The notes beneath the pieces are model-generated. The model searched no databases. It saw only the letters and a list, made by a program, of their open reading frames with translations, and was not told the DNA's origin. From the NCBI GenBank assembly GCA_905221615.1, contig CAJNDT010004868.1, positions 1 to 64,000 on the forward strand: 64,000 bases of DNA. The letters run 5' to 3'. Below are positions 1-64,000 of this stretch, in pieces; within the stretch, counting starts at the first letter, position 1, and every line of letters begins with the position of its first letter. The translations under genes and the position numbers were made by a program. The stretch comes from Symbiodinium sp. CCMP2592 (lineage: Eukaryota > Sar > Dinophyceae > Suessiales > Symbiodiniaceae).

Positions 1-579
1 CACAGCCACACAGCCACACAGCCACACAGCCACACACCCACCCACACCCACACACCCACACCCCCACAACAGCCACACACCCACACACCCACACACCCAC
101 ACACCCACACACCCACACACCCACACACCCACACACCCACACACCCACACACCCACACACCCACACACCCACACACCCACACACCCACACACCCACACAC
201 CCACACAGCCACACAGCCACACAGCCACACAGCCACACAGCCACACAGCCACACAGCCACACAGCCACACAGCCACACAGCCACACAGCCACAGAGCCAC
301 ACAGCCACACAGCCACACAGCCACAGAGCCACACAGCCACAGAGCCACACAGCCACAGAGCCACACAGCCACAGAGCCACACAGCCACAGAGCCACACAG
401 CCACAGCCACAGCCACAGCCACAGCCACAGCCACAGCCACAGCCACAGGCACAGGCACAGGCACCCGCACCCGCACCCGCACCCGCACCCGCACCCGCAC
501 CCGCACCCGCACCCGCACCCGCACCCGCACCCGCACCCGCACGCGCACGCGCACACGCACACGCACACGCACACGCACA
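1..579. repeat. compound CA-rich minisatellite
   Basis: The first 579 bases are a tandem array that changes unit along its length. It begins with 8-bp ACACAGCC and ACACACCC units, passes to mixed ACAGAGCC/ACACAGCC units, then to 6-bp ACAGCC units, then to GCACCC units, and ends in ACGC/ACACGC. No gene is supported here. The gradual change of unit suggests replication slippage with local spread of variants. Confidence 0.95.
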
Positions 580-1271
580 CCTTTCCGTGCATATGAAATC
601 GAAGCACAGAGTCGTCTAACGATATTCTGTCTACGAGTACCCCCATTTGGCATATGTCATGATAGCTGTCATGGCTAAGCTCACTGCCATGGCTAAAAAT
701 GACAACGATGGCGCCGACGAGCATGATGATGATAAGATAATGATGGCGACGACCGCGACGATCACAACGACCAGAACGACGACGAGGATGATGATGCAGG
801 TGATGAGTAGCTGTTGTTGTTGTCCCTGCTGTGATTTCTTGAATGGCTTGAGTGTTGTTCATTCCCAGCACTTCTTCTCGAGTCCCGCTCCCTGTGTTCA
901 CATCTGCCCTCTCCCGAAGAACGAAGTCTCTCTGCTGTGAGATTATTCTTTGGGTACGGCCCCGGCTCAGAAATAGTTGAATAATACTCATAGTATGGAT
1001 ATATCAGGACCTAGCCCTATTCTAGACTCTTACTGTAGAGGGGCAGTACCTAAAGTGTTTTCGTCCCGCTGTGCCGATCCAGGAGGAGCCAGTTTCGGAG
1101 AAGGACCTCCTGGGTCTCAGGGTGGGGAGGCTTCGGGTTTCGGACTTGGATTCAGGATTTGTCTGGGGCCTTAGCTTTTCGGGGTTACTTCCGGGGCTCT
1201 GCCCAGATCCGTGGAAAGCATACCCAGCTGCTTGCTGTGGCAGTCTTCCAGTTGACCCGGAACGTCAAGCT
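580..1271. other. gene-poor stretch, no supported gene
   Basis: Short open frames only. A GAY/GAC-rich triplet patch lies near 700-800. Near 1066-1110 is a short segment resembling one at about 25012-25060 (shared word GATCCAGGAGGAGCC), so it is probably a copy of a dispersed fragment rather than a free-standing gene. Confidence 0.6.
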
Positions 1272-1380
1272 ACGATAGGGGCCTAAGCAATTACTAATAC
1301 TATTTTGGGGGGTTCCTGAATATCAGTATAGGTGAACATACCCCAAAACCCTATTCTAATTATTAAGGCCCCTATAGTAT
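1272..1380. mobile_element. MITE-like inverted repeat (GGGGCCT family)
   Basis: Two imperfect arms of about 36 bases, at roughly 1274-1310 and 1341-1376, are inverted copies of each other and meet in a short loop. The outer edge reads ATAGGGGCCT and the inner edge runs into TTTTGGGG. Related single arms appear near 3305-3340, 3500-3535 and 47958-47990, each with a CCCCAAAACC(C)TATTCTA-type core followed by a GGCCCCT-like edge. There is no coding capacity, so a non-autonomous element is the simplest reading. Confidence 0.6.
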
Positions 1381-1452
1381 CCCCCTCAGGCCAAGATGGT
1401 TCCCAACGCCCCAGAGCAGCGCAGCGTCGTGATGGACGAGGCTCGCTGCAGT
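1380..1452 (+). repeat. dispersed coding-like fragment, copy A
   Basis: This segment resembles 26727-26810 and 28252-28336. All three read in one frame as a Lys/Val-Pro-Asn-Ala-Pro-Glu stretch followed by an ending like MDEARC. The flanks are non-coding. Copy A is the most diverged of the three. It could be an exon of a decayed gene family or a fragment spread with a mobile element. Confidence 0.5.
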
Positions 1453-1689
1453 CTTCCTGTGGATGTGCGTAGTAAGGTTCAAAACCCTTTAGCCCCACAC
1501 CCACAGAGATTGCCTCAGCGTAGTGCCTTTAGACCATATGCACCTTGGAGTGGGCCAGCATGTATGGACTGTGCTGCGGCAACTGTTGGTTGTGCAGAAG
1601 TGACACAACAGAGGAGCGACTTGCGGTAGGAAATTAATCATTCGTCGCAATTTGCCCATGTTCATTAAAGAGACCAGGTGCGTGGAGAA

Positions 1690-2130
1690 GCAAAGCAAAG
1701 CTTCTTGGGTTTAGGGTTTCCGGGTTTAGGGTTGCGGGTTTGGGGGGGGGGGGGTATGTGCAGGGTGCTTCGAATTAAGGTTTCGTCTGAGCTGCCCAAT
1801 CAGTCGTCTTGAGAGGAGCTCGTTAGTCGGAGAGAACAGAATCCTTCTAGTAAGGATCCCCAAGAAGGTATGCCTACTGTACGAAAAGCCTCCCGTACTC
1901 CCTAATCTTGAGTCCGAACCCTAAACCCCAAGCTCTACGGCCCAAGCCTGAAGCTTTAGGCGCTAAACCCTGAAGCCCGAAGCCCTAAAAAGCCCACGAG
2001 GTCTTCTGAATGTGGGGCTGCTCCTCAGAGCGAACCGGGATCAGGAAGCCCGAGGCGTCTTGGGGTTCAGCGGCTTTTCGATTCCTACGGGGGGTATTGG
2101 GGTTTAGGGTTGAGGGTTTAGGGTATTTAT
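1690..2130. repeat. interstitial telomere-like repeats
   Basis: Degenerate TTTAGGG units occur on the plus strand near 1705-1745 and 2095-2125, and CCCTAAA units in the opposite orientation near 1915-1990. A run of 11 G lies at 1743-1753. The TTTAGGG unit is the plant/dinoflagellate telomere type. Here the units are short, diverged and in both orientations, so this is not a chromosome end. Confidence 0.7.
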
Positions 2131-3253
2131 GGGGTTGCATGCAGGTTTTCTAGGCTTGTGTTTATCGTGCTTCATATTGGGCTTCATCAAGGTTTCTCAG
2201 AGCTTTACAAGGGTTAGAACTGTTCTTTCTTCGTAGCTTTGTTGTAGTGAGCAGGTTTTGGGGTTGCCTGTCTTTGGAGCTTGTGGAATTCTGCATGCTG
2301 ATCCCGAAGGCCAGGCCCCAGACCCGGACAATGCACTTTGTTTAGGGATCGATAATAATCGTAATCGCGAGAATAGCAAGGGCAATACCAAGAACGGTAA
2401 AGAGGCAGTTCGTTCATGAAAGTGGTCCCCAGAAAAAGAAAGACGTCGTATGATCAGCAACTCTAGCAATGACTTCCCGCACCCGGAGTTCGAAATCCGG
2501 AGCCACGAAGTAGGCCCCAAACTCCAGACCTACAGCCCCAACCCTTAGCCCTAAACCCCAAACCCGAGATGCAGAAAATCCCAATGCTTCAGGTGGCTCT
2601 GCGAGAGTGGCATGGATCGGCGCGAGCCCATGGAGCATGATATGGGGGTGTGGGGCGCATGTCTCGGCTGTAGAGTTTGGCTTGAGGGCTTCCTGGGTTT
2701 CTGGTGTGTGGCTTCGGAGTTGGGTTTTCGCTTGGCGGGTTAGGTTTGGGTTCAGGCACAGGCCAGTGCAGGTGACAGAGTTTTTGCAATCTTTCTTTTT
2801 CTGTTTCAGGCTGTCTCCGACGCTGAGCAGCCAGGGTTCGGAGAACTTCGCGTTTGTTTGTATGTTGCGGTCTCCGTATTAGTACTGAACGGAAAGCAGA
2901 AGTGTGCCCTGACTGATTTTGAAAGGCTTACTGGGGAAGCAGAGGCCTTGATCCTAAACCCTGGAAGCCCACGCCACCTCAACCCTAGATCCGAAACCCC
3001 GAACCCTACAGTAAGCCCCCTGAACCCCCCTAAACGTAAACCCTGAATGAGGCCCAAGCTCTCAACCTGGAGCCCCCAACATGCCAAGCCCTAGAACTTG
3101 CGCCACAGCATCGGGCCCTGTTCTTCCGAGGGGCTCATTATCGAAAGACTAAACCCTATCTACAGAACGGCCTCTATACCACTCTGAACACGAGCGGCCC
3201 CAGGCTCTAAAACTTGCAAACCTTACACCCAAAACCTTAATACAGGGTAACAG

Positions 3254-3322
3254 CTAGAATAGGGTTTGGGGGCAAATTCTACTATAACTATAGCAAGGAA
3301 CTCTCCCAAAACCCTGTTCTAA
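3254..3322. mobile_element. small inverted repeat related to the 1272-1380 element
   Basis: Arms at about 3254-3271 and 3305-3322 are inverted copies (AGAATAGGGTTTGGG against CCCAAAACCCTGTTCT). The right arm continues into an AATTCTGAAGGCCCC edge like that of the element at 1272-1380. A further lone arm follows near 3488-3535. No ORF is present. Confidence 0.45.
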
Positions 3323-3639
3323 TTCTGAAGGCCCCGAAGAAAAATCTGCTTGGAAATCCTTTGAGCCCTCCGAAACCGTGTACCCTAAGCCCTAGACCCA
3401 ACCCGAGGGACGACCTGAACAGGTGCAGCCGGAAGCCAAACCGCCACTCTAGAATGCTAAACAGAATTAAACAAGAAGTATTGTTGTGCCGTGAGTAGTA
3501 ACCCAAATCCCCATTCTATTTGTTGAGGCCCCTGTGTTATCTCAGTTTGGTTCAACTGGAGCTATCATCAAGCTGGCATCTCGAATGATGAGAGGGTGTA
3601 GGACGCTTAGTTTTAGGTGATTTGGTATGGGGCTTGCAT

Positions 3640-4760
3640 GTTTCGGGTTTTGGGTTCAGATGCTTGCGCCTGCAAGGCGTTGATCTGCGCCTCCAGGGTA
3701 TCCACAAGTGCTGATGCCGTCCAGTGTTTTTTTTCTTCTGACGCAGGCGGTGAGTCCCAAGCCCTAAGTGTTTGATACCAGACCCTTGCGTCCTGAATCC
3801 GGGGAGTCTTCATCGGCCACAGAGAGACTGAAGGGAGGTGAGTTTTTGGGCGCTTGTGTTTTTTCTTTCTCACGCCTGCATACCTATAACATGTCACTAG
3901 GACGCCTCACATGGCGTGGAGTCGGCAGTCGGAGTACAAGGCTTCAGATTCCAGGACATGGTGTCTGTGGAGCAACCAGTACTAGTAAGAAGCTAGTTCC
4001 GGCATGCTTCTGCTTGGAGTATCTTCCGCCCTGATGTGCCCTTCTCGGCGAATCCTACTCAGGTTGGTTTGAACAACGCTAGGTACTTGTTGTGATGCTC
4101 GCAGAAGCAATTCAAGCAACATTCAAAATGACTCCCATATCCTGAGTGGTGCTCATGCTCGTGATTTTCATACGGTCAGTAGCCTAAGTACGATCTGTAG
4201 ATGTAGATGACCAACACTGTGTCTTCCGGTTCCTGATTCAATACAAGTGTACTGTAATGAAATGATCAGTACAAATGGTGTATTCTACAGGCCACTATAC
4301 TAGAGTGGTCGCAGGCGATTTCTCGACAGACTCAGAACCAACCCAGCCGACACGGACCATTCCAAGGACACGGACGACACTTGCATAACCCTACTGAGCC
4401 CTTTGCAGTCTTATTGAGCCTTTACTCATGGTCATGATTTTGACAGGTGCCGTTGGTGTAAGTAGGGCGATTAACCTTACACCAACAATCTTGTCCACGG
4501 TCACCGTCACCGTACCAGTAGGATTCTTCAGCTGCTTTGCCGACTCCATCAGGGGAGGGGAGGCTACAGTGACAGGAGTGGTGGGGAGCAAGTGGGAGTT
4601 TCAGAGAACCATGGGTACCTTACTTAGGTGTCCGTATTCGTATGATCAGGATCACTCTAGTCAAGGTCCAAATGAGGGTTCCTCATGTTCTGAAACTCCC
4701 AAGTGACATGGAGGTCACTGCTTGAAAAGAGACCCTTCGGCTCGGCGGTTGCACAGTTTC
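3640..4760 (+). repeat. segmental duplicate, copy 1 (paralogue of 29800-30340)
   Basis: Several blocks here recur in the same order at 29.8-30.3 kb: a pyrimidine tract followed by GCAGGC (3727 against 29947), a block around GCCTGCATACCT (3870 against 30089), and a block around AGGGGAGGGGAGGCT (about 4551 against 30259) followed by TGACATGG. Copy 1 is longer, partly because a MITE sits at 4593-4701. A part near 4340-4385 also resembles 28895-28925. Short ORFs inside do not look conserved as protein. Confidence 0.6.
4593..4701. mobile_element. MITE (TGGGAGTTTC terminal inverted repeats)
   Basis: A 109-bp element with 13-bp perfect terminal inverted repeats TGGGAGTTTCAGA. The flanks are CAAG on the left and AGTGACATGG on the right. 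The paralogous segment near 30290 runs through GTGACATGG with no insertion, which gives an empty site. A second family member with the same first ten bases lies at 29204-29307. There is no coding capacity. Confidence 0.75.
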
Positions 4761-5292
4761 GACTACAGGGTTTCAACTGTATTCCTAGTGGTCGAGTAGG
4801 TAACCCTTAACCTTTTTCGGGTAGTATAGTCCCTACAATATAACGTTTATTTAACCCAAAAAGGTTTTTTTACGTTCATAGATCTCTCAGTCGAATGTCC
4901 TCCTCAACCCGAAACCTCAAACATGGACCATATATGCCGCAAGCCCGAAATCCTAAGCCGTACAGGACCCTGAAGCCTTAACCCTTCAGCCCTAAACCGT
5001 ACCGTATGAAGCCGGTAACCCTTCAACCCGTAGCAAGAGTTAAGGACTACTCTGGTCTCCCTGCACGGCAGAAATCGTCAGCGGTTCACGGGCTAGTGCC
5101 CAACTTAGAGAGATTCCCGAAGCCATTTATTTGCCCAGTGTACCCCAAATATACCCGGAAGTGCTGATCACCTTATGATAGTAGCACGGTGGAAGATTTC
5201 TTTATGGAAGGGAACCCCAACATAAGCCGACAAAGCAGCATAATCCTACTCTGGAGCACCACCCGCAAACACTCCTCATCTCTAGAACCAAT

Positions 5293-5332
<40 letters not shown>

Positions 5333-5800
5333 CAAGACTAGTGTAAAACGGATGAGACAGTGATGAGGATATCAAGAGCCCCAAAGGTAACAGTCGTACG
5401 CTTCTCGGAGGCTTGAGGCAGCTGCAGATCGACAATGGGCATTCTTGCACCGTTTGGTGTTTTGCTCACATGTTTGCAGGACGCCGCAGGGAGCTGGTGG
5501 CATGCAACATGAACCTAGATGACATGTCGCCAGCGGCCACAGCAGAGGGGAACATGGCAGGTTGTATTCAATTCTCAAAACATCCCACTAAGTCGTCGCA
5601 GCCCGGATGCTATTTGCATCTTTAGCCGCTGATTCGTGGTTGAGTAGGAAGGTTCGTCATCATCCAGATTAGTGGCTAGTGTCCATTGAATTTCCGAGTC
5701 CTGCTTCGCATACCTCACTTGGGAGAGCCTCATGCTGAGAAAGCAGCACTGGGAGCAGGGAGCATTGACACCGGCTTAACTCACCTTAGGTTTGTAACGA
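4760..5800. other. gene-poor stretch with a TA microsatellite
   Basis: Degenerate CCCTAAA-type words occur near 4900-5030 and a (TA)n tract at about 5297-5329. No ORF here shows protein-like composition. The last ~100 bases lead into the gene at 5805; a CACCTTAG word at about 5782-5789 could serve as a splice acceptor for spliced-leader addition, but this is only a suggestion. Confidence 0.5.
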
Positions 5801-5804
5801 GGCC

Positions 5805-7864
5805 ATGAACATGGAGATGGTCATAAGCTCTCAGCCAGTGAGGATGTCCGTAGCTGCAGAAGGCGAAAAGCATACGTTGACCGTGCATGAGACGGCCTTG
5901 AAGCAAATACCATATTTCAAGGAATCTTCGTGGTGTGCTGGAAAAAAGGAATTGGACATTACGCTTCCGGCTGGTACTGGGATCGAAGCAATGCAGTACC
6001 TGCTCACTCGATGCTATGGACTCCAATTGTCCAAGCCATCGGCCAGGCTAGCATGCCAGATGTTCTTGCTGTCGGAGTTTTTTCTGATGCATGAAGACCG
6101 AGCTGCGATTCTGGATCTCCTGAAGAGTACTCTCGTATCCCAAAAGGCCCTTGAAGAGGCCCGCGAGTGCTTCAGGGAGAAAGAGGTGCCTCAAGAATTG
6201 CAGCACTTTCTGAGCAAAGTTGCGACTTCTGTGGAGTCCTTGGTAGTGGATGTTGCGCAGTGGGGCGAGGCATCGGTGAAAGCAATGCTTCAGACTTGCC
6301 TTGCCAGCATATCAACAACTCCTGAGAACCTTGATCCTGCCAAGCCGGAAGAACCTTCGTCTGCTTCGAGTCTGTACTATCGGATTAATGGTTACCAAAA
6401 GCTTTGGGAAGGTTTGTCTCCCGAGGAAAAGAAGAAGTGGGAATCTCAAGCGGAGGGACTGCAGAAACGCTTCCCGGAGCTTGAGAAGTCTTGGAAAAAG
6501 CGGCGGCAGATTGAGGAAAAGCATTTCGAGAAAGTGCGGGAAATCTTTGATCGCCGAATTTCTCGAGGCCTGGTAAAGGCCGATATTTCCACCTTGATGA
6601 GCATGCTGGTCGGTTGCCCGACTACCAGAGTCCGAGCCTACTTCACACGGGATGAAAGAGTGCAGACGGGCAAAGCTGCCTCCTCTCCTGACGAGGAATA
6701 CAAGTGGAAGTTTCTAAAGTTTTCGCTGCAAAGAGGCTTCGAGTCCTTGAGTGCTGTGGCGTTTGCTATGATTGCTGCTCACCCGGACTTCTGGGCCGTC
6801 TTCCTCTTGGATTTGGTCGCAGGTCTTCCAGTCGAGGTTGAGGCACAAAGTCGCAAGAATGCTGATGGGAATTTCACATTCACTACTGTTGCTAGGTTAT
6901 GGAGGAGTATACTTCCTTTGTCTCGTCGGGTTCGCAGTTCCTGAGAGGAACCATTCTGGAATGAAAGGTTACACTTTTTGAGTTACTTCAAAGCCTCGAA
7001 GCCCAGGTTGGTGTTGAGCTGGCAGAGGGCTTCTGGAAGCGCTTGGCAAAGGTGTTGGAAGCTGTTCTTGACCTTGGGATACGCTTGTTGAAGGAGAGCA
7101 AGCTGCAGCCTGTTCAGCTGATTACCGGTCTTGCAATGCTTATGTTCAATATCTTCTCGGTGGACGACTACGAGCCTGTGCCCTCTTGGTTGCGATCTGC
7201 ATTCGGGAGGGTGGCTGCTGCCCTGGACCCTGCTGCGAGGGCCCTCCTTGTTGACACCCTGGTGCTTTCGCGGCTTCCTCAGACTGTCGAGACATGCTGG
7301 GAGCAAACGATTCGGAGCAGCATCCATCCGCCCTCGGAGTTGTTTCGCTTGCGTAAATTGCTCAACTCCAGACCAGCAGCAGACCGGTCAAGCATAGTAG
7401 ATGAGCTGACGCGAGAAGTCGAAGTGTTTGCGTTTTTCGAGGATGCAGGCAAACAGCAAATCTGCCACTTCCTGATGCAAGGGCACGGTGACTGTCACTC
7501 GTTTCTGTATTGGCTTCGTGGCAGCAAGCTACGAGCGATGGGGTTGGAACTGCAAATTTCATGTATCAATTGGCTCGGAGCCCATGTCCTTGATCTAGTC
7601 GACATTGACCTACTGGACATGATTGATGAGTGGCTTGAGGCATTCAGTGACTCCCCCAAGCTGCTGCAGTCGCTAGCTGTGCTCTTGATGCCCATCTTCC
7701 CCCACTTCGACGAAGAGACTCATGACCGCCTTATGGAGCTGGCAAATCCAACCAGCGCTGACTTGGGCCAAGCTGTTGCCTCGATCCAGGAAGTGCAACA
7801 GCCTGCCGCTGACTCCACTGAGCCCACTCAGGAGCCGGAGCAGAAGCGATCCCGGATTGCGTGA
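5805..7864 (+). CDS. BTB-like / HMG-box-like protein, two exons
   Basis: Proposed exons are 5805-6890 and 6983-7864, about 655 residues. Residues ~10-70 resemble a BTB/POZ fold: a beta-rich start, then EKHTLTVHETALKQIPYF and a segment ending QYLLTRCYG. BTB domains mediate dimerisation or binding to cullin-3. Residues ~185-245 resemble an HMG box: Y-Y-R-I-N-G-Y, then LSPEEKKKWESQA, then a basic helix; HMG boxes bind DNA. The rest is helical and unrecognised, ending in Glu/Pro-rich sequence and KRSRIA. Exon 1 otherwise runs to a stop at 6944. A GC donor at 6891 and AG at 6981-6982 join the frames in phase 0. The start could also be the Met three codons later. A nuclear role is inference. Confidence 0.7.
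6891..6982 (+). other. intron (GC-AG) in the BTB-like gene
   Basis: A 92-nt segment beginning GCTAGG and ending TTTTTGAG. Removing it joins two long frames that read as helical protein on both sides. A GT alternative at 6896 would not keep the downstream frame with the acceptor chosen. Confidence 0.55.
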
Positions 7865-10800
7865 CGAGCTTACCGTTGAGAAAACAGGTACTTGTATACC
7901 CCGAAAAGAGCAGTCTTCTAAAGATTGAGGTCTTCCTCACAGAGCAAGTTGTCACTGTCTTTCATCTGTGGACCCCGCACCGGGGATCCTTCGACCCACA
8001 CCAGATCAGCGCTGGGTCGTTCAATCTGGAGAGCGTCTGAGTTAAATTGTCCAATTTTCAAGGCGGGCATGGTTTCGGGCTCGGGTTGAGGGCCAGTTCA
8101 GGAAGGGGGTCGTTTTCAGCGACCAGAGTGACAGCATTGAGAGAGTACGATCCTTTCATGATTGCCGCTCTCGTCATCGCAGTCTTCCAGAGCTTCTGGT
8201 TTCGCCTGTCGGCGCTACACACTTTGCTTGCGGTTCGCCCGACTGTGCTTGTACATCTGGCTCCTGATCAGTCTTATAATGGACCAGGGCTTAAAGGGCA
8301 CTCAGGGCATATCGGCCTGGCCTGAAGCAAACCTTGAAGCTTACACGCTAGTGCAGGAGAGTACCTACGCCCTTATCCCGAAGCATCCTTAATCCCCATA
8401 CTGTGTAGGAACATTTTGTGCTGAAGTTAACACAATGAAGTTTATGTCGAAGTAGCAGAGAAAAGGTTAGAGACCATGTGTAAGGAGAGTCCCTCACTTG
8501 TATTGCCAAGTACCAGTTGCGATTCGGCAAGCATCGGCTGTGATGATGCTCCATCATGCAGAGGACAAGGGCAAGGGGATATTTCGACGAGGAGTCGAGT
8601 TGTAAAGCAAGGAGTGGGGATTGGCAACAAAAACAAAAGGGAGGACAAGAAGAAGAGTAGCCGCCTGCCGCTCTCAGAGGCAGAGCAGCAGAAGCAACAG
8701 CAGCTTGTGGTCCCTGAGCCTTTTGCAATTGCAAGTAACCCTGAATACTACAGCCTGGGCCCTGTGAACGGTTTGGGTGCTTTTGGGCTTCAAACTTAAA
8801 CCTCAGCCTCAGACCCAGAAAGGGACAGCCCAACCCTACACCCAACATCCAAAATTCTGGAGCTTCTGAGCCCCTTCAAAGCCAAGTTGGGAGGAAGATG
8901 GCGGCGTGCCAGTGCCAAGCACACCACCACGAAAGGCCATACTGTCCTCAGCCTGCGGGGACTTGGAGACATGTGGGTGGTTGTCAAGATTAGGGTCCCG
9001 TTTTGGGTCCTTAATATAGTACGGCACCTAATATTTAGGGTAATCAAAAAGGGACCTTAATTTGGACAGCCACCCATGTATCTAGCATCTGGATGTACGT
9101 CTCGCACAACATGTCCGCCCATTTGCATTTGCATACATCTCTTCATGTTTGGCTGTGGAGCCTGGCCTTTTGCGCACAGTTTCCCTGACCCCCGAACCTA
9201 ACTCTTACCCGAGCCGGAGTACACTCTAACCTTGAACCCTAAGCCCTAAACCCTAAACCCTTAAACAAAACCCTAAACTCGAAACCCCCAGACCTGAACT
9301 CAAGACTCCGAGCCGCATTCAGGGCCGCTGCGCGAAGCTCCTGATGGCGACACCGCCCCCTCTGAAGCGTGAGAAGGCGGCTGGGAGTTCCACATCCTCC
9401 GTTTCGAGTCTTGGGTGTGAGGGGGCAAAAGGTGGTCCTCCGGATGATGCGAAGGATAAGTTTCGAATCCTACATCCAACACCCCAAAGCACCCTCAACA
9501 CCAAAGCCGAAGACTCTGGAAGCCCTAAACCCCAAACCCTAAAACCCTACTGGTAAAGCCCTAAACCTTAACCCCCAAAATCCCCAAGCCCGGTTGGGGG
9601 AGCAAAACTTTTCCAGCAAAGTCGGGAGGCAGGTGACGACGTGCCGGTGCCAAGCACCCCAGTGCGAAAGGCCGTTCTGCTCTGAGCTTGCCGGTTCTTG
9701 GGTGTATTTAGGGTTTAGGGATTGGGGGTTTTTAGGGTTTTCAGGGTTGAGGGCTTCAGGGTTTAGGGTTTTGGGGTTTTCAGGGTTTTCAGGGTTGAGG
9801 GGTTGAGGGGTTCAGGGTTTAGGGTTTTGGGGTTTACGGATTTAGGATTCAGGGAGGAGGTTGGGGCCTGCGTGGAGGTACCCAACAATGCCATCGTTTA
9901 CGACTTGGGATTGCCATTCCCGGCACCTTGAATTCCTAACGAGGGTCACTACAAAGGTTTGTCCAAAGGTTGATACAAGTTTAAAGACTAGCAGCCACAT
10001 CCAAAACCCCAAAATCTTAAGCCCCTGAACTCTGAACTCCCCATCTCAAAGCCTAGCCCTTGAACATTGCACCTTAAAAAAAACCCTGCACCTAAACCCT
10101 GAAACGAACACAATAAACCCTAAAGCCTTAATCACAGCCTCCGAGCCGTACCCAGATCCGCGCCCCGGAGCTTTTGCTGGCGACGCCGGCAAAATCGAAG
10201 AGGGAACAGGCTGGGGTACACGGGCTTTCGGGTTTTCAGATCTAGGGTGTAAAGTTGAGATTAGTAGAGTGTTTATCTGGGTCTAGTTTTTAGGTTCAGG
10301 GCCAGGATCTAGGGTTGAGGCATGTTGAGGTTTTAGGGTTTCGGAGACTTATGCATTGCGCAGTTCTTGTCTTGGGGTCTGAATCTAGTGTGCTCTCTGG
10401 AAGATGTGAAGAAAGCATTGATCTTGCACAATAGAGAGCACAAGGAGCAAACTTTGCAGGGAGGACAGCAGTTGCAATGTCAGAGCGATAGGTAGTCGTA
10501 AATTCCAGCAGGCCCATGTAACCTTAAACGGGATCATGGGATGGCACGACGAACACGACCGACAGTAGTAGATGGAGGAACGACCGAACTGTACCGAACT
10601 TAGAGGGGGCCCATGGGCAACCTCATGTCGATACTAGCAATTGAGGATCAGAGGGCACTAGCGACAGCACAGACACAGAGAGCGCCGTTGCTGCAAGGAG
10701 GGCACCGTAAACATCCGTAAACAGGAGTGCCAGCAGCATTCCTTGGAGGAGGGCTAGGCTCTGGTTCATGCTGCCAAACCCGAAGGTGCAGAGGATGTAT

Positions 10801-11600
10801 ACAGGCAGGGCTGCGCTTCTATGTGAATGTAAAGAGCGAGGAATTCACTTTCAGGCAATTTGCTTTGATATCTATTCGGATACTTTGCGCAGCACTTTCA
10901 CACATGCCAACACAAGCTAGGATCCGCCAAACAGATTTGCACCTTTTGATCGCATGCCTGGGTGTGGTAGTTTAGTACTTCTCAATCTCGTGAGCGTACC
11001 ATCACGAATCGGTACCGTTGATGATGTAAATTTTGCATTACCTTAAGGACTCTAAACTATGGGAATATCTCGCATTTCTCGCATTTGGGGCACAGGCTCC
11101 TGTTAGGCTGCAGCCCTTTGGCTTGCATTAATTAAAATAGACCGGTGCGGATCCCCAGTTTGCGCTCGCAGACTACTCAGCAGTGCGCGGTGCAGTAATC
11201 TGGGCGATCGCACAGTGAGGTGTGCAAGATGCTGTGCATGAAACCGGTAGCACAGAGCTCAAAAACCGTAGCACTAGCAACACTACACACCCAAAATCAA
11301 AAGGATGCCGCACCATGACGTGCGCATAAGCTGCACAAGAAGTCGAAATGAAGCTTCAACGTGCAATGCGAAGCAGGCCAACAACTGCGCAGGATATTCC
11401 TCATGGGTATCAATGAGGCAATCCCTGCACAACACAACTATGTAACGACATACCCGAGATGCCGGAACACCTTCTTTGGAGGTGATATATTGACATCATA
11501 ACAGAAACGCTAAAAGCTTGAGCCTTGTTCCCCATGGGGCAGAGAGGCAAACTGCAAGCTTCAGGCCCCGCATGGCGTATTCAAACGGCCATGCCCGCAT
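7865..11600. other. long gene-poor region with duplicated fragments
   Basis: No gene is supported over about 3.7 kb. It contains CCCTAAA-type words (9227-9300, 9530-9570, 10040-10120) and TTTAGGG-type words (9700-9850, 10225-10345). Two pairs of related fragments occur: about 8875-8945 with 9612-9690 (shared word GTGCCAAGCAC), and about 9327-9385 with 10158-10215 (shared GAAGCTCCTGATGGCGAC-like core). The repeated order suggests local duplication of a decayed multi-exon locus. The AT-richer part at 10.98-11.6 kb shows nothing recognisable. Confidence 0.5.
9700..9850 (+). repeat. interstitial TTTAGGG-type array
   Basis: About 150 bases of imperfect TTTAGGG/TTCAGGG/TTGAGGG/TTTTGGGG units in one orientation, one of the densest telomere-like patches in the window. 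It is degenerate and internal. Confidence 0.75.
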
Positions 11601-11616
11601 GTTCATAGAAGTGCCT

Positions 11617-12510
11617 TCACACTCGATATGAAGTGCACTGACTGTGAGCCGTACTCAAGAAAAGCATAGTGGCAATGTACGCGACTTCCGCTATGCAAAA
11701 CACTGTCTGGCTCCTGCTCGAAGGCTGAGTTTCACAAACTTTCTCCCAACAGATGCCAACCAGCATGCAGAAGCCGGCAATGGTTGTCCCCAGGCCAGCT
11801 CCCACACTGACTAAATCAGCATCCGCAGCGACCACGCTCAGAGAACATGCTACATCCTCGCCGTTATGGCCGATGCCAGCACAGCCCTCACAAGTTCCGC
11901 CCCTCTTCTGGACGGAGTCTGCCTGCTTGACGAACCCGTTGACGCAAAACACGTCTAAGACGCAGAGAACAGAAGCATTGAAGATGAGACTTCTGCTGAA
12001 AGCAATCTCCGGGGTTGTATGTTTGATGAAGAGTCCATGTAAGTAGACATCACCAGCTTGTAAGCACCAGCAGGCCGTCACAGCGCCGAGCGCCCCAAAG
12101 TACTCGTTGAGGAAGCTGCCAACGCAAGGCTTCTCATTCCCAGTAGGCCCTGCCTTATCTTGGGACTGCGCCTTGACACTGTCGAACGTACCACTGGCCT
12201 CAACGTCCAAGGTGGGCGTCAGGATCTTGACAAAGATCTGCATGCCGCCTCGCATGTGCGGCGCCAAGTGAAGGGTCGATTCCTTCTGCAGGTTGTAATC
12301 CGAAAGAGTACGGCCGCACTCAAACTGCCTGCCAGCAAAGATCAGGTGCTGCTGGTCGGGCGGGATGCCTGCCTTAATTTGGGACTTCGCATTGACTTTG
12401 TCGAACGTGCCACTGGCCTCAACGTCCAACGTAATCGTCTTGCCTGTCAGGGTCTTGTCAAAGATCTGCATGCCGCCTCGCAAGCGCGGCACCAGGCGAA
12501 GGCGTGCCTT
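11617..12510 (-). pseudogene. divergent polyubiquitin remnant fused to a hydrophobic tail
   Basis: On the minus strand the frame first carries a degraded ubiquitin C-terminus ending LRGG. One complete 76-residue unit follows at 12471-12244, starting MQIF and containing [22 protein letters not shown] and QKESTLHL. A second unit from 12243 has lost about four residues after MQIFVKILT and breaks off around residue 35. Then comes a ~170-residue Cys-rich, partly hydrophobic extension with no ubiquitin similarity. Compared with canonical ubiquitin the full unit has K27N, I30S, R42H, K48R, D52C and an altered tail (HMRGG for RLRGG). Canonical ubiquitin is almost invariant, so this looks like a decayed copy. 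A divergent ubiquitin-like fusion remains possible. Confidence 0.75.
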
Positions 12511-13726
12511 TCATGGCACTGGGGCTACCGATAGCTCCGCGCTGCTGCGGCCATTCGAGCCCTTATGGGAATATTGGTATATTCCTTATTCTGGGTAATG
12601 CAGGAGTTATATCATGAACAGTGGGACTGCGCCCCTTCGTCCTCTAAGACGCGCGACCTGCCGGTCACGCCACCTTCACTGAAGAGGGTGAGACAGACTC
12701 ACCTGGCGGATGAGGCGCATGTAGTGTTAATGTGGTTTTGTAGCGTTCTCGAAATGCCTGTGCCTCCGGGGCCTTGATCGGGTTGGGACAATTGCAGATG
12801 GCTGGTGCTGGACAGGATTGTCAGCTGAATCGGCATACTGACGATAGTCATGGTGATGATGTCCAATCATGATTAGGATGGTGGTGATGATTATGATGAC
12901 GAGCTGATGGCGATGGTTGGGATAGGTTAGCATGTCCGACACTAGCACCACCGCCAGGACAACACTATTGCTCTGCTGTTGCTGCTGCTGCTTCTACGAG
13001 CAGTAGTAGTTGTCATTTCCGTCGCCATCGTCATGGCAGTGCTCCAATACGGCTACTGCTGCTGGGACTTGTCCTCCCACTGGAGATGTTACATCTGTAG
13101 TGCTGCCTATTACCGAATCATAGTTGTAAGCGTCGTCCTACTCCTACACCGTTGCTCCGACAATGCTCCAAACCCAACCACTCTAGACTCTAGACTGGGC
13201 TGGAGTGGGAGGGATGGGGCAGCTTGCCGGGGCTCCGGGGAGGAACGGGGGCTGATGGGCGGGGTGTATCGTTTCTTCTACGTCGGCGTCGTCTACACGC
13301 TTCTGTCTTTATGCGCTCAGTGCTGCACATACACACATTTCTAGAAATTTGTACCTACGCACATCCGCACACGTGTACATAGCACCTGGGCACAGGCACG
13401 AAGGGGATACATGCCTATCTCGCTGTCCTCTCCGTCTACATGTGCATGTAAGTATGCACAGGTATGCTGGCGTGTGAGTAAGCAAATACACAGATCTGCG
13501 CTTGCACAGGTGCGCACACCCGCACATCCATCCATCCATCCATCCATCCGTCCGTCCGTCCATGCATCCATCCGTCCGTGCGTCCGTCCATCCCTGCTTG
13601 CGTACGTGCGTGCGTGCTGCGTGCATGCATGCATGCATGCATGCATGCATAGATGTGTACATACATACGTGCATACATGCCCACATCTTCACATATTTAC
13701 ATACCTGCATACGTACTTATCAGCAT
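12511..13726. other. gene-poor stretch rich in simple repeats
   Basis: Contains ATG/GAT-rich sequence (12840-12920), GCT/GTT-rich sequence (12965-13060) and a tetranucleotide tract (CATC, CGTC, GCAT, CATA) at about 13523-13700. The open frames over it, with Cys/His/Met-rich translations on both strands, are by-products of the tetranucleotide repeats. No gene is supported. Confidence 0.75.
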
Positions 13727-14131
13727 ACTTGACACATCGTGTCGCAGGTCTGGTCAATCAGTGCATATTGCCGAAAGCTGTCAGGAGAAGTCAGAACATG
13801 CGATCTGAAGTACTGCATAGAACAAACACAAATCACTCATGTAAGACTGACCTATGCAGACCCTCACTCATGACTGTCGCATTAACAGACAAACTCTTGA
13901 ACAAGAACTGAGCAAGAAACTGACCAATGCAAGCCCTCACTCATGACTGTCGCATTCACAGATAAGCTCTCAAGCTGCCACAAGCGTGACCCATGAGCAG
14001 CTTTATGCAGGTACAGGTTCACACGTCTGTGAGCCCATCCAGTCAACATCCATAGCTTCATTGGCGTGGCTAGGATGCGACTGCCACGCCCCCTGCTGTC
14101 TAACTCACTCACGTCTCTTGGAAACAGAGTT
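13727..14131 (-). repeat. 405-bp direct repeat, left copy
   Basis: Starts ACTTGACACATCGTGTCGC and ends GGAAACAGAGTT. By eye it differs from the right copy (23299-23703) at about two positions. It contains two ~45-bp sub-repeats about 72 bp apart, around the shared word CTCACTCATGACTGTCGC (first near 13863, second near 13935). The base after the repeat on the inner side begins GGACACACACA. Relative to the minus-strand ORFs this is the 3' copy. Confidence 0.9.
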
Positions 14132-14232
14132 GGACACACACAAGCCCCGAAGGGCTCTGTGCAGTGTTGATGGTCGTTGCGCGCTGTTTTCCTCACGGAT
14201 TTTTGCATCGAAACGTCTTGTTCTTGGCAGAT

Positions 14233-14709
14233 CTAGGAGAGTGGGCTACGAAACTTCAGGAACCGCAGTCTGTACACTAAGTGTAATTCGACTTCGGCTT
14301 CTTCTGCATCAGAATCGAAGTACATGCAACACTGAGTTGCAGTTTGGTATGCAGCATTGGCCAATGACACGATACTCACTCGCAAACGCTTCTGTGCTAG
14401 GTCTACCACAGCGCGCATCCACCGTTTGGAAATGCTGCCCAACGTGGTGCAGGCCACGGCATTGATTTGAACAAAACGTATGGTGGTATGCAAAGACTGA
14501 AAACCCATGGTCAACTCAGCCGAGGAGGACAGCCGAAATTCTTGTATCCCACGATGCAAGAACGTGTACGCCACCATGGTTTCGGTTATGGGTTGTGCCT
14601 CTTCCGGGTCGTCATTTCGGTCGAGGCGGGTAATGAATGTGATTCTGGCTCTGATCGGCAACAGGTACGTCAAGAAGTTCTCGAGCACGTCAGAAGCGGC
14701 CCAATCCAT
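14233..14709 (-). CDS. element ORF F, unrecognised 158-residue protein
   Basis: The last ORF of the element, starting MDWAASDVLENFLTYLLP. It is mixed hydrophobic and basic with no motif I recognise. An Asp/Glu patch (DSDAEEAEVELH) lies near the C-terminus. An 11-bp repeat array starts roughly 80 bases ahead of its start, as for ORFs B and E. The size, strand and shared upstream array support it as a real element gene, but its function is unknown. Confidence 0.5.
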   Translation of the reverse strand: MDWAASDVLENFLTYLLPIRARITFITRLDRNDDPEEAQPITETMVAYTFLHRGIQEFRLSSSAELTMGFQSLHTTIRFVQINAVACTTLGSISKRWMRAVVDLAQKRLRVSIVSLANAAYQTATQCCMYFDSDAEEAEVELHLVYRLRFLKFRSPLS

Positions 14710-14790
14710 GTTGTTCAGAATCTACAAAGCTTCCAGACTGCTTGATACAAAACTCTATTACATGTCTGATGAAAGCAACTCACAAAACCG

Positions 14791-14905
14791 CAGAACTTGC
14801 ACATCCCTGACATGTCTCTCCGCACATTTCCTGGACAGCACTTGCACGTACCTCGCACGTCCCTTGCACATCACTTGCAATCCGCTTGCATATCCCTTGC
14901 TCATC
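14791..14905 (-). promoter_or_regulatory. 11-bp-period repeat array upstream of ORF F
   Basis: On the plus strand, units of the type CNCTTGCACAT follow each other at exactly 11 bases for about six copies (core 14849-14915), with looser copies before. The array lies between ORF E and ORF F, about 80-200 bases ahead of the start of ORF F. Phasing close to the DNA helical repeat suggests an array of binding sites on one face. The regulatory role is inference. Confidence 0.55.
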
Positions 14906-14957
14906 ATTTCTCTTGACACAAAGCAGCGGTGGACTCTTTTTAACCGTCACCGCTCTC

Positions 14958-15518
14958 TTACTTTCGGTTTAAGACGTACTGCACATGTTTCAAAGTAGAA
15001 GAAAAACGCTTCCTAGGGCCTTGCTTTTCTTTAACAATGCGTTCCCCATGTTGTCTCAGGAAATCGAGAATAAATTGGGCTCTGTTGTGGATGAAGAAGT
15101 CGTCACCAAGCACTCTCGTGCCTTCCATTCTGCGGCGAAATTGGGCTCTGGGTGCAGGACGAATCTTGATGCGCGCACCATCAGAACCTTCATCAATCAT
15201 ACGAAGCTTGCGTTTCCGCGGCGGGTCAATCTTCAACATGTTGGTGTGTTCTGCAGCGGACCGGTTCGACTTTGGAAACTGAACTGATCGACCAGGGGAC
15301 ATTGACGTAGACTGTCGGCCAAGGAACGATGACACATTCGAACTCTCATGATCAGGGACGAAATCAGCCGAATCAGGATCACTGACCAAGGTAACACCTG
15401 ATGCCAAAGCTACACGTCGATCGTGTTCTTGGTCCGACACTGCAAAGTCTGACGAAAAGTCGGACGAGTGCACGTCCGATACAGAGGCAGCATCGCTCTC
15501 AAAACTGGACACCGACAT
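14958..15518 (-). CDS. element ORF E, small acidic-then-basic protein
   Basis: A 186-residue ORF. The first ~75 residues are Ser/Asp-rich and acidic (SDVHSSDFSSDFAVSDQEHD). The second half is strongly basic, with PPRKRKLR, IKIRPAPRAQFRRR and KEKQGPRKR, followed by a helical C-terminus. This charge layout would suit a nucleic-acid-binding or nuclear-targeted protein. No known domain was recognised. An 11-bp array begins about 110 bases upstream of the start. Confidence 0.55.
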   Translation of the reverse strand: MSVSSFESDAASVSDVHSSDFSSDFAVSDQEHDRRVALASGVTLVSDPDSADFVPDHESSNVSSFLGRQSTSMSPGRSVQFPKSNRSAAEHTNMLKIDPPRKRKLRMIDEGSDGARIKIRPAPRAQFRRRMEGTRVLGDDFFIHNRAQFILDFLRQHGERIVKEKQGPRKRFSSTLKHVQYVLNRK

Positions 15519-15628
15519 AATTGGAAGCTACCTGTACGTTCCAAGTCTTTTTAGAACTGCAGAGTGCCTTGAGGACATGAGTCAAAACAGTGTCTGCAAA
15601 CGTTCACAACACATGCTACCGGCAGATC

Positions 15629-15714
15629 GCTTGCATAACCCTTGCACATCCCTTGCGCATCACTTGCACGTCTCTTGCACATCCCTTGCAATACACTTGC
15701 AGCAACACTGGCAC
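15629..15714 (-). promoter_or_regulatory. 11-bp-period repeat array upstream of ORF E
   Basis: About eight consecutive 11-base units of the type CCCTTGCACAT (plus strand), the cleanest of the three arrays. It lies in the gap between ORF D and ORF E, ending roughly 110 bases from the start of ORF E. Confidence 0.6.
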
Positions 15715-15743
15715 ACAGAGTCTTCTTTGCAACTGCTCACGCT

Positions 15744-16968
15744 TCACTCTGAGACTTCAATCACTGCTGGGAGTGTTGGGGGCAACTCTGAGGATTCTTG
15801 CTGCTGGAGAGAGTTAACACAATGGGTAGTCACAGATTGAATGGAATGCAAATCCGTCAGCAGGTTGCCCACCACTTCGTTGGTCTTCTGAAGTTTCTGA
15901 AACAGTTCTGTGATGGCAGACATGACTTCTGCCATCTGCGACTCAGTGTCCCTGATTTGTGTGGTGAGCACGTCGAGTTGGGACTGTTGGATCTTTTGGA
16001 CGGAGATAGCTTCTTCCCGAAAGTGACGAAATTCACCTCTGATTGTGATCAGCTCTTGTTGTGTGTAGGAAATCCAGCGCTGAAGAGGTGCCAACGGATC
16101 ACACGCTGAGTTGCTCGACATTGGTGCAATGGGGGGAAACTTGAGCAGGATGCTGCAAAACTGTTCTGATATGCATTGCAACATGAATGAAGTGATACTC
16201 ACAGCACTTGCATCGGATGCACGTTCTTTCCTCACTGCAAAACTCACAGGTGCCGCAGATACAAGCAAAGTTGCCGAACTTCTGTCACTCCGGACATACT
16301 TAGCTGAGATCAGACGATTGACTGCGTCGAAATCGGCGTGATTCACGCCTTCTGGTAGGCATGGGTTTAGATCTGATTGGAGTACCTGACGTAGCTGAAG
16401 ATGTAGGAGCAGCCGACGACGAAGCGGTACTCGACACCAAAGGAGGGTCAGGCGCACGAAGCACCGAGCTTCCTGGCAGTGCCGGGGGGGGAAGGACGGG
16501 TGCAAAGGCACTGGGTGGGGGGAAATTGGGAGGGGGAAGAGGAGGAGGGAGGGGAGGGGAGGGAGAGGGGGAGGGCCAGGGGGAGGCAGGGGAGGAGGTG
16601 TGGAGCTGGAAGACGGGTTGTCAATCTGCGATCGGCACACTCCTCATTGCTGGCGAGGGGGGTGGAGGGGCATAGGGATGGGATCTGCAATTGCCACTGG
16701 ACGAACGTGATCCTGAAGCTCCACTACTGCTGGGACGTTCCTCACGCAGATTTGCTTTATCCCTCTCATCCAAACGACGCAACTCTTGCTGCAGCATTCT
16801 TTCTGTACCTTCGCGCACAAATGCTGTCAATTGAAGTACAAGTGCTTGTCGAAGTTGAGGTCGTGATACAAAGTTGAGCAATCTCACACGCGCTGAATGA
16901 GTGAGCGTTCTCAAGAACTCATCGATGCTGGGATCCGAAGGTGGCACCGCCGACATGCTTGCTTTCAA
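15744..16968 (-). CDS. element ORF D, proline-rich then coiled-coil protein (frameshifted)
   Basis: Two overlapping minus-strand frames read as one protein: 16968-~16640 (start MKASMSAVPPSDPSID, then a helical region with RMLQQELRRLDERDKANL and a Ser/Pro-rich end) and ~16640-15744. The second opens with a polyproline stretch encoded by a C/T tract at about 16610-16480 and ends in a long heptad-rich helix of roughly 110 residues (from PLQRWISYTQQEL to LHSIQSVTTHC), a likely coiled coil. A frame change near 16640 is needed. It could be a real indel, an assembly error in the C/T tract, or a small intron. A coiled coil suggests self-assembly, as in structural ORF1-type proteins of retroelements; that role is inference. 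Confidence 0.5.
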
Positions 16969-17102
16969 GGATGTTCTCGTCTCTTAGCCAAAAACACTGC
17001 GACGTCGACAGCTGCAAGTCTCTCACAAATAAAGAACTCAAATGAAAACATGCTGCATGTGTGTCCGCTGTCAACTATCAACTGACTAACTCAGACCCTC
17101 TT

Positions 17103-19766
17103 TTACCGTTTCATCAAAGCTTCACACAGGTGATATGAGTATCCAAGATTCGCTAACCACCGCACAAAAATGTGGACAGCTACTTCAGCTTGACACGTTG
17201 GCCAAGTGTACTTGCGAATAAGGGAAATTCTCGACTTCGCGTCTGACACCAGCAATCTATCGCTACCTGCACTCATGGGATGTCGGACTTGCCAAAGGAA
17301 CTTTGGCTGGAGATAGTAAACAGTTCGGTTTCGGACATCGATGTCAAATCCCAAAAAATGACCATCACCGACCGCTTCAAGTACAATCGGAGAACCATAA
17401 AAGGTCTCCTGGCTGAAGACCTGAAAAGGCACTGTTTTATGCACTTCGGTGGGTGCAATCACCAGTCTGTTGTCCACATATCTTGCGAGAAAAGTGGAAG
17501 GGAAACTCGAGATCTGCGGGAACATTGCTGCCCAACCGAGCTCAGTCATCACCACCGGAAGGGAAGAGAGAACAGGACTGATTTGGTTACCAATTGACGT
17601 GCCATCAACTTGTTTCCACACTCTATTCAGCGCAACGAACAAGCCGCACTCAAAGCTGAGGCGAACAATGGTGACCAAGTCGTAAGGATCAATGGTCTTC
17701 CAATCGAAGTGCCGACGAATATTGGAAATCCTCCCATGGATGGAACGAAAATGTTTGCTCTTCTCATTGATGCAAACCGACAGTTTAACATCAGGGTGTC
17801 TGACAGTGAACATACGAACCAACATCTCCACTGCTTCCAGGATACGACTTTGGGGCACCGAGTTAAAGAACCCGACTAGATCGTCATTGAGCAGTTCAAG
17901 TTCAGTGTCCAACGAACAATGCTTGAACACTTGATGAATGTGGTGCCAAATCTGCGGAACACTGCGTGACAATGAACCAGGCCATACTGTGTTGACCATT
18001 TGGTCAATACAGATCGCTGCGGCTCTAATAGGGCCCAAGGCTGTATTCTTGTAGCTGATGATTGTTCGTCCTGACTTAAAGGACTTTTTGCGTTTGAGAA
18101 AGATCTGCCCCACAGGCAAATTGGCATCCAGCTTGAATCCCCACGGGTACTTGCGAACCAATGAAGGCGGAATATGCGCACACAGAAAGAGCTTTGCTGA
18201 CGACACGGACATTGGCATGGCTCTGAACACCTTGACATCTGACCATACACGTTGGCAGGATTGGAAGTAGAATCTAGGGCAAAAGACCATAAGATGCGTT
18301 GACTCGTGATCAGCGAGGTGAATCACCCATTCTGTACATACAATGTCCTTCAGCTGCAGCGCATGACCTTCCTGAAATTTCGGGCATAGGCACAAATGAC
18401 GAAGATGGAAGTGCCACTCATAATGAATGAACCGCTGCCACATGGGGAGAGTATGCAATGGAGTAAAATGTGTCTTGCACCAAACCTTGTACGCGGAGGT
18501 CGCCTGCTTCATGTACTTGACTTTTGATGGAAAGACAAGGGATTTAGAGTTGGCCTGAGCAAGTTCTCTGAGAACCGGTTGGCGAAATGATAGCGTCTCG
18601 AGGCCAGTAGCCACATGTCCATCCACCAAATCCACATTTGGGTGCTGCTGCTGAAACTGTTGGCATCTGCATTGAAGTTGATCAACTGTTGTCTCAGCAA
18701 GCTTCTTCTCCCACTCAAAGTGATTGTGAAGAATAGAGCCCAGTGATTGGGGAGCAGACTCTCTAGGCGTCCTGGAGGGAAGGTGAAACGGAATGCAAAT
18801 GCCTTTGAACTGCTGAATGGTATGAGACAAAAACGAGGAGACATGAGAAGCAAAAGAGGGATGAGACAGAAACGGTAAAGTGACGGACTTGTTGTGCCTG
18901 GGTACGGAGCAGTTACGAAACCGTAACGCAGATTTGAGCAACTGTACCACCCTAGATCTGAAAGGTTGCTCCATGATCTTGGCCATCCTGAACATCGCGT
19001 ACAACTCTAGCACTGACACTTTGGCAGACCTGACAATTTTTGCAGCAGAGAAAGATGCCGAGGTCAGCGACGCCAAGTCGTACAGAAGTGACCATGCTTG
19101 GCTTTTGTCCATCAAACATCGAGTCGGAGTACTTGTTGAAGCAGCACGTCTTCGAACTTTTGCCCAAAGTCTGGAAAACAGTGAAACATTCTTAACATTC
19201 TTAAGAGAAGGACGTGGCCTGAGTCTCTTGAATCCCAATGCTGACTTTATAAAGAAGCGATCAATGAACGGTGAATTGAATCTGGGCTGCCATCGATCAA
19301 TGAGTACATGCTCTTGTACCCAGGCTTGTTTGTAGTCATCATGAACTGAAAGACAAAGTGTAGAGAAGTCGAAGTAACTGCCAAGCGAAGCCCAAATGCG
19401 AATAGCAGGTTCAACTTGAACATATTGCTCACGGAGAACTTGCTTGAGTTTGGACTGACGGTTGAATTCACGCTTGGAAATAGTGATTGAGGTGCTTCCC
19501 ACATACATCCATCGGTCTCGTTGCTTGAATGAAGAACGGGTACTCCAAGACACGGGAGCTTTCAAATAAACTGCAAAAGGACGCTGAAACCGTGTGAATG
19601 TATACTCAGACGGTGTAACTCCAGCTTTCTGCAATTTTTCAAGCAGCCGTTGCTCTGGCGAAGTACCCCTGGAGTAATAGAACAGTAGAATCAGATGACA
19701 AAAACCTTGCAACCAAATGGCCATCACTTTGTCCACATGCGGAATAAATTGAAGCACAAACGACAT
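17103..19766 (-). CDS. reverse transcriptase with N-terminal GIY-YIG endonuclease
   Basis: 887 residues in one intact frame. Residues ~65-170 fit a GIY-YIG nuclease: AVY at 65-67, YVG at 88-90, a following Arg near 99-103, Glu152 in QEHVLIDRW and Asn164 in PRFNSPF. Residues ~540-850 fit a reverse transcriptase: motif A NDDLVGFFNSVP with Asp628/629, motif B QVDGTSIGNQISP (719-731), motif C Y763-V-D765-N766, then FLGFDIDV (804-811). The second Asp of the usual YxDD is Asn. The order nuclease then RT matches permuted Penelope-like elements; most Penelope-like elements carry the nuclease at the C-terminus. The protein would nick the target and copy element RNA there. The start is the first Met of the frame; ORF B ends 85 bases upstream. 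Confidence 0.85.
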   Translation of the reverse strand: MSFVLQFIPHVDKVMAIWLQGFCHLILLFYYSRGTSPEQRLLEKLQKAGVTPSEYTFTRFQRPFAVYLKAPVSWSTRSSFKQRDRWMYVGSTSITISKREFNRQSKLKQVLREQYVQVEPAIRIWASLGSYFDFSTLCLSVHDDYKQAWVQEHVLIDRWQPRFNSPFIDRFFIKSALGFKRLRPRPSLKNVKNVSLFSRLWAKVRRRAASTSTPTRCLMDKSQAWSLLYDLASLTSASFSAAKIVRSAKVSVLELYAMFRMAKIMEQPFRSRVVQLLKSALRFRNCSVPRHNKSVTLPFLSHPSFASHVSSFLSHTIQQFKGICIPFHLPSRTPRESAPQSLGSILHNHFEWEKKLAETTVDQLQCRCQQFQQQHPNVDLVDGHVATGLETLSFRQPVLRELAQANSKSLVFPSKVKYMKQATSAYKVWCKTHFTPLHTLPMWQRFIHYEWHFHLRHLCLCPKFQEGHALQLKDIVCTEWVIHLADHESTHLMVFCPRFYFQSCQRVWSDVKVFRAMPMSVSSAKLFLCAHIPPSLVRKYPWGFKLDANLPVGQIFLKRKKSFKSGRTIISYKNTALGPIRAAAICIDQMVNTVWPGSLSRSVPQIWHHIHQVFKHCSLDTELELLNDDLVGFFNSVPQSRILEAVEMLVRMFTVRHPDVKLSVCINEKSKHFRSIHGRISNIRRHFDWKTIDPYDLVTIVRLSFECGLFVALNRVWKQVDGTSIGNQISPVLSSLPVVMTELGWAAMFPQISSFPSTFLARYVDNRLVIAPTEVHKTVPFQVFSQETFYGSPIVLEAVGDGHFLGFDIDVRNRTVYYLQPKFLWQVRHPMSAGSDRLLVSDAKSRISLIRKYTWPTCQAEVAVHIFVRWLANLGYSYHLCEALMKR

Positions 19767-19850
19767 GAACTTGCCAATCTCAGTAATGCGAACGTGAGCT
19801 GACCGAATCTCCTTTGCGGAGAATTCATTGGAAGCAAGGCTGTGTGCAAT

Positions 19851-21011
19851 TCAGACAACTTGAAATGCTGCCGCTGCGATGCACGTAGAAAGACTCTTGA
19901 TACCCATCCTAGATGCAAACGTCGCCGAGATACCGAATTTGACTGCAAGTTCTTGCAGTTTGGCTTTTTCCTTGCCTCCATAGTTGATCTGCACAAGCTT
20001 GGAGACAGAAACAATGTGCTCTTGAAATTCTGCAAAGCGCTTGCCTAGGGGGCGTTTGAAACTCTGGATCCACTTGTCAATGTCACCCTCTCCTGATCCT
20101 TTTAACCGTGCTTTGTGATCATTCAAGGCTTCTGCAGGAACACTGTCGATCTTGTTCTTGAAGTCAGTCTCCCAAGTCTTCGGTGGCGTCCCGGATTGTG
20201 GACCAGGAGCACTGGATTGTGAAGCAACCGGGAGCTGTGCTTTGGAAGTGGGTTTCGTAGGGGTAACGGGAAGTCCTGCGGCTTGCAACTGTTCACGGCG
20301 GCGGTTAAGCTCTTCCGAAATTTGAAGGAACTTCTGGGATTGGTGGGCACCGGCATGTTGTCAAACATCAGCTGAACGATCTTGTCAATCAACGGCTGAA
20401 ACAGGATGGCGGAATCTGTGGTCTTGCTGGGAACCATTGTGGACGGATTGGCGGTCTGAAAAAGTTGCGTAGCAACTGCATCGATGTCAACCTTGCGATC
20501 TCGAAGGCTTTTGGTCACTTGCGACACGAACACCGCTTCGGCAACTGTGGCAACTGGCACAACACTGAAGAACTTGCCATGGCTTAATGCTCTCAGACGC
20601 CAATCTGAAACTCCATGGAACAGGAATTCCTGAACAGGAATGCAAAGTGGATCTTTCCCTGCGATTCCTTTCTTTCGCGACCACGGGGTGGCTTCAATGC
20701 ACTTACGAAATGACAAACCATGAAGTGCAGTTGAGTCATAATGATCACGATCTGACGTCCATCCATTCGGTAACGCAGGTACAAGAACAGGACCTTGATG
20801 AAGTGGCATGGGAGTAGACGGACGGCGAAGATGAAGGTCCCGAAGCAAGTGGAGGTGGAGGTAGGGGAGGCGGCTGACTAGCAGGAGCAGACTTGGGGAA
20901 GTTGGGATCATTCCAACTGCCCGAGCTGTACGGCTGAAAGCGATGCTGGCCCCACGGTTGTTGGGATCTCCCGTATCCTGTGCTGGAGTTCCACTGTCCA
21001 TTCCATGCCAT
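19851..21011 (-). CDS. element ORF B, Gly/Pro-rich N-terminus, two frame changes
   Basis: Read from 21011, the protein begins MAWNGQWNSSTGYGRSQQPW, passes a proline-rich stretch, and then continues in another frame from about 20.8 kb (a helical region with VTKSLRDRKVDIDAVATQLF). At about 20.33 kb it returns to the first frame, ending with a helical and basic part (TWETDFKNKIDSVPAEALND, then GEGDIDKWIQSFKRPLGKRF) and a stop at 19851. Both shifts return to the original frame, so ~386 residues are recoverable. The continuous 353-residue frame starting at 21184 overlaps an 11-bp array, so its N-terminus is unlikely. Composition suggests a nucleic-acid-binding protein. No domain is recognised. Confidence 0.5.
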
Positions 21012-21117
21012 GGTTTCTGAACTAGAGACAAAGCTAAGTCCAAGGGAACGCTAAAGACACTTCGAATCAAAGAGCTCCATAGAAGAACAAACATGCTCAA
21101 CGAAATCTCAAACTGCA

Positions 21118-21243
21118 GCACTTGCGTCAATCTTGCACGACCCTTGCACAGCACTTGCTCAACTCTTGCACATCTGCCGCTCACCCTTGCACTGCTTCTG
21201 AGGCTTCACTTGCACAACACTTGCATATCCCTTGCTGGCACAC
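21118..21243 (-). promoter_or_regulatory. 11-bp-period repeat array upstream of ORF B
   Basis: About eleven units of the CNCTTGCACAT type at 11-base spacing, two of them degenerate in the middle. The array begins about 107 bases ahead of the ORF B start at 21011 and lies between ORF A and ORF B. It shares its unit with the arrays at 14791-14905 and 15629-15714. Confidence 0.6.
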
Positions 21244-21344
21244 CGCTCGATCCGAACTGGCATGTTTTTATACATGTGTGCGCAGATCGCAGTTGGCAAT
21301 GGAAGACGCTTGAGAACGTGGTTGGTCAAGGCAACTTACGGCAC

Positions 21345-22973
21345 TCAGACCTTCCAAAAAACAAGAAGTGCTTCCGGGATGAAACATGAGGAGCGAAAGA
21401 CCCATCTGCCATCTTTGGCACGGGCAACATCACGAATGTAACTGCAGGAATGGTCACCCTCAACTCCTCCCATGGGGATCCTTGAATGGGGGGGCGTGAG
21501 GGACCCTTGGCGATTAAAAGCAGACCCAAAGATGCACAACGGACGCTCACTCAGAATGCCACCGTACTTGGACGCAGCCTCTTGTGCTTGTTCTGCATCT
21601 GAAGTGTGAGCCCTAGCATAGAAGGAGATCGGTGGACACCACATGCTGTCACGAGCATCCCAATACGAGGGTCGAATTGTTCCCTCAAGAAGGATAGACG
21701 CGGCCCCGGCCACCGTTGTGTTGTGTGCAGCAGGCATGCGAGCAATCCCTGCTGCCGAGGTCTGCGACTTGATCATGGTCCTCTCAAAGTGGTTGAAGTG
21801 GATGCTCAAACACTTGCACGAACTCGACAAGGAACGAAGCTCAACAGATCGAATGTTTGCAGCTTGATCGGCTGCGGCAATTGCTTGAGAAACATACTTC
21901 AGTGCTGTCGAGTTGACATGCTGAGAAGGAAGTCCTAACAGGCTCATCAGATAGTCCGCAGTGCTTTGCATCAAGGAGCTGGGAACTTGCAACTCAAGAT
22001 TGGCCTGTATCTTTCTCGAAATCTCACATGCCGATTTCATACGGCCAGGGCTGGAACTGATCAAGTGGCGTAGGGTAGTAAACATGGGGTATAATGCGAC
22101 CCAATTGAAGTTGGCTGAATACACTTGAATCAGCTTCGCTTCTTCATCACGCACTTCCAGCCCACGAAGTTCAGGAATCACGAAGAAGTTTGAATCTTGT
22201 TCCCACTCTACTTCCACATGCCCTCTGAGAAGAGATCGATTCCCAAGATGCTCATAAGATTCTTGCAAGGGTTTAACCCGAAAGACGTAAGTCTGGTCCG
22301 CACTGAGCTGCCACCCTACACGATCAGCATAAGTACCAGGAATGTTATCGCAAATCGCACGAAGTCGGATGCTGTTAGGATCTGCACCAAGAGAAACTCC
22401 GCTTCCATGGACTTGCCGAAGTCGTTTTGAGGGCTGAGAAGAATCATCCGTCTGGACTGTGATGTCTGACTGCTGGCTCTGACCAGAAGTTGCTGCATGA
22501 CTTTGTTGGGAAACAACAGTCTGCTGTATGTCGAGCAAATTGTTGAGACCGGCATACACATCTCTGTGACCTCGGACATGAGTCAAGTTTGCCGACATAA
22601 TTGCTGAATATTCAGCAAAATCGGCCACCGAACGAAACGACAGACGGAAACCTGTGCCATCTGCATGAAGAGTGATAGCTGGTGGAACATCTTGCTGTGG
22701 AACAGGTCGATCACTTACAGCACGTACGGCTGCAGAGGTAGGAGCTACATCTGCTGTTCCCAATCCAACATTGCATGCAGAAGAGATCGGCAAAGATGAC
22801 GAAGATGGCGTCGGGCAAACTGCAGGAGTGGGGGAGGGAAAGCGGGAGGGGGAAGGGGAGGGGGGGGTGGAATCCACTTCGCTGTGGTACCACGAGAGGA
22901 GGGCTGGGCAGCAGTGGGGAGGGGAGGGGGGGGGCAAAGGAGGGAGGGGAGAGGAGATGTCCCGGTACTGCAT
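21345..22973 (-). CDS. element ORF A, 542-residue protein of unknown function
   Basis: The first ORF of the element. It opens with a proline/serine-rich stretch (C/T tract at about 22960-22810), so the true start is uncertain; a Met at 22993 in another frame (MDTSDKGCSTGT) could be used if the tract holds an indel. The middle part (residues ~95-400) is globular-looking. The C-terminus has an HNTTVAGAASILLEGTIRPS segment followed by aromatic-rich sequence, and a later GGILSERPLCIFGSAF. A His-Thr followed by Ala-x-x-I-L-x-x-G is reminiscent of ADP-ribosyl/2'-phosphotransferase-like folds, but this is weak. It could equally be a structural protein. Confidence 0.55.
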   Translation of the reverse strand: MQYRDISSPLPPLPPPSPPHCCPALLSWYHSEVDSTPPSPSPSRFPSPTPAVCPTPSSSSLPISSACNVGLGTADVAPTSAAVRAVSDRPVPQQDVPPAITLHADGTGFRLSFRSVADFAEYSAIMSANLTHVRGHRDVYAGLNNLLDIQQTVVSQQSHAATSGQSQQSDITVQTDDSSQPSKRLRQVHGSGVSLGADPNSIRLRAICDNIPGTYADRVGWQLSADQTYVFRVKPLQESYEHLGNRSLLRGHVEVEWEQDSNFFVIPELRGLEVRDEEAKLIQVYSANFNWVALYPMFTTLRHLISSSPGRMKSACEISRKIQANLELQVPSSLMQSTADYLMSLLGLPSQHVNSTALKYVSQAIAAADQAANIRSVELRSLSSSCKCLSIHFNHFERTMIKSQTSAAGIARMPAAHNTTVAGAASILLEGTIRPSYWDARDSMWCPPISFYARAHTSDAEQAQEAASKYGGILSERPLCIFGSAFNRQGSLTPPHSRIPMGGVEGDHSCSYIRDVARAKDGRWVFRSSCFIPEALLVFWKV

Positions 22974-23298
22974 CCTTTGTCTGAAGTATCCATGGCAAAT
23001 TGATCAGCAACTACCGAAAAGTACGGCTCATGTACTCAACTTGCAGCCGAAGACCTGCGACAAGTCACCGGTATAATCAGTTCGGGGAATTCAACCAGAT
23101 CATAACAAAGTCAATGAGAGAATCAGCATTCAGTTTCGGAAAAGGCATTTGGGAAAAACTCACTGAAAGAGTCAGCATGCAAGCATGGATATGAAGTCAA
23201 AGGAAGTCATCCAATGCTTATTCAATCAGTCGGGAAAGTCAGCGCCAGAGCTACCTCTGGGAGACACGGCGCCCATAGGGAATGCCGTTGTGAAGCAC
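22974..23298. other. element leader region, no gene
   Basis: About 325 bases between the right direct repeat and ORF A. No ORF of note and no 11-bp array. If transcription starts in the direct repeat this would be the 5' leader on the minus strand. Confidence 0.4.
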
Positions 23299-23703
23299 AC
23301 TTGACACATCGTGTCGCAGGTCTGGTCAATCAGTGCATATTGCCGAAAGCTGTCAGGAGAAGTCAGAACATGCGATCTGAAGTACTGCATAGAACAAACA
23401 CAAATCACTCATGTAAGACTGACCTATGCAGACCCTCACTCATGACTGTCGCATTAACAGACAAACTCTTGAACAAGAACTGAGTAAGAAACTGACCAAT
23501 GCAAGCCCTCACTCATGACTGTCGCATTCACAGATAAGCTCTCAAGCTGCCACAAGCGTGACCCATGAGCAGCTTTATGCAGGTACAGGTTCACACGTCT
23601 GTGAGCCCATCCAGTCAACATCCATAGCTTCATTGGCGTGGCTAGGATGCGACTGCCACGCCCCCTGCTGCCTAACTCACTCACGTCTCTTGGAAACAGA
23701 GTT
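23299..23703 (-). repeat. 405-bp direct repeat, right copy
   Basis: Nearly identical to 13727-14131 (offset 9572). Visible differences are C/T changes near 23484 and 23671. Relative to the minus-strand ORFs this is the 5' copy and would hold the promoter of a Penelope-type pseudo-LTR. It is followed directly by a (CA)n tract. Confidence 0.9.
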
Positions 23704-23884
<181 letters not shown>

Positions 23885-23924
23885 GCATGTACGAACGTGT
23901 GCATGTATTTATGTACCCATGTAT

Positions 23925-24560
23925 GTATGTATGTTTGCTCTATCTATCTAGCTAGCTATCTGTCAATCAATCTGTCTGTTTATCTATCATCTGTCTTTCT
24001 TTGTCTGCTTATTTGCACACACACACACACACAAACACACACAAACATAAACAAAGACACAGACACAGACACGCACACACACACACACACACAAACTCAC
24101 ACACACACAGAGACAGACACAGACACACACAGACACACACAGACACACACAGACACACACACACACACAGACACACACAGACACACACACAGACACACAC
24201 ACAGACACACACAGAGACACACACAGAGACACACACACAGACACACACAGACACAAACCGACACACACAGACACACACCGACACACACAGACACACACCG
24301 ACACACACCGAGACACACACACACACAGACACACACAGACACACACACAGACACACACAGGACACACACAGACACACAGAGACACACACACACACACAGA
24401 CACAAAGAGACACACACACAGACACACAGAGACACACAGAGACACACAGAGACACACAGAGACACACAGAGACACACAGAGACACACAGACACACAGACA
24501 CACAGACACACGGACACACGGACACACGGACACACAGACACACACCACACGCGGAGACAC
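23925..24560. repeat. compound CACA/CAGA microsatellite
   Basis: A CTAT/CTGT patch at about 23938-24000 is followed by over 500 bases of CACACAGA-type units with CCGA and GAGA variants. Long frames over it on both strands are repeat artefacts. Confidence 0.95.
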
Positions 24561-25359
24561 AAACACACGCATGTGCATGCATGCATGTTGTTATGGATGC
24601 AAACTTGCATGCATGCACGCATGTACTCACACAGACACGCACAGACGATTGTACATACATGTGTACGCATTTTCTTCACTATCGCTGCCTGCTTCATTTT
24701 TTGTTGTGCTGATACTGAGTGCTGATGATTGCAAAGATCACTGCGAGTTTTGTTAATTCCATGGCTGATGGCTGACGTGATTATGACAATGATGATGAGG
24801 CTTTCATCATGATGATGATTTGTTTGTTGTTATGGTTGTTTCAATTTCAATTCCTATCATGTTCTTGGATGGCTACAGTGCCGTTCATTCCTAAAACTCC
24901 TTCTGCTACGACTTTCTGTCTGGTCATGTTCGTGCTTCTGTGGTTGTTGCTGTTGTGCGGTTCCGATGCAATGCTGCCGTGCATGTCAATTCAATTCCAG
25001 AGTGGAGTACACTGTGCTGATCCAGGAGGAGCCTTGCTTGGAGAAGGCCACGGGAGGGGCTTGATCTCTGGGGGGCCTCAAAGCAGGTTTTAGGCTGGGC
25101 TTGGCATTGGGCTCTCGAAGACTCTACGGACGTTCAGCAGTTTCTCCGGGGCGGTTGCCGTGGTTTTTCCGTAGGTCGATACCAGGTCTTCAGCGGTAGG
25201 TCGCACAGACACGCGACTGCGAGTGTGCAACTCCGGAGTCCTTCGTTGCGGGTTGGAACAAGGCCTTGACAGTTGAGCGAATTCTCAGACCTTGTCCCGT
25301 TCCTGCAACCCTGTGTTGTCTGCATGGCATCACGCTGTTGTACTTGCTACTCTCGCCTG
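24561..25359. other. gene-poor stretch
   Basis: Mixed sequence with GATGAT triplets near 24790-24825. The 25012-25060 segment resembles 1066-1110. No convincing exon was found. Confidence 0.45.
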
Positions 25360-25640
25360 CTGCGGCCACTACGACTACTAGGACTACTACGACTACTACA
25401 ACGACTACGACTGCTGCGACTACGGCGACTACTGCAACCACTACGACTGCAACGACTACGACGATTACGACGACTTCTACGACGGCGACGACAATGACGA
25501 CTTCGGCGACTACGACGACGACCGCGACTGTGACTGTCGCTGCGTTACGATTACGGCTACAACCACAGCCACGATTACGGCCACGGCCACCACTACGACC
25601 TACGACTCCGGCTCCTAGGACCGCGACAGCGACTGTTCCT
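25360..25640 (+). repeat. ACT/CGA triplet repeat (Thr-rich frame)
   Basis: About 280 bases of imperfect CTA/CGA triplets. One plus frame (within 25266-25736) reads as a long Thr/Ala run ending LVFGSILEVFSICLHR with a stop. It resembles the Thr-rich stalk exon at 34286-34650 in composition, so it might be a decayed stalk exon. No upstream exon of such a gene is evident. Confidence 0.5.
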
Positions 25641-25939
25641 GCTGCTGCTATGGCTCATACTGCTGCCACGACCAGGATAACTACTTTAGTTTTTGGTTCT
25701 ATCCTTGAAGTTTTTTCAATCTGTCTGCATAGGTAAATGCGAGGAGTGCTCCTCCTCGCTTCATTGTTTTTATTGGAGCGAGTCGTGTGGGTTGCTTTGC
25801 TTTGTTTCCCGTAGTTCGTGTGACTAATATAGGAGCCGGATTAAGAAACCCTAAGTCTTTATCAGGTCCTTTTGTTTTGCAGTTATAGGGTCAGTTTGAA
25901 AATCAGATTCCAAAATTACCATTGCTCATGTTTAGCAGC

Positions 25940-25996
25940 ACGCAGGCGCCGGTGACCCCCGATTGCCCTACAGCCTGGGCCCTCAGTGCCACAGCC
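25940..25996 (+). repeat. dispersed fragment, paired with 27870-27925
   Basis: Shares GCAGGCNCCGGTGACCCC and GGGCCCTCAGT with 27870-27925. A 16-base word, CTACAGCCTGGGCCCT, also occurs near 8749. Either related exons of a decayed gene family or spread fragments. Confidence 0.45.
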
Positions 25997-26504
25997 TTCC
26001 AAGATGGTGCAATTCGAAAGCTCAGAGTTCCGCCTTATCTTGATCGCCTTTTTTAGATAGTCCAGTTCATCACCCAACGCTAGCTTCCCTCGTCTTTCTG
26101 TGGGTGGCGAGGGTCTCGAAGACAGGTGAGCACGTTCTTCCGGCAGGAACGAGACCCCTACAGTCGGAATGCCCAATCGCGTCAAAGTCGGATTGGACAG
26201 GGTCGGAGTCCCGGTAGGCAGGCGGGCAGTCAATTTTTGTCGCCGGGAACCCGCACTGAAGGTTTAGGGAGTTAGGGTGCAGGCGAGTAAGCAAGGGTTT
26301 TCAGATTTCCGTTCAGTTTCGGGACTTGGGAGTTTTCTGAATGAGTGTCGCTACCTACGTCCGTCAAGACACAACAACTTAAGGTTCGCGATTGGGGTGC
26401 TGGATGCCTAGACGGCGGATAGTGGCACCTTGCAGTCAGACCTGCGAGATTCCTGATGAGTCCGGGGCTTCCTAGATCCGTCAAAAGCCACCCAAGACCC
26501 AGAA

Positions 26505-26670
26505 CCCCCAAATCCTAAACTCCTAAACCCTAAACCTTAAAACCCTAAACCCTAAAATCTTAAACCCTGTAAACCCTAAACCCTAAAATCCTAAACCTAA
26601 AACCCTGAACCCTGAACCCTAAGAGCCTAGAACCCTGAACCCTAAACCCTAAAACCCTGAACTTGCCTAA
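26505..26670 (+). repeat. interstitial CCCTAAA-type array
   Basis: About 165 bases of CCCTAAA units with CCCTGAA, CCTAAAA and CTTAAAA variants in one orientation. It is the densest telomere-like tract in the window and lies just before copy B of a dispersed fragment. Confidence 0.85.
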
Positions 26671-26726
26671 ACCCCCTTGGGTTCGTTGTGACAGTCTCGG
26701 ATCGACCGGGAAGCTTCGTCGGCTCG

Positions 26727-26810
26727 CCTCGGCTGAGACCAAGCTGGTTCCCAATGCCCCGGAGCGGCGCAAGAGGCGCTCAGACTTCATGGACGAGGCT
26801 CGCTGCTGTG
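26727..26810 (+). repeat. dispersed coding-like fragment, copy B
   Basis: Close to copy C at 28252-28336 and more distant from copy A at 1380-1452. The shared frame contains LVPNAPERRKRRSDFMDEA. The high similarity of B and C over a coding-like frame suggests a recent duplication or a conserved exon. Confidence 0.55.
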
Positions 26811-26819
26811 ACATGTGAT

Positions 26820-28251
26820 ACTACTGAGTACTGCGGTCGCAACTGATCGCTGTCATATATACGTATTTTAAGCAGAGTTGATCGCAAGTATTATTTCGTG
26901 GTTCAATTATTACTATTACAGGTATTATCACTTTTGTTTTTGATAGTCATTGTTTCCGAAAACCACTCGGAGATTCTGTTCTCTTCAGGTTTTCAAGCCG
27001 CGTAAGCCGCGATACGACGTGCGGCGCACAAGCGTCTAGAGTCCTCGGCGTCCAGCGCGGCGGGTCGCGAGGCGTGGAGGGGTGGGGCGGAGTTCCACCA
27101 AGCGGAGCGCGATACGCGGCGCGGCGCGGGAGCCGGGTCGGGGTTCTGTGATTGTGGGGTCAATGCTTGCCCGGAGACTGCAGACCCACTAACCCTACTT
27201 TTGTGGCTAGGTACAGGAGAAGCCATAAAGCCTGCCTGGGACTAACCTCGCCTCCAAACCTGAACCTCGCCTTCGCACCTGAACCCACGCCCACACGCAT
27301 GCTCTTACTCAAACTTCTCTTCCACTCATGACTTGAGCAACCATCCGCAGTGGCATAACCTTGGTACACTTCTCGATTTGTGCGCCATCTTGGTACACCT
27401 CTCGGTTTGTGCACCTCGGAGTACGCTATACACTTGGAAATAACGATCGTGTCACTGCTTGCGAGCTTTGCTTTTTGGATGGTGTTCGGGTTGCCAGGTT
27501 GACAATGTTATATAATGTGATTATTCTTAGTCTTTTTTGAAGTTATCGGTATGGACACCGATATCAGTATTAACAACTGGGATTGATGGCGAGAAAGGTC
27601 AGAGATTGGTCAGTGTCGTTCACTTTGCTCGTAGGAACAGGTGCGGTCTTTCCGGACTGTGAAATTCAGGCAATGCAGTATGCATGCTAGCGGTTTCACA
27701 GGCGTCAGATTCCGTGCATGTTGTCGCTTGCAGGTGGCACAAGAATTTCTGCTGCCCGGCGTGGGCTGGCCTGCCAAGCCCTCAGCTCCACCAAGCTCTT
27801 GCTTTGGAGTTTTCCTGAGGGTTTTCTTTGATTCCGGTAGTTCTTTGTGACTGCTGTTGCTCATGCTCTGAACGCAGGCACCGGTGACCCCAGATCGCCC
27901 CACGGCCCGGGCCCTCAGTCTCTGGCAACATATCCCGGGCAGCTTAAGGTGTGTAAGGTTTTTGGGTTGAGGGTTCAAGAGGTAGTATTTCGTTTAGGTT
28001 TAGTGGTGTAGCTGTTTAGGGGTTCAGGAATCATGGTTGTGCGGGTGCCCCAAACCCCGGCCCTAAACCCCTAAACCCAAGACCCTCCCCCTTAAGCAAC
28101 TTGGTTCTTTGGTCTGAATGCTTCCTAGCATGATTCCTTGAGGTTCCTGACCACAGCTATACGACGATACGATGTTACGCGCCAAAGCCCCTAAATCCTA
28201 AATCCTACTCCCCTGAACGCTAAGCCCCTAAAGTCTGAGGGCTCCATACTA
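26820..28251. other. gene-poor stretch
   Basis: An extremely GC-rich patch lies at 27000-27140. Telomere-like words lie near 27955-28085. A fragment near 27745-27790 resembles 28608-28650 (shared word CTGCCCGGCGTGGGCTGGCC). No supported gene. Confidence 0.45.
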
Positions 28252-28336
28252 TCCTCGACTCAGACCAAGCTGGTTCCCAACGCCCCGGAGCGGCGCAAGA
28301 GGCGCTCCGACTTCATGGACGAGGTGTGCTGCTGTG
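28252..28336 (+). repeat. dispersed coding-like fragment, copy C
   Basis: The partner of copy B (26727-26810), with few differences over about 80 bases. The frame runs on beyond the shared part but shows nothing recognisable. Confidence 0.55.
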
Positions 28337-28599
28337 GACTATGATGCTTGTTGTTATTCTTCTCTTTACTAGTCACTCCATTGCTGTTATCATAAATGTC
28401 ATGTACAGTGCTACTGAAAAGAGGCCTGCATCTGGAGTTTGGGTGATGCTGAAGACAATTCTGTGCTATGCTTCGTGCTTGTCGAAACGGGTGCCGTCCC
28501 CTATTGATGCAAGTTATGTCACCTGTTGCCCAGTCACAGGTATCGCCTTCCGTCCACGTTCCTAGTTGCAGCTGGCCTTGAAAGAAGTTTCAGAGATGC

Positions 28600-29203
28600 C
28601 AGGCAGAAACGCTGCCCGGCGTGGGCTGGCCGGCCAGGTCCTCAGATCCAGCAAGATCTTGAATTGGCATCGCTTACCCCCGCACCCAAACCGTAAACCC
28701 AAAACCCTATCATGAGTCCCTAGATGGGGAGTCCTCGAAATTAGCGTTGAGGCCTGAGTAATCACAAGCAGGATTAGTTGGGTTCATTGAGACATTTTTT
28801 TGCTTTATTTTCATCCAACCCCTCTGCTGGGTACTGCGGCCCCTACGCCAGTTCGCAAAGCGACTACTGTAGCAGCAGACTCCGAACTTCGCCAGTCGTC
28901 ACGGACCACTCCAAGGATGCGGAACAAATCCTATAGAACCTTACGAGCTCTTATACAACCCTTAAACACCCCACAGAAGCACCAAAAAGCTGATAGAACC
29001 CTTATGACGAGCTGTAGCACCCCCCCTTGGAACCTTTCTGGCATGACGGCGCGACTTCTCGATCCGGCAAACCCCTAAGCCCACAAATCCGAAGTCCCTC
29101 TATCTCTAAACACAAGCCTAGGCCCCAAGCCCTAAACCCTCCTAAATCCGACACCTTACACGCGAAGAGGCCATGAACCCCAAACCCCCTAAAGCCCCCT
29201 AAA
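28600..29203. other. gene-poor stretch with duplicated fragments
   Basis: Contains the second copy of the CCCGGCGTGGGCTGGCC fragment (28608-28650), a block near 28895-28925 resembling 4340-4385, and CCCTAAA-type words near 29100-29200. No gene is supported. Confidence 0.4.
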
Positions 29204-29307
29204 TGGGAGTTTCCGAAAACAAGGGTACCTTATTTTGGGGGTTCTTATATTCAGGATCTTCCTATTTAAGGTTCTATATTAGGGTCCCCTACTTTCGGAA
29301 ACTCCCA
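29204..29307. mobile_element. MITE (TGGGAGTTTC family, second copy)
   Basis: A 104-bp element with 15-bp perfect terminal inverted repeats TGGGAGTTTCCGAAA and further weaker arm pairing (GGNACC). It is flanked by AAA on the left and AA on the right. Shares ends with 4593-4701. Confidence 0.7.
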
Positions 29308-29708
29308 AATCCCCCGCCCTGAACTCGAGTGAAACCTAAACCCGAGGTCTGAAGGGGCCGACCTTGATCGCTTTCCCAGGCACAGGCGGGAACACTGGAC
29401 CTTTTTTTGTCCTACCCAGAGACTCCAAGATCCCGTAGTTCACAGGAATACACCCGCGATCACACCAGGGATCCGAGCATGATGCAAAGGTCTCTTCCTT
29501 GATCAAGGGGGTTTGCAGGCTCTGGGTAAGCCCGAAGATGCCAGACCGGAACCTTAACCCCCCCATCCCACAGAAGCCTTACCGGAAAGCTGTGGCTTTT
29601 TCTCTGGGAGCCGGGATTCTGAAGCTTTGATGCGCCTCTGGGAGCCCGAAGGTTTCGACTTCCTAGAAGGGGCTGAGAAGGATTGCGTGAGGGTGCTGTA
29701 AGCGTACC

Positions 29709-29786
29709 TTTGGTTAGTAAGGAATGGAAGAATGGTAGTAATGGTAGTTACAATTGCACCCCATTCCTCCATTCCCTAATAACCAA
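29709..29786. mobile_element. small hairpin element
   Basis: Two 26-base arms with about 23 matching positions form an inverted repeat around a ~26-base loop. The outer end reads TTGGTTA. No coding capacity. It is not obviously related to the TGGGAGTTTC family. Confidence 0.5.
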
Positions 29787-29799
29787 CAGTAAGTATAAG

Positions 29800-30340
29800 A
29801 GCTTGCAGCTTTTTGGGTGGGTTTTGAGGTTGGGGTTTCGGACAGGGGCTCGAGGTGCAGTGGATTTGGGTACAGATTGCTGCGTTTCCCCAGGCGTCTG
29901 TGGCATCCTCCATGTGTCTGCAAGTACTGACTCAGCATTCTGTGTGTGTTTTTTTTGGTGGTGCAGGCTGCCAGCCCCAAGCAAGAAGCATGGGATGCTT
30001 GCCCTTAACCTATAAGTAAGGTAAAGCCAAAATCATAGTGCCCAAAGAAGTCAGTGGCCTAGGCACCTGTTTTTTGTCATCTCGCGAGCCTGCATACCTC
30101 TGTGTCACTATGATACCTCCAAGGCAGGGTGGAGTCGGTAGTTGTGACCCGCTTAGGAGCCTCATGAACCAGTCGTAGATTAAGTTAAACAAACCAGAAT
30201 GCTACACATGCAGATGACTTCGAGCGGTTGCTGATATTCGTTGCTCTGCCGACTTCACCAGGGGAGGGGAGGCTGCAGTGACAGGGACGGGGCAGACGTG
30301 ACATGGGGGCCGCTGCTTCGAAAACACACCGCCGCTGGCA
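29800..30340 (+). repeat. segmental duplicate, copy 2 (paralogue of 3640-4760)
   Basis: Carries the same ordered blocks as copy 1 but lacks the MITE: the block around AGGGGAGGGGAGGCT at about 30259 is followed directly by GTGACATGG at about 30296. No supported ORF. Confidence 0.6.
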
Positions 30341-31042
30341 CAGGCTAGTTCTCCTAGTAAAACCCTGTTGCCCTTTTTACTTTGGGGTTCCGAATTGTAG
30401 GAAAACGGGTGCCCTTAGATTTAAGGGGCTGCTGGCGAGCCTAGCAGGCCAGACTTGAAGGCTCCACGGCAGTTCCTGGGCTTTGGGCATAGAGTTGGCA
30501 GGTCGTGCGCAGGGCTAAACCCTAAACGCCAACAAAGCCTTAAGCACTACCGCCGAAACCCGAAACCGTTTGTTCTGCACGCAGTCGCGGGCTCCCAAGC
30601 AGATGCCATAAGGGGTAGCGTCCCAAAGTACGAGATCGACTCTTTAGTTCCTGCCGGGCGCCTGGGACACGTACTGGCCCACTGTTATAGGATGTCTAAG
30701 TGCATTTTGGATGCGGAGTTGACCCGGTCTCGAGTTCCATGTCGTGCCAGTATCACCCGTGCGAAAGAGTTGTTCGTGGCAGAGGGCGTGGAGGGATGCA
30801 AGCTGGCTAAGAGTGGAAGCCATCCGTTGAGGTCATTCGGCAACAATGCAAAACCGAAAACCAAGTTAAACACCTGAGGTCAGACAGTTCTACGCCAGCC
30901 GGAGCTACACGTCGTACGTGCAGGCCTCGCGGGTGCAGCCTAAGAGAATTCTGAAGCCTTTGTTCTTGACCAGCTGTTGCAGTACTATGCAGCCATTTGA
31001 GGTATTTTGAAGTTTTCAGCGGTGCGAAAGCACAAAGCAGAT
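30341..31042. other. region upstream of the LVIVD-repeat gene
   Basis: An open frame at 30455-30877 (140 residues, basic) has no recognisable motif and its first part includes a telomere-like word; I do not support it as a gene. The promoter of the next gene is presumably here, but no element is identifiable. Confidence 0.4.
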
Positions 31043-34000
31043 ATGGCCAGACCACTCGTTGCACTTCTTCTGGTCACATGCGGCAAGGTGTGTGCGCTAA
31101 GCATTGCCGGCTTCGTGCAGGACCAGTGCTTTCTTGAAAGAGCCCACAGCGTCGCAATCTCCGGCAACTTCGCTTATGTGGGGGGTTATCACCCGGAGAG
31201 CGGGTTGACTGTGATGGACATTTCAGACCCAAGCCGACTTGTCGTAGTTGGAGGACTCTTCCACAGGTACTTGACATACCCTCGGGAGATTGTCATTGTA
31301 GGCAACTATGCTTACGTGCTAGTTGGTGGGGGAATTCAACAAGGCTTGACGGTGGTCAACATAGCAGATCCGGGCAACTTGACGGTCGCAGGCTTCATAG
31401 AAGTTCGGGGACAGACATTCCCAAACACGGTGTCCTTCCTTGCAATCGATGGGAACTACGCCTACCTGTCGGGGACAACAACAGACATGTTCGGCGGGGT
31501 GCCTGATCCTTTTGGGGGCTTCTCACCGCCGCCGAATCGAGGGAAACTCGTCGTGCTCAACATCGAGGACGTGAGCAACATCACCATCGCAGGCTCCATG
31601 GACGTCGACTACACGAACGGAGCACATGGTGTTGCGACGGGGCAGGGCTATGCCTACGTCGCGGTGGGAGCTGCGTCAGATACAGGAACATCTCCTTCCG
31701 GAAGTCCCGGATCCTTTCAAGCGATCAACATCTCAGATCCGAACAATCTGGCTGTTGCAGGTTCCGTCCAAGACAGTGCGCTCATCGGGGCCGGGTCGGT
31801 TGCAATCCTGGGGGACATCGCTTACGTGGTCGTTGCGAATGGCCTGACGGCCGTCAACATCTCCAACCCTGGCAGCATGACCATTACGGGCAGCATCCAA
31901 AACTCCATGTACTTCAAGGGAGCGTTTGACATTGAGATTGTTGGGGACATTGCTTTCGTGGTTGGGCATAATCTGGTATCATCGTCTCCCGGAGTTTACC
32001 AGGGAGTCTTGACGGCAGTCAATATCTCCAACCCAAGCAGCCTCTCCATCGCAGACTCCATTCAAAATTCCGTTCAACTCAACGGAGCACATGGCGTTGC
32101 AGTCTCTGGAGACTACGCTTATGTTGCTGGGTTCTTGTTCAGGTAGTTTAGTTTAAGTTACCATAGCAAGAAAGCTCATTATTTGCTACACGCCCCGATC
32201 GTGAGCTTACACTACCCTTACTTGTGATTTATGATGGTAGCCCTGTCCTTAGTAGCCCCTGCCGCATCCCTTAGAGTAGCCCTTATTGTAGCTAAGCTAA
32301 CAAGAGCCGAGGTTGCCGCCGTTCATAACGACGGCTTGGCGGTGGTGAATGTTTCCGACACCCTCAACCTTGCCTTGACAGGAGCTTTCGAGGACTCGGA
32401 CCTAAGGAACTTAGCTGCGAGAAGGGCTACTAACTAAGGAACTTAGTTGCTGGAAGGGCTACTATATGGGCTACTGAAAGGGTTGCTATGAAGGCTACTA
32501 TTAGAAAAAAGACAGTATAAGGGCACTATAAGAGTTACCAGAAGGGCGACGAGAAGGATGAGGGCTTCTAACTATGAGGGTTGTTTCAAGGTGCCATCAC
32601 TGGGACCATTGGTAAATACAAGGGTTTCCTTGTCATGGTAATTTTCATTCCTGAACAAAAACCTAGTTTCGAGGACTCCAACTCTCCATTCTCCGCGCTT
32701 GATGGGGTCTCGGACGTGGCCGTGACTGCAGACTTTGCTTTTGTGGTTGGTAAATCCCACCACAGCTTTGCAGTGGTCAACATCACGGACCTGCGCAGCA
32801 TGACCATCGCAGGAGCGATCCAAGACCCTGTGCGGCTGGAGGAAGCTACCTCCGTGGCGATCGGTGGGAACTATGCTTTCGTGACCTCATCGCAGAACTT
32901 TAGCTTGACGGCGATCAACATCGAAGATCCAAGTCACCCCGTCATCGTGAGTTCTGTCCATGACTACCAGCTTGTACTAGCGTCTGAGGTTGCCCTGCAC
33001 GGGAACTTTGCTGTCGTGCGCTCTTCAAGGGGTTTGACTACAATTAACGTCACAGACCCAACAAACTTGGAGATAGTAGGCCAGATACCACTGGATGTCC
33101 GCTCCGAACTCTTGGGGGACGTGCGTGGCCTAACCATATCCGGAGATTATGCTTACGTGACCAACTCCCGCGGCCTGGCGGTGGTCAACATCAGCGACCC
33201 CGTCGGCGACTAGGTTCTGTTAAGGAGCTTCATCTAAGGTACCGGGACAGGGGTCCGTGGTATATAGTAAGCTGTTTCCTAGTTATCGAGCTTAGTTCAG
33301 AATCCGAAAACAGAACCCAGGCAATTTGTCCATCCTCGGATCAGTCCCTGACGATGAAGACCCCAACAACCTTCTCTCGCAGCCGGGGGCGGTCGCCATC
33401 TCGGAGAACTTCGCCTACGTGGCCGTGAATACCAACAACGCGCGGGGCTTGGTTGTGGTCAACATCACAAATCCAGAAGGCAACCTCGGGGCCCTAAACC
33501 CTAAACCCCAAGCCCCAAACCCTAAACCCGAAACCCTACAAACCCAGAAGGCAACCTGAGCATCGCGAGCTTCATCTCAGACCCTCGGCTGTTTGGAGCG
33601 ACCAAAGTTGCAATCACTGGGAACTATGCTATCGTGGGCCTTACCGACGTCAACACTCTCTATGACGACGAAGCTGGTCTTGCTGTGGTTGACATCTCAG
33701 ACCTGAATAACCTCACCGTCATTGAAGTCATCAGAGACTATGGCCGCTTTACCGGGCTCAACGGGGTGAACATCTTTGGGGGCTATGCGTGGGCCACTGC
33801 ATCTGACGCCGATGGTGTGGTCTTAGTGGCCTTGGGCACCGGGGCGGCACTTGTGAAAAAGCGCATCGCAAGATGATGCTGAGCATAGTTCATTCCAACA
33901 GCGGTGGCAACAGTAAATGGGCGTCTGTCTACCTCCCAGTGCCACTATGGTGCTACTCAGTTTATTAATTGTATGTGTTCTAGTATGCAGCTCTATGCTT

Positions 34001-34650
34001 CTTATCTTACAGCTTGCTACAAGTACTGTATATTAGGGTGTGCTACTGTGTAGCATGGCATCGACATCTCTGGACGGCCTAGCAGGACGACCAGAGCTGC
34101 ATTTCCAAGGGCACAGCTTTTCTCTTGGCTTAAAACAGGATTTATTGTACAGTGTTTCGTTTTTGATCAACAAAATGAGTGAACTCCTAACCGAGAGGCC
34201 ACTATTCCTTGATTTGGCACAGGATGTGGTTACTCACAGTTTTGACGACTATAAGGTCGTAAGACTGCAATTTCGTGCATCAAAGGTGCATTGGCGCCCA
34301 CCACGACGACCACCACCACGACCACCACGACGACCAGCTCTACGACCACCACCACCACGACCACAACCACCGCTACGACCACCACCACGACTACCACCAC
34401 TACCGATGCCATCACCAACACTACTGATGCCACCACTACCAACGCTGCCGACACAAATGGCACAACGACTGGTAGCACCACTGCCGATACCGCCAACAAT
34501 CCCGCAAACAGCACGACGAGCACCGTCGACAACACCGCGACAACCTCTGCGCCCAACAGCGTGAACGAGACTGAGACAAGCTATGTTGTGCCTCAAGCAG
34601 GCTCAGCCGTCGCTGTATTTCTCGCTTTCATCACAGCAGCCTTCATGTAA
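31043..34650 (+). CDS. secreted LVIVD-repeat propeller protein with Thr-rich stalk
   Basis: Proposed exons: 31043-~32125, ~32312-32392, 32674-33205, 33321-33479, 33551-33862, 34286-34650. MARPLVALLLVTCGKVCA at the start is a signal peptide. Many ~45-residue units follow, each with a GNFAYV-like strand, a GLTVVNISDP-like strand and an SITIAGSI-like strand. This is the LVIVD repeat, which folds as a beta-propeller on cell-surface proteins. The last exon is a Thr-rich, probably O-glycosylated stalk, ending in a hydrophobic stretch (AVAVFLAFITAAFM) that could be a GPI signal or anchor. Chosen joins keep both frame and repeat pattern. An alternative end at 33876 (stop after KKRIAR) would drop the stalk. 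An adhesion or surface role is inference. Confidence 0.7.
32393..32673 (+). other. intron with 12-bp direct repeats at both edges (GA-AG)
   Basis: The word TTTCGAGGACTC occurs across both exon-intron borders (at 32386 and 32668). Splicing as GAG|GACTC...TTCGAG|GACTCC removes 281 nt with one copy of the repeat and leaves a continuous LVIVD frame. The donor would be GA, a form reported in dinoflagellates. Confidence 0.6.
33480..33550 (+). other. 71-nt intron made of telomere-like repeats (GC-AG)
   Basis: The coding word CCAGAAGGCAACCT occurs on both sides (33473 and, with the same CCAGAAGGCAACCT, 33544). Between them lie CCCTAAA-type units. Splicing AG|GC...AAG|GC removes 71 nt and restores the frame NPEG-NLSIASF, which matches the repeat pattern of the protein. 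Confidence 0.7.
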
Positions 34651-34699
34651 GGCGATGTAGTGATGCTGGCAACAATATGCAAAGGAGTTCGATCAATCG

Positions 34700-35170
34700 G
34701 TCGACGTTTTCTGAACGGCAAAGTAGCTCGAAGAGCTTGTTCTACAGTCCGTTGTTGCGCACTTTCGGTAACTTTTGGGACGCACTCCTTTCCGGGTGTG
34801 CTTCCTGAAGACGATGCGAAAATAGTCTGCTCTTGCACCGCAGGCAGTAGTTTGACAGAGCAAACTGTCGCAATGCAGATGGCTTTGTGTGTTCCCGAGG
34901 CTCCCGCAGCTGAACACCGCGCTCCAGGTCCGACAAAAGTGGGGTTCCGGGCGGTGGAGTTGTCGTGACCTCGAGTCTTGTAGATGCCGTGGACTCACGG
35001 CTTAGCCAAGCGGTATTGGATTCTCTGGGTGCAACATGTGGGTGTGCACATGACGGCTCGACACAGATCACCCTTTTCTCGCATCTTACCGCAGGGTCTG
35101 TTACAGAGATAAGTGTAGATTTTCTGGGCCGACCCGATGCTGGTGGTGGCCCTGGTGGTAGACCAGGGCA
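34700..35170 (+). other. possible exon(s), unrecognised
   Basis: The plus frame around 34920-35150 reads VVVTSSLVDAVDSRLSQAVL, then GATCGCAHDGSTQITLFSHL, which looks protein-like and Cys-containing. It lies 250 bases past the stalk exon and may belong to another small secreted protein or a decayed extra domain. No start or partner exon could be fixed. Confidence 0.25.
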
Positions 35171-35299
35171 GCCCTGTCTCGGCTTCTCCGCAGATGTCGA
35201 ACTATCGAAAATCCGGAATCGTCCGAAACGCCGAACTCATCCCCAAACCCCGCAAAACCCGGCATTCGCTTCGACTACCTTTCGACCCGAAGGCCCTCA

Positions 35300-36690
35300 A
35301 AGCACATCCTGAAGAAGTCTTGAACTTAAAGTCTCTACATCAACTCCTGCAAATCCAAGGCTCTAAACGCTGAACCATAAACTGCAAGCGCTCAAATCCC
35401 TAAACCCCATGAGACTCGAGGCCCAAACCCTCACGCTCGGCGATCGTAGTCTCTGCCTCGGCGCCATCTGCTTTACAGCATTTTACAGCCTAGGGTTTAG
35501 GGCCTAGGGCTTAACGCGCTTTCGGGGTTAGTTAGGGCATCCAGGCTCAAGACAAAAAAAGTTGGCCAAACGCCGAAGGGCAGAAACTACTGAAGTCTAT
35601 CAGTTTGGGGTTTAGGGTTTGGGTCTATCACCTCGCAGGGATAGAGCCCTGTAAAGTTCATAATTAAATAGGTGCCGTGGTCTGCCCCTTTCTTAGGCAA
35701 CATCGCCCGAACCCGAACCAGCATCCCATACATATGCGAAAAGCAAGAGACCGGGAATGTTTGAGACCAGCACCTCCATTTGCAATTGAAGGGTTCAGGC
35801 TTAGGGCCTTCAGGGTTTAGGGTTGAGTCCTGAGAGTTTAGGCGGAGTGGATGGTGCCAAGGCCACTGTATTTCTGATCGGAGAAGGGGATGCACATCAG
35901 TTAATTAAGGCACTAAGTCGCCAAACCCTGAACCCGTAACCCTTAAACCATTAGCCTCAAACCCTTAACCCTTGAACCCTAAAATTTCGGCCACCCACCA
36001 GAAGTCCCAGGGCGAGGAAGGGTCTTGAGAGACTGTCCTTGGCTGCCTACATAAATCTCAAGCCCAAAGCCCTAAACCCCAAAACCCTAAACCCAAAACC
36101 CGAAACCCAAAGCCAGAAAAACCAAGCGCGTTGTGGGTAATGTTGGGGCCTGAGCAAGAACTAACACCATTCATTAGGGTCTCTGAGTATAATGGGCATA
36201 TCATAATCTGCTTCAAACCCTATGCTACGGTTGATGACATGCATCCTCCAATACCCATAATGAGGTGTACCATAATTCCCATAGTCTAGGTTCAGTAAGG
36301 TAATGCAGGATTCATATCATCGACCGTTATTAAGACCTCTACAGTTCAGAGCTTCCAGGCCAGGCCCAATTGACATGTCAGAAGCTTTGTTGTACCCAAA
36401 ACACAAAACACGAGGATGCTGAATAGAAGAGCCCCAGTACCGTAAGGAAGCCCCCCAGCAAGTACCCCGAGTTTTTATGGAACCTCCGACAGCTGAATCT
36501 TGACCTGCTTTATCGGCTCGGTTCTTTGTAGCTCACAAGGCGCATGGCCTTGGGAGTTTTGGGTTCAGGGTTTGGGGGGTTTGCCCTGGGAAGCCTCGTC
36601 AAGGCATTGACAACTTCACTGGGCTCTGCAGTCATCCTTGTGCATGTAGCAGCTTTACACAGTCTTATATAGACTTTTTCAAGCAGGAGC
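35300..36690. other. gene-poor stretch with telomere-like patches
   Basis: CCCTAAA-type words lie near 35350-35420, 35920-35980 and 36060-36115, and TTTAGGG-type words near 35490, 35610, 35815 and 36555. No gene is supported. The last bases (TTTTTCAAGCAG at about 36675-36686) could hold a trans-splice acceptor for the next gene. Confidence 0.5.
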
Positions 36691-36691
36691 T

Positions 36692-39600
36692 ATGGACGCC
36701 GACGCTAAAGGCGCCGTCCCATGGGTCTACTACATCCCGGTTGTGAATGTTCTGTACGATGCAAACGCCGTTCCTCCTAGCATGCAGCAGATTGATCAGA
36801 TTTTGGAGACGTTTTCGACACTGAATGGATTGCTGTTGAGTGTTTGTATTCCAACGGTCGTGCTGTTCTCGCCAACGGACTCTGCTGTAGCGAGGGCTCG
36901 GAATTGGAATGGCAGCTACGATCGATACCGGTTCTTTAGCCTGTCTGCAATGTTTTGCATCACGGCTGCATCGGTGAGCACGAGTCTAACGTATCTGTTC
37001 ACTCGAGCAACTGACTTCGAGGGTGCAGCTGGAGTTAGCCGAGCTTACATCTCTTGGTGGCGGTACACTCGCTGGAGCTTCTTGTTCCTGATCTTGGGAA
37101 CCCTCATAGGCAGTGCATGTCTTAGTCTGGCTATCCAGTATGCATTTGTCCTACAACATGCTCAAGGGCAAGCAGAGGCCGACCTGTTAAGCCGCTTCAT
37201 GGGCAACTGGAGTTTTTACGGGTTGCTGGGCATGGGCTTTGTTGTCCCTCTGGCCGTGGTCTCCCTGGCAACTTTGGCCAAGCAGACTGCTATACATACA
37301 GTGGGACGCATTACCTCGACGAGCAATCGTCAGTTTCGATCTGCTCCCAAGAGTTGGAAAACAAGCCTTCTGCACAACTGCCCTGTCATGAACATTTTCT
37401 ATGACGTTCTTTTCGTTCAAGTGCCATCTTCAGGCAAAATCAACAGTGTCATGGCCATGCTGATCCTGTTCAACAGTCTGCTGTTGGCAGTCGTCATTCC
37501 CATGTTGCAGCTGTTCGATGATGAGAAAGCAGCCAATGCCCGGCTGCTAAATTGGGACGGTGAGTATGACGAGTTCAAGAGGCAAGTGACCCGTGGCTAC
37601 GTGTGCATCGCCTCCGCCATGTTTCAAGTCGTGTGTATGCACCTTGCAGCAGTCGCAGGGACCTTCGATTCCAACACAGCTGGAGTGGGTTCCGCGGTTG
37701 CTGCATGGTGGAAGGTTGCACGCTGGAATCTTGTTGTCACCGGCTCTTGCACATGCGCAGGAAGTATGTTCCTGTACCGAGCCGCCCACTTAGCTTTCAA
37801 GTTGCAGCACATGACGACAGCCGACGAGGGACAAGAGATTGGCAGATATCAGGACAATAGCCTCTTTGTGGTAGTGCTCGGTTTGGGAGTCGCCTTGCCT
37901 TTGCTTTTGCTATCATTGGCGCACAGCCGGCGCCATCGGGCTATGAACGACAATGTGCCTGCAAAGGAAGAGAGGCAGGTGCTCCATCGTGCTCACTACC
38001 TTCCAGTGACTTGGGCGCCAGCAATATCCTTCTGCCCTTTGCGTCCTCATTAAGAATGGAACACTATGCTGAGCTCTTGGAACATGGCACCCTCCCAAAG
38101 CCCTTACGGAACCCCGAGTAAAGGGATACCCTAGGTCCTACACCGCAAACTCCAGGCCGGAAAGGGCTGGCCTGGCCTTATGATTTAGGGGACTAGTATA
38201 TATAGTATATATATATATATAGTATACATAGTGAATATAGTATATATAGTATATATAGTATGTATATATATATATATATATATATAGTATATATAGTAAA
38301 TATAGTATATATAGTATATATATATATAGTATATATATATATATAGTATATATATAGTATATATATAGTATATATATATATATATATATATATATGGTAC
38401 CCCCCCCCCCAGGACCTACCTCCAAACCCGTCTGTCTACATATGATACCACACTTCATTACCCATGCACACACATACACACACACACACACACACGCACA
38501 CACATGCAACATGGAATAGGGTATACGAAGAGTCGTGTATACGAACATGACTATACCAGAGGCCTGGCTGCATTAAAACCCGCATTAAAAAAATAAATTT
38601 TAATGCAGCCCGGCCCGTGGAACCAAGAACCAAGAACCAAGATTCCCAGGAGTCTTGAATCCTGAATCTTGGTTCCACGGGCACTGGCCGGGCTGCATTA
38701 AAATCTGCATTAAAAAATTAAATTTTAATGCAGCCCGGCCCGTGGAACCAAGAACCAAGAACCAAGATTCCCAAGAGTCTTGAATCCTGAATCTTGGTTC
38801 CAGGGGCACCGGCCGGGCTGCATTAAAATCTGCATTAAAAAATTAAAATTTAATGCACACTGGCCCGTGGAACCAAGAACCAAGAACCAAGATGCCCAGG
38901 AGTCTTGATTCTTGGATCTTGGTTCCGCGGGCACTGGTCGGGCTGCATTAAATCTGCATTAAAAAATTAAATTGTAATGCACCCAGGCGCGTGGAACCAA
39001 GATTCAGGATTCAAGACTCCTGGGAATCTTGGTTCTTGGTTCTTGGTTCCACGGGCCGGGCTGCATTAAAATTTAATTTTTTAATGCAAATTTTAATGCA
39101 ACCCGGCCGGTTCCCGTGGAACCAAGATTCAGGATTCGAGACTCCTGGGCATCTTGGTTCTTGGTTCTTGGTTCCACGGGCCGGGCTGCATTAAAATTTA
39201 ATTTTTTTATGCAAATTTTAATGCAGCCCGGCCGGTGCCCGTGGAACCAAGATTCAGGATTCAAGACTCCTGGGCATCTTGGTTCTTGGTTCTTGGTTCC
39301 ACGGGCCGGGCTGCATTAAAATTTAATTTTTTAATGCGCGTTTTAATGCAGCCAGGTCGCTGGAAAGTATATAAATATTCACGAAACATATCGGCTTGCC
39401 CTTTTATGTGCCACATGGCCGGTCCTGCAGTGAAGATTAAGGAGCGGATTGCTGTGCTTGACAGCTTGATCGCATGGCAACAAATGTGTGATGAAGCAAG
39501 CTGCAGCTAATCAAAATCAAATGATCTTGTACTTCCAGCTCCAGTCCTGTCCTTGTGAGCATAAATAAAATAAATACTGTACAGATAGGTTTAGATATGG

Positions 39601-41796
39601 AACATCAGTCGGAGCCGAAGATTTGCGAATGTCCAGCTGAGTTATAGCTTACTGAGTAACGGGTTCCCATGGTGGACATCAGGAGCCTACTTGTAAACAA
39701 ATATCCTTCCAAGTCCACTATAGAATACCCCCTTTATCCTTTCCAGGATTTCATAGAAAATGCTCAGGTCGTACCATTTAGAGTTTATGACGTATATACT
39801 CTGTATAACATACCTTCTGGAACACCCGGTATCTCATGAAACACCTTATAGAAATCTGTCCTATATATACACCCTATAGCAAACTATTCACACGTTACAG
39901 TTTGGGATACCCTTTAGATACCGTATAGACTGCCCCATAGAATACCTTGTCCAGGATTTCACAGAAAATACTCAGGTCGTACCATATAGAGTTTATGAAG
40001 TATATACTTTGTATAATTTACCTTATGGAATACCCTGTATCTCATGAAACACCTTATAGAAATCTGTCCTATATATACACCCTGTAGCAAACTATTCACA
40101 CGTTACAGTTTGGGATACCCTATAGATACATTATAGACTGCCCCATAGAATACTTTGTCCAGGATTTCAGAAAAATACTCAGGTCGTACCATGTAGAGTT
40201 TATGAAGTATATATTTTGTATAATATACCTTATGGAATACCCTGCATCTCATGAAACACCTTATAGAAACCTGTCCTATATATACACCCTATAGAATACT
40301 TTTCATACGTTACAGTTTGGGATACCCTATAGATACCTTTAGACTGCCCCATAGAATACCTTGTTTTTCTCCTATATACCCTCCTATATACCCTATATGA
40401 GCCTTTTAAAATACCATGTGGAATACTTTACAGAATGTTTTATAAACGCCCTATGCATGATACTCCCCTTATACCTTATGCATGCCCTTGAGAACCCCTT
40501 TGGGATACCCGGCAAAAACCGTATAGATCGGGATTTAATTAAAATAAATCAGAAGGAGCCCAAGCTTCTTGCAGCTTATTGAGCAACGGACATTTATGCC
40601 TGTAGAATACCTTACAGAATACCCTTTTTACAAACCGTAAGGAAATTCATGTAGAATACGGTAATACCTTATATAATGTTCCTATATTCCATATACACCT
40701 TGTACACCCAAGATCTGAGAGTTCCCCAGCTGAATGTGGTTTATTTAGCAATGGGTTCATATCAAGGAATTGCGGAATATCGGATCTTGAAATTCCTTGA
40801 AAATCGATGCTTATCTAGCAAAGGATACATACAGAGAACAGAGCTCTTCTGAAACACATGCTGCACATACCCTATAAATGCCTTTTAAACTACCTTTTCC
40901 ACCGATTTACCCGACACACATCTTATATAATACCATCCGTAATGCCCCGTTGAATACTTTGAAGAAGAACGCCTCTATTTGATACATCCTGTGTACCTTT
41001 TGTATGCCATATAGAATACTTGTACAGTACCATTTAGATTACCTTTTAGAATCCATTATGGAAAACCCTAACAGTACCTTATAGATACGGGTTTTAAATA
41101 TGGAAAGCCAGCCGGAGCCCAATATCTGAGAATTTCTAGTTGAATTGCAGCTTTTGGGTAAGGGATTCCTATGAAGAAATCAGGAACCAGAAAAACTATC
41201 CTTACAACCTCCTTATAAAAATACACTCTCTACGCACCTTAATGAATTTCATAAAACCTACACTATAGAATACCTTCCTACATATAGGCCGCAGAATGCC
41301 TTTTGTACAATACGTTATGGAGTACCCTCTAGAATACCTTATAGAAAGCCCTATAGAATACCATCCTTACAGAAGACCGCCTATGGAATATATCTGTTGT
41401 ATACCCCAAATATACCTCATAGAATATCCTCCAGAATACCTTTTAACATACCGTTTACAATAGTTTAGAATATACCCTATAGATCACCGTTCAAAAAGGG
41501 AACATCAGGAGGAGCGCGCCGTTAAATAGCGTAGCATACGGCGCCCAGTAGACAATACTTCATGGTATTGTTTTGGTTCGAACGGTGTGGTGTCGTCGTA
41601 GACAGTGAAGACTACGCAGTATACTACAGTTTAGTCCGGAGTGGAGTCGTAAAGTCGTCTACACAGTACAAGAAGAGGCTTCGAGGTAGGTCCTGGGGGG
41701 GGGGGGGGGGGGGGGTAGCATATATATAGTATATATATAGTATATATATAGTATATATATATATATAGTATATATATATATATATAGTATATACAG

Positions 41797-41829
<33 letters not shown>

Positions 41830-44800
41830 CTTTTTGGAACCCAGGTGCTCAACATCTTCTATGACTTTTTCGCTAGCCTTCCGGAGACCGGACAGCTCTT
41901 GCAGGTCCTTGAGGTCAATGGGACGATGATAGCTTTGATGCTACTCGGCGGCGCCCTTCTGAACCAGAGGGGCTCCGCAGTCTTAGGGTTTCAACATTGT
42001 AGTACTTTGGGTTTGTGGGTAAAACTGTTGCGAGTTGTTCAGCTCCTGAACATGATTTTCAAGATAGTCGTAGTGGTATGCTTTCTTGGCAGGGTGCAGC
42101 AGAAAGTAGCCCTTCAAGGCCCCAAACCTTGCACCCTGAAGCCCCTAAATACCAACACAGGTAAATTTTATGCGTTTCTGTTTTTCTTTTCTTCGGATGT
42201 GTATGCTAATGCAGCCCGACAAGACACGAGGGTAGTGGATACAGTGATTTTTCAGACTTCGACAAAGTAGTGGTGGTGCTGTGTTGTTGTTGCTGTTCGC
42301 CTGCTGCTCTACGTTGTCGGTATTCTCAGTAACCTTAAACCCTGAACCTCAGACCCTAAATGCAAAACCCTAAACGCCCACCAGCCAAGGCTAGGCATGG
42401 GTTCCGAGGTCTTGCACCTGCTCCATTTCGAGGAGGCGGAAGTGTCCCGGAATCGGGACTGGGACGGTGGCTACGTCGAGCTTCCGGGCTATCAGTAGTA
42501 TACATAGAATATCAACGGATCATATATCTTCAGCTAGACCTACATACCTATGTATATGTATATATATATATATATATATACACATACACATGTACACATT
42601 CACACGTATACAACATACACCTATGTCATGTTTTGCTTTTAGGTTCTTGTTTTCGCACTTAACATCAAACAGTGTAACACTGTATGCCTTTTCTCTAGTG
42701 GTCAGCAAAGAAGCCAGGTTTAGTGAGATGAGCCATGATGGTTTTTCTCTTCTGTTTGCCTCCTTGGTGATGTTCGTGCTGACCTACCTCTACGCTGCGA
42801 TGGCCGACTTCACAGATTCAAGAGGAGCGCGCAACCAGAGCGCGTTCAGAGTCTGGTGGTCGTGGAGCCGATTCTGCATTTTTGCGGTCATGCTCTATGA
42901 GCACTACGGTGCCTGGGTTCTTGTTAAAAATCTTGTTGTAACGGGTTCTTGTAAAGCAGCGTGCATTTACGGGGTTGTCTATCGACCCGTCTATCTGTCT
43001 TTCTGCCTATCTGTCCATCTGTCCATCCATCCATCCATGTATCTGTCTATCCATCCGACCAACCATTCGACCATCCATCCATCCAGCCATCCAACCATCC
43101 ACATCCATCGATCGATCGGTCTATCTATCTATCTGTTTGTGGTCTCCCTCCTTTTCTTCCCTCCCTGCAACTTGGTCTGCATCACGCCAGTAACCCGCTT
43201 TCGAACCCTTCACGGAGGGCGGCCATGACGTTATGGAAGCTGCCCTGCGATGGTGGGGGGCTGCAGCTACTGCTGCTGGCCACTTCCATTCCATTCCATT
43301 CTATACCATTCTGTTCTATCTGTCTATCTACCTATCTCTCTATCTATCTATCTATCTATCTATACGTCCATGCGCTTATGCTATCTGCGTTGCGTGATTT
43401 CAGCAACCTCCTCAAACAAGAGCCCCTCTGCCGTCCGCTTATTTCAGTGGATTAGGGATTTGGGCTCAAGGTTTTGGCTTCACCGCAGGGTTTAGAGTTC
43501 AGGGTTACGGTGAAAGCCAGAAAGTTGGAATATGATTATCCGAAACCCTTTATGGTAAATTATAAGGTATCCTACCCTGAAACCATATTCCAACTTTCTG
43601 GAGTTCCCTTAAAACAAGAGCCAAGGTGTCTTCCGCTTATATCAGGCTCAACCTCGCCTGTACTACTTGCAGCACGAGACCTCCGACGAAGCCGCCTGGA
43701 ACCTTTGGAAGTTGCAGGAGGCCTTGTGCTACGTGGCCATAGGCCGGCCGGACGGGGTGGGGGGGGGGGCTGGGGGATTTTCTTCACTGTTTTAGGGTTT
43801 GTTGTTTTAATTCTTTAATTGTCTTTCCGGCTTGGGGGTTAGGGCTTTGTGCAAGGTTGCCGTTAAGTATTTGTAGTCCCAATGAGTGTGCTTATAAAGA
43901 ACCATACTTAGTGTTATTTTTTTTGTTACTATTATTAGTATCATTACTCTTATTATCAAGATTGTTACTTTTTACCCAAGCCCAGGGGCAATTCCAGGTG
44001 CAACCCTATGAGGCTCCCAAGACACCCCAAAATGCGCCAAGAGACTCGGTCGGGAACCCACGATTTCGGGAGGGCGAAGCGTGGTGGACTGTGACGTGAC
44101 CATGAGAAGTACCCGATGTGGGACACTGTGGTGGGAGCACGATCGGAAACGTCGAAAAACCCCAAAACTCAACAGCAAAAGGTGCCATGGTGTCGCAACA
44201 GCGCCCGGGGAAAGTAGGGTTTGGGGTCGCGGGCTGAAGATAAGGGCTTCAGGGTTGGGTTTAGGGACTTTAGGTTTGGTGGTTGCATGGACTTCACTCG
44301 ACAAACCTCGAAAAACCACCAAGTCATTGAACCGCCTATTGGAGCCTCAGGTTTTGGCGAATGCTTCCCGGTCGTTGTGCTCAGCTTGGCATTGTTCCGC
44401 AAGCAGCAAATGTTGCAGCGCAGCGACAGCCTGAGCAATACGAACTCGCACGATACCAAGCGCTGGATGTGGGCATACTCCATTCCGGTTTTCAACTTGG
44501 TGTACGATGTCTTATTGGACCATACGCCGGAGTGGGACCAGATTGTGGCGATGATGAAGACCTTTCTTTTTTTGGCTGGCTTGCTTATGCAAATGGCGCT
44601 CAAAGTCTTGCTGCTCTTCCCATACGACGAGGCCGCAATCGTACAGCAGAGGAGCTGGCTTGGAACCTATGAAAGCTACTGGGTAGCCCTTGAGACTTTT
44701 CACATGTTTCTTGTTGGGATTAAGAGGATGTTACCTACTGCTATTTTACAGATGTTTCGAAGGGCCAACCTAGGCTATGAGTTTTGGAGCCATGCTGCAT

Positions 44801-46182
44801 GGCTGCTCGGTACATGTGGCCTCGCCACCTTCTTCTACGTGGCGCAGTTTGCGGCGATGACCTCCTTCAAAAGGGATCCGGAGGACACCGAGATCAATCG
44901 CAGTGCGCTTTCTGGTTGGTGGTATTGGGCTCGCTGGTGCATTGTGCTGTTGTTGCTGGATGCATTGGGCGCAGGGCTGGCGATAATTAAATCAGCCCAG
45001 GAGGCTTATGTTCTACAGCATTCCCGCACAAGAGAAGAGGCAGAAGAGTTGGTAGCTACCTTTCTCCCTGTGACTTGGACAGTGCTACCCCTTGGGATAG
45101 TGCTTCCAATCGTCATACTGTCCGTGTCACTTATGCGCACACAGAGCTACTCCAATCCTATTGTGGGTGCAAGAAGTGACCACAACGAGAGCGATGTCAC
45201 CGTCAGTACCAGGCTGTACAGGGTCGCAGGTATAAACGTCCTATATGACCTGTTTTTTGACAAGCCTCCGGCAGTGAACCAGATCGCTGAGATGCTCTAC
45301 ATCTTTGGGGTGCTAAATGCCTTCTTGCTTTCCATCCTTCTGCCTATCCTGATTAAGTTTGGAGAGCCAGATGACATGGACTTGGCCCGGAGTCGCAACT
45401 GGGTCGGAAGCTATGACAGCCACCGGAACTACAGCTCTTTGGGGCTCGCCTGTACCATGTCTGCTGTGTGGCAGATCCTACTGACATACGTCTGCACCCA
45501 GGCTTCATCCCGCCTCGAGGGCGTCGAAGTGAAGAAATGGTGGTCGCTCGTGAGATGGCTGGTTATTAGCATTGGTGTGTTTTCAGGATTGGGTCTAGTT
45601 CTGCTGGTTTTAGCCAGCCTGCAGTGCTACATCATGCAGCATGCGACGATCGCACAGGAAGCGGCGCAGCTGCAGTCGCAAGCGAACATGTTTTGCTTGA
45701 TGCTCTTTGGCCCTGCGGCTTTCTTGCCACTCCTGCTTCTTTCGCTAGGGGTGAGGAGTCGACAAAGGGAGCATGATAATGCAGAGAAGCCACAGGCATC
45801 GACGCACAATTGTCGGGGGAAGGGTCAAGAACCCGACACCTGCGGTTCTATGTCGGACTTGAACAACTGCGCGAACGATCTTGGTGTGGAGACGTGCATC
45901 TCAACCCAGGACGACACTGAGACGATGGTGTCTTCCTTCTTCACGGTGCCCAACCAGGAGACTCAGATGAGCCTTTATGAGAAGGACGTGAATGAGCCGA
46001 TGTGCTGGGTGATATTTGAAGAGGAACGTGTGGATCTGCAAAGCCACGAGGTCATTGCGAAACCCTGCATGGGTGCACAAGTAGTGGCCGTCAGTGTGTC
46101 TACGCAGACGCAGATTTCTGAGATGCAGCTGCGGATGTATGCAAAGAACATCCGTGAACCCATGTCCTTCGAGCATTTCTAG
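36692..46182 (+). CDS. multi-pass membrane protein built of about five repeats
   Basis: Proposed exons: 36692-38005, 41845-~41960, ~42700-~42930, 43646-43742, 44351-46182, possibly with another small exon in the third repeat. Each ~190-residue repeat has a [14 protein letters not shown] start, a membrane helix, an NWxGSYD motif, another helix, a WWxxxRW motif, a helix ending LQHA, and a helix of the LLLLSLA type: about four helices per repeat and twenty in total. Repeats 1 and 2 lie in exon 1, repeat 3 is split by introns, and repeats 4 and 5 are in the last exon. Joining 38005 to 41845 gives YLP-VLNIFYD, restoring the motif exactly. The cytosolic-looking tail holds two EPM motifs. Family and function are unrecognised; transporter, channel or scaffold are all possible. 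Two separate genes is the alternative. Confidence 0.6.
38190..38435. repeat. left AT tract plus C-run, inverted relative to 41674-41820
   Basis: TA/TAGTATA-type repeats over about 200 bases are followed by a run of 12 C and AGGACCTACCTC. The same arrangement in reverse complement occurs at 41674-41820 (GAGGTAGGTCCT, G-run, TAGTATA repeats). Confidence 0.7.
38575..39360. repeat. head-to-head array of ~125-bp hairpin units
   Basis: About seven units of ~125 bp. Each unit is itself a hairpin: GGAACCAAGA near one side and TCTTGGTTCC near the other, flanked by GGCCGGGCTGCATTAAAA-type spacers. Units up to about 38970 run one way and units from about 38990 run the other, so the block is also a large palindrome. 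The repeated peptide frames ([10 protein letters not shown]...) follow from the repeat and are not a gene. Confidence 0.85.
39720..40370. repeat. ~207-bp tandem repeat, three copies
   Basis: The word CCAGGATTTCA followed by CTCAGGTCGTACCAT recurs near 39743, 39952 and 40158, at a spacing of about 207. Copies are about 90% alike by eye. Downstream to about 41500 the sequence keeps short CCTATAGAATACC-like words, so it may be older satellite of the same kind. Confidence 0.75.
41674..41820. repeat. right G-run plus AT tract
   Basis: GAGGTAGGTCCT is followed by a ~21-base G-run and TAGTATA/TA repeats. It is the inverted counterpart of 38190-38435 and ends just before the splice acceptor of the 41845 exon. 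Confidence 0.75.
42550..43375. repeat. intronic microsatellites around the third membrane repeat
   Basis: TA/CA tract at about 42553-42600; CATC/CTGT tetranucleotide tract at about 42990-43135; CATTC then CTAT tract at about 43268-43365. A coding exon sits between the first two (about 42700-42930, with VWWSWSRF). Confidence 0.7.
43518..43600. mobile_element. 83-bp hairpin MITE inside an intron
   Basis: 17-bp perfect terminal inverted repeats CAGAAAGTTGGAATATG with an AT-rich centre. It lies 45 bases before the exon at 43646. No coding capacity. Confidence 0.7.
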
Positions 46183-47515
46183 CAGCATCTGCAAAGCAGA
46201 GTGTGTCACGTCTAAGACATTTAAATTCGACATCCCTGCCGAGAACATGGCCTGGGTTTTGCAGTTTTGCGCATGGAGGTCTAGTGTGACATGGGGGGCG
46301 CCCTTAGCTTCGATTCGTCTGCTCTCATCTCGATTGTTTCCGTTGCAGCACCCGACCATTGCTTCCAGGGGCCGAGCTCGACTTCACACTCCGCCCAAAG
46401 CCTACGCTTATCTTCTGAACATTTCTGAACCCTCGAAGCGCCATATCCCTAAGCCTGAATCCGAGACCCTACACCGAACAGCCAAACTCCACTAACTCTA
46501 TGAATTCGTGCAAGCATGCCACCTTCGGCTTGGAGACGTTTGATCGGAGTGGCTCCATGACGTCCGGTGCACACCCAGATCTTCTGAATAGAGTTTAGGG
46601 TTTAGGCTTACTCGTCTCATTGCTTTAAATTATTAAAGGGTTGGGTTGTCTTTAAAGGCCGAAAAAGGGTTTGCGGTTCTTCGTTAAAGGGCTTGGCGGT
46701 TCTGAAGTTCTTAGACTTAGATGTATGTGTTTGCCCACGTTTGGATATGCATATATGCATATATATATATATATATTGTATATATATATATATATGTATA
46801 TGTATATGCACATAGATGCAAGTGTTCATCAGGGCCCTGCGGTGCTCGCGCAACCCCGGGGACGTTTTGAAGGGTCTATTCTTATTGTTATTGTTGTAAT
46901 TAATTTTGCTAGGTACTATTTCCTTGTTCCCAGTCTTCATATTATCAATATGTCGGGATATTCTAAAAAATATGACTGAGAACATACGTAGGTCTGAAAT
47001 TCTAAACGCGAGGCCCTAAACCCCAACCCTAAAAACCTTGATCCTAACAATCCTTAAAGTTTTATTCTTTCCAGAACTCTTGTACATTTTTATGGCCCTG
47101 CACCTTAAAACCTGCTCCCTTAAACGGAACCCATATTTCAGCTGAACTCCTGGAAAGATCTGGGAAGGACATTTAAGTTGACAGGCTCGCGGGGCTTGGC
47201 TGCCAACTCCTTGAAGCTTCCAATGCCAAGACACGCAGATCTCGAGCGTTTCAAAAGCAACAGCCTTTGTTGCTCTAAGAGTTTGGTAAAGATTCCTTTA
47301 TGGGTTCTTGGAAGAGAGCTAGAAGGGTACTATTCGATTTTTGGGTTTAGGGTTTACTTTAGCGTTCATGGTTTGTGATTTGGGGGTTTGGGGTTGTCTG
47401 AGGCACCACTGACACCTTTGATTGAGGAATATACCTGAAATTGTGAGTTCGTAAGGCTTCCAAGCGTTCTCATAGGAATATAGCGCATATGGCCTTGCAC
47501 TAAGTAAAACTCCTG
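46183..47515. other. gene-poor stretch
   Basis: Telomere-like words near 46590-46605, 46995-47040 and 47340-47400, and a TA tract at about 46757-46800. No gene supported. Confidence 0.45.
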
Positions 47516-47756
47516 TATGATTCCAGGTGTGCTCCGTAAGGACAAGCTTCTGGGTTTTCTGGGCATCCTTAGTGTCGAGCTCATGGCTGCATGCAACCTG
47601 CAGCAACACGATATCCTTGAGGCCAGGTACGCTGAATTGGATACCACGGGCGAACATTTTGAAGCCAAGCCTTTGCTGTTTTCGGGTTACATGTTCCAGA
47701 TGCCCTGCCCCATGCTAGCCTGCTGTGGCCACGGTCTTCTACGGAGCTTCTTTTAG
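47516..47756 (+). other. possible exon, unrecognised
   Basis: The frame contains LGFLGILSVELMAACNLQQ, then ILEARYAELDTTGEHFEAKP, which looks like helical protein. It is preceded by TTCCAG at about 47520-47525, a possible acceptor. No neighbouring exon could be linked. Confidence 0.25.
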
Positions 47757-48504
47757 ACCCAAACCTGAAAACCTTGTGAAAGCCTGAACAGTGAGCCCTT
47801 GACAATTTTTGCCCCAGAAAGACCCAGGTCGGGCTCTGCCGGCCAGGCTGCGATGACCGGGCGCAGTGGATCGGAAACATGCCAACGAGGGCGCAGGGCT
47901 TTGGTCGACACCCCGTGGACTCCAAGGACCCCCAAAAAAGTGTATAGTTATAATATACTGGGCCCCCAAAACCTATTCTACTTGTTAAGGCACCTACGTG
48001 TCGGAGTCGTTTTTTGGCAGGGGCTTCCAGCTTGGAGCCCCTGGGTTCCGGTCCAGGTTTGCAGGGGGGGAAGTTTGGGGTTGAGGGTTTCGGGGTTTCG
48101 GATTTGGGGTTTAGGGTTCAGGTTTCGTGAGATCTCAAGTCTACAATCCGTCTTTACATGGGAACGCCTCTCGAAAGGCAGGTCTCTCGCCGCCTTGTTG
48201 TGGCCCCGAGTACAGTTAGTACTAGTAGCGGAAAGTGAGGCTCACCAGCTGCAAGACATCCAAAGCCTCGAAGCTGATAGATTGTTTGCTACAACGTGCA
48301 AAAGCGCCTGAGCATGTCACATGCAGCTCAGTGCACCATCTAAGCTTTAGTCGTAGCACGCGGTGCATGTGGTGATGCTTGCCGAACGACATGGCCGGCA
48401 TTGATGGTGCCGGCCTCGGGTGGGCCAGGATGCGGTCACATAAGGGTCTGAAGAACTCTGGTAACTAATACTCCTCTCGGTTCCTGAATACACTTATAGG
48501 ATAG

Positions 48505-48544
<40 letters not shown>

Positions 48545-49450
48545 CGTAATATATACGCGCCCAGTGTTTAGGTGTTTAAGGCCCCATATCAGGTACAGCC
48601 GTGTCAGGCGCAAAGCTTTGGGGAGCCTTGCTCCGTGTTTTCGGTGGATTCCCACAGTTGCCTGCCGTAGCCTTCGCCGCCGCTCCAAAACATCAGGACA
48701 CCGACAACCGCACCCCATCAACACAGGGGTGCTCTCGTGAGGCTGGCGAAGTCGATGATGTGCTGGGGCTCTACCCCGTGCAGGATACTGCAGAGCTTCG
48801 TGACATGTTAGCGGCTCTACGTCTGCCTGAGATTGTGCATTCGTTTTGCAAGACTGTGGAATAGAAGTAAGTCAAATATGGGAAACTGAGAGAAATACGT
48901 GTGACATGATATGATATAATAGGACATAAGAAGGTAGGACAGGATAGGATAGCCTTTGCTAGGATATGGTATGGTATGATTTGGCATGGTATGCATTGGC
49001 ATCGTATGTTACGACTGCGACTGAGAGCTATGACACTATACCATGTCCATCGTATAGAGCACAGTGTGGAAAACACAATGCCAGATAGTATACCAGCATG
49101 AGGTAGAGATGGGGTAAGGTACATTGGGATAAAGCCAGATACAGACATACACTTACAAAGGTATATGTATGTGGATATGTATACGTATGTGGCTATGTAT
49201 TTGTGCTTGAAATCAATGTACATATACATACCTTTGCATGTTGATCATCATCACCACTAACACCACCGTTTTCATCTTCACAGTCACCATCGTCATCATC
49301 ACCACTGTCATCATCATCGTGATCATCATCATCATCATCATCCCCATCATCATCACAATCATCATCATCCTCGTCGCCGCCAACAATGTCATCATTGTCA
49401 TCAACAACAACATCGTCATCATCACGACCGTCACAAGCCTCATCACTGCA
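47757..49450. other. gene-poor stretch with simple repeats
   Basis: An arm related to the 1272-1380 element lies near 47958-47990, telomere-like words near 48070-48125, a TA tract at about 48511-48540, a degenerate TATGR-type run at 48900-49000 and an ATC/CATCAT tract at 49225-49440. A weak candidate exon, 48720-48864, reads VLGLYPVQDTAELRDMLAAL. Confidence 0.45.
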
Positions 49451-52400
49451 GGATGAGCAGGATGGGCAGGATGGGCAGCATCTTCAGGATTTCCTTCGGC
49501 AGATCAGCCAGAAGTTCGCGGCCCAGTGGATTCACAAGATCACCACTTTCGCTTCAACATCTTTCCGGTTTGAGTTGCCGTTTCGTGTTCTGTGTACCGT
49601 TTGGACCAGTATCTGAAATCGTTGTCAAGTCCGCAAATCAAATTCGAGATGAATTTGATTTCAGATGTGTCCTGTTTCCTTGGTGTGTGCAACAAAATCA
49701 CATGTTTGTGGGCGGCTCACCAAATTCGAGGATCCCTGAACCGTAGTAGCTTCGGCGCACCGTCATGTCAGCATCAGAAGTCAATCTACAATCGGCTCGC
49801 ATACATTGTAGATTACCACATTCAACTACACCTGACGAGCCTTCATTGTTGCTACTCTATGGAACCTGAGCCTTAAACCCCAAAGCCCTACGGCCTAAGT
49901 CCCTAGACTCCTCCGCAAACCTCAAACCGCCAAGCCGTTGGTATCCGAAGCCTTAAGCGCCTACATCCTAAACCTCCGAACCCTAAGCCGCGATAATGCC
50001 GAGCCCCCGAAGCGCAGAAGTACCAATATTGTAAACCCTACAAAGCCCTATAAAGACGCCGTCCGGTGGGTCTTCCCGAGGCCCGCCACCAGTCGCAGCT
50101 TCTCCACGCTGATTTCTGCTCCGCCGGCTCGCCTGGAATGGGCCACGGGCCGAGCTTTCCGTGACAAGAAGCTGTGGGTCATAGGGTGTAGACTCTAGAG
50201 TTGGGGAGGATTTGGGGTTTGGGATTTAGGGTTTGGGGATTTAGAGTTTAGTGTGTAGGGTTTAGGGTTTGGGGTTTAGGGTTTGCCGTGGAATAGTGCG
50301 TACGCAACAACATCTTGCGACAAGGTTGTGCTAGTGCTCATTCCACCAAGTGCTTTCCGCATTTTTTCAATTTCTAGACGGCTCCGGCGTTAGCTCCCTG
50401 AAAACCCCTGGCTGGCCCCTCCAACCCATTTGTTTAGGGTAACAACTTCATCAAGGGACCAGTGCGGGTTCCGGAGAGGGTTCAGGGTTTATACAGGGCC
50501 ATAGGGTTTAGGATTTAGGGTTCAGGGTTGTAGGGTTGGAACACGGATTCCGAGGTTTCAGAGGTTTGTACAGCATCTTCTATGAGTTGACACGGTTTTA
50601 TTGGTGTTTCCTCACTGAAGGCTGCCTCGTCCAGCCAATCTAGTCTAGGTGCTGCTCACTTGAAATGTTGCGGGCTTCCTTCCCTCCTTTGTCTAGTGAC
50701 AAGTAACTTTGCTTTCTTTGCGTCCAGATTCTCGCCTGTGTGGAGTTGCTCTGAAAGCTTCAAGTGGATCGGTGCGAATGTTTGAACGCCAAGATAAACT
50801 GACCCAGAGGCCCGAAACCCCAAATCCCAAAAACCTGAACCCGTCCGAAAAACGGAAGCAGAAAACTCCGCACAGGATTTCAGCGTGATGGCCAATCGGA
50901 AGCACATCTTGAGCCGCATGACGGGCCGGGCACGGCCTGGCGAGGCCCCCTTTTTCTGGGGCACCTTTACGACAGCTTTTCTGGATATAGATATTCATTT
51001 AGAGAAGTAAACAAACGAATCCAAATATATGCAATCTACCTGTTACGTATGTATATATATATATATAGATATACACACATACACAGAACGATACATAACA
51101 ACGAAATCCTGCACTAGCTTGTGTATTAGATAGATAGTATTGTAGAATGATGGAAGTCATGAGACAAGAGATGTAAGATGATGTGTACATATGCATATGT
51201 ATGTATGCCTGCATGCATGTATGTAGGGGCGTAGGTATGTATGTATGTATGTATGTATGTATGTATGTTAATGTATGGTAGCGTGATGTAATGTAAGGCA
51301 ATGCAAATGCGATGTAGTACGTATGTATGTATGTATGTGCGTATGGTATGCATGGCAATATATGGTAATGTAATGTAATGTAACGTATTGAAGTGTACTG
51401 TACTGTAATGTAATGTAAAGCTAATGTGATATTGTAATTGCAACTTTGCAAATATGTATGTATGTACGTATGTATGTATCTGTGTATGTCTTGATGTCTG
51501 TAGGTCTGTAGGCCTGTATGTGTGGATGTGTGTACGAGTGCATGTGTGCATGTGTGTACACATGTACATGTGTACATTTGCAGGTGTAGGTGTAGGTGTG
51601 TATTAATTTATGTATGTCTGTGTGTATAGATACACATATACTCACATGTTGGCGGGGATGAACTTGTTTTCTCAACCAGTAGAAGTTTGCGTCTGTTGTA
51701 GCATGGGTAGCTTCAGTGACGTGAAACATGCACGAAATGCAGGGCCACAGAGCAGTGACACACTGCCACCCCAAAAGCACGTTGAACTGGACCAGCACAA
51801 GTTCAACAGTTGGGGGCCAGTAGTTACCCTCAGTATTCCAACTCTGATAATTAATTTGTTTGTTGATGTCGTTATGATTTGGTGATTTTCATGTTTGTGA
51901 TAGTTATTCTGCTCATGCATTTGTTTTCCGGGCGGAACACTAGCAATGACAGCTATGCTTGCTATGCTAGGGAGGCCTTTGGAACATTTTACGTTTTGCC
52001 TAAGAGGATCGTATCTACGAATACTGTTCGAAGGCATTAAAGGGCCAGCCCAGTTGTGATGATTCCTTGTATTATTGCTATTATTCCTATTATTCTTCGA
52101 TGACTATTGCTATTGCTATTAAGTTATAAGAGTTATATTACTTGTGTTATCAGTTTTGTTATTATTACAGTCAAAGTCAGCTTTATTCGTATAAAGAGCC
52201 GATAGAAGCCTGCTTCGGAGCAGTAGCGTGCTCGGGCAGGTCTGCTGCATCCTCGGTGGATCTGGCGCAGGATGGGGTGTTGGGTGCACTCCTCTTTCTG
52301 GCTTCGGGGGTTTCGAGCAGTTCATTCAGGGTTTGAGGTTGAAGAACTTAAGGTTGGGCTTGGGTTTCGGGCAAAGTTTAGTATTCAGGAGTTAAGGGTT

Positions 52401-52583
52401 AGGGGTCGCTGTTCGTTCTTGGGCGGCTCAGCAATGTGCAGCGGCAACAAATCGCAGCCAGCTCTGCAAGTGTAATACAGGTGACATTCTGAAATGCAGT
52501 TCCGTGGTGAGCCTCGCTTTACCTGCTGATCCGCAGGCCTTGAGCCTCAAGCACGTGTAGCGTGAAAAGTGTGTGTGAGCTGT
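49451..52583. other. gene-poor stretch with telomere-like and GTAT repeats
   Basis: CCCTAAA-type words lie at 49870-50045. A TTTAGGG array at 50195-50285 is among the cleaner ones. More TTTAGGG words lie near 50500-50535. There is a TA tract near 51050 and a GTAT tetranucleotide region at 51185-51500. No supported gene. Confidence 0.5.
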
Positions 52584-52622
52584 GCCCGGGATAGCTTTGT
52601 GTTATCAGTTGGTAGAGCGGAG
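52584..52622 (+). other. tRNA 5'-half-like segment ahead of gag
   Basis: GCCCGGGATAGCT, a 9-base insertion, then CAGTTGGTAGAGC, resembles the acceptor and D-arm part of a tRNA. No intact anticodon arm or T arm follows. It lies about 30 bases ahead of the likely gag start. It could be a tRNA-derived promoter or leader, or a chance match. Confidence 0.3.
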
Positions 52623-52655
52623 CCTGCTTCCCGACTCAGGGACAGGTTCAGTGCG

Positions 52656-55600
52656 ATGGATCCCTTGGACCCCTGGGCAGACTACCTCAGGCGTCGTGGG
52701 GGAGTTCAGAGCAACGAAGTGTTTCGAGGCCGTGGCGCCGGGCGTCGCGATGAAAGAGTGCCTGATGTTTTCCGGCCGGGGGCCGCTCTTCCTTTTTCGT
52801 CTGCGAATCCGTCTTCAAGAGACGACTGCGCGGCTGGGGCGAGGCAGTGGCTCAATGGTCATGTGCCACCGTTACAACCGCCAGGAACCTTCGCTGGAGC
52901 GCCAATCTTCGGTGGCCCGACTCAGGGCTATGGCTGGGCGAACTACGGGCCTCCCCAAGGGAGGCCCCCAGCCTTCCCGCCACCTACGTTCTTGGCTACG
53001 GGAGCTCCTTTAGGGACTATGGGCGCTTTCGGTGGTCCTCTAGGTGGTTTTGGTGGCGGCGGGGATCACGGCGGCTGTGGGGCTGCTGTGGGCGCGGCGA
53101 CTCCTTGCCCTACGGCTTTCGCGTCTACTTCTCCTCCAGCGCCATCAGGGTCATGTTTGCAACCAGGGCTAAGCGCTGAGGGTCCATCCACATCGCCGGC
53201 TCTTGCATCAACGAGCCCAAGTACATCTCCTACGCCAGGTGTTGTGAATGCAGCAAGCGCAGCGGCCAGCCTGGAGAGCCCGTCACCAGGCCCTTCCCCA
53301 GATGTCAAGGTTGGCAGCGCTTTCGAGGTGTTGGGAATGACGTCACCGAGCTCTTCGGCACGACCAGTTGACCAAGCAGAACGGTTCATCGCGGCCTTGA
53401 CCAGTGAGAAGCGGGCTATGCCATCCTGGCAAGGCTCGCCAGGATCTTTGCGGACGTGGCTCAAGTTGCTTGCCCATTGGGAGTCCGAGACCACGGTTCC
53501 TAAGGCCAAGTGGGGAATCCGCCTCTACCAGAGTTTTAGCGAGAGTTCGGAGCCCCGTCGCATCGCTGATCAAGTCCCTCTTGCAGATGTTCTCACTGAA
53601 CGAGGTTATGGATTAATCCTCTCGGCCTTGATGACCAAATATAAGCCATATCTCGATGTTGCTGCACCGGTTTCGATCGACCGCTTTTTCTATGGTGGCG
53701 AAAAACAGAAGAATCAGACGTTTGCCAATTTCCTGGCCACCAAGGAAATAGCGCGCCAGGAACTGGAATCGCATTTGCAGGAAAGAATACCAGATCGCAT
53801 TGCCGCGCGCATACTGTTGCGCCAAGCCCATCTGTCGGACTATCAGCGAGAGATGATCGCCCTCAAGGACGCCAACCAACTGTTTACATGGGAACAAGTG
53901 GTTGGAATGCTACGTCCCTTGGACAGGCCAGAGCTCATCGCTCAGGCGGCGGTGGCCGAATTAGGCAGTTCGGCAGCTAGCAAGCACTATCCGGTGCTAA
54001 GCCTCACCAAGGACGCCGAGGACGAGCCTGGCGAAGCCGAAGAAGACTTTGGCGAGGAAGAGGAGGAAGATGTTTTAACTGCCGCGAGTTAGGTCACTAT
54101 GCACGTGACTGTCCGCTGAAGGGTGGCAAGGGCGCTGCACGAGGTCCGGCAGGGCAACAGAGTGGCAAGCAGTCCAGTTTCGTGGTGTGCAGGGGCAATG
54201 TGGACCAGACTGCACGGCATGCCTTTGTGACATGGTCTTCTGCAGCTCGCTTTGTGGTGTACCAAAGCCGTGGCATCGACTCCATCAAGACCGCCAATGC
54301 ATGGCCCATGTTATATGCCACCGTGAGTGTGCGAGCTTGCGAAGCCCTGGTGGACACGGCTGCCGAGGATGCTGTGGTCGGCGACCGTGCCTTTCAGGCC
54401 CTCACTGCGGAGCTGGCGAGATTCAACCTGCAGCCAGTTTGGGTATCTTCTTCCCAAGCCCCACAACCGGCAAGCCGACGTTCCAACATGCGTTGCCGGC
54501 TTGCTAGGAGTCTTGAGATTTACAATTTTGGCAGACACGGACCGTTTTCAGACGCCTCCTTTGCTGCCCATTTCGTATCTCGAGGCCATCGATGCTGTCA
54601 TTGACCTTCCGAGAGGCCGTCTGGTGGCCTCTGATGGCCACGAAACACCGATGGAACGGCTGCCCTCGGGTCATCGCTCGGTGGTCATACTCGACTTCCA
54701 GCATGCAAGAATGGCCGCGATCCCTTCGAGTTGACCTCCTCTGACGCACAGGTTTTTACTGGGGTGGTAGAAAAAGCTGCTGCTGCTGTCGGTGCGTCAG
54801 TGGAGCTAACGGCTAGCCCCGGGACTTTGCAAATTGCGGAGTCTTCGGCATCCTGCAGTCCTACCACACCATCGGGGGTTACGAAAACTGCGGAGTCTTC
54901 GGCATCTTGCAGTTCGACCACACCATCGGGGGTTACGAAAACGGCGGAGTCTTCGGCATCTTGCAGTTCTACCACACCATCGGGGGTTACGAGAACCACG
55001 GTGTCTTCGGCATCTTTCGAATCTACCACATCGTCGGGGACAGATCAAGTGACCAGTGGCAAGCCGTCGGTGTCGTTCGCCACTAATGTTCGGGGGAGAC
55101 AGGTAGATCAAGCAGAGACTTACGCTTACGAGATCAATCAGGAGGGTCTCTACAGCTACGAGTCGATGGAACGCTTGATCACCATGCTTCCGGTGGGTCG
55201 GCAGTCTGCTCTTCGAGATGTCATGAAGCCCAAAAACGAGCGAGCCGGAGCAGTTACTTTCGGGCTCTTCGCGCACGGCCCGATGAGCGGAGTGACCCGT
55301 GCGACAACCGAGATGCCCGAGGTCTGCAAGGCGGTGAACTGCTGGCTACGGAGGATTGTTCCTCCCGATTTTCAGTGGACATCGGTGACCCTCGGGATCC
55401 AAACAGCTGCTGAGACGCATGTGGATGCGCACAACGACGGCAGATCCCAGAACATGTCGTTGACGTTGGGACAGTTCTCCAAAGGCGAGCTGTGGATCCA
55501 AGAGGATGCGGTGCACAACCCGGGAGCGAAAAGGAAAGTTTGGCGAAGCCGGCACGGTAGGCGGGTTCCGGGTTACTTGATCGATAACTTTCGTAAGCCT

Positions 55601-56281
55601 TTCTTCTTTAGCCCGAAGAAGTACCATGCTACCAATGGATGGTCTGGTTTCCGCATTGCAGTCACAGCCTTCACTGCCAGGTCCATCGTCGGGTTGAGGG
55701 ACGAAGTGTATGAACAGTTGGCAAGCGCAGGTTTTCGATTACCAAACACTCGTTCAGAGCCACAGCATTTCGTCTTGAGCACAGAGGATGATGATCCTGA
55801 ACCCTCTTGCGAAGCCGAGCATGATCTTGAGTCTGTGTTTGAGTCACCCAGAGCAGACCGGCGAGTACGGGCAGCCAGTATGTTCAAGCGAATGCTCAAT
55901 CGAGCGGCCGTTTGGTTATCCAATTCGCATCGCGCCGTCCCACCACGCCATGACCAGCTTGCTAGCCAAGGCGGAGAAGATGGTTGCGCAGGAGGCGGCA
56001 GATCTCCAAGAAGAAAAGCGCATGGGCTCGAAGAAGTGCCATGCGGCGTGGAAGCGGCTGACCATGGCACTGATCACCATGTTGGCGACGGCTCGCAGCC
56101 AGTTGGTGGTGGACCATCTGGTTCAGCGCGAGCCGGAGGATCAGCCGCCCGAGGAGACGACCGCCAAGATCAACGACCACAAGCCGAAGAAGAAGGATGC
56201 AGCGATGGCGCAGGGCATCGCGGTTCCCCTCAAGAAACCCAAAGGGTCCCGAGTGTGCACCAGGACAACACTTGCATTTTA
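52656..56281 (+). pseudogene. copia-type gag-protease with 2OG-oxygenase-like domain, frameshifted
   Basis: Frames alternate: Gag from MDPLDPWADYLRRRGG (52656 to ~54065), then a zinc knuckle CX2CX4HX4C (54071-54112) and aspartic-protease active site LVDTAAEDAVVG (~54345-54380) in another frame. Next come the protease end VLRFTILADTDRF (~54505-54545), four 18-residue repeats (54833-55030), and a domain with H230-x-D232, H299 and R308 of the 54731 frame. That is the metal- and co-substrate-binding pattern of 2OG-Fe(II) oxygenases. A helical Lys-rich tail ends at 56281. Gag starts at 52656 rather than 52569 because MDPLDPW is the protein-like beginning. No integrase or RT follows and no LTRs were found. 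At least four frame changes mark it as decayed, unless assembly indels are to blame. Confidence 0.75.
54833..55030 (+). repeat. 54-bp coding tandem repeat
   Basis: Four copies of an 18-residue unit (AESSASCSSTTPSGVTKT) between protease and oxygenase-like domain; the last copy is diverged. It probably forms a flexible linker. Confidence 0.85.
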
Positions 56282-58245
56282 GGATTAGGATATTTATATA
56301 AAACGATTTCCGCGTAGGCTCTGGGACTATGTGTCCTCTGGGCACAAAGTGTCGCTTGGGACAAATTCAAAAAGGCTCAAAACCATGGTTTACACCAGGA
56401 TACAACGAATATTTTCAGAGACCAAGATGTCGCTATACAGCAGATTTTTCAGCTCGGACAGCAGCAGCGATCAACTCTCCTGCTGGAAGCATATTCGTCA
56501 GCTCCAACGTGTCGTATTTGAGCCAAAGCCAAAACAAAAAATTGAGAAAGCAAAAAGAAATATGTGTGTATATGTATATTACGTACATACACATGCGTGC
56601 ACACACGTCCGGTTTGAAAGCATATTCCAGGGTCTTTCAGGCGTCGGGTTCGAGAGCATTAATCTAGCGGAGCGAGTACACAGGCTGGGGCATCAGGCAG
56701 AATTCGAAAATTTATAGCTTGAAGGGCCGATTAGGGTCTCAAGGTCTAGCGGGTCCGTCGGTAAATTTGGGGTTTCCTAGCGCTTCGCTGGGATAGGGCA
56801 TTCGTGGATATCGATTGGATTATTGTAATCAATTGTTTGATTAGGGGTCAGGGCTTCATAATCAAAACGGTCCATATAGCTGCACTCCTCGACTATTCGT
56901 ACGACTTTTCCTGGCACCGCTCTGCTGTGCTCCTCGTCGAGCGAATTGAGATCGCTATCCGGCCGGACCGTAGGTTTAATATATTTGGGTATGAATAGGC
57001 AAATACACGAATGAATCTAATGTTATATTTACCTGCCAGCGACCCAACTGTGCAAGCTGCAAATAACTCGCAGCCGAACAAACTTGGAGCCCCTGCCTGT
57101 AGCTAGTGCCTGGTACCAGCGTAGCTACATGCTATATCAAGGGGTTAGTGCCTAACCCCTAACACCTTCAACCGCTGAGGCTCGATCGGGGCTGCAGGGC
57201 CAAAACAATCAACGGAGTCATTGCCTATGAGTATACGTAGTAGCCCTCAGTACACTTAAACTCTCGGGGCAAGGGCTTCAGGGCCGACCTATTGGGGGTT
57301 CAGTTCCCGCCCATCTCGTCGTCGCTCTCATCGTGATCAGCAACGAGCCTTGGATCGGATTTGCTTGGGCCTGTTTAATTTGATGAAAGCCACCCTCCCA
57401 GCGGCCGAGTATCCACAAATAGTATCGTTGCAAAGTTGATCTTTCCAGAGCCCTAGAATGAGCTCGCTCAGCGATGCCTAGGCTTCGATTTGTGATGCTA
57501 GGTTTTCTGGCTCGGGTTCTCGGGTTGGCTCACGGTTGGCTAGTAACCGTATTATTTTAGCAGAGGCACCGACAAGGCGGCCATTCATATCCTCTGAAAT
57601 GAATGTATGATAGAATCTGTAGTTGATTCCTTGGATTTAGCACAGGACGAAAGGGCATGTGGCTCTAGTCCAGTACTTAATTAAAAGAAACCTCCACAAC
57701 CTGAAAGGAAACAAACAAAGCCCTAATTAGAATATTGGGGCCTTAGGGATATATGGTCCGCGGGATACTACGTACAAGCTTAAGCAGGTTGGTGGCTTTC
57801 CCGGCTCGCAAAGAATGCCAGTTCTTGCATGGCCTCGGTTGCATTTAGTGGCGATTACATATTTAAGGAAGTCGTGGGACCCTGCAACCCGAATATATAT
57901 ATATATATATATGATTATCCTATGGTGTACTGAAACTCTATGTACGTACATATATCTACATATATATATATAGATAACAATAATAATGCAACCCATGGCC
58001 AAATCCTTAAATTCGGAGGGGCACGTGGCATTTTGGCCGAATCGGAAAGTATCCCAGTCCCATCGATAGGCATGCGCGAGCAGCTAGAGATCCATAGCCG
58101 GCCAAAGCAGCGTCCGTACAGTAGGTGATGCGAGCAGCTTGGGAGCTGTCAAGGCAGCGAGGGCTGCCTTCCAAAGCAGCCATGAGCTGCGACAAGAAAT
58201 GCCTGGTATTAATGATCAGATTCCCCGCCGTTGGATTCAACTAAT
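56282..58245. other. gene-poor stretch
   Basis: Degenerate sequence after the retroelement. TA tracts occur near 57893-57912 and 57957-57972. No RT or integrase motif was found on either strand to complete the element. No gene supported. Confidence 0.5.
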
Positions 58246-58375
58246 ATATACAACATACCTATACCCAAAGGGTCCAAGTATCATTATGGTATATACTTAT
58301 AGGGTATTTGGGGGGTCTAAGTATATATACCATAATGATACTTGGACCCTTTGGGATAGGTGTGTATTGTATACG
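58246..58375. mobile_element. ~125-bp hairpin MITE with arms over 50 bp
   Basis: Nearly perfect inverted repeat. Both arms contain CCCAAAGGGTCCAAGTATC or its complement, and pairing extends outwards through ACCTAT and TATAC. The loop is about 18 bases (GGGTATTTGGGGGGTC region). No coding capacity. Confidence 0.8.
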
Positions 58376-59203
58376 ATTTTATCTAGCTTTCAATCACCAG
58401 CCCAGATGCAGACACTGTCCCAACAAAGTGAACTCCTCCGTCTGATAATTCTCGTCATCGTGCACGAGCTCCGTCACCACGTCAGCCAACCAACTCGTGA
58501 TAACCCGGACCTTTCTACAGCACTCCCTAAAACCTGGATTAACAACCCCATGCCTAATAAACCCTAACTCTATAGAAACCCTAAGCCCCCAATTTTCATC
58601 TGAGGCACATTGTAACCCTTGGCAGCCAGCTCCACTTCGCCATCCTTTCCGCGGAGGTTCTTCGGCTTGAAGACCGGCTGGGAGTGCCTAATTGACGAAT
58701 AGGATCGGACTTTAGGGCTTCGGGCTGATACTGGGCTTATAATTATATTAGGGCATGTTAACATACGGGCCAAACCAGGGTTCAGAACATCCCGCCATCC
58801 CAATTTCAGCCCCCTAGGCTAGCTATGTCTTTTACACGAGCAACATAAATAATTGTCGGTATGGCGCAAAACCTTGTGTCGTCGGCTCCATGCACTGAGG
58901 TCAGAGTAGGCCGCTTTCAGCTTCTCGGTTTTGTTCGCTCCTGGCCACAGATCCTCCGGGCAGCAACATCGTGTAGCAAGAGTATCTCTAATAGTGATGA
59001 CTATATAGCATTTTATAGAGCAAGGAAACCTTCTTCAACAGCATCTCGATGCATCCGCCAGTGGTCCAAGCAAGAAGGCCCAAATTTATTGTGTGTAAAC
59101 TGCACCACCGGAGCATGGTGTGGTGAAAGCCAGAAGCATCCAGCAAGAAGCCTCGAGTTGAATTAGGATGGTATGTGATTCATGATTGACTTTTCGAACA
59201 TAG

Positions 59204-60100
59204 CTAACAAAAACTCAACCTTATAATTAATTCCCAGCTGAAACTGTTGTCATGGCCCGACCCCGCAGGTTGTGCAGCACATTCATGCACGAAGTTTTGT
59301 AGGTTTCTTCTTGGAAGCGAAGCTAGAGGCGATGGGGTTTGAAACAGATTGTCACGAGCTACGAAGCAATGGTGACATACCTGGTTGCAGCTCCATCCCA
59401 CTTGCAAACCCATCATTTCCTTGCAAAACTTCCAGTCTGCTCGTACCTCAATCAGCGGGAATCGGCAGATCGAAGAATTCTGCACCACCAGTGGAACCCC
59501 AGATAGTTCACTGGGGACGTGTGCACCGTTCAGGAGCAGCTCATCGATCGGCCAATAGCCTGCCGTTGCGGCATTCCACGAAGCGATGACCTTTGCTGGA
59601 TTCTTGTTTGGCGAAAGCAATAATATATTATTATTTGCTGATTAGTCATGGCACCGGCTTGAGGTAGGCCTGGATCGTAGCATAACCGCAGCTCAGCGCC
59701 TGTCACAAGGTTCGGGACTCGGTTCATGGGTTTGGGGATGTCGTACACCGTACCCATGGCCTCTCTCACTACAAAGAGAGGGTGGTGGGTCTTCATGGAA
59801 TCGACCTTCTTCTCCGACAAAACGTAGCCCAGGTACACAGCTGTGAGTTTCTCGTTGTTGTTAAACTTGATATCATCTCCATATAGAAAAGTTCCTATCA
59901 CCAGATCGTTGGGGTCAGCCGAGCACGGGTGCCCAGCACCCCATTCTGTAAACTCCTGGACGTGCTGCCAGTAGCGGCGTGAGGCCGCCTCATCAATATC
60001 TGAAATTCCTTCATTGTGCAGATAGTGAATCAAGTGATGCGGAAGAATGACGGGCTTCTTCCTTAGCTCGTAATATTCGCGGTATAGAGGATATAGGGTT
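59204..60100 (-). CDS. fragment of an unrecognised protein family, two or more exons
   Basis: On the minus strand, 60100-~59750 reads as protein (KKPVILPHHLIHYLHNEGIS, then ADPNDLVIGTFLYGDDIKF, then THHPLFVVREA). After a break, ~59600-59250 reads EVRADWKFCKEMMGLQ followed by a Cys-rich CNQVCHHCF motif that could bind zinc. I believe similar proteins are widespread in dinoflagellate genomes as mobile or multi-copy families, but I do not know a function. Splice sites between the two parts were not fixed, and neither end of the gene is certain. Confidence 0.45.
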
Positions 60101-61354
60101 ACAGTGTTCAGGATCGTTATCGGTTCGGGTTTCGGGCTTCGTAGTTAACCTTTGTTAGGGTACGGTCTTGTTACCACAACATACAGACATTTCTTGTTGC
60201 AACAGCGTTGCCTGTACACAACCGTGTTGTCCGTGAAGGAGGTCCGCATCGGCACAGTAACATAAGACATCGGAACCTGAGTGTTAGTAATTAAAACAAT
60301 ATAACAATATTTGGTACATAGTCGGGTCGCATTGAAAAACTAACATACTAGTGCCACATACAACTAATATTGCAAATCATGTGTCGGACCCCAAAGCCTT
60401 CGTAGTTGCTCGCAGCACGTCCCGCTCCACATTCGACGGGTGCTTGCCACCAGCGCCTGCCTTTCTAAGCTTGTCGCCGAGGGATCCCAAACTCGATGTT
60501 GCGTTACTCGCCTTGATCTCCTGCACCCCGGACATTATTTTAAAAAACATTAGGAACCCTCCACCCTCGAGCTTGCACCGACAGCGTCCTACCGGTCTTT
60601 ATCTGGTAACCCCATCAGCCCTGAACCTCACGATCCCAAGTCTAAACTTAACACATCAGCCCCAATGCTATCCTTGTCTCCATGCCGCAGCATCTCTGCA
60701 GCAGCAGTAAAGCTCAGGTCCTGGAATCGGGCAACTGGGCTGCTCTGGATCGCTCTGGGGTACAAGACGAATGTGGATCACATCGCGGCTTGTAGCAATT
60801 ATTAGGTTTCAGCACCCGGTCCCCTTTGCCGGTCAGCTTCAGCACATGACGACATAGTGGGCCCACATCGGGTTTCTGCGAACCTGCGTAGGGCTAGCTT
60901 GTTCGCAGTACACACATATCGATATCTCTCATCACATGTACAAGCACTGTTTGATGACGGCAGACAGAAGACTCAAGATAGCTTCGGATCGGCTCGAAGT
61001 TCGAGCGGGTGTCAGACATCACTGCACGTACGGCAGTCGGAAAACATGGTGCGTGCAGGTTCGGCCCGCACTAATCGCACCAATGAAAGCACTGGTCACA
61101 AAATGTGTACAGGCCCTAGGGAGCTGGTACCCAGGACACACATCGAGTAAACCCCCCTTTGAGTTTACTCTCAAGATCATGTTGCCCGGCCGGACAATAC
61201 TAGTACGTACTGCATTTGTAGTACTGTAGGACCGTGCCCGTATGCTGATGCAGGATCGATGATAGTTGCATGCCTGGCAACAGGAGCCTTGTTGTATGCA
61301 GCGGGCTGCTCCTAGCTTGCACACCTGACCATCTAGCACAAAAGGTGCTTCGGA
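60101..61354. other. gene-poor stretch downstream of the 61355 gene
   Basis: Open frames on the plus strand here show no conserved features. It follows the stop codon of the minus-strand gene at 61355. Nothing else identifiable. Confidence 0.4.
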
Positions 61355-64000
61355 TCACTTGGCAGCTGCCTTCGCCTTGGATTTTCCCTTCGCTTTCGCC
61401 TTGGCTTTCCCTTTGGGCTCACTTTTCGCCTTCGGCTCCGCCTAGGGTTCACAGACACGGAGTTGCATATGATAGGTCTACTAGGAAGCACATCAGGACC
61501 AAATACAAACTAAACTGGGCTGGGGCACTATTTTCTTCTTGATCATGGATGCAGCATCCTGGTATGACTTGACTTTCTCAGCCAAGGCTTCCAGGACAGC
61601 CTGCTGCTTCTCCGGCGCCTCATCCAGATCATCTGCCTGGGATGGATTTCAAGGGCGCTTGGCTTCTAGGGTTTCCAGGCTTCCTTCTGGGGCTGGATTT
61701 CGGGAACAATAGCTTTAGCTGAACGTTGCTGTCAGGTCTAGGGTGTGTTGTTCTGGAATGCTACAGGATTCGGTTTTTAGCCGGCTAGGTTTAGACAATC
61801 AACAGAAAATCCTATCGATCGGTAAATCAGACACCAGAAGCCGAAACTCCACAACCCCCCGAGCCTCGAAGACCCAACCAAAAAATCGATGCAACAGTAA
61901 TGCTATCACACGTACACCAAAACCTCAAAGCCGAAAGCCTTAAACCAAACAGCCCGAACCAGGAAACCCGCGTGAAGACTGAAGACTCAAACCCAAGCCC
62001 AAACAGATCTCGAAAACCGGATGCTCCAAAACTTCAGGGCCCAGCACCTTTCGGAGTGATTCATATACAACACTACCCAAGCCTTGCCTCTACTAAAAGA
62101 CCAACCCAACCTAACAAACCCGAACCCAATCACTCCCTTGGCTTGCTGGGCCTTCAAGCTCTCGACAGCTTCCTTCAAGGCCTGGTCGTGCAGTTCCAGC
62201 TCGGCATCGTAGCCGATCCGCAAAGGCTCAGACCTGCGAATGGATGTGGTGTTGCGGTTTTAGGGTTTGGGTTTAGAGTTTAGAGTTAGGGTTTTTAGTG
62301 TTATAAGGGTTGTTAGCAGTAGGGTTTGAGCCTTCTTATATTTCTCGGGCTTTTAGTGTTAGGGTTGTTAGCATTAGGGTTTGAGCCTTCTTATATTTTA
62401 TCGGCACTCTTGCTTGAGACGAGTCACATGTGGGCTGGCTTCGCAGCTAGCTGTTCTCTGAGTCCCGCAAGCTCCTCCAGCTTGTCATTCGCAATCTTGC
62501 TCTTGCTCTTCACCTGGTTAGCGAAGCCGCCCTTCCCCGCTTTGCGAAGCTTCTTGTACTCCTCGGCCTGAGCAGCCAAATCCTCAGCTGATCCCCGACT
62601 CATCAGCCCCTGCGGCGTTGGAAGGCACGCCGCAGAGGCAGCGCTCCGCATCGCCGCCGGCCTGTATATTCGGAGGATTCAAGAATTAAGTGTTGGATCC
62701 CAGGGTTCATCATATTAATATGAACGGGGTTTAGGGTTTGAGGGTTTTGTAGCTATAGGGTTTTGGGTTTACAATATGTGTTTCAGGCAAGGAACAGAAT
62801 CTCCCGGGTCTGCTGCCCGGTCAACTCCATCTGCGTAGTGATGGTCGCCTCCGTGGAGTTCTTGTTGCTCGACGTAATCTTCGCACTTTCCCACACCCTC
62901 ACGAGCTCATGGTCCTGGGTTAAGCAAGCCGGGGTCTGGATCTAGTATTATAAAATGCTTAGCGAGCCCGAGCCTTAGAACCTAAATAAAACACAGTGCT
63001 CGTATTCACCCCCTTAAGTTATGTGTCACGAGAAAACATCTACGGTTAGAACCAAAATACACCAAAGTAAGCACGTAATTCCTAAGAGCAGTATAAGTTA
63101 ATGGTACAGCCGAGCTTCTTCGCTGCCGGGCAAATCGGGGTGGGCCAAGATCCAAGGCAGCATCTGCGGGTCTGGCTTCTTGTCGAGCTGCTCTTGCAGC
63201 CCTCGTTTCTCGTCGCGGATGGCTTTTGCAGTGACTGCCCCATACTTTTGCTTGAGGTCCTTAAACATCATGTAGTCTTCCTCCATTTTGAGCTCCTTCG
63301 CGGTCTTGGATGTCACAGTCATCACCAGGGAACTCTGCATCCAATCAGCATTGGACTTGACATAATCGATGAACAAGTCCTCCAGGCGTCCGCCTTAGAA
63401 AAAAGTATCATGCCTCTAACTCGCAAGATCTGCTAAAGCTTGCCATGCATAGATGCGTGCAAGTAGCCGCCGGTCTTCGTCTTCTGGACCGCGGCGAGAA
63501 CTTCGGGAGGGCACTTGTTGCCTTAGGGACGGCGGCGTTCGGGATTGGCTTTAAAGCATCGCACAGGGAGCTTATTAGTATAGTCAAGGTTCTTTTGGTG
63601 CTGCGGCCGAACTTCACATACATATTGTGTGCGACTCTGAAGATGTGGGCCTCTTCCGATTCACCTTCCCGGCGTTGCACTGTCGCATCCTGCAAGCGAG
63701 CCGCATGTAGCATAGTGTTATTCATGAATGTATTTGACATATATAGGTCTTGTAAACTTAGTCTCCTGGATGTTGTACTTCCCCGGGTTCTGCAGCACAT
63801 CATCGATGAGCCCAGCATCGATCGCTCTGTTCACGGCACCGGATCCTCCCGACGACTTTCGCTCCAAGGCTTCGGCCTCAGCCACGGCAGCCCGATGCAG
63901 CTGCTGCTTTGTGACCTGCTGGTTTTGCTGGGCGGCAATTATTGGATAGTTTAGGGTAGAGGGGAGTCGAACACAACATAGTGGATTGTGGGTGATCGGG
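61355..64000 (-). CDS. intron-rich gene with Lys/Ala-rich C-terminus, partial
   Basis: Minus-strand exons in order: ~63940-63765 (VNRAIDAGLIDDVLQNPGKY), ~63690-63595 (EEAHIFRVAHNMYVKFGRS), 63521-~63445 (NKCPPEVLAAVQKTKTGGYL), ~63395-63110 (FIDYVKSNADW, FKDLKQKYGAVTAKAIRDEK), ~62925-62796 (DHELVRVWESAKITSSNKN), 62661-62428, 62233-62134, 61636-61529 and 61441-61355. The last four joins are phase-consistent: for example AT|G across 62428/62233 makes Met, and the next two joins are phase 0. The final exon reads KAKAKGKSKAKAAAK and stops, a basic tail suited to nucleic-acid or nuclear binding. The middle is helical. The 5' end lies outside the window. I do not recognise a named family. Confidence 0.6.
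62234..62427 (-). other. intron filled with telomere-like repeats
   Basis: On the plus strand the segment holds TTTAGGG, TTTAGAG and GTTAGGG units (62258-62385), plus a ~50-base direct duplication around GAGCCTTCTTATATTT (62326 and 62382). It lies between two coding exons joined in phase 2. Confidence 0.6.
62662..62795 (-). other. intron with telomere-like repeats
   Basis: Contains TTTAGGGTTTGAGGGTTTT at about 62730-62748 and TAGGGTTTTGGGTTT near 62756-62770 on the plus strand, between the exons 62661-62428 and ~62925-62796. Confidence 0.5.

Follow-up and report, generated by a model that had tools for sequence, protein, structure and literature searches.

A probable multi-gene Penelope-like retroelement with a GIY-YIG-like endonuclease domain and a telomerase-like reverse transcriptase in (TG)n microsatellites of Symbiodinium

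The Element and Its Copies

Positions 13727–23703 of the window (the whole 64,000-nucleotide stretch of Symbiodinium sp. CCMP2592 DNA that was analysed) hold a complete retroelement of about 10 kb on the minus strand, the strand of all genes and element features given below. Its ends are two 405-bp direct repeats, the 5′ repeat at 23299..23703 and the 3′ repeat at 13727..14131, which lie 9572 bp apart and are identical at 403/405 positions, with differences only at 13913 and 14099; an earlier note on this DNA had described such a pair with about two differences, and this description is confirmed. Minus-strand open frames occupy the interval between the repeats. The pair is not a product of chance, since the repeat alone has 50 matches among those listed in its own genome (G000, 1.1 Gb), including seven further pairs on other contigs with a spacing of 9.6–10.4 kb.

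The same gene order and the same ends recur in many copies in G000, where all copy numbers are lower bounds, and this supports the reading of the locus as a multi-gene Penelope-like element already put forward in the earlier note. Of 11 regions compared (C80 being covered in part only), 7 have direct repeats enclosing this order, as do C641 and C5101; the exceptions among the 11 include C719, which is internally deleted, and C546 and C54, which have no match to ORF5. Repeats flanking unrelated sequence were not seen in these copies. Around the best 50 reverse transcriptase (RT) matches, ORF1 lies directly upstream in 39, ORF6 directly downstream in 44 and both in 37, so that separate occurrence of the ORFs is not the rule. 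In the window copy some genes are damaged: ORF1 and ORF2a carry frame offsets, and ORF3 ends at a premature stop. No related locus was found in the viral contigs or the prokaryote genomes searched, and the DinoSL pattern was not found in the window.

Coding Segments and Selection

That the ORFs share one strand holds as the earlier note stated, whereas its count of six does not: comparison of copies gives seven coding segments (ORF1, ORF2a, ORF2b, ORF3, ORF4, ORF5 and ORF6), with lengths in other copies of about 560–565, 388, 913 (885 from the first ATG), 219, 124–125, 186 and 158 aa, respectively. The open frames of the window, read from stop to stop, are 552, 360, 915, 299, 189 and 162 aa long; two more pieces have 169 and 120 aa. 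Between subfamilies, dN/dS indicates purifying selection on all seven segments; the ratio is uninformative among near-identical copies (C5312 and C213, where the few changes give values up to 1.02), and for most ORFs the comparison with C4101 has reached saturation of dS.

ORF1 (21345..22993) has a proline-rich N-terminus, in which the frame offset of the window copy lies, and no known domain. It has 9 homologues and 94 matches in G000, with dN/dS of 0.15–0.26 between copies, and it is joined to the N-terminus of an RT ORF in the protein models P0017 and P0018. Its profile has no match in the PDB, and three weak Pfam matches each come from a single member. No claim is made for an apparent likeness of its C-terminus to ADP-ribosyltransferases, because the predicted structure failed (pLDDT 31.8). 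ORF2a (19851..21011; dN/dS 0.12–0.20 between copies), which frame offsets break in the window, is fused to ORF2b in the relatives P0004, P0005 and P0008. In the element the two are separated by an in-frame TGA (19851..19853), kept in 13/13 sequences spanning the junction, and the idea, modelled on P0005, that ORF2a, the 169-aa piece and ORF2b are one ORF broken in the window was rejected on account of this stop. Readthrough of the stop codon may join ORF2a to ORF2b: it is suggested by comparison of the window with C471 and C54 (pS 0.20–0.25, pN 0.05–0.06), and the signal is absent when C471 is compared with C54 or C5101.

Downstream of the RT, ORF3 (16300..16956) is 219 aa long in 6/11 copies, and in the window its frame ends after 111 aa; its dN/dS is 0.22–0.27, and 0.48 for the window copy. 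A stretch without clear frame separates it from ORF4 (15744..16121), which lies in a different frame, assigned from the phase of substitutions. ORF4 looks like a coiled coil when its sequence is judged by eye, and its dN/dS, measured on the enclosing 146-aa frame, is 0.23–0.30. ORF5 (14958..15518) combines an acidic N-terminus with a basic C-terminal part; it has 5 homologues, 139 matches in G000 (partial and distant ones counted) and a dN/dS of 0.25–0.32 between copies. ORF6 (14233..14709), with 150 matches in G000 (140 stop-free) and a dN/dS of 0.12–0.28 between copies, could not be separated from noncoding sequence by a codon-usage model, whereas the comparison of copies succeeded; the ORF6 part of the homologue query had no match beyond its own genome. 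Two Pfam candidates below the curated cut-off, HAP1_N in the 299-aa frame (E 0.0016) and Helicase_PWI in ORF6 (E 0.01), were not used.

Pfam matches reaching the curated cut-off are lacking for every accessory ORF, so none is tied to transposition, which would suit a compact Penelope-like element that on one occasion took up host genes as a block between its pseudo-LTRs and then amplified this cargo; rotifer Pen1 and Pen3a are described as having captured host DNA between their pLTRs (PMC3846280). This origin appears improbable, given that dN/dS of the ORFs stays low where dS between subfamilies reaches 0.74, that both ORF1 and ORF6 flank the RT gene in 37 of those 50 matches, and that ORF1 is fused to the N-terminal part of an RT ORF in P0017 and P0018. 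The distant C4101 family also counts against it: at 37–72% aa identity it keeps the order ORF1–ORF2b–ORF3–ORF4–ORF6 and TG-embedded repeats, here of 243 bp (its ORF2b is partly inverted, and ORF2a and ORF5 are unmatched).

The Endonuclease-Like Domain and Reverse Transcriptase of ORF2b

ORF2b (17103..19850) is an open frame of 912–915 aa in which a predicted N-terminal GIY-YIG-like endonuclease is followed by a CxC linker and a telomerase-like RT. It has 9 homologues; the best 50 of 1221 genome candidates were scored, of which 47 are stop-free, and dN/dS between copies is 0.08. The putative endonuclease domain (19236..19598, residues 85–205) carries the motifs AVY, YVGST, R, E and N, and the Y, YxGST, R, E and N columns are invariant in two alignments (A1 and A5). 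Its predicted structure has the order strand–strand–helix–helix–strand–helix, which is the topology of GIY-YIG domains. Pfam GIY-YIG matches 1/7 sequences, weakly (E 0.098), and the domain has no PDB matches; if the motif-based assignment is right, the endonuclease is N-terminal to the RT. Further on, C394 and C396 are invariant in 10/10 sequences of alignment A1 and form a CxC, which we take to be the linker motif of the Chlamys/Naiad family.

The RT domain (17211..18263; motifs at residues 656–794) contains NDDLVGFF (A), GTSIGNQISP (B) and RYVDN (C), and Pfam RVT_1 is found in 2/5 sequences scanned (best E 4.7e-4). The structure model of ORF2b has a TERT-like fold with telomerases as its first matches, which cover residues 367–912, so that the N-terminal domain is barely tested by them. 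On this model the RT appears nearer to that of telomerase than to the LINE, group II and LTR types, and a placement outside the Penelope group, which the earlier note had allowed for, finds no support. A profile of the RT only retrieved no TERT from the PDB, its four matches all being chance-level acetyltransferases. The starts of motifs A and B are 93–95 residues apart in 6/6 proteins with both; the interval, in which an insertion-in-fingers domain would be expected of a Chlamys/Naiad element, is poorly modelled.

The complete direct repeats at both ends, the several ORFs and the stop codon between a possibly gag-like ORF2a and ORF2b would also be expected if the locus were an endogenous virus or LTR retrotransposon whose LTRs are true and whose GIY-YIG domain is incidental, a reading that is nevertheless very improbable: the RT matches telomerases rather than retroviral RTs, the repeats are not of the TG...CA type, the target is a microsatellite entered in one orientation, and one tandem junction has a single repeat common to both units. 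Pfam scans of the window ORFs and relatives also found no integrase, protease or RNase H, scans that missed the window RT too.

Noncoding Features

The leader that follows the 5′ repeat (23213..23298) is nearly invariant across subfamilies and the distant C4101 family, in an alignment of 18 sequences picked by a 19-nt motif of the leader itself; it is proposed to be the RT binding and start region, and its single-sequence fold is unexceptional (z -0.79). Arrays of 11-bp repeats precede ORF2a (21121..21235; 9 GCAAG units with spacings of 23, 21 and otherwise 11), ORF5 (15630..15700; 7 units, every spacing 11) and ORF6 (14841..14900; 5 units and one more nearby). The array before ORF2a occupies the same place in other copies, and each array probably serves an individual ORF as a promoter or binding site. 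A hairpin (14127..14170), with a 3′ arm that continues into GUGUGUG, immediately precedes the 3′ repeat; of 23 sites picked by the 3′-arm sequence, 22 have a stem of this kind, and the fold of the hairpin has a z of -2.63, with 2/200 shuffles equally good. Rfam returned no hammerhead between 13000 and 24700, its 12 matches being miRNA families in simple repeats with sub-gathering scores, and the matches of a core-motif scan, all of them on the opposite strand, were not taken as ribozymes. The arrays, the hairpin and the near-invariant leader were absent from the earlier note.

Insertion Target and Tandem Copies

The window copy is flanked on its 5′ side (element strand) by a (TG)n microsatellite (23704..23875). 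All 14 outer 5′ junctions placed lie in (TG)4 or more and 16 of the 19 outer 3′ junctions placed lie in (TG)n, with TG invariably on the sense strand of the element; insertion into (TG)n is oriented. Copies occur singly or head-to-tail, the latter at 4 places found: at the C979 junction one repeat is common to both units, and at the C942 junction there are two repeats with TG between them. The repeats are pseudo-LTRs from head-to-tail units, as in Penelope. Head-to-tail copies would also fit a tandem array of genes resembling a satellite, or a segmental duplication, in place of a mobile element, but such an origin is extremely improbable: matches spread over dozens of contigs, internally deleted derivatives exist, and the same element ends, mostly in TG, are followed by sequence that differs between copies (14 5′ ends and 19 3′ ends placed).

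Relation to Known Penelope-Like Elements

The locus is very probably a complete multi-gene Penelope-like element (PLE) with an N-terminal GIY-YIG-like endonuclease, a telomerase-like RT and the (TG)n mechanism proposed below, while we infer its exact PLE clade, its priming and its accessory functions. Among its nearest counterparts are Chlamys and Naiad, N-terminal endonuclease PLEs reportedly described by Craig and colleagues in 2021. These have a GIY-YIG-like domain before the RT, a CxC linker, a telomerase-like RT, pseudo-LTRs and a microsatellite bias, all of which recur here in known or putative form, together with the lack of a detected hammerhead. Unlike the single ORF of Chlamys and Naiad, there are seven coding segments over 10 kb, as well as a specific, oriented (TG)n target, 11-bp intergenic arrays and YVDN in motif C.

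The Terminons/Athena of bdelloid rotifers are described as endonuclease-deficient, telomeric elements of up to 40 kb with hammerheads, a Penelope-like RT and many accessory ORFs, some with coiled coils (PMC6431247). A Penelope-like RT, many accessory ORFs and RNA-end repeats able to pair with the target are common to both (PMC6431247); in contrast to that description, the present element has an endonuclease-like domain (by motif), (TG)n tracts inside contigs and complete repeats at both ends. Anolis PAc, a canonical Penelope/Poseidon element with a C-terminal endonuclease, a single ORF and a hammerhead, likewise shows tandem units, pseudo-LTRs and an RT start near the start of the next unit, whereas its AT-rich target is not homologous to the RT start site (PMC11167929); in the present element GTGTG is common to the target and the proposed start site. 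PMC6431247 gives the typical PLE as compact, with one or two ORFs in 4–6 kb, and endonuclease-bearing PLEs as single-ORF elements of 4–6 kb; seven segments in about 10 kb depart from this form. Compactness is typical of PLEs and not defining, as Terminons break it too, and the element is an unusually complex new form of the known Penelope family.

Proposed Mechanism and Significance

Tandem copies would be transcribed from a start near (UG)nUCC, just past the hairpin, and the endonuclease would nick a (TG)n·(CA)n tract in its CA strand. Pairing of the resulting free (CA)n 3′ end with GUGUG at the repeat end, beside the conserved leader, could then prime reverse transcription, after which the cDNA end, complementary to UGUGUCC, would join the other side via TG microhomology. 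ORF1 and ORF3–ORF6 would be the element's own accessory proteins, probably RNP-forming or host-facing.

Of all mobile elements, PLEs are the nearest kin of telomerase, and a form with many genes, an endonuclease and a simple, oriented TG target would mean that complex genomes arose repeatedly in this lineage. With its defined target, RNA start site and proteins, the element lends itself to direct tests of Penelope target-primed reverse transcription. It is conceivable, though rather doubtful, that it represents a distinct PLE order with virus-like gene content, comprising an endonuclease, a structural/accessory set, gag-pol-like readthrough from ORF2a to ORF2b, array-promoted genes and homing to TG/CA through UG ends. 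In that case the 11-bp arrays would be helically phased and each gene separately promoted, and both RNA ends would anneal through their UG repeats to nicked TG/CA microsatellites, which would be the interstitial equivalent of the way a telomerase relative attaches to telomeres.

Copies in the Symbiodinium genome

The element on the minus strand of the window (13727-23703) is real and exists in many copies; by its sequence it is probably a Penelope-like element with several genes that has been mobile recently. Its copies, its gene order and a pseudo-LTR tandem arrangement are all seen in the window's own genome (1,098,105,373 bases spread over 5383 contigs with C-numbers, of which the window is C4866). 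A run of same-strand genes, all on the minus strand, is bounded by 405-bp direct repeats at 23299-23703 and at 13727-14131; the two repeats had been said to differ at about two positions and are identical at 403/405. Each repeat contains in turn a 52-nt duplication with a spacing of 73 nt (13722-14142; same in 23294-23714). The repeat has at least 50 matches in the genome (40 of 224 candidates scored), and among the matches listed seven other repeat pairs lie 9.6-10.4 kb apart. The full order repeat-ORF1-ORF2a-ORF2b-ORF3-ORF4-ORF5-ORF6-repeat was found in 7/11 regions of a first set (C35, C213, C1215, C471, C5312, C5105 and C890); in the same set an ORF5 match is absent in C546 and C54, C719 is a 4.7-kb deletion derivative and the C80 region was covered incompletely. 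In a second set of 11 regions the order is complete in C641 and C5101, the reverse transcriptase (RT) is missing from the derivatives C113 and C4079, and the rest are partial, distant or incompletely covered. A multi-ORF order with the same ends, named earlier as a check, recurs within this genome.

Gene by gene, ORF2b gave 1221 first-look candidates (47 of the best 50 scored without a stop), ORF1 94 matches (85 without a stop), ORF5 139 (fragments and distant rows counted) and ORF6 150 (140 without a stop), 135 of which entered the gene-neighbor counts. Among the best 50 of the 1221 ORF2b candidates, ORF1 lies 0.5-3 kb upstream in 39, ORF6 lies 1.5-6 kb downstream in 44, and both are present beside 37, so that separate occurrence of the ORFs, named earlier as the contrary outcome, is not the rule. 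ORF6 is also located 4-12 kb downstream of 73/94 ORF1 matches, the distance being 7.0-7.8 kb in 63.

Coding Capacity and Selection

ORF2b is an open frame of 915 aa (17103-19850, minus strand) in which a GIY-YIG-like block (AVY...YVGST...R...E...N), a candidate endonuclease by its motifs, is followed by a CxC linker and an RT with the motifs NDDLVGFF, GTSIGNQISP and RYVDN. None of the nine homologues found by protein search carries a precomputed Pfam domain; Pfam RVT_1 was detected in 2/5 sequences of an RT-only scan (best E 4.7e-4) and in 1/10 of a full-length scan. When ORF lengths were compared across 10 copies and the window, ORF1 was intact at 560-565 aa in 5/10 (the 5' part of C80 is not covered), ORF2a measured 388 aa in 8/11, ORF2b 885-887 aa counted from the first ATG in 6/11, ORF3 219 aa in 6/11, ORF5 186 aa in 7/11 and ORF6 158 aa in 10/11. 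The six same-strand ORFs proposed earlier stand as to strand but not as to number, the copy comparison giving seven coding segments. In the ORF3 frame substitutions fall mainly at third positions up to ~660 nt (except in the first 60 nt and two proline-tract windows), show no clear phase from ~660 to ~840 nt, and beyond this follow the next frame, that of ORF4; by this shift of substitution phase from one frame to the next, ORF3 and ORF4 are separate.

With C471 as reference, and the window, C35, C641, C5101 and C54 compared, dN/dS was 0.15-0.26 for ORF1, 0.12-0.20 for ORF2a, 0.076-0.081 for ORF2b, 0.22-0.27 for ORF3 (0.48 in the window), 0.23-0.30 for ORF4, 0.25-0.32 for ORF5 (without a C54 value) and 0.12-0.28 for ORF6. 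By these values, all seven coding segments are proteins kept by selection. The protein collection holds nine homologues of ORF1, five of ORF5 and none of ORF6. In two of the ORF1 homologues, P0017 and P0018, the terminal stretch resembles the N-terminus of RT ORFs: P0017 aligns to P0003 with 41.6 bits (E 1e-9; the best of 200 shuffles of the P0017 end reaches 23.1 bits) and P0018 scores 34.7 bits. These fusions are separate evidence for ORF1 beside the RT.

A TGA separates ORF2a from ORF2b in all 13 sequences having the junction (19 examined), the 28 codons after it remain in frame, and all 50 scored ORF2b matches (the best 50 of 1221) start at the first codon past it. Both parts form one protein in the relatives P0004, P0005 and P0008. 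Readthrough of this TGA is a fair guess, although the substitution test is mixed.

Tandem Units and Non-coding Anatomy

ORF6 is followed by another ORF1 within 2.5 kb at four places. In C979 a single repeat is common to both units, its inner boundaries lying directly after GTGTGTGTCC and between CAAGT and GTGCTTCACAACGG; this junction matches the Penelope pseudo-LTR arrangement, in which adjacent units have a single repeat in common (PMC11167929). C942 has two successive repeats separated by (TG)n, as if one copy had inserted into TG that an earlier one left at its side.

Three features missing from the earlier description were found: 11-bp arrays, a hairpin and a conserved leader. The arrays precede ORF2a, ORF5 and ORF6 (9, 7 and 5-6 units in the window). 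Units are spaced by 11 or a multiple of it, apart from spacings of 23 and 21 inside the first array and one of 45 in the last; the best in-phase run was 8, against 3 in 300 shuffles of 3-nt blocks. They occur at the same places in the other complete copies, with the consensus GCAAG[G/T]GATGT (152 units; the first five letters are fixed by the search). The hairpin lies directly before the inner 3' repeat (fold z -2.63 in the window), and among 23 sites selected by 3'-arm sequence the same kind of stem leads into GUGUGUG in 22, the first C719 site folding otherwise; this 3'-arm listing holds no site in C4101. The ~85 nt past the 5' repeat are nearly invariant in 18 sequences, C4101 included (18/21, chosen by holding a 19-nt leader motif), and the single-sequence fold of this leader is unremarkable (z -0.79, 41/200 shuffles as good).

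Ends, Target and a Possible Mechanism

In the 19 sequences examined, 14 outer 5' ends and 19 outer 3' ends were placed. In 14/14 the 24 nt that precede the 5' end contain a run of at least four TG units, the run closing in CC in 13 (all but the window). Past the 3' end, (TG)3 or more lies within 24 nt in 16/19 (four or more units in 13/19); the three sequences without (TG)3 are C5105 and C4079, which have GTGTGG, and the window, with a degenerate ATGT-type microsatellite on its 3' side. Random 24-mers from the window outside the element reached four units in 11/20000 draws and three in 185/20000. None of the placed ends has CA in place of TG, and therefore the orientation of the element is fixed relative to the microsatellite. 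Repeats of a pair differ by 1-3 mismatches in 11 aligned pairs (7-24 gap columns in three), C4079 (97.1%) and C4101 being more diverged; most of these insertions look recent, in keeping with the recent activity proposed earlier.

Judged by the outer 3' ends, reverse transcription would start at GUGUG, which has the repeat on one side and the conserved leader on the other. In the Anolis element it starts inside the RNA, close to where the next unit begins, and the start site there lacks homology to the target (PMC11167929), whereas here GUGUG is homologous to it. The endonuclease would open the CA strand of a TG tract, the (CA)n end would pair with GUGUG and be extended, and the cDNA end complementary to UGUGUCC could then join via microhomology; the hairpin may replace the absent hammerhead. 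The nearest working analogy for such pairing is offered by the Terminons, where RNA repeats pair with telomeric overhangs beside a hammerhead (PMC6431247). Among the matches listed, titles and abstract starts name neither a multi-gene endonuclease-bearing Penelope-like element nor a Penelope-like element from dinoflagellates, in a scope that leaves out most subscription papers and gives no proof of absence; 'Penelope' occurs 0 times in the main text of PMC11453091.

Derivatives, Distant Families and Neighboring Sequences

The derivatives in C4079 (L037/L038), C113 (L044/L045) and C719 (L027; L-numbers are loci) are internally deleted and keep the repeats, those in C113 and C4079 still holding ORF5 and ORF6; having lost the RT, they must move in trans if they move at all. 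A subfamily in C54 (L025/L026) and C4701 (L048) has extra 11-bp arrays and ~1.5-1.7 kb separating ORF2b from ORF3, and lacks an ORF5 match where ORF5 usually lies. Elsewhere in the genome the C-terminal part of ORF5 recurs at roughly 50-68% identity in ORFs of ~206 aa, which probably belong to other element families, and a piece from the ORF5 N-terminus (residues 1-41) is repeated at 88-90% in many ~91-aa frames.

The distant C4101 family shows 43% identity in ORF1, 57-72% in ORF2b (partly inverted) and 37% in ORF6 and has no ORF2a or ORF5 match; its repeats measure 243 bp, are 95.5% alike and are flanked by (TG)n at both outer sides. Other distant families, in C683 (L029/L030) and C278 (L035/L036), hold ORF2b-, ORF1- and ORF6-like genes that are arranged differently, together with further ORFs and, downstream of the RT, a weak ORF1-like match; C683 additionally holds an ORF2a-like gene.

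In the window, an open frame adjoining the element (11617-12510, minus strand) resembles, by eye, degenerate polyubiquitin repeats. A 377-nt inverted repeat (38556-39363, 93%) is made of ~125-nt direct repeats, and 208-nt tandem repeats lie near it at 39735-40357.
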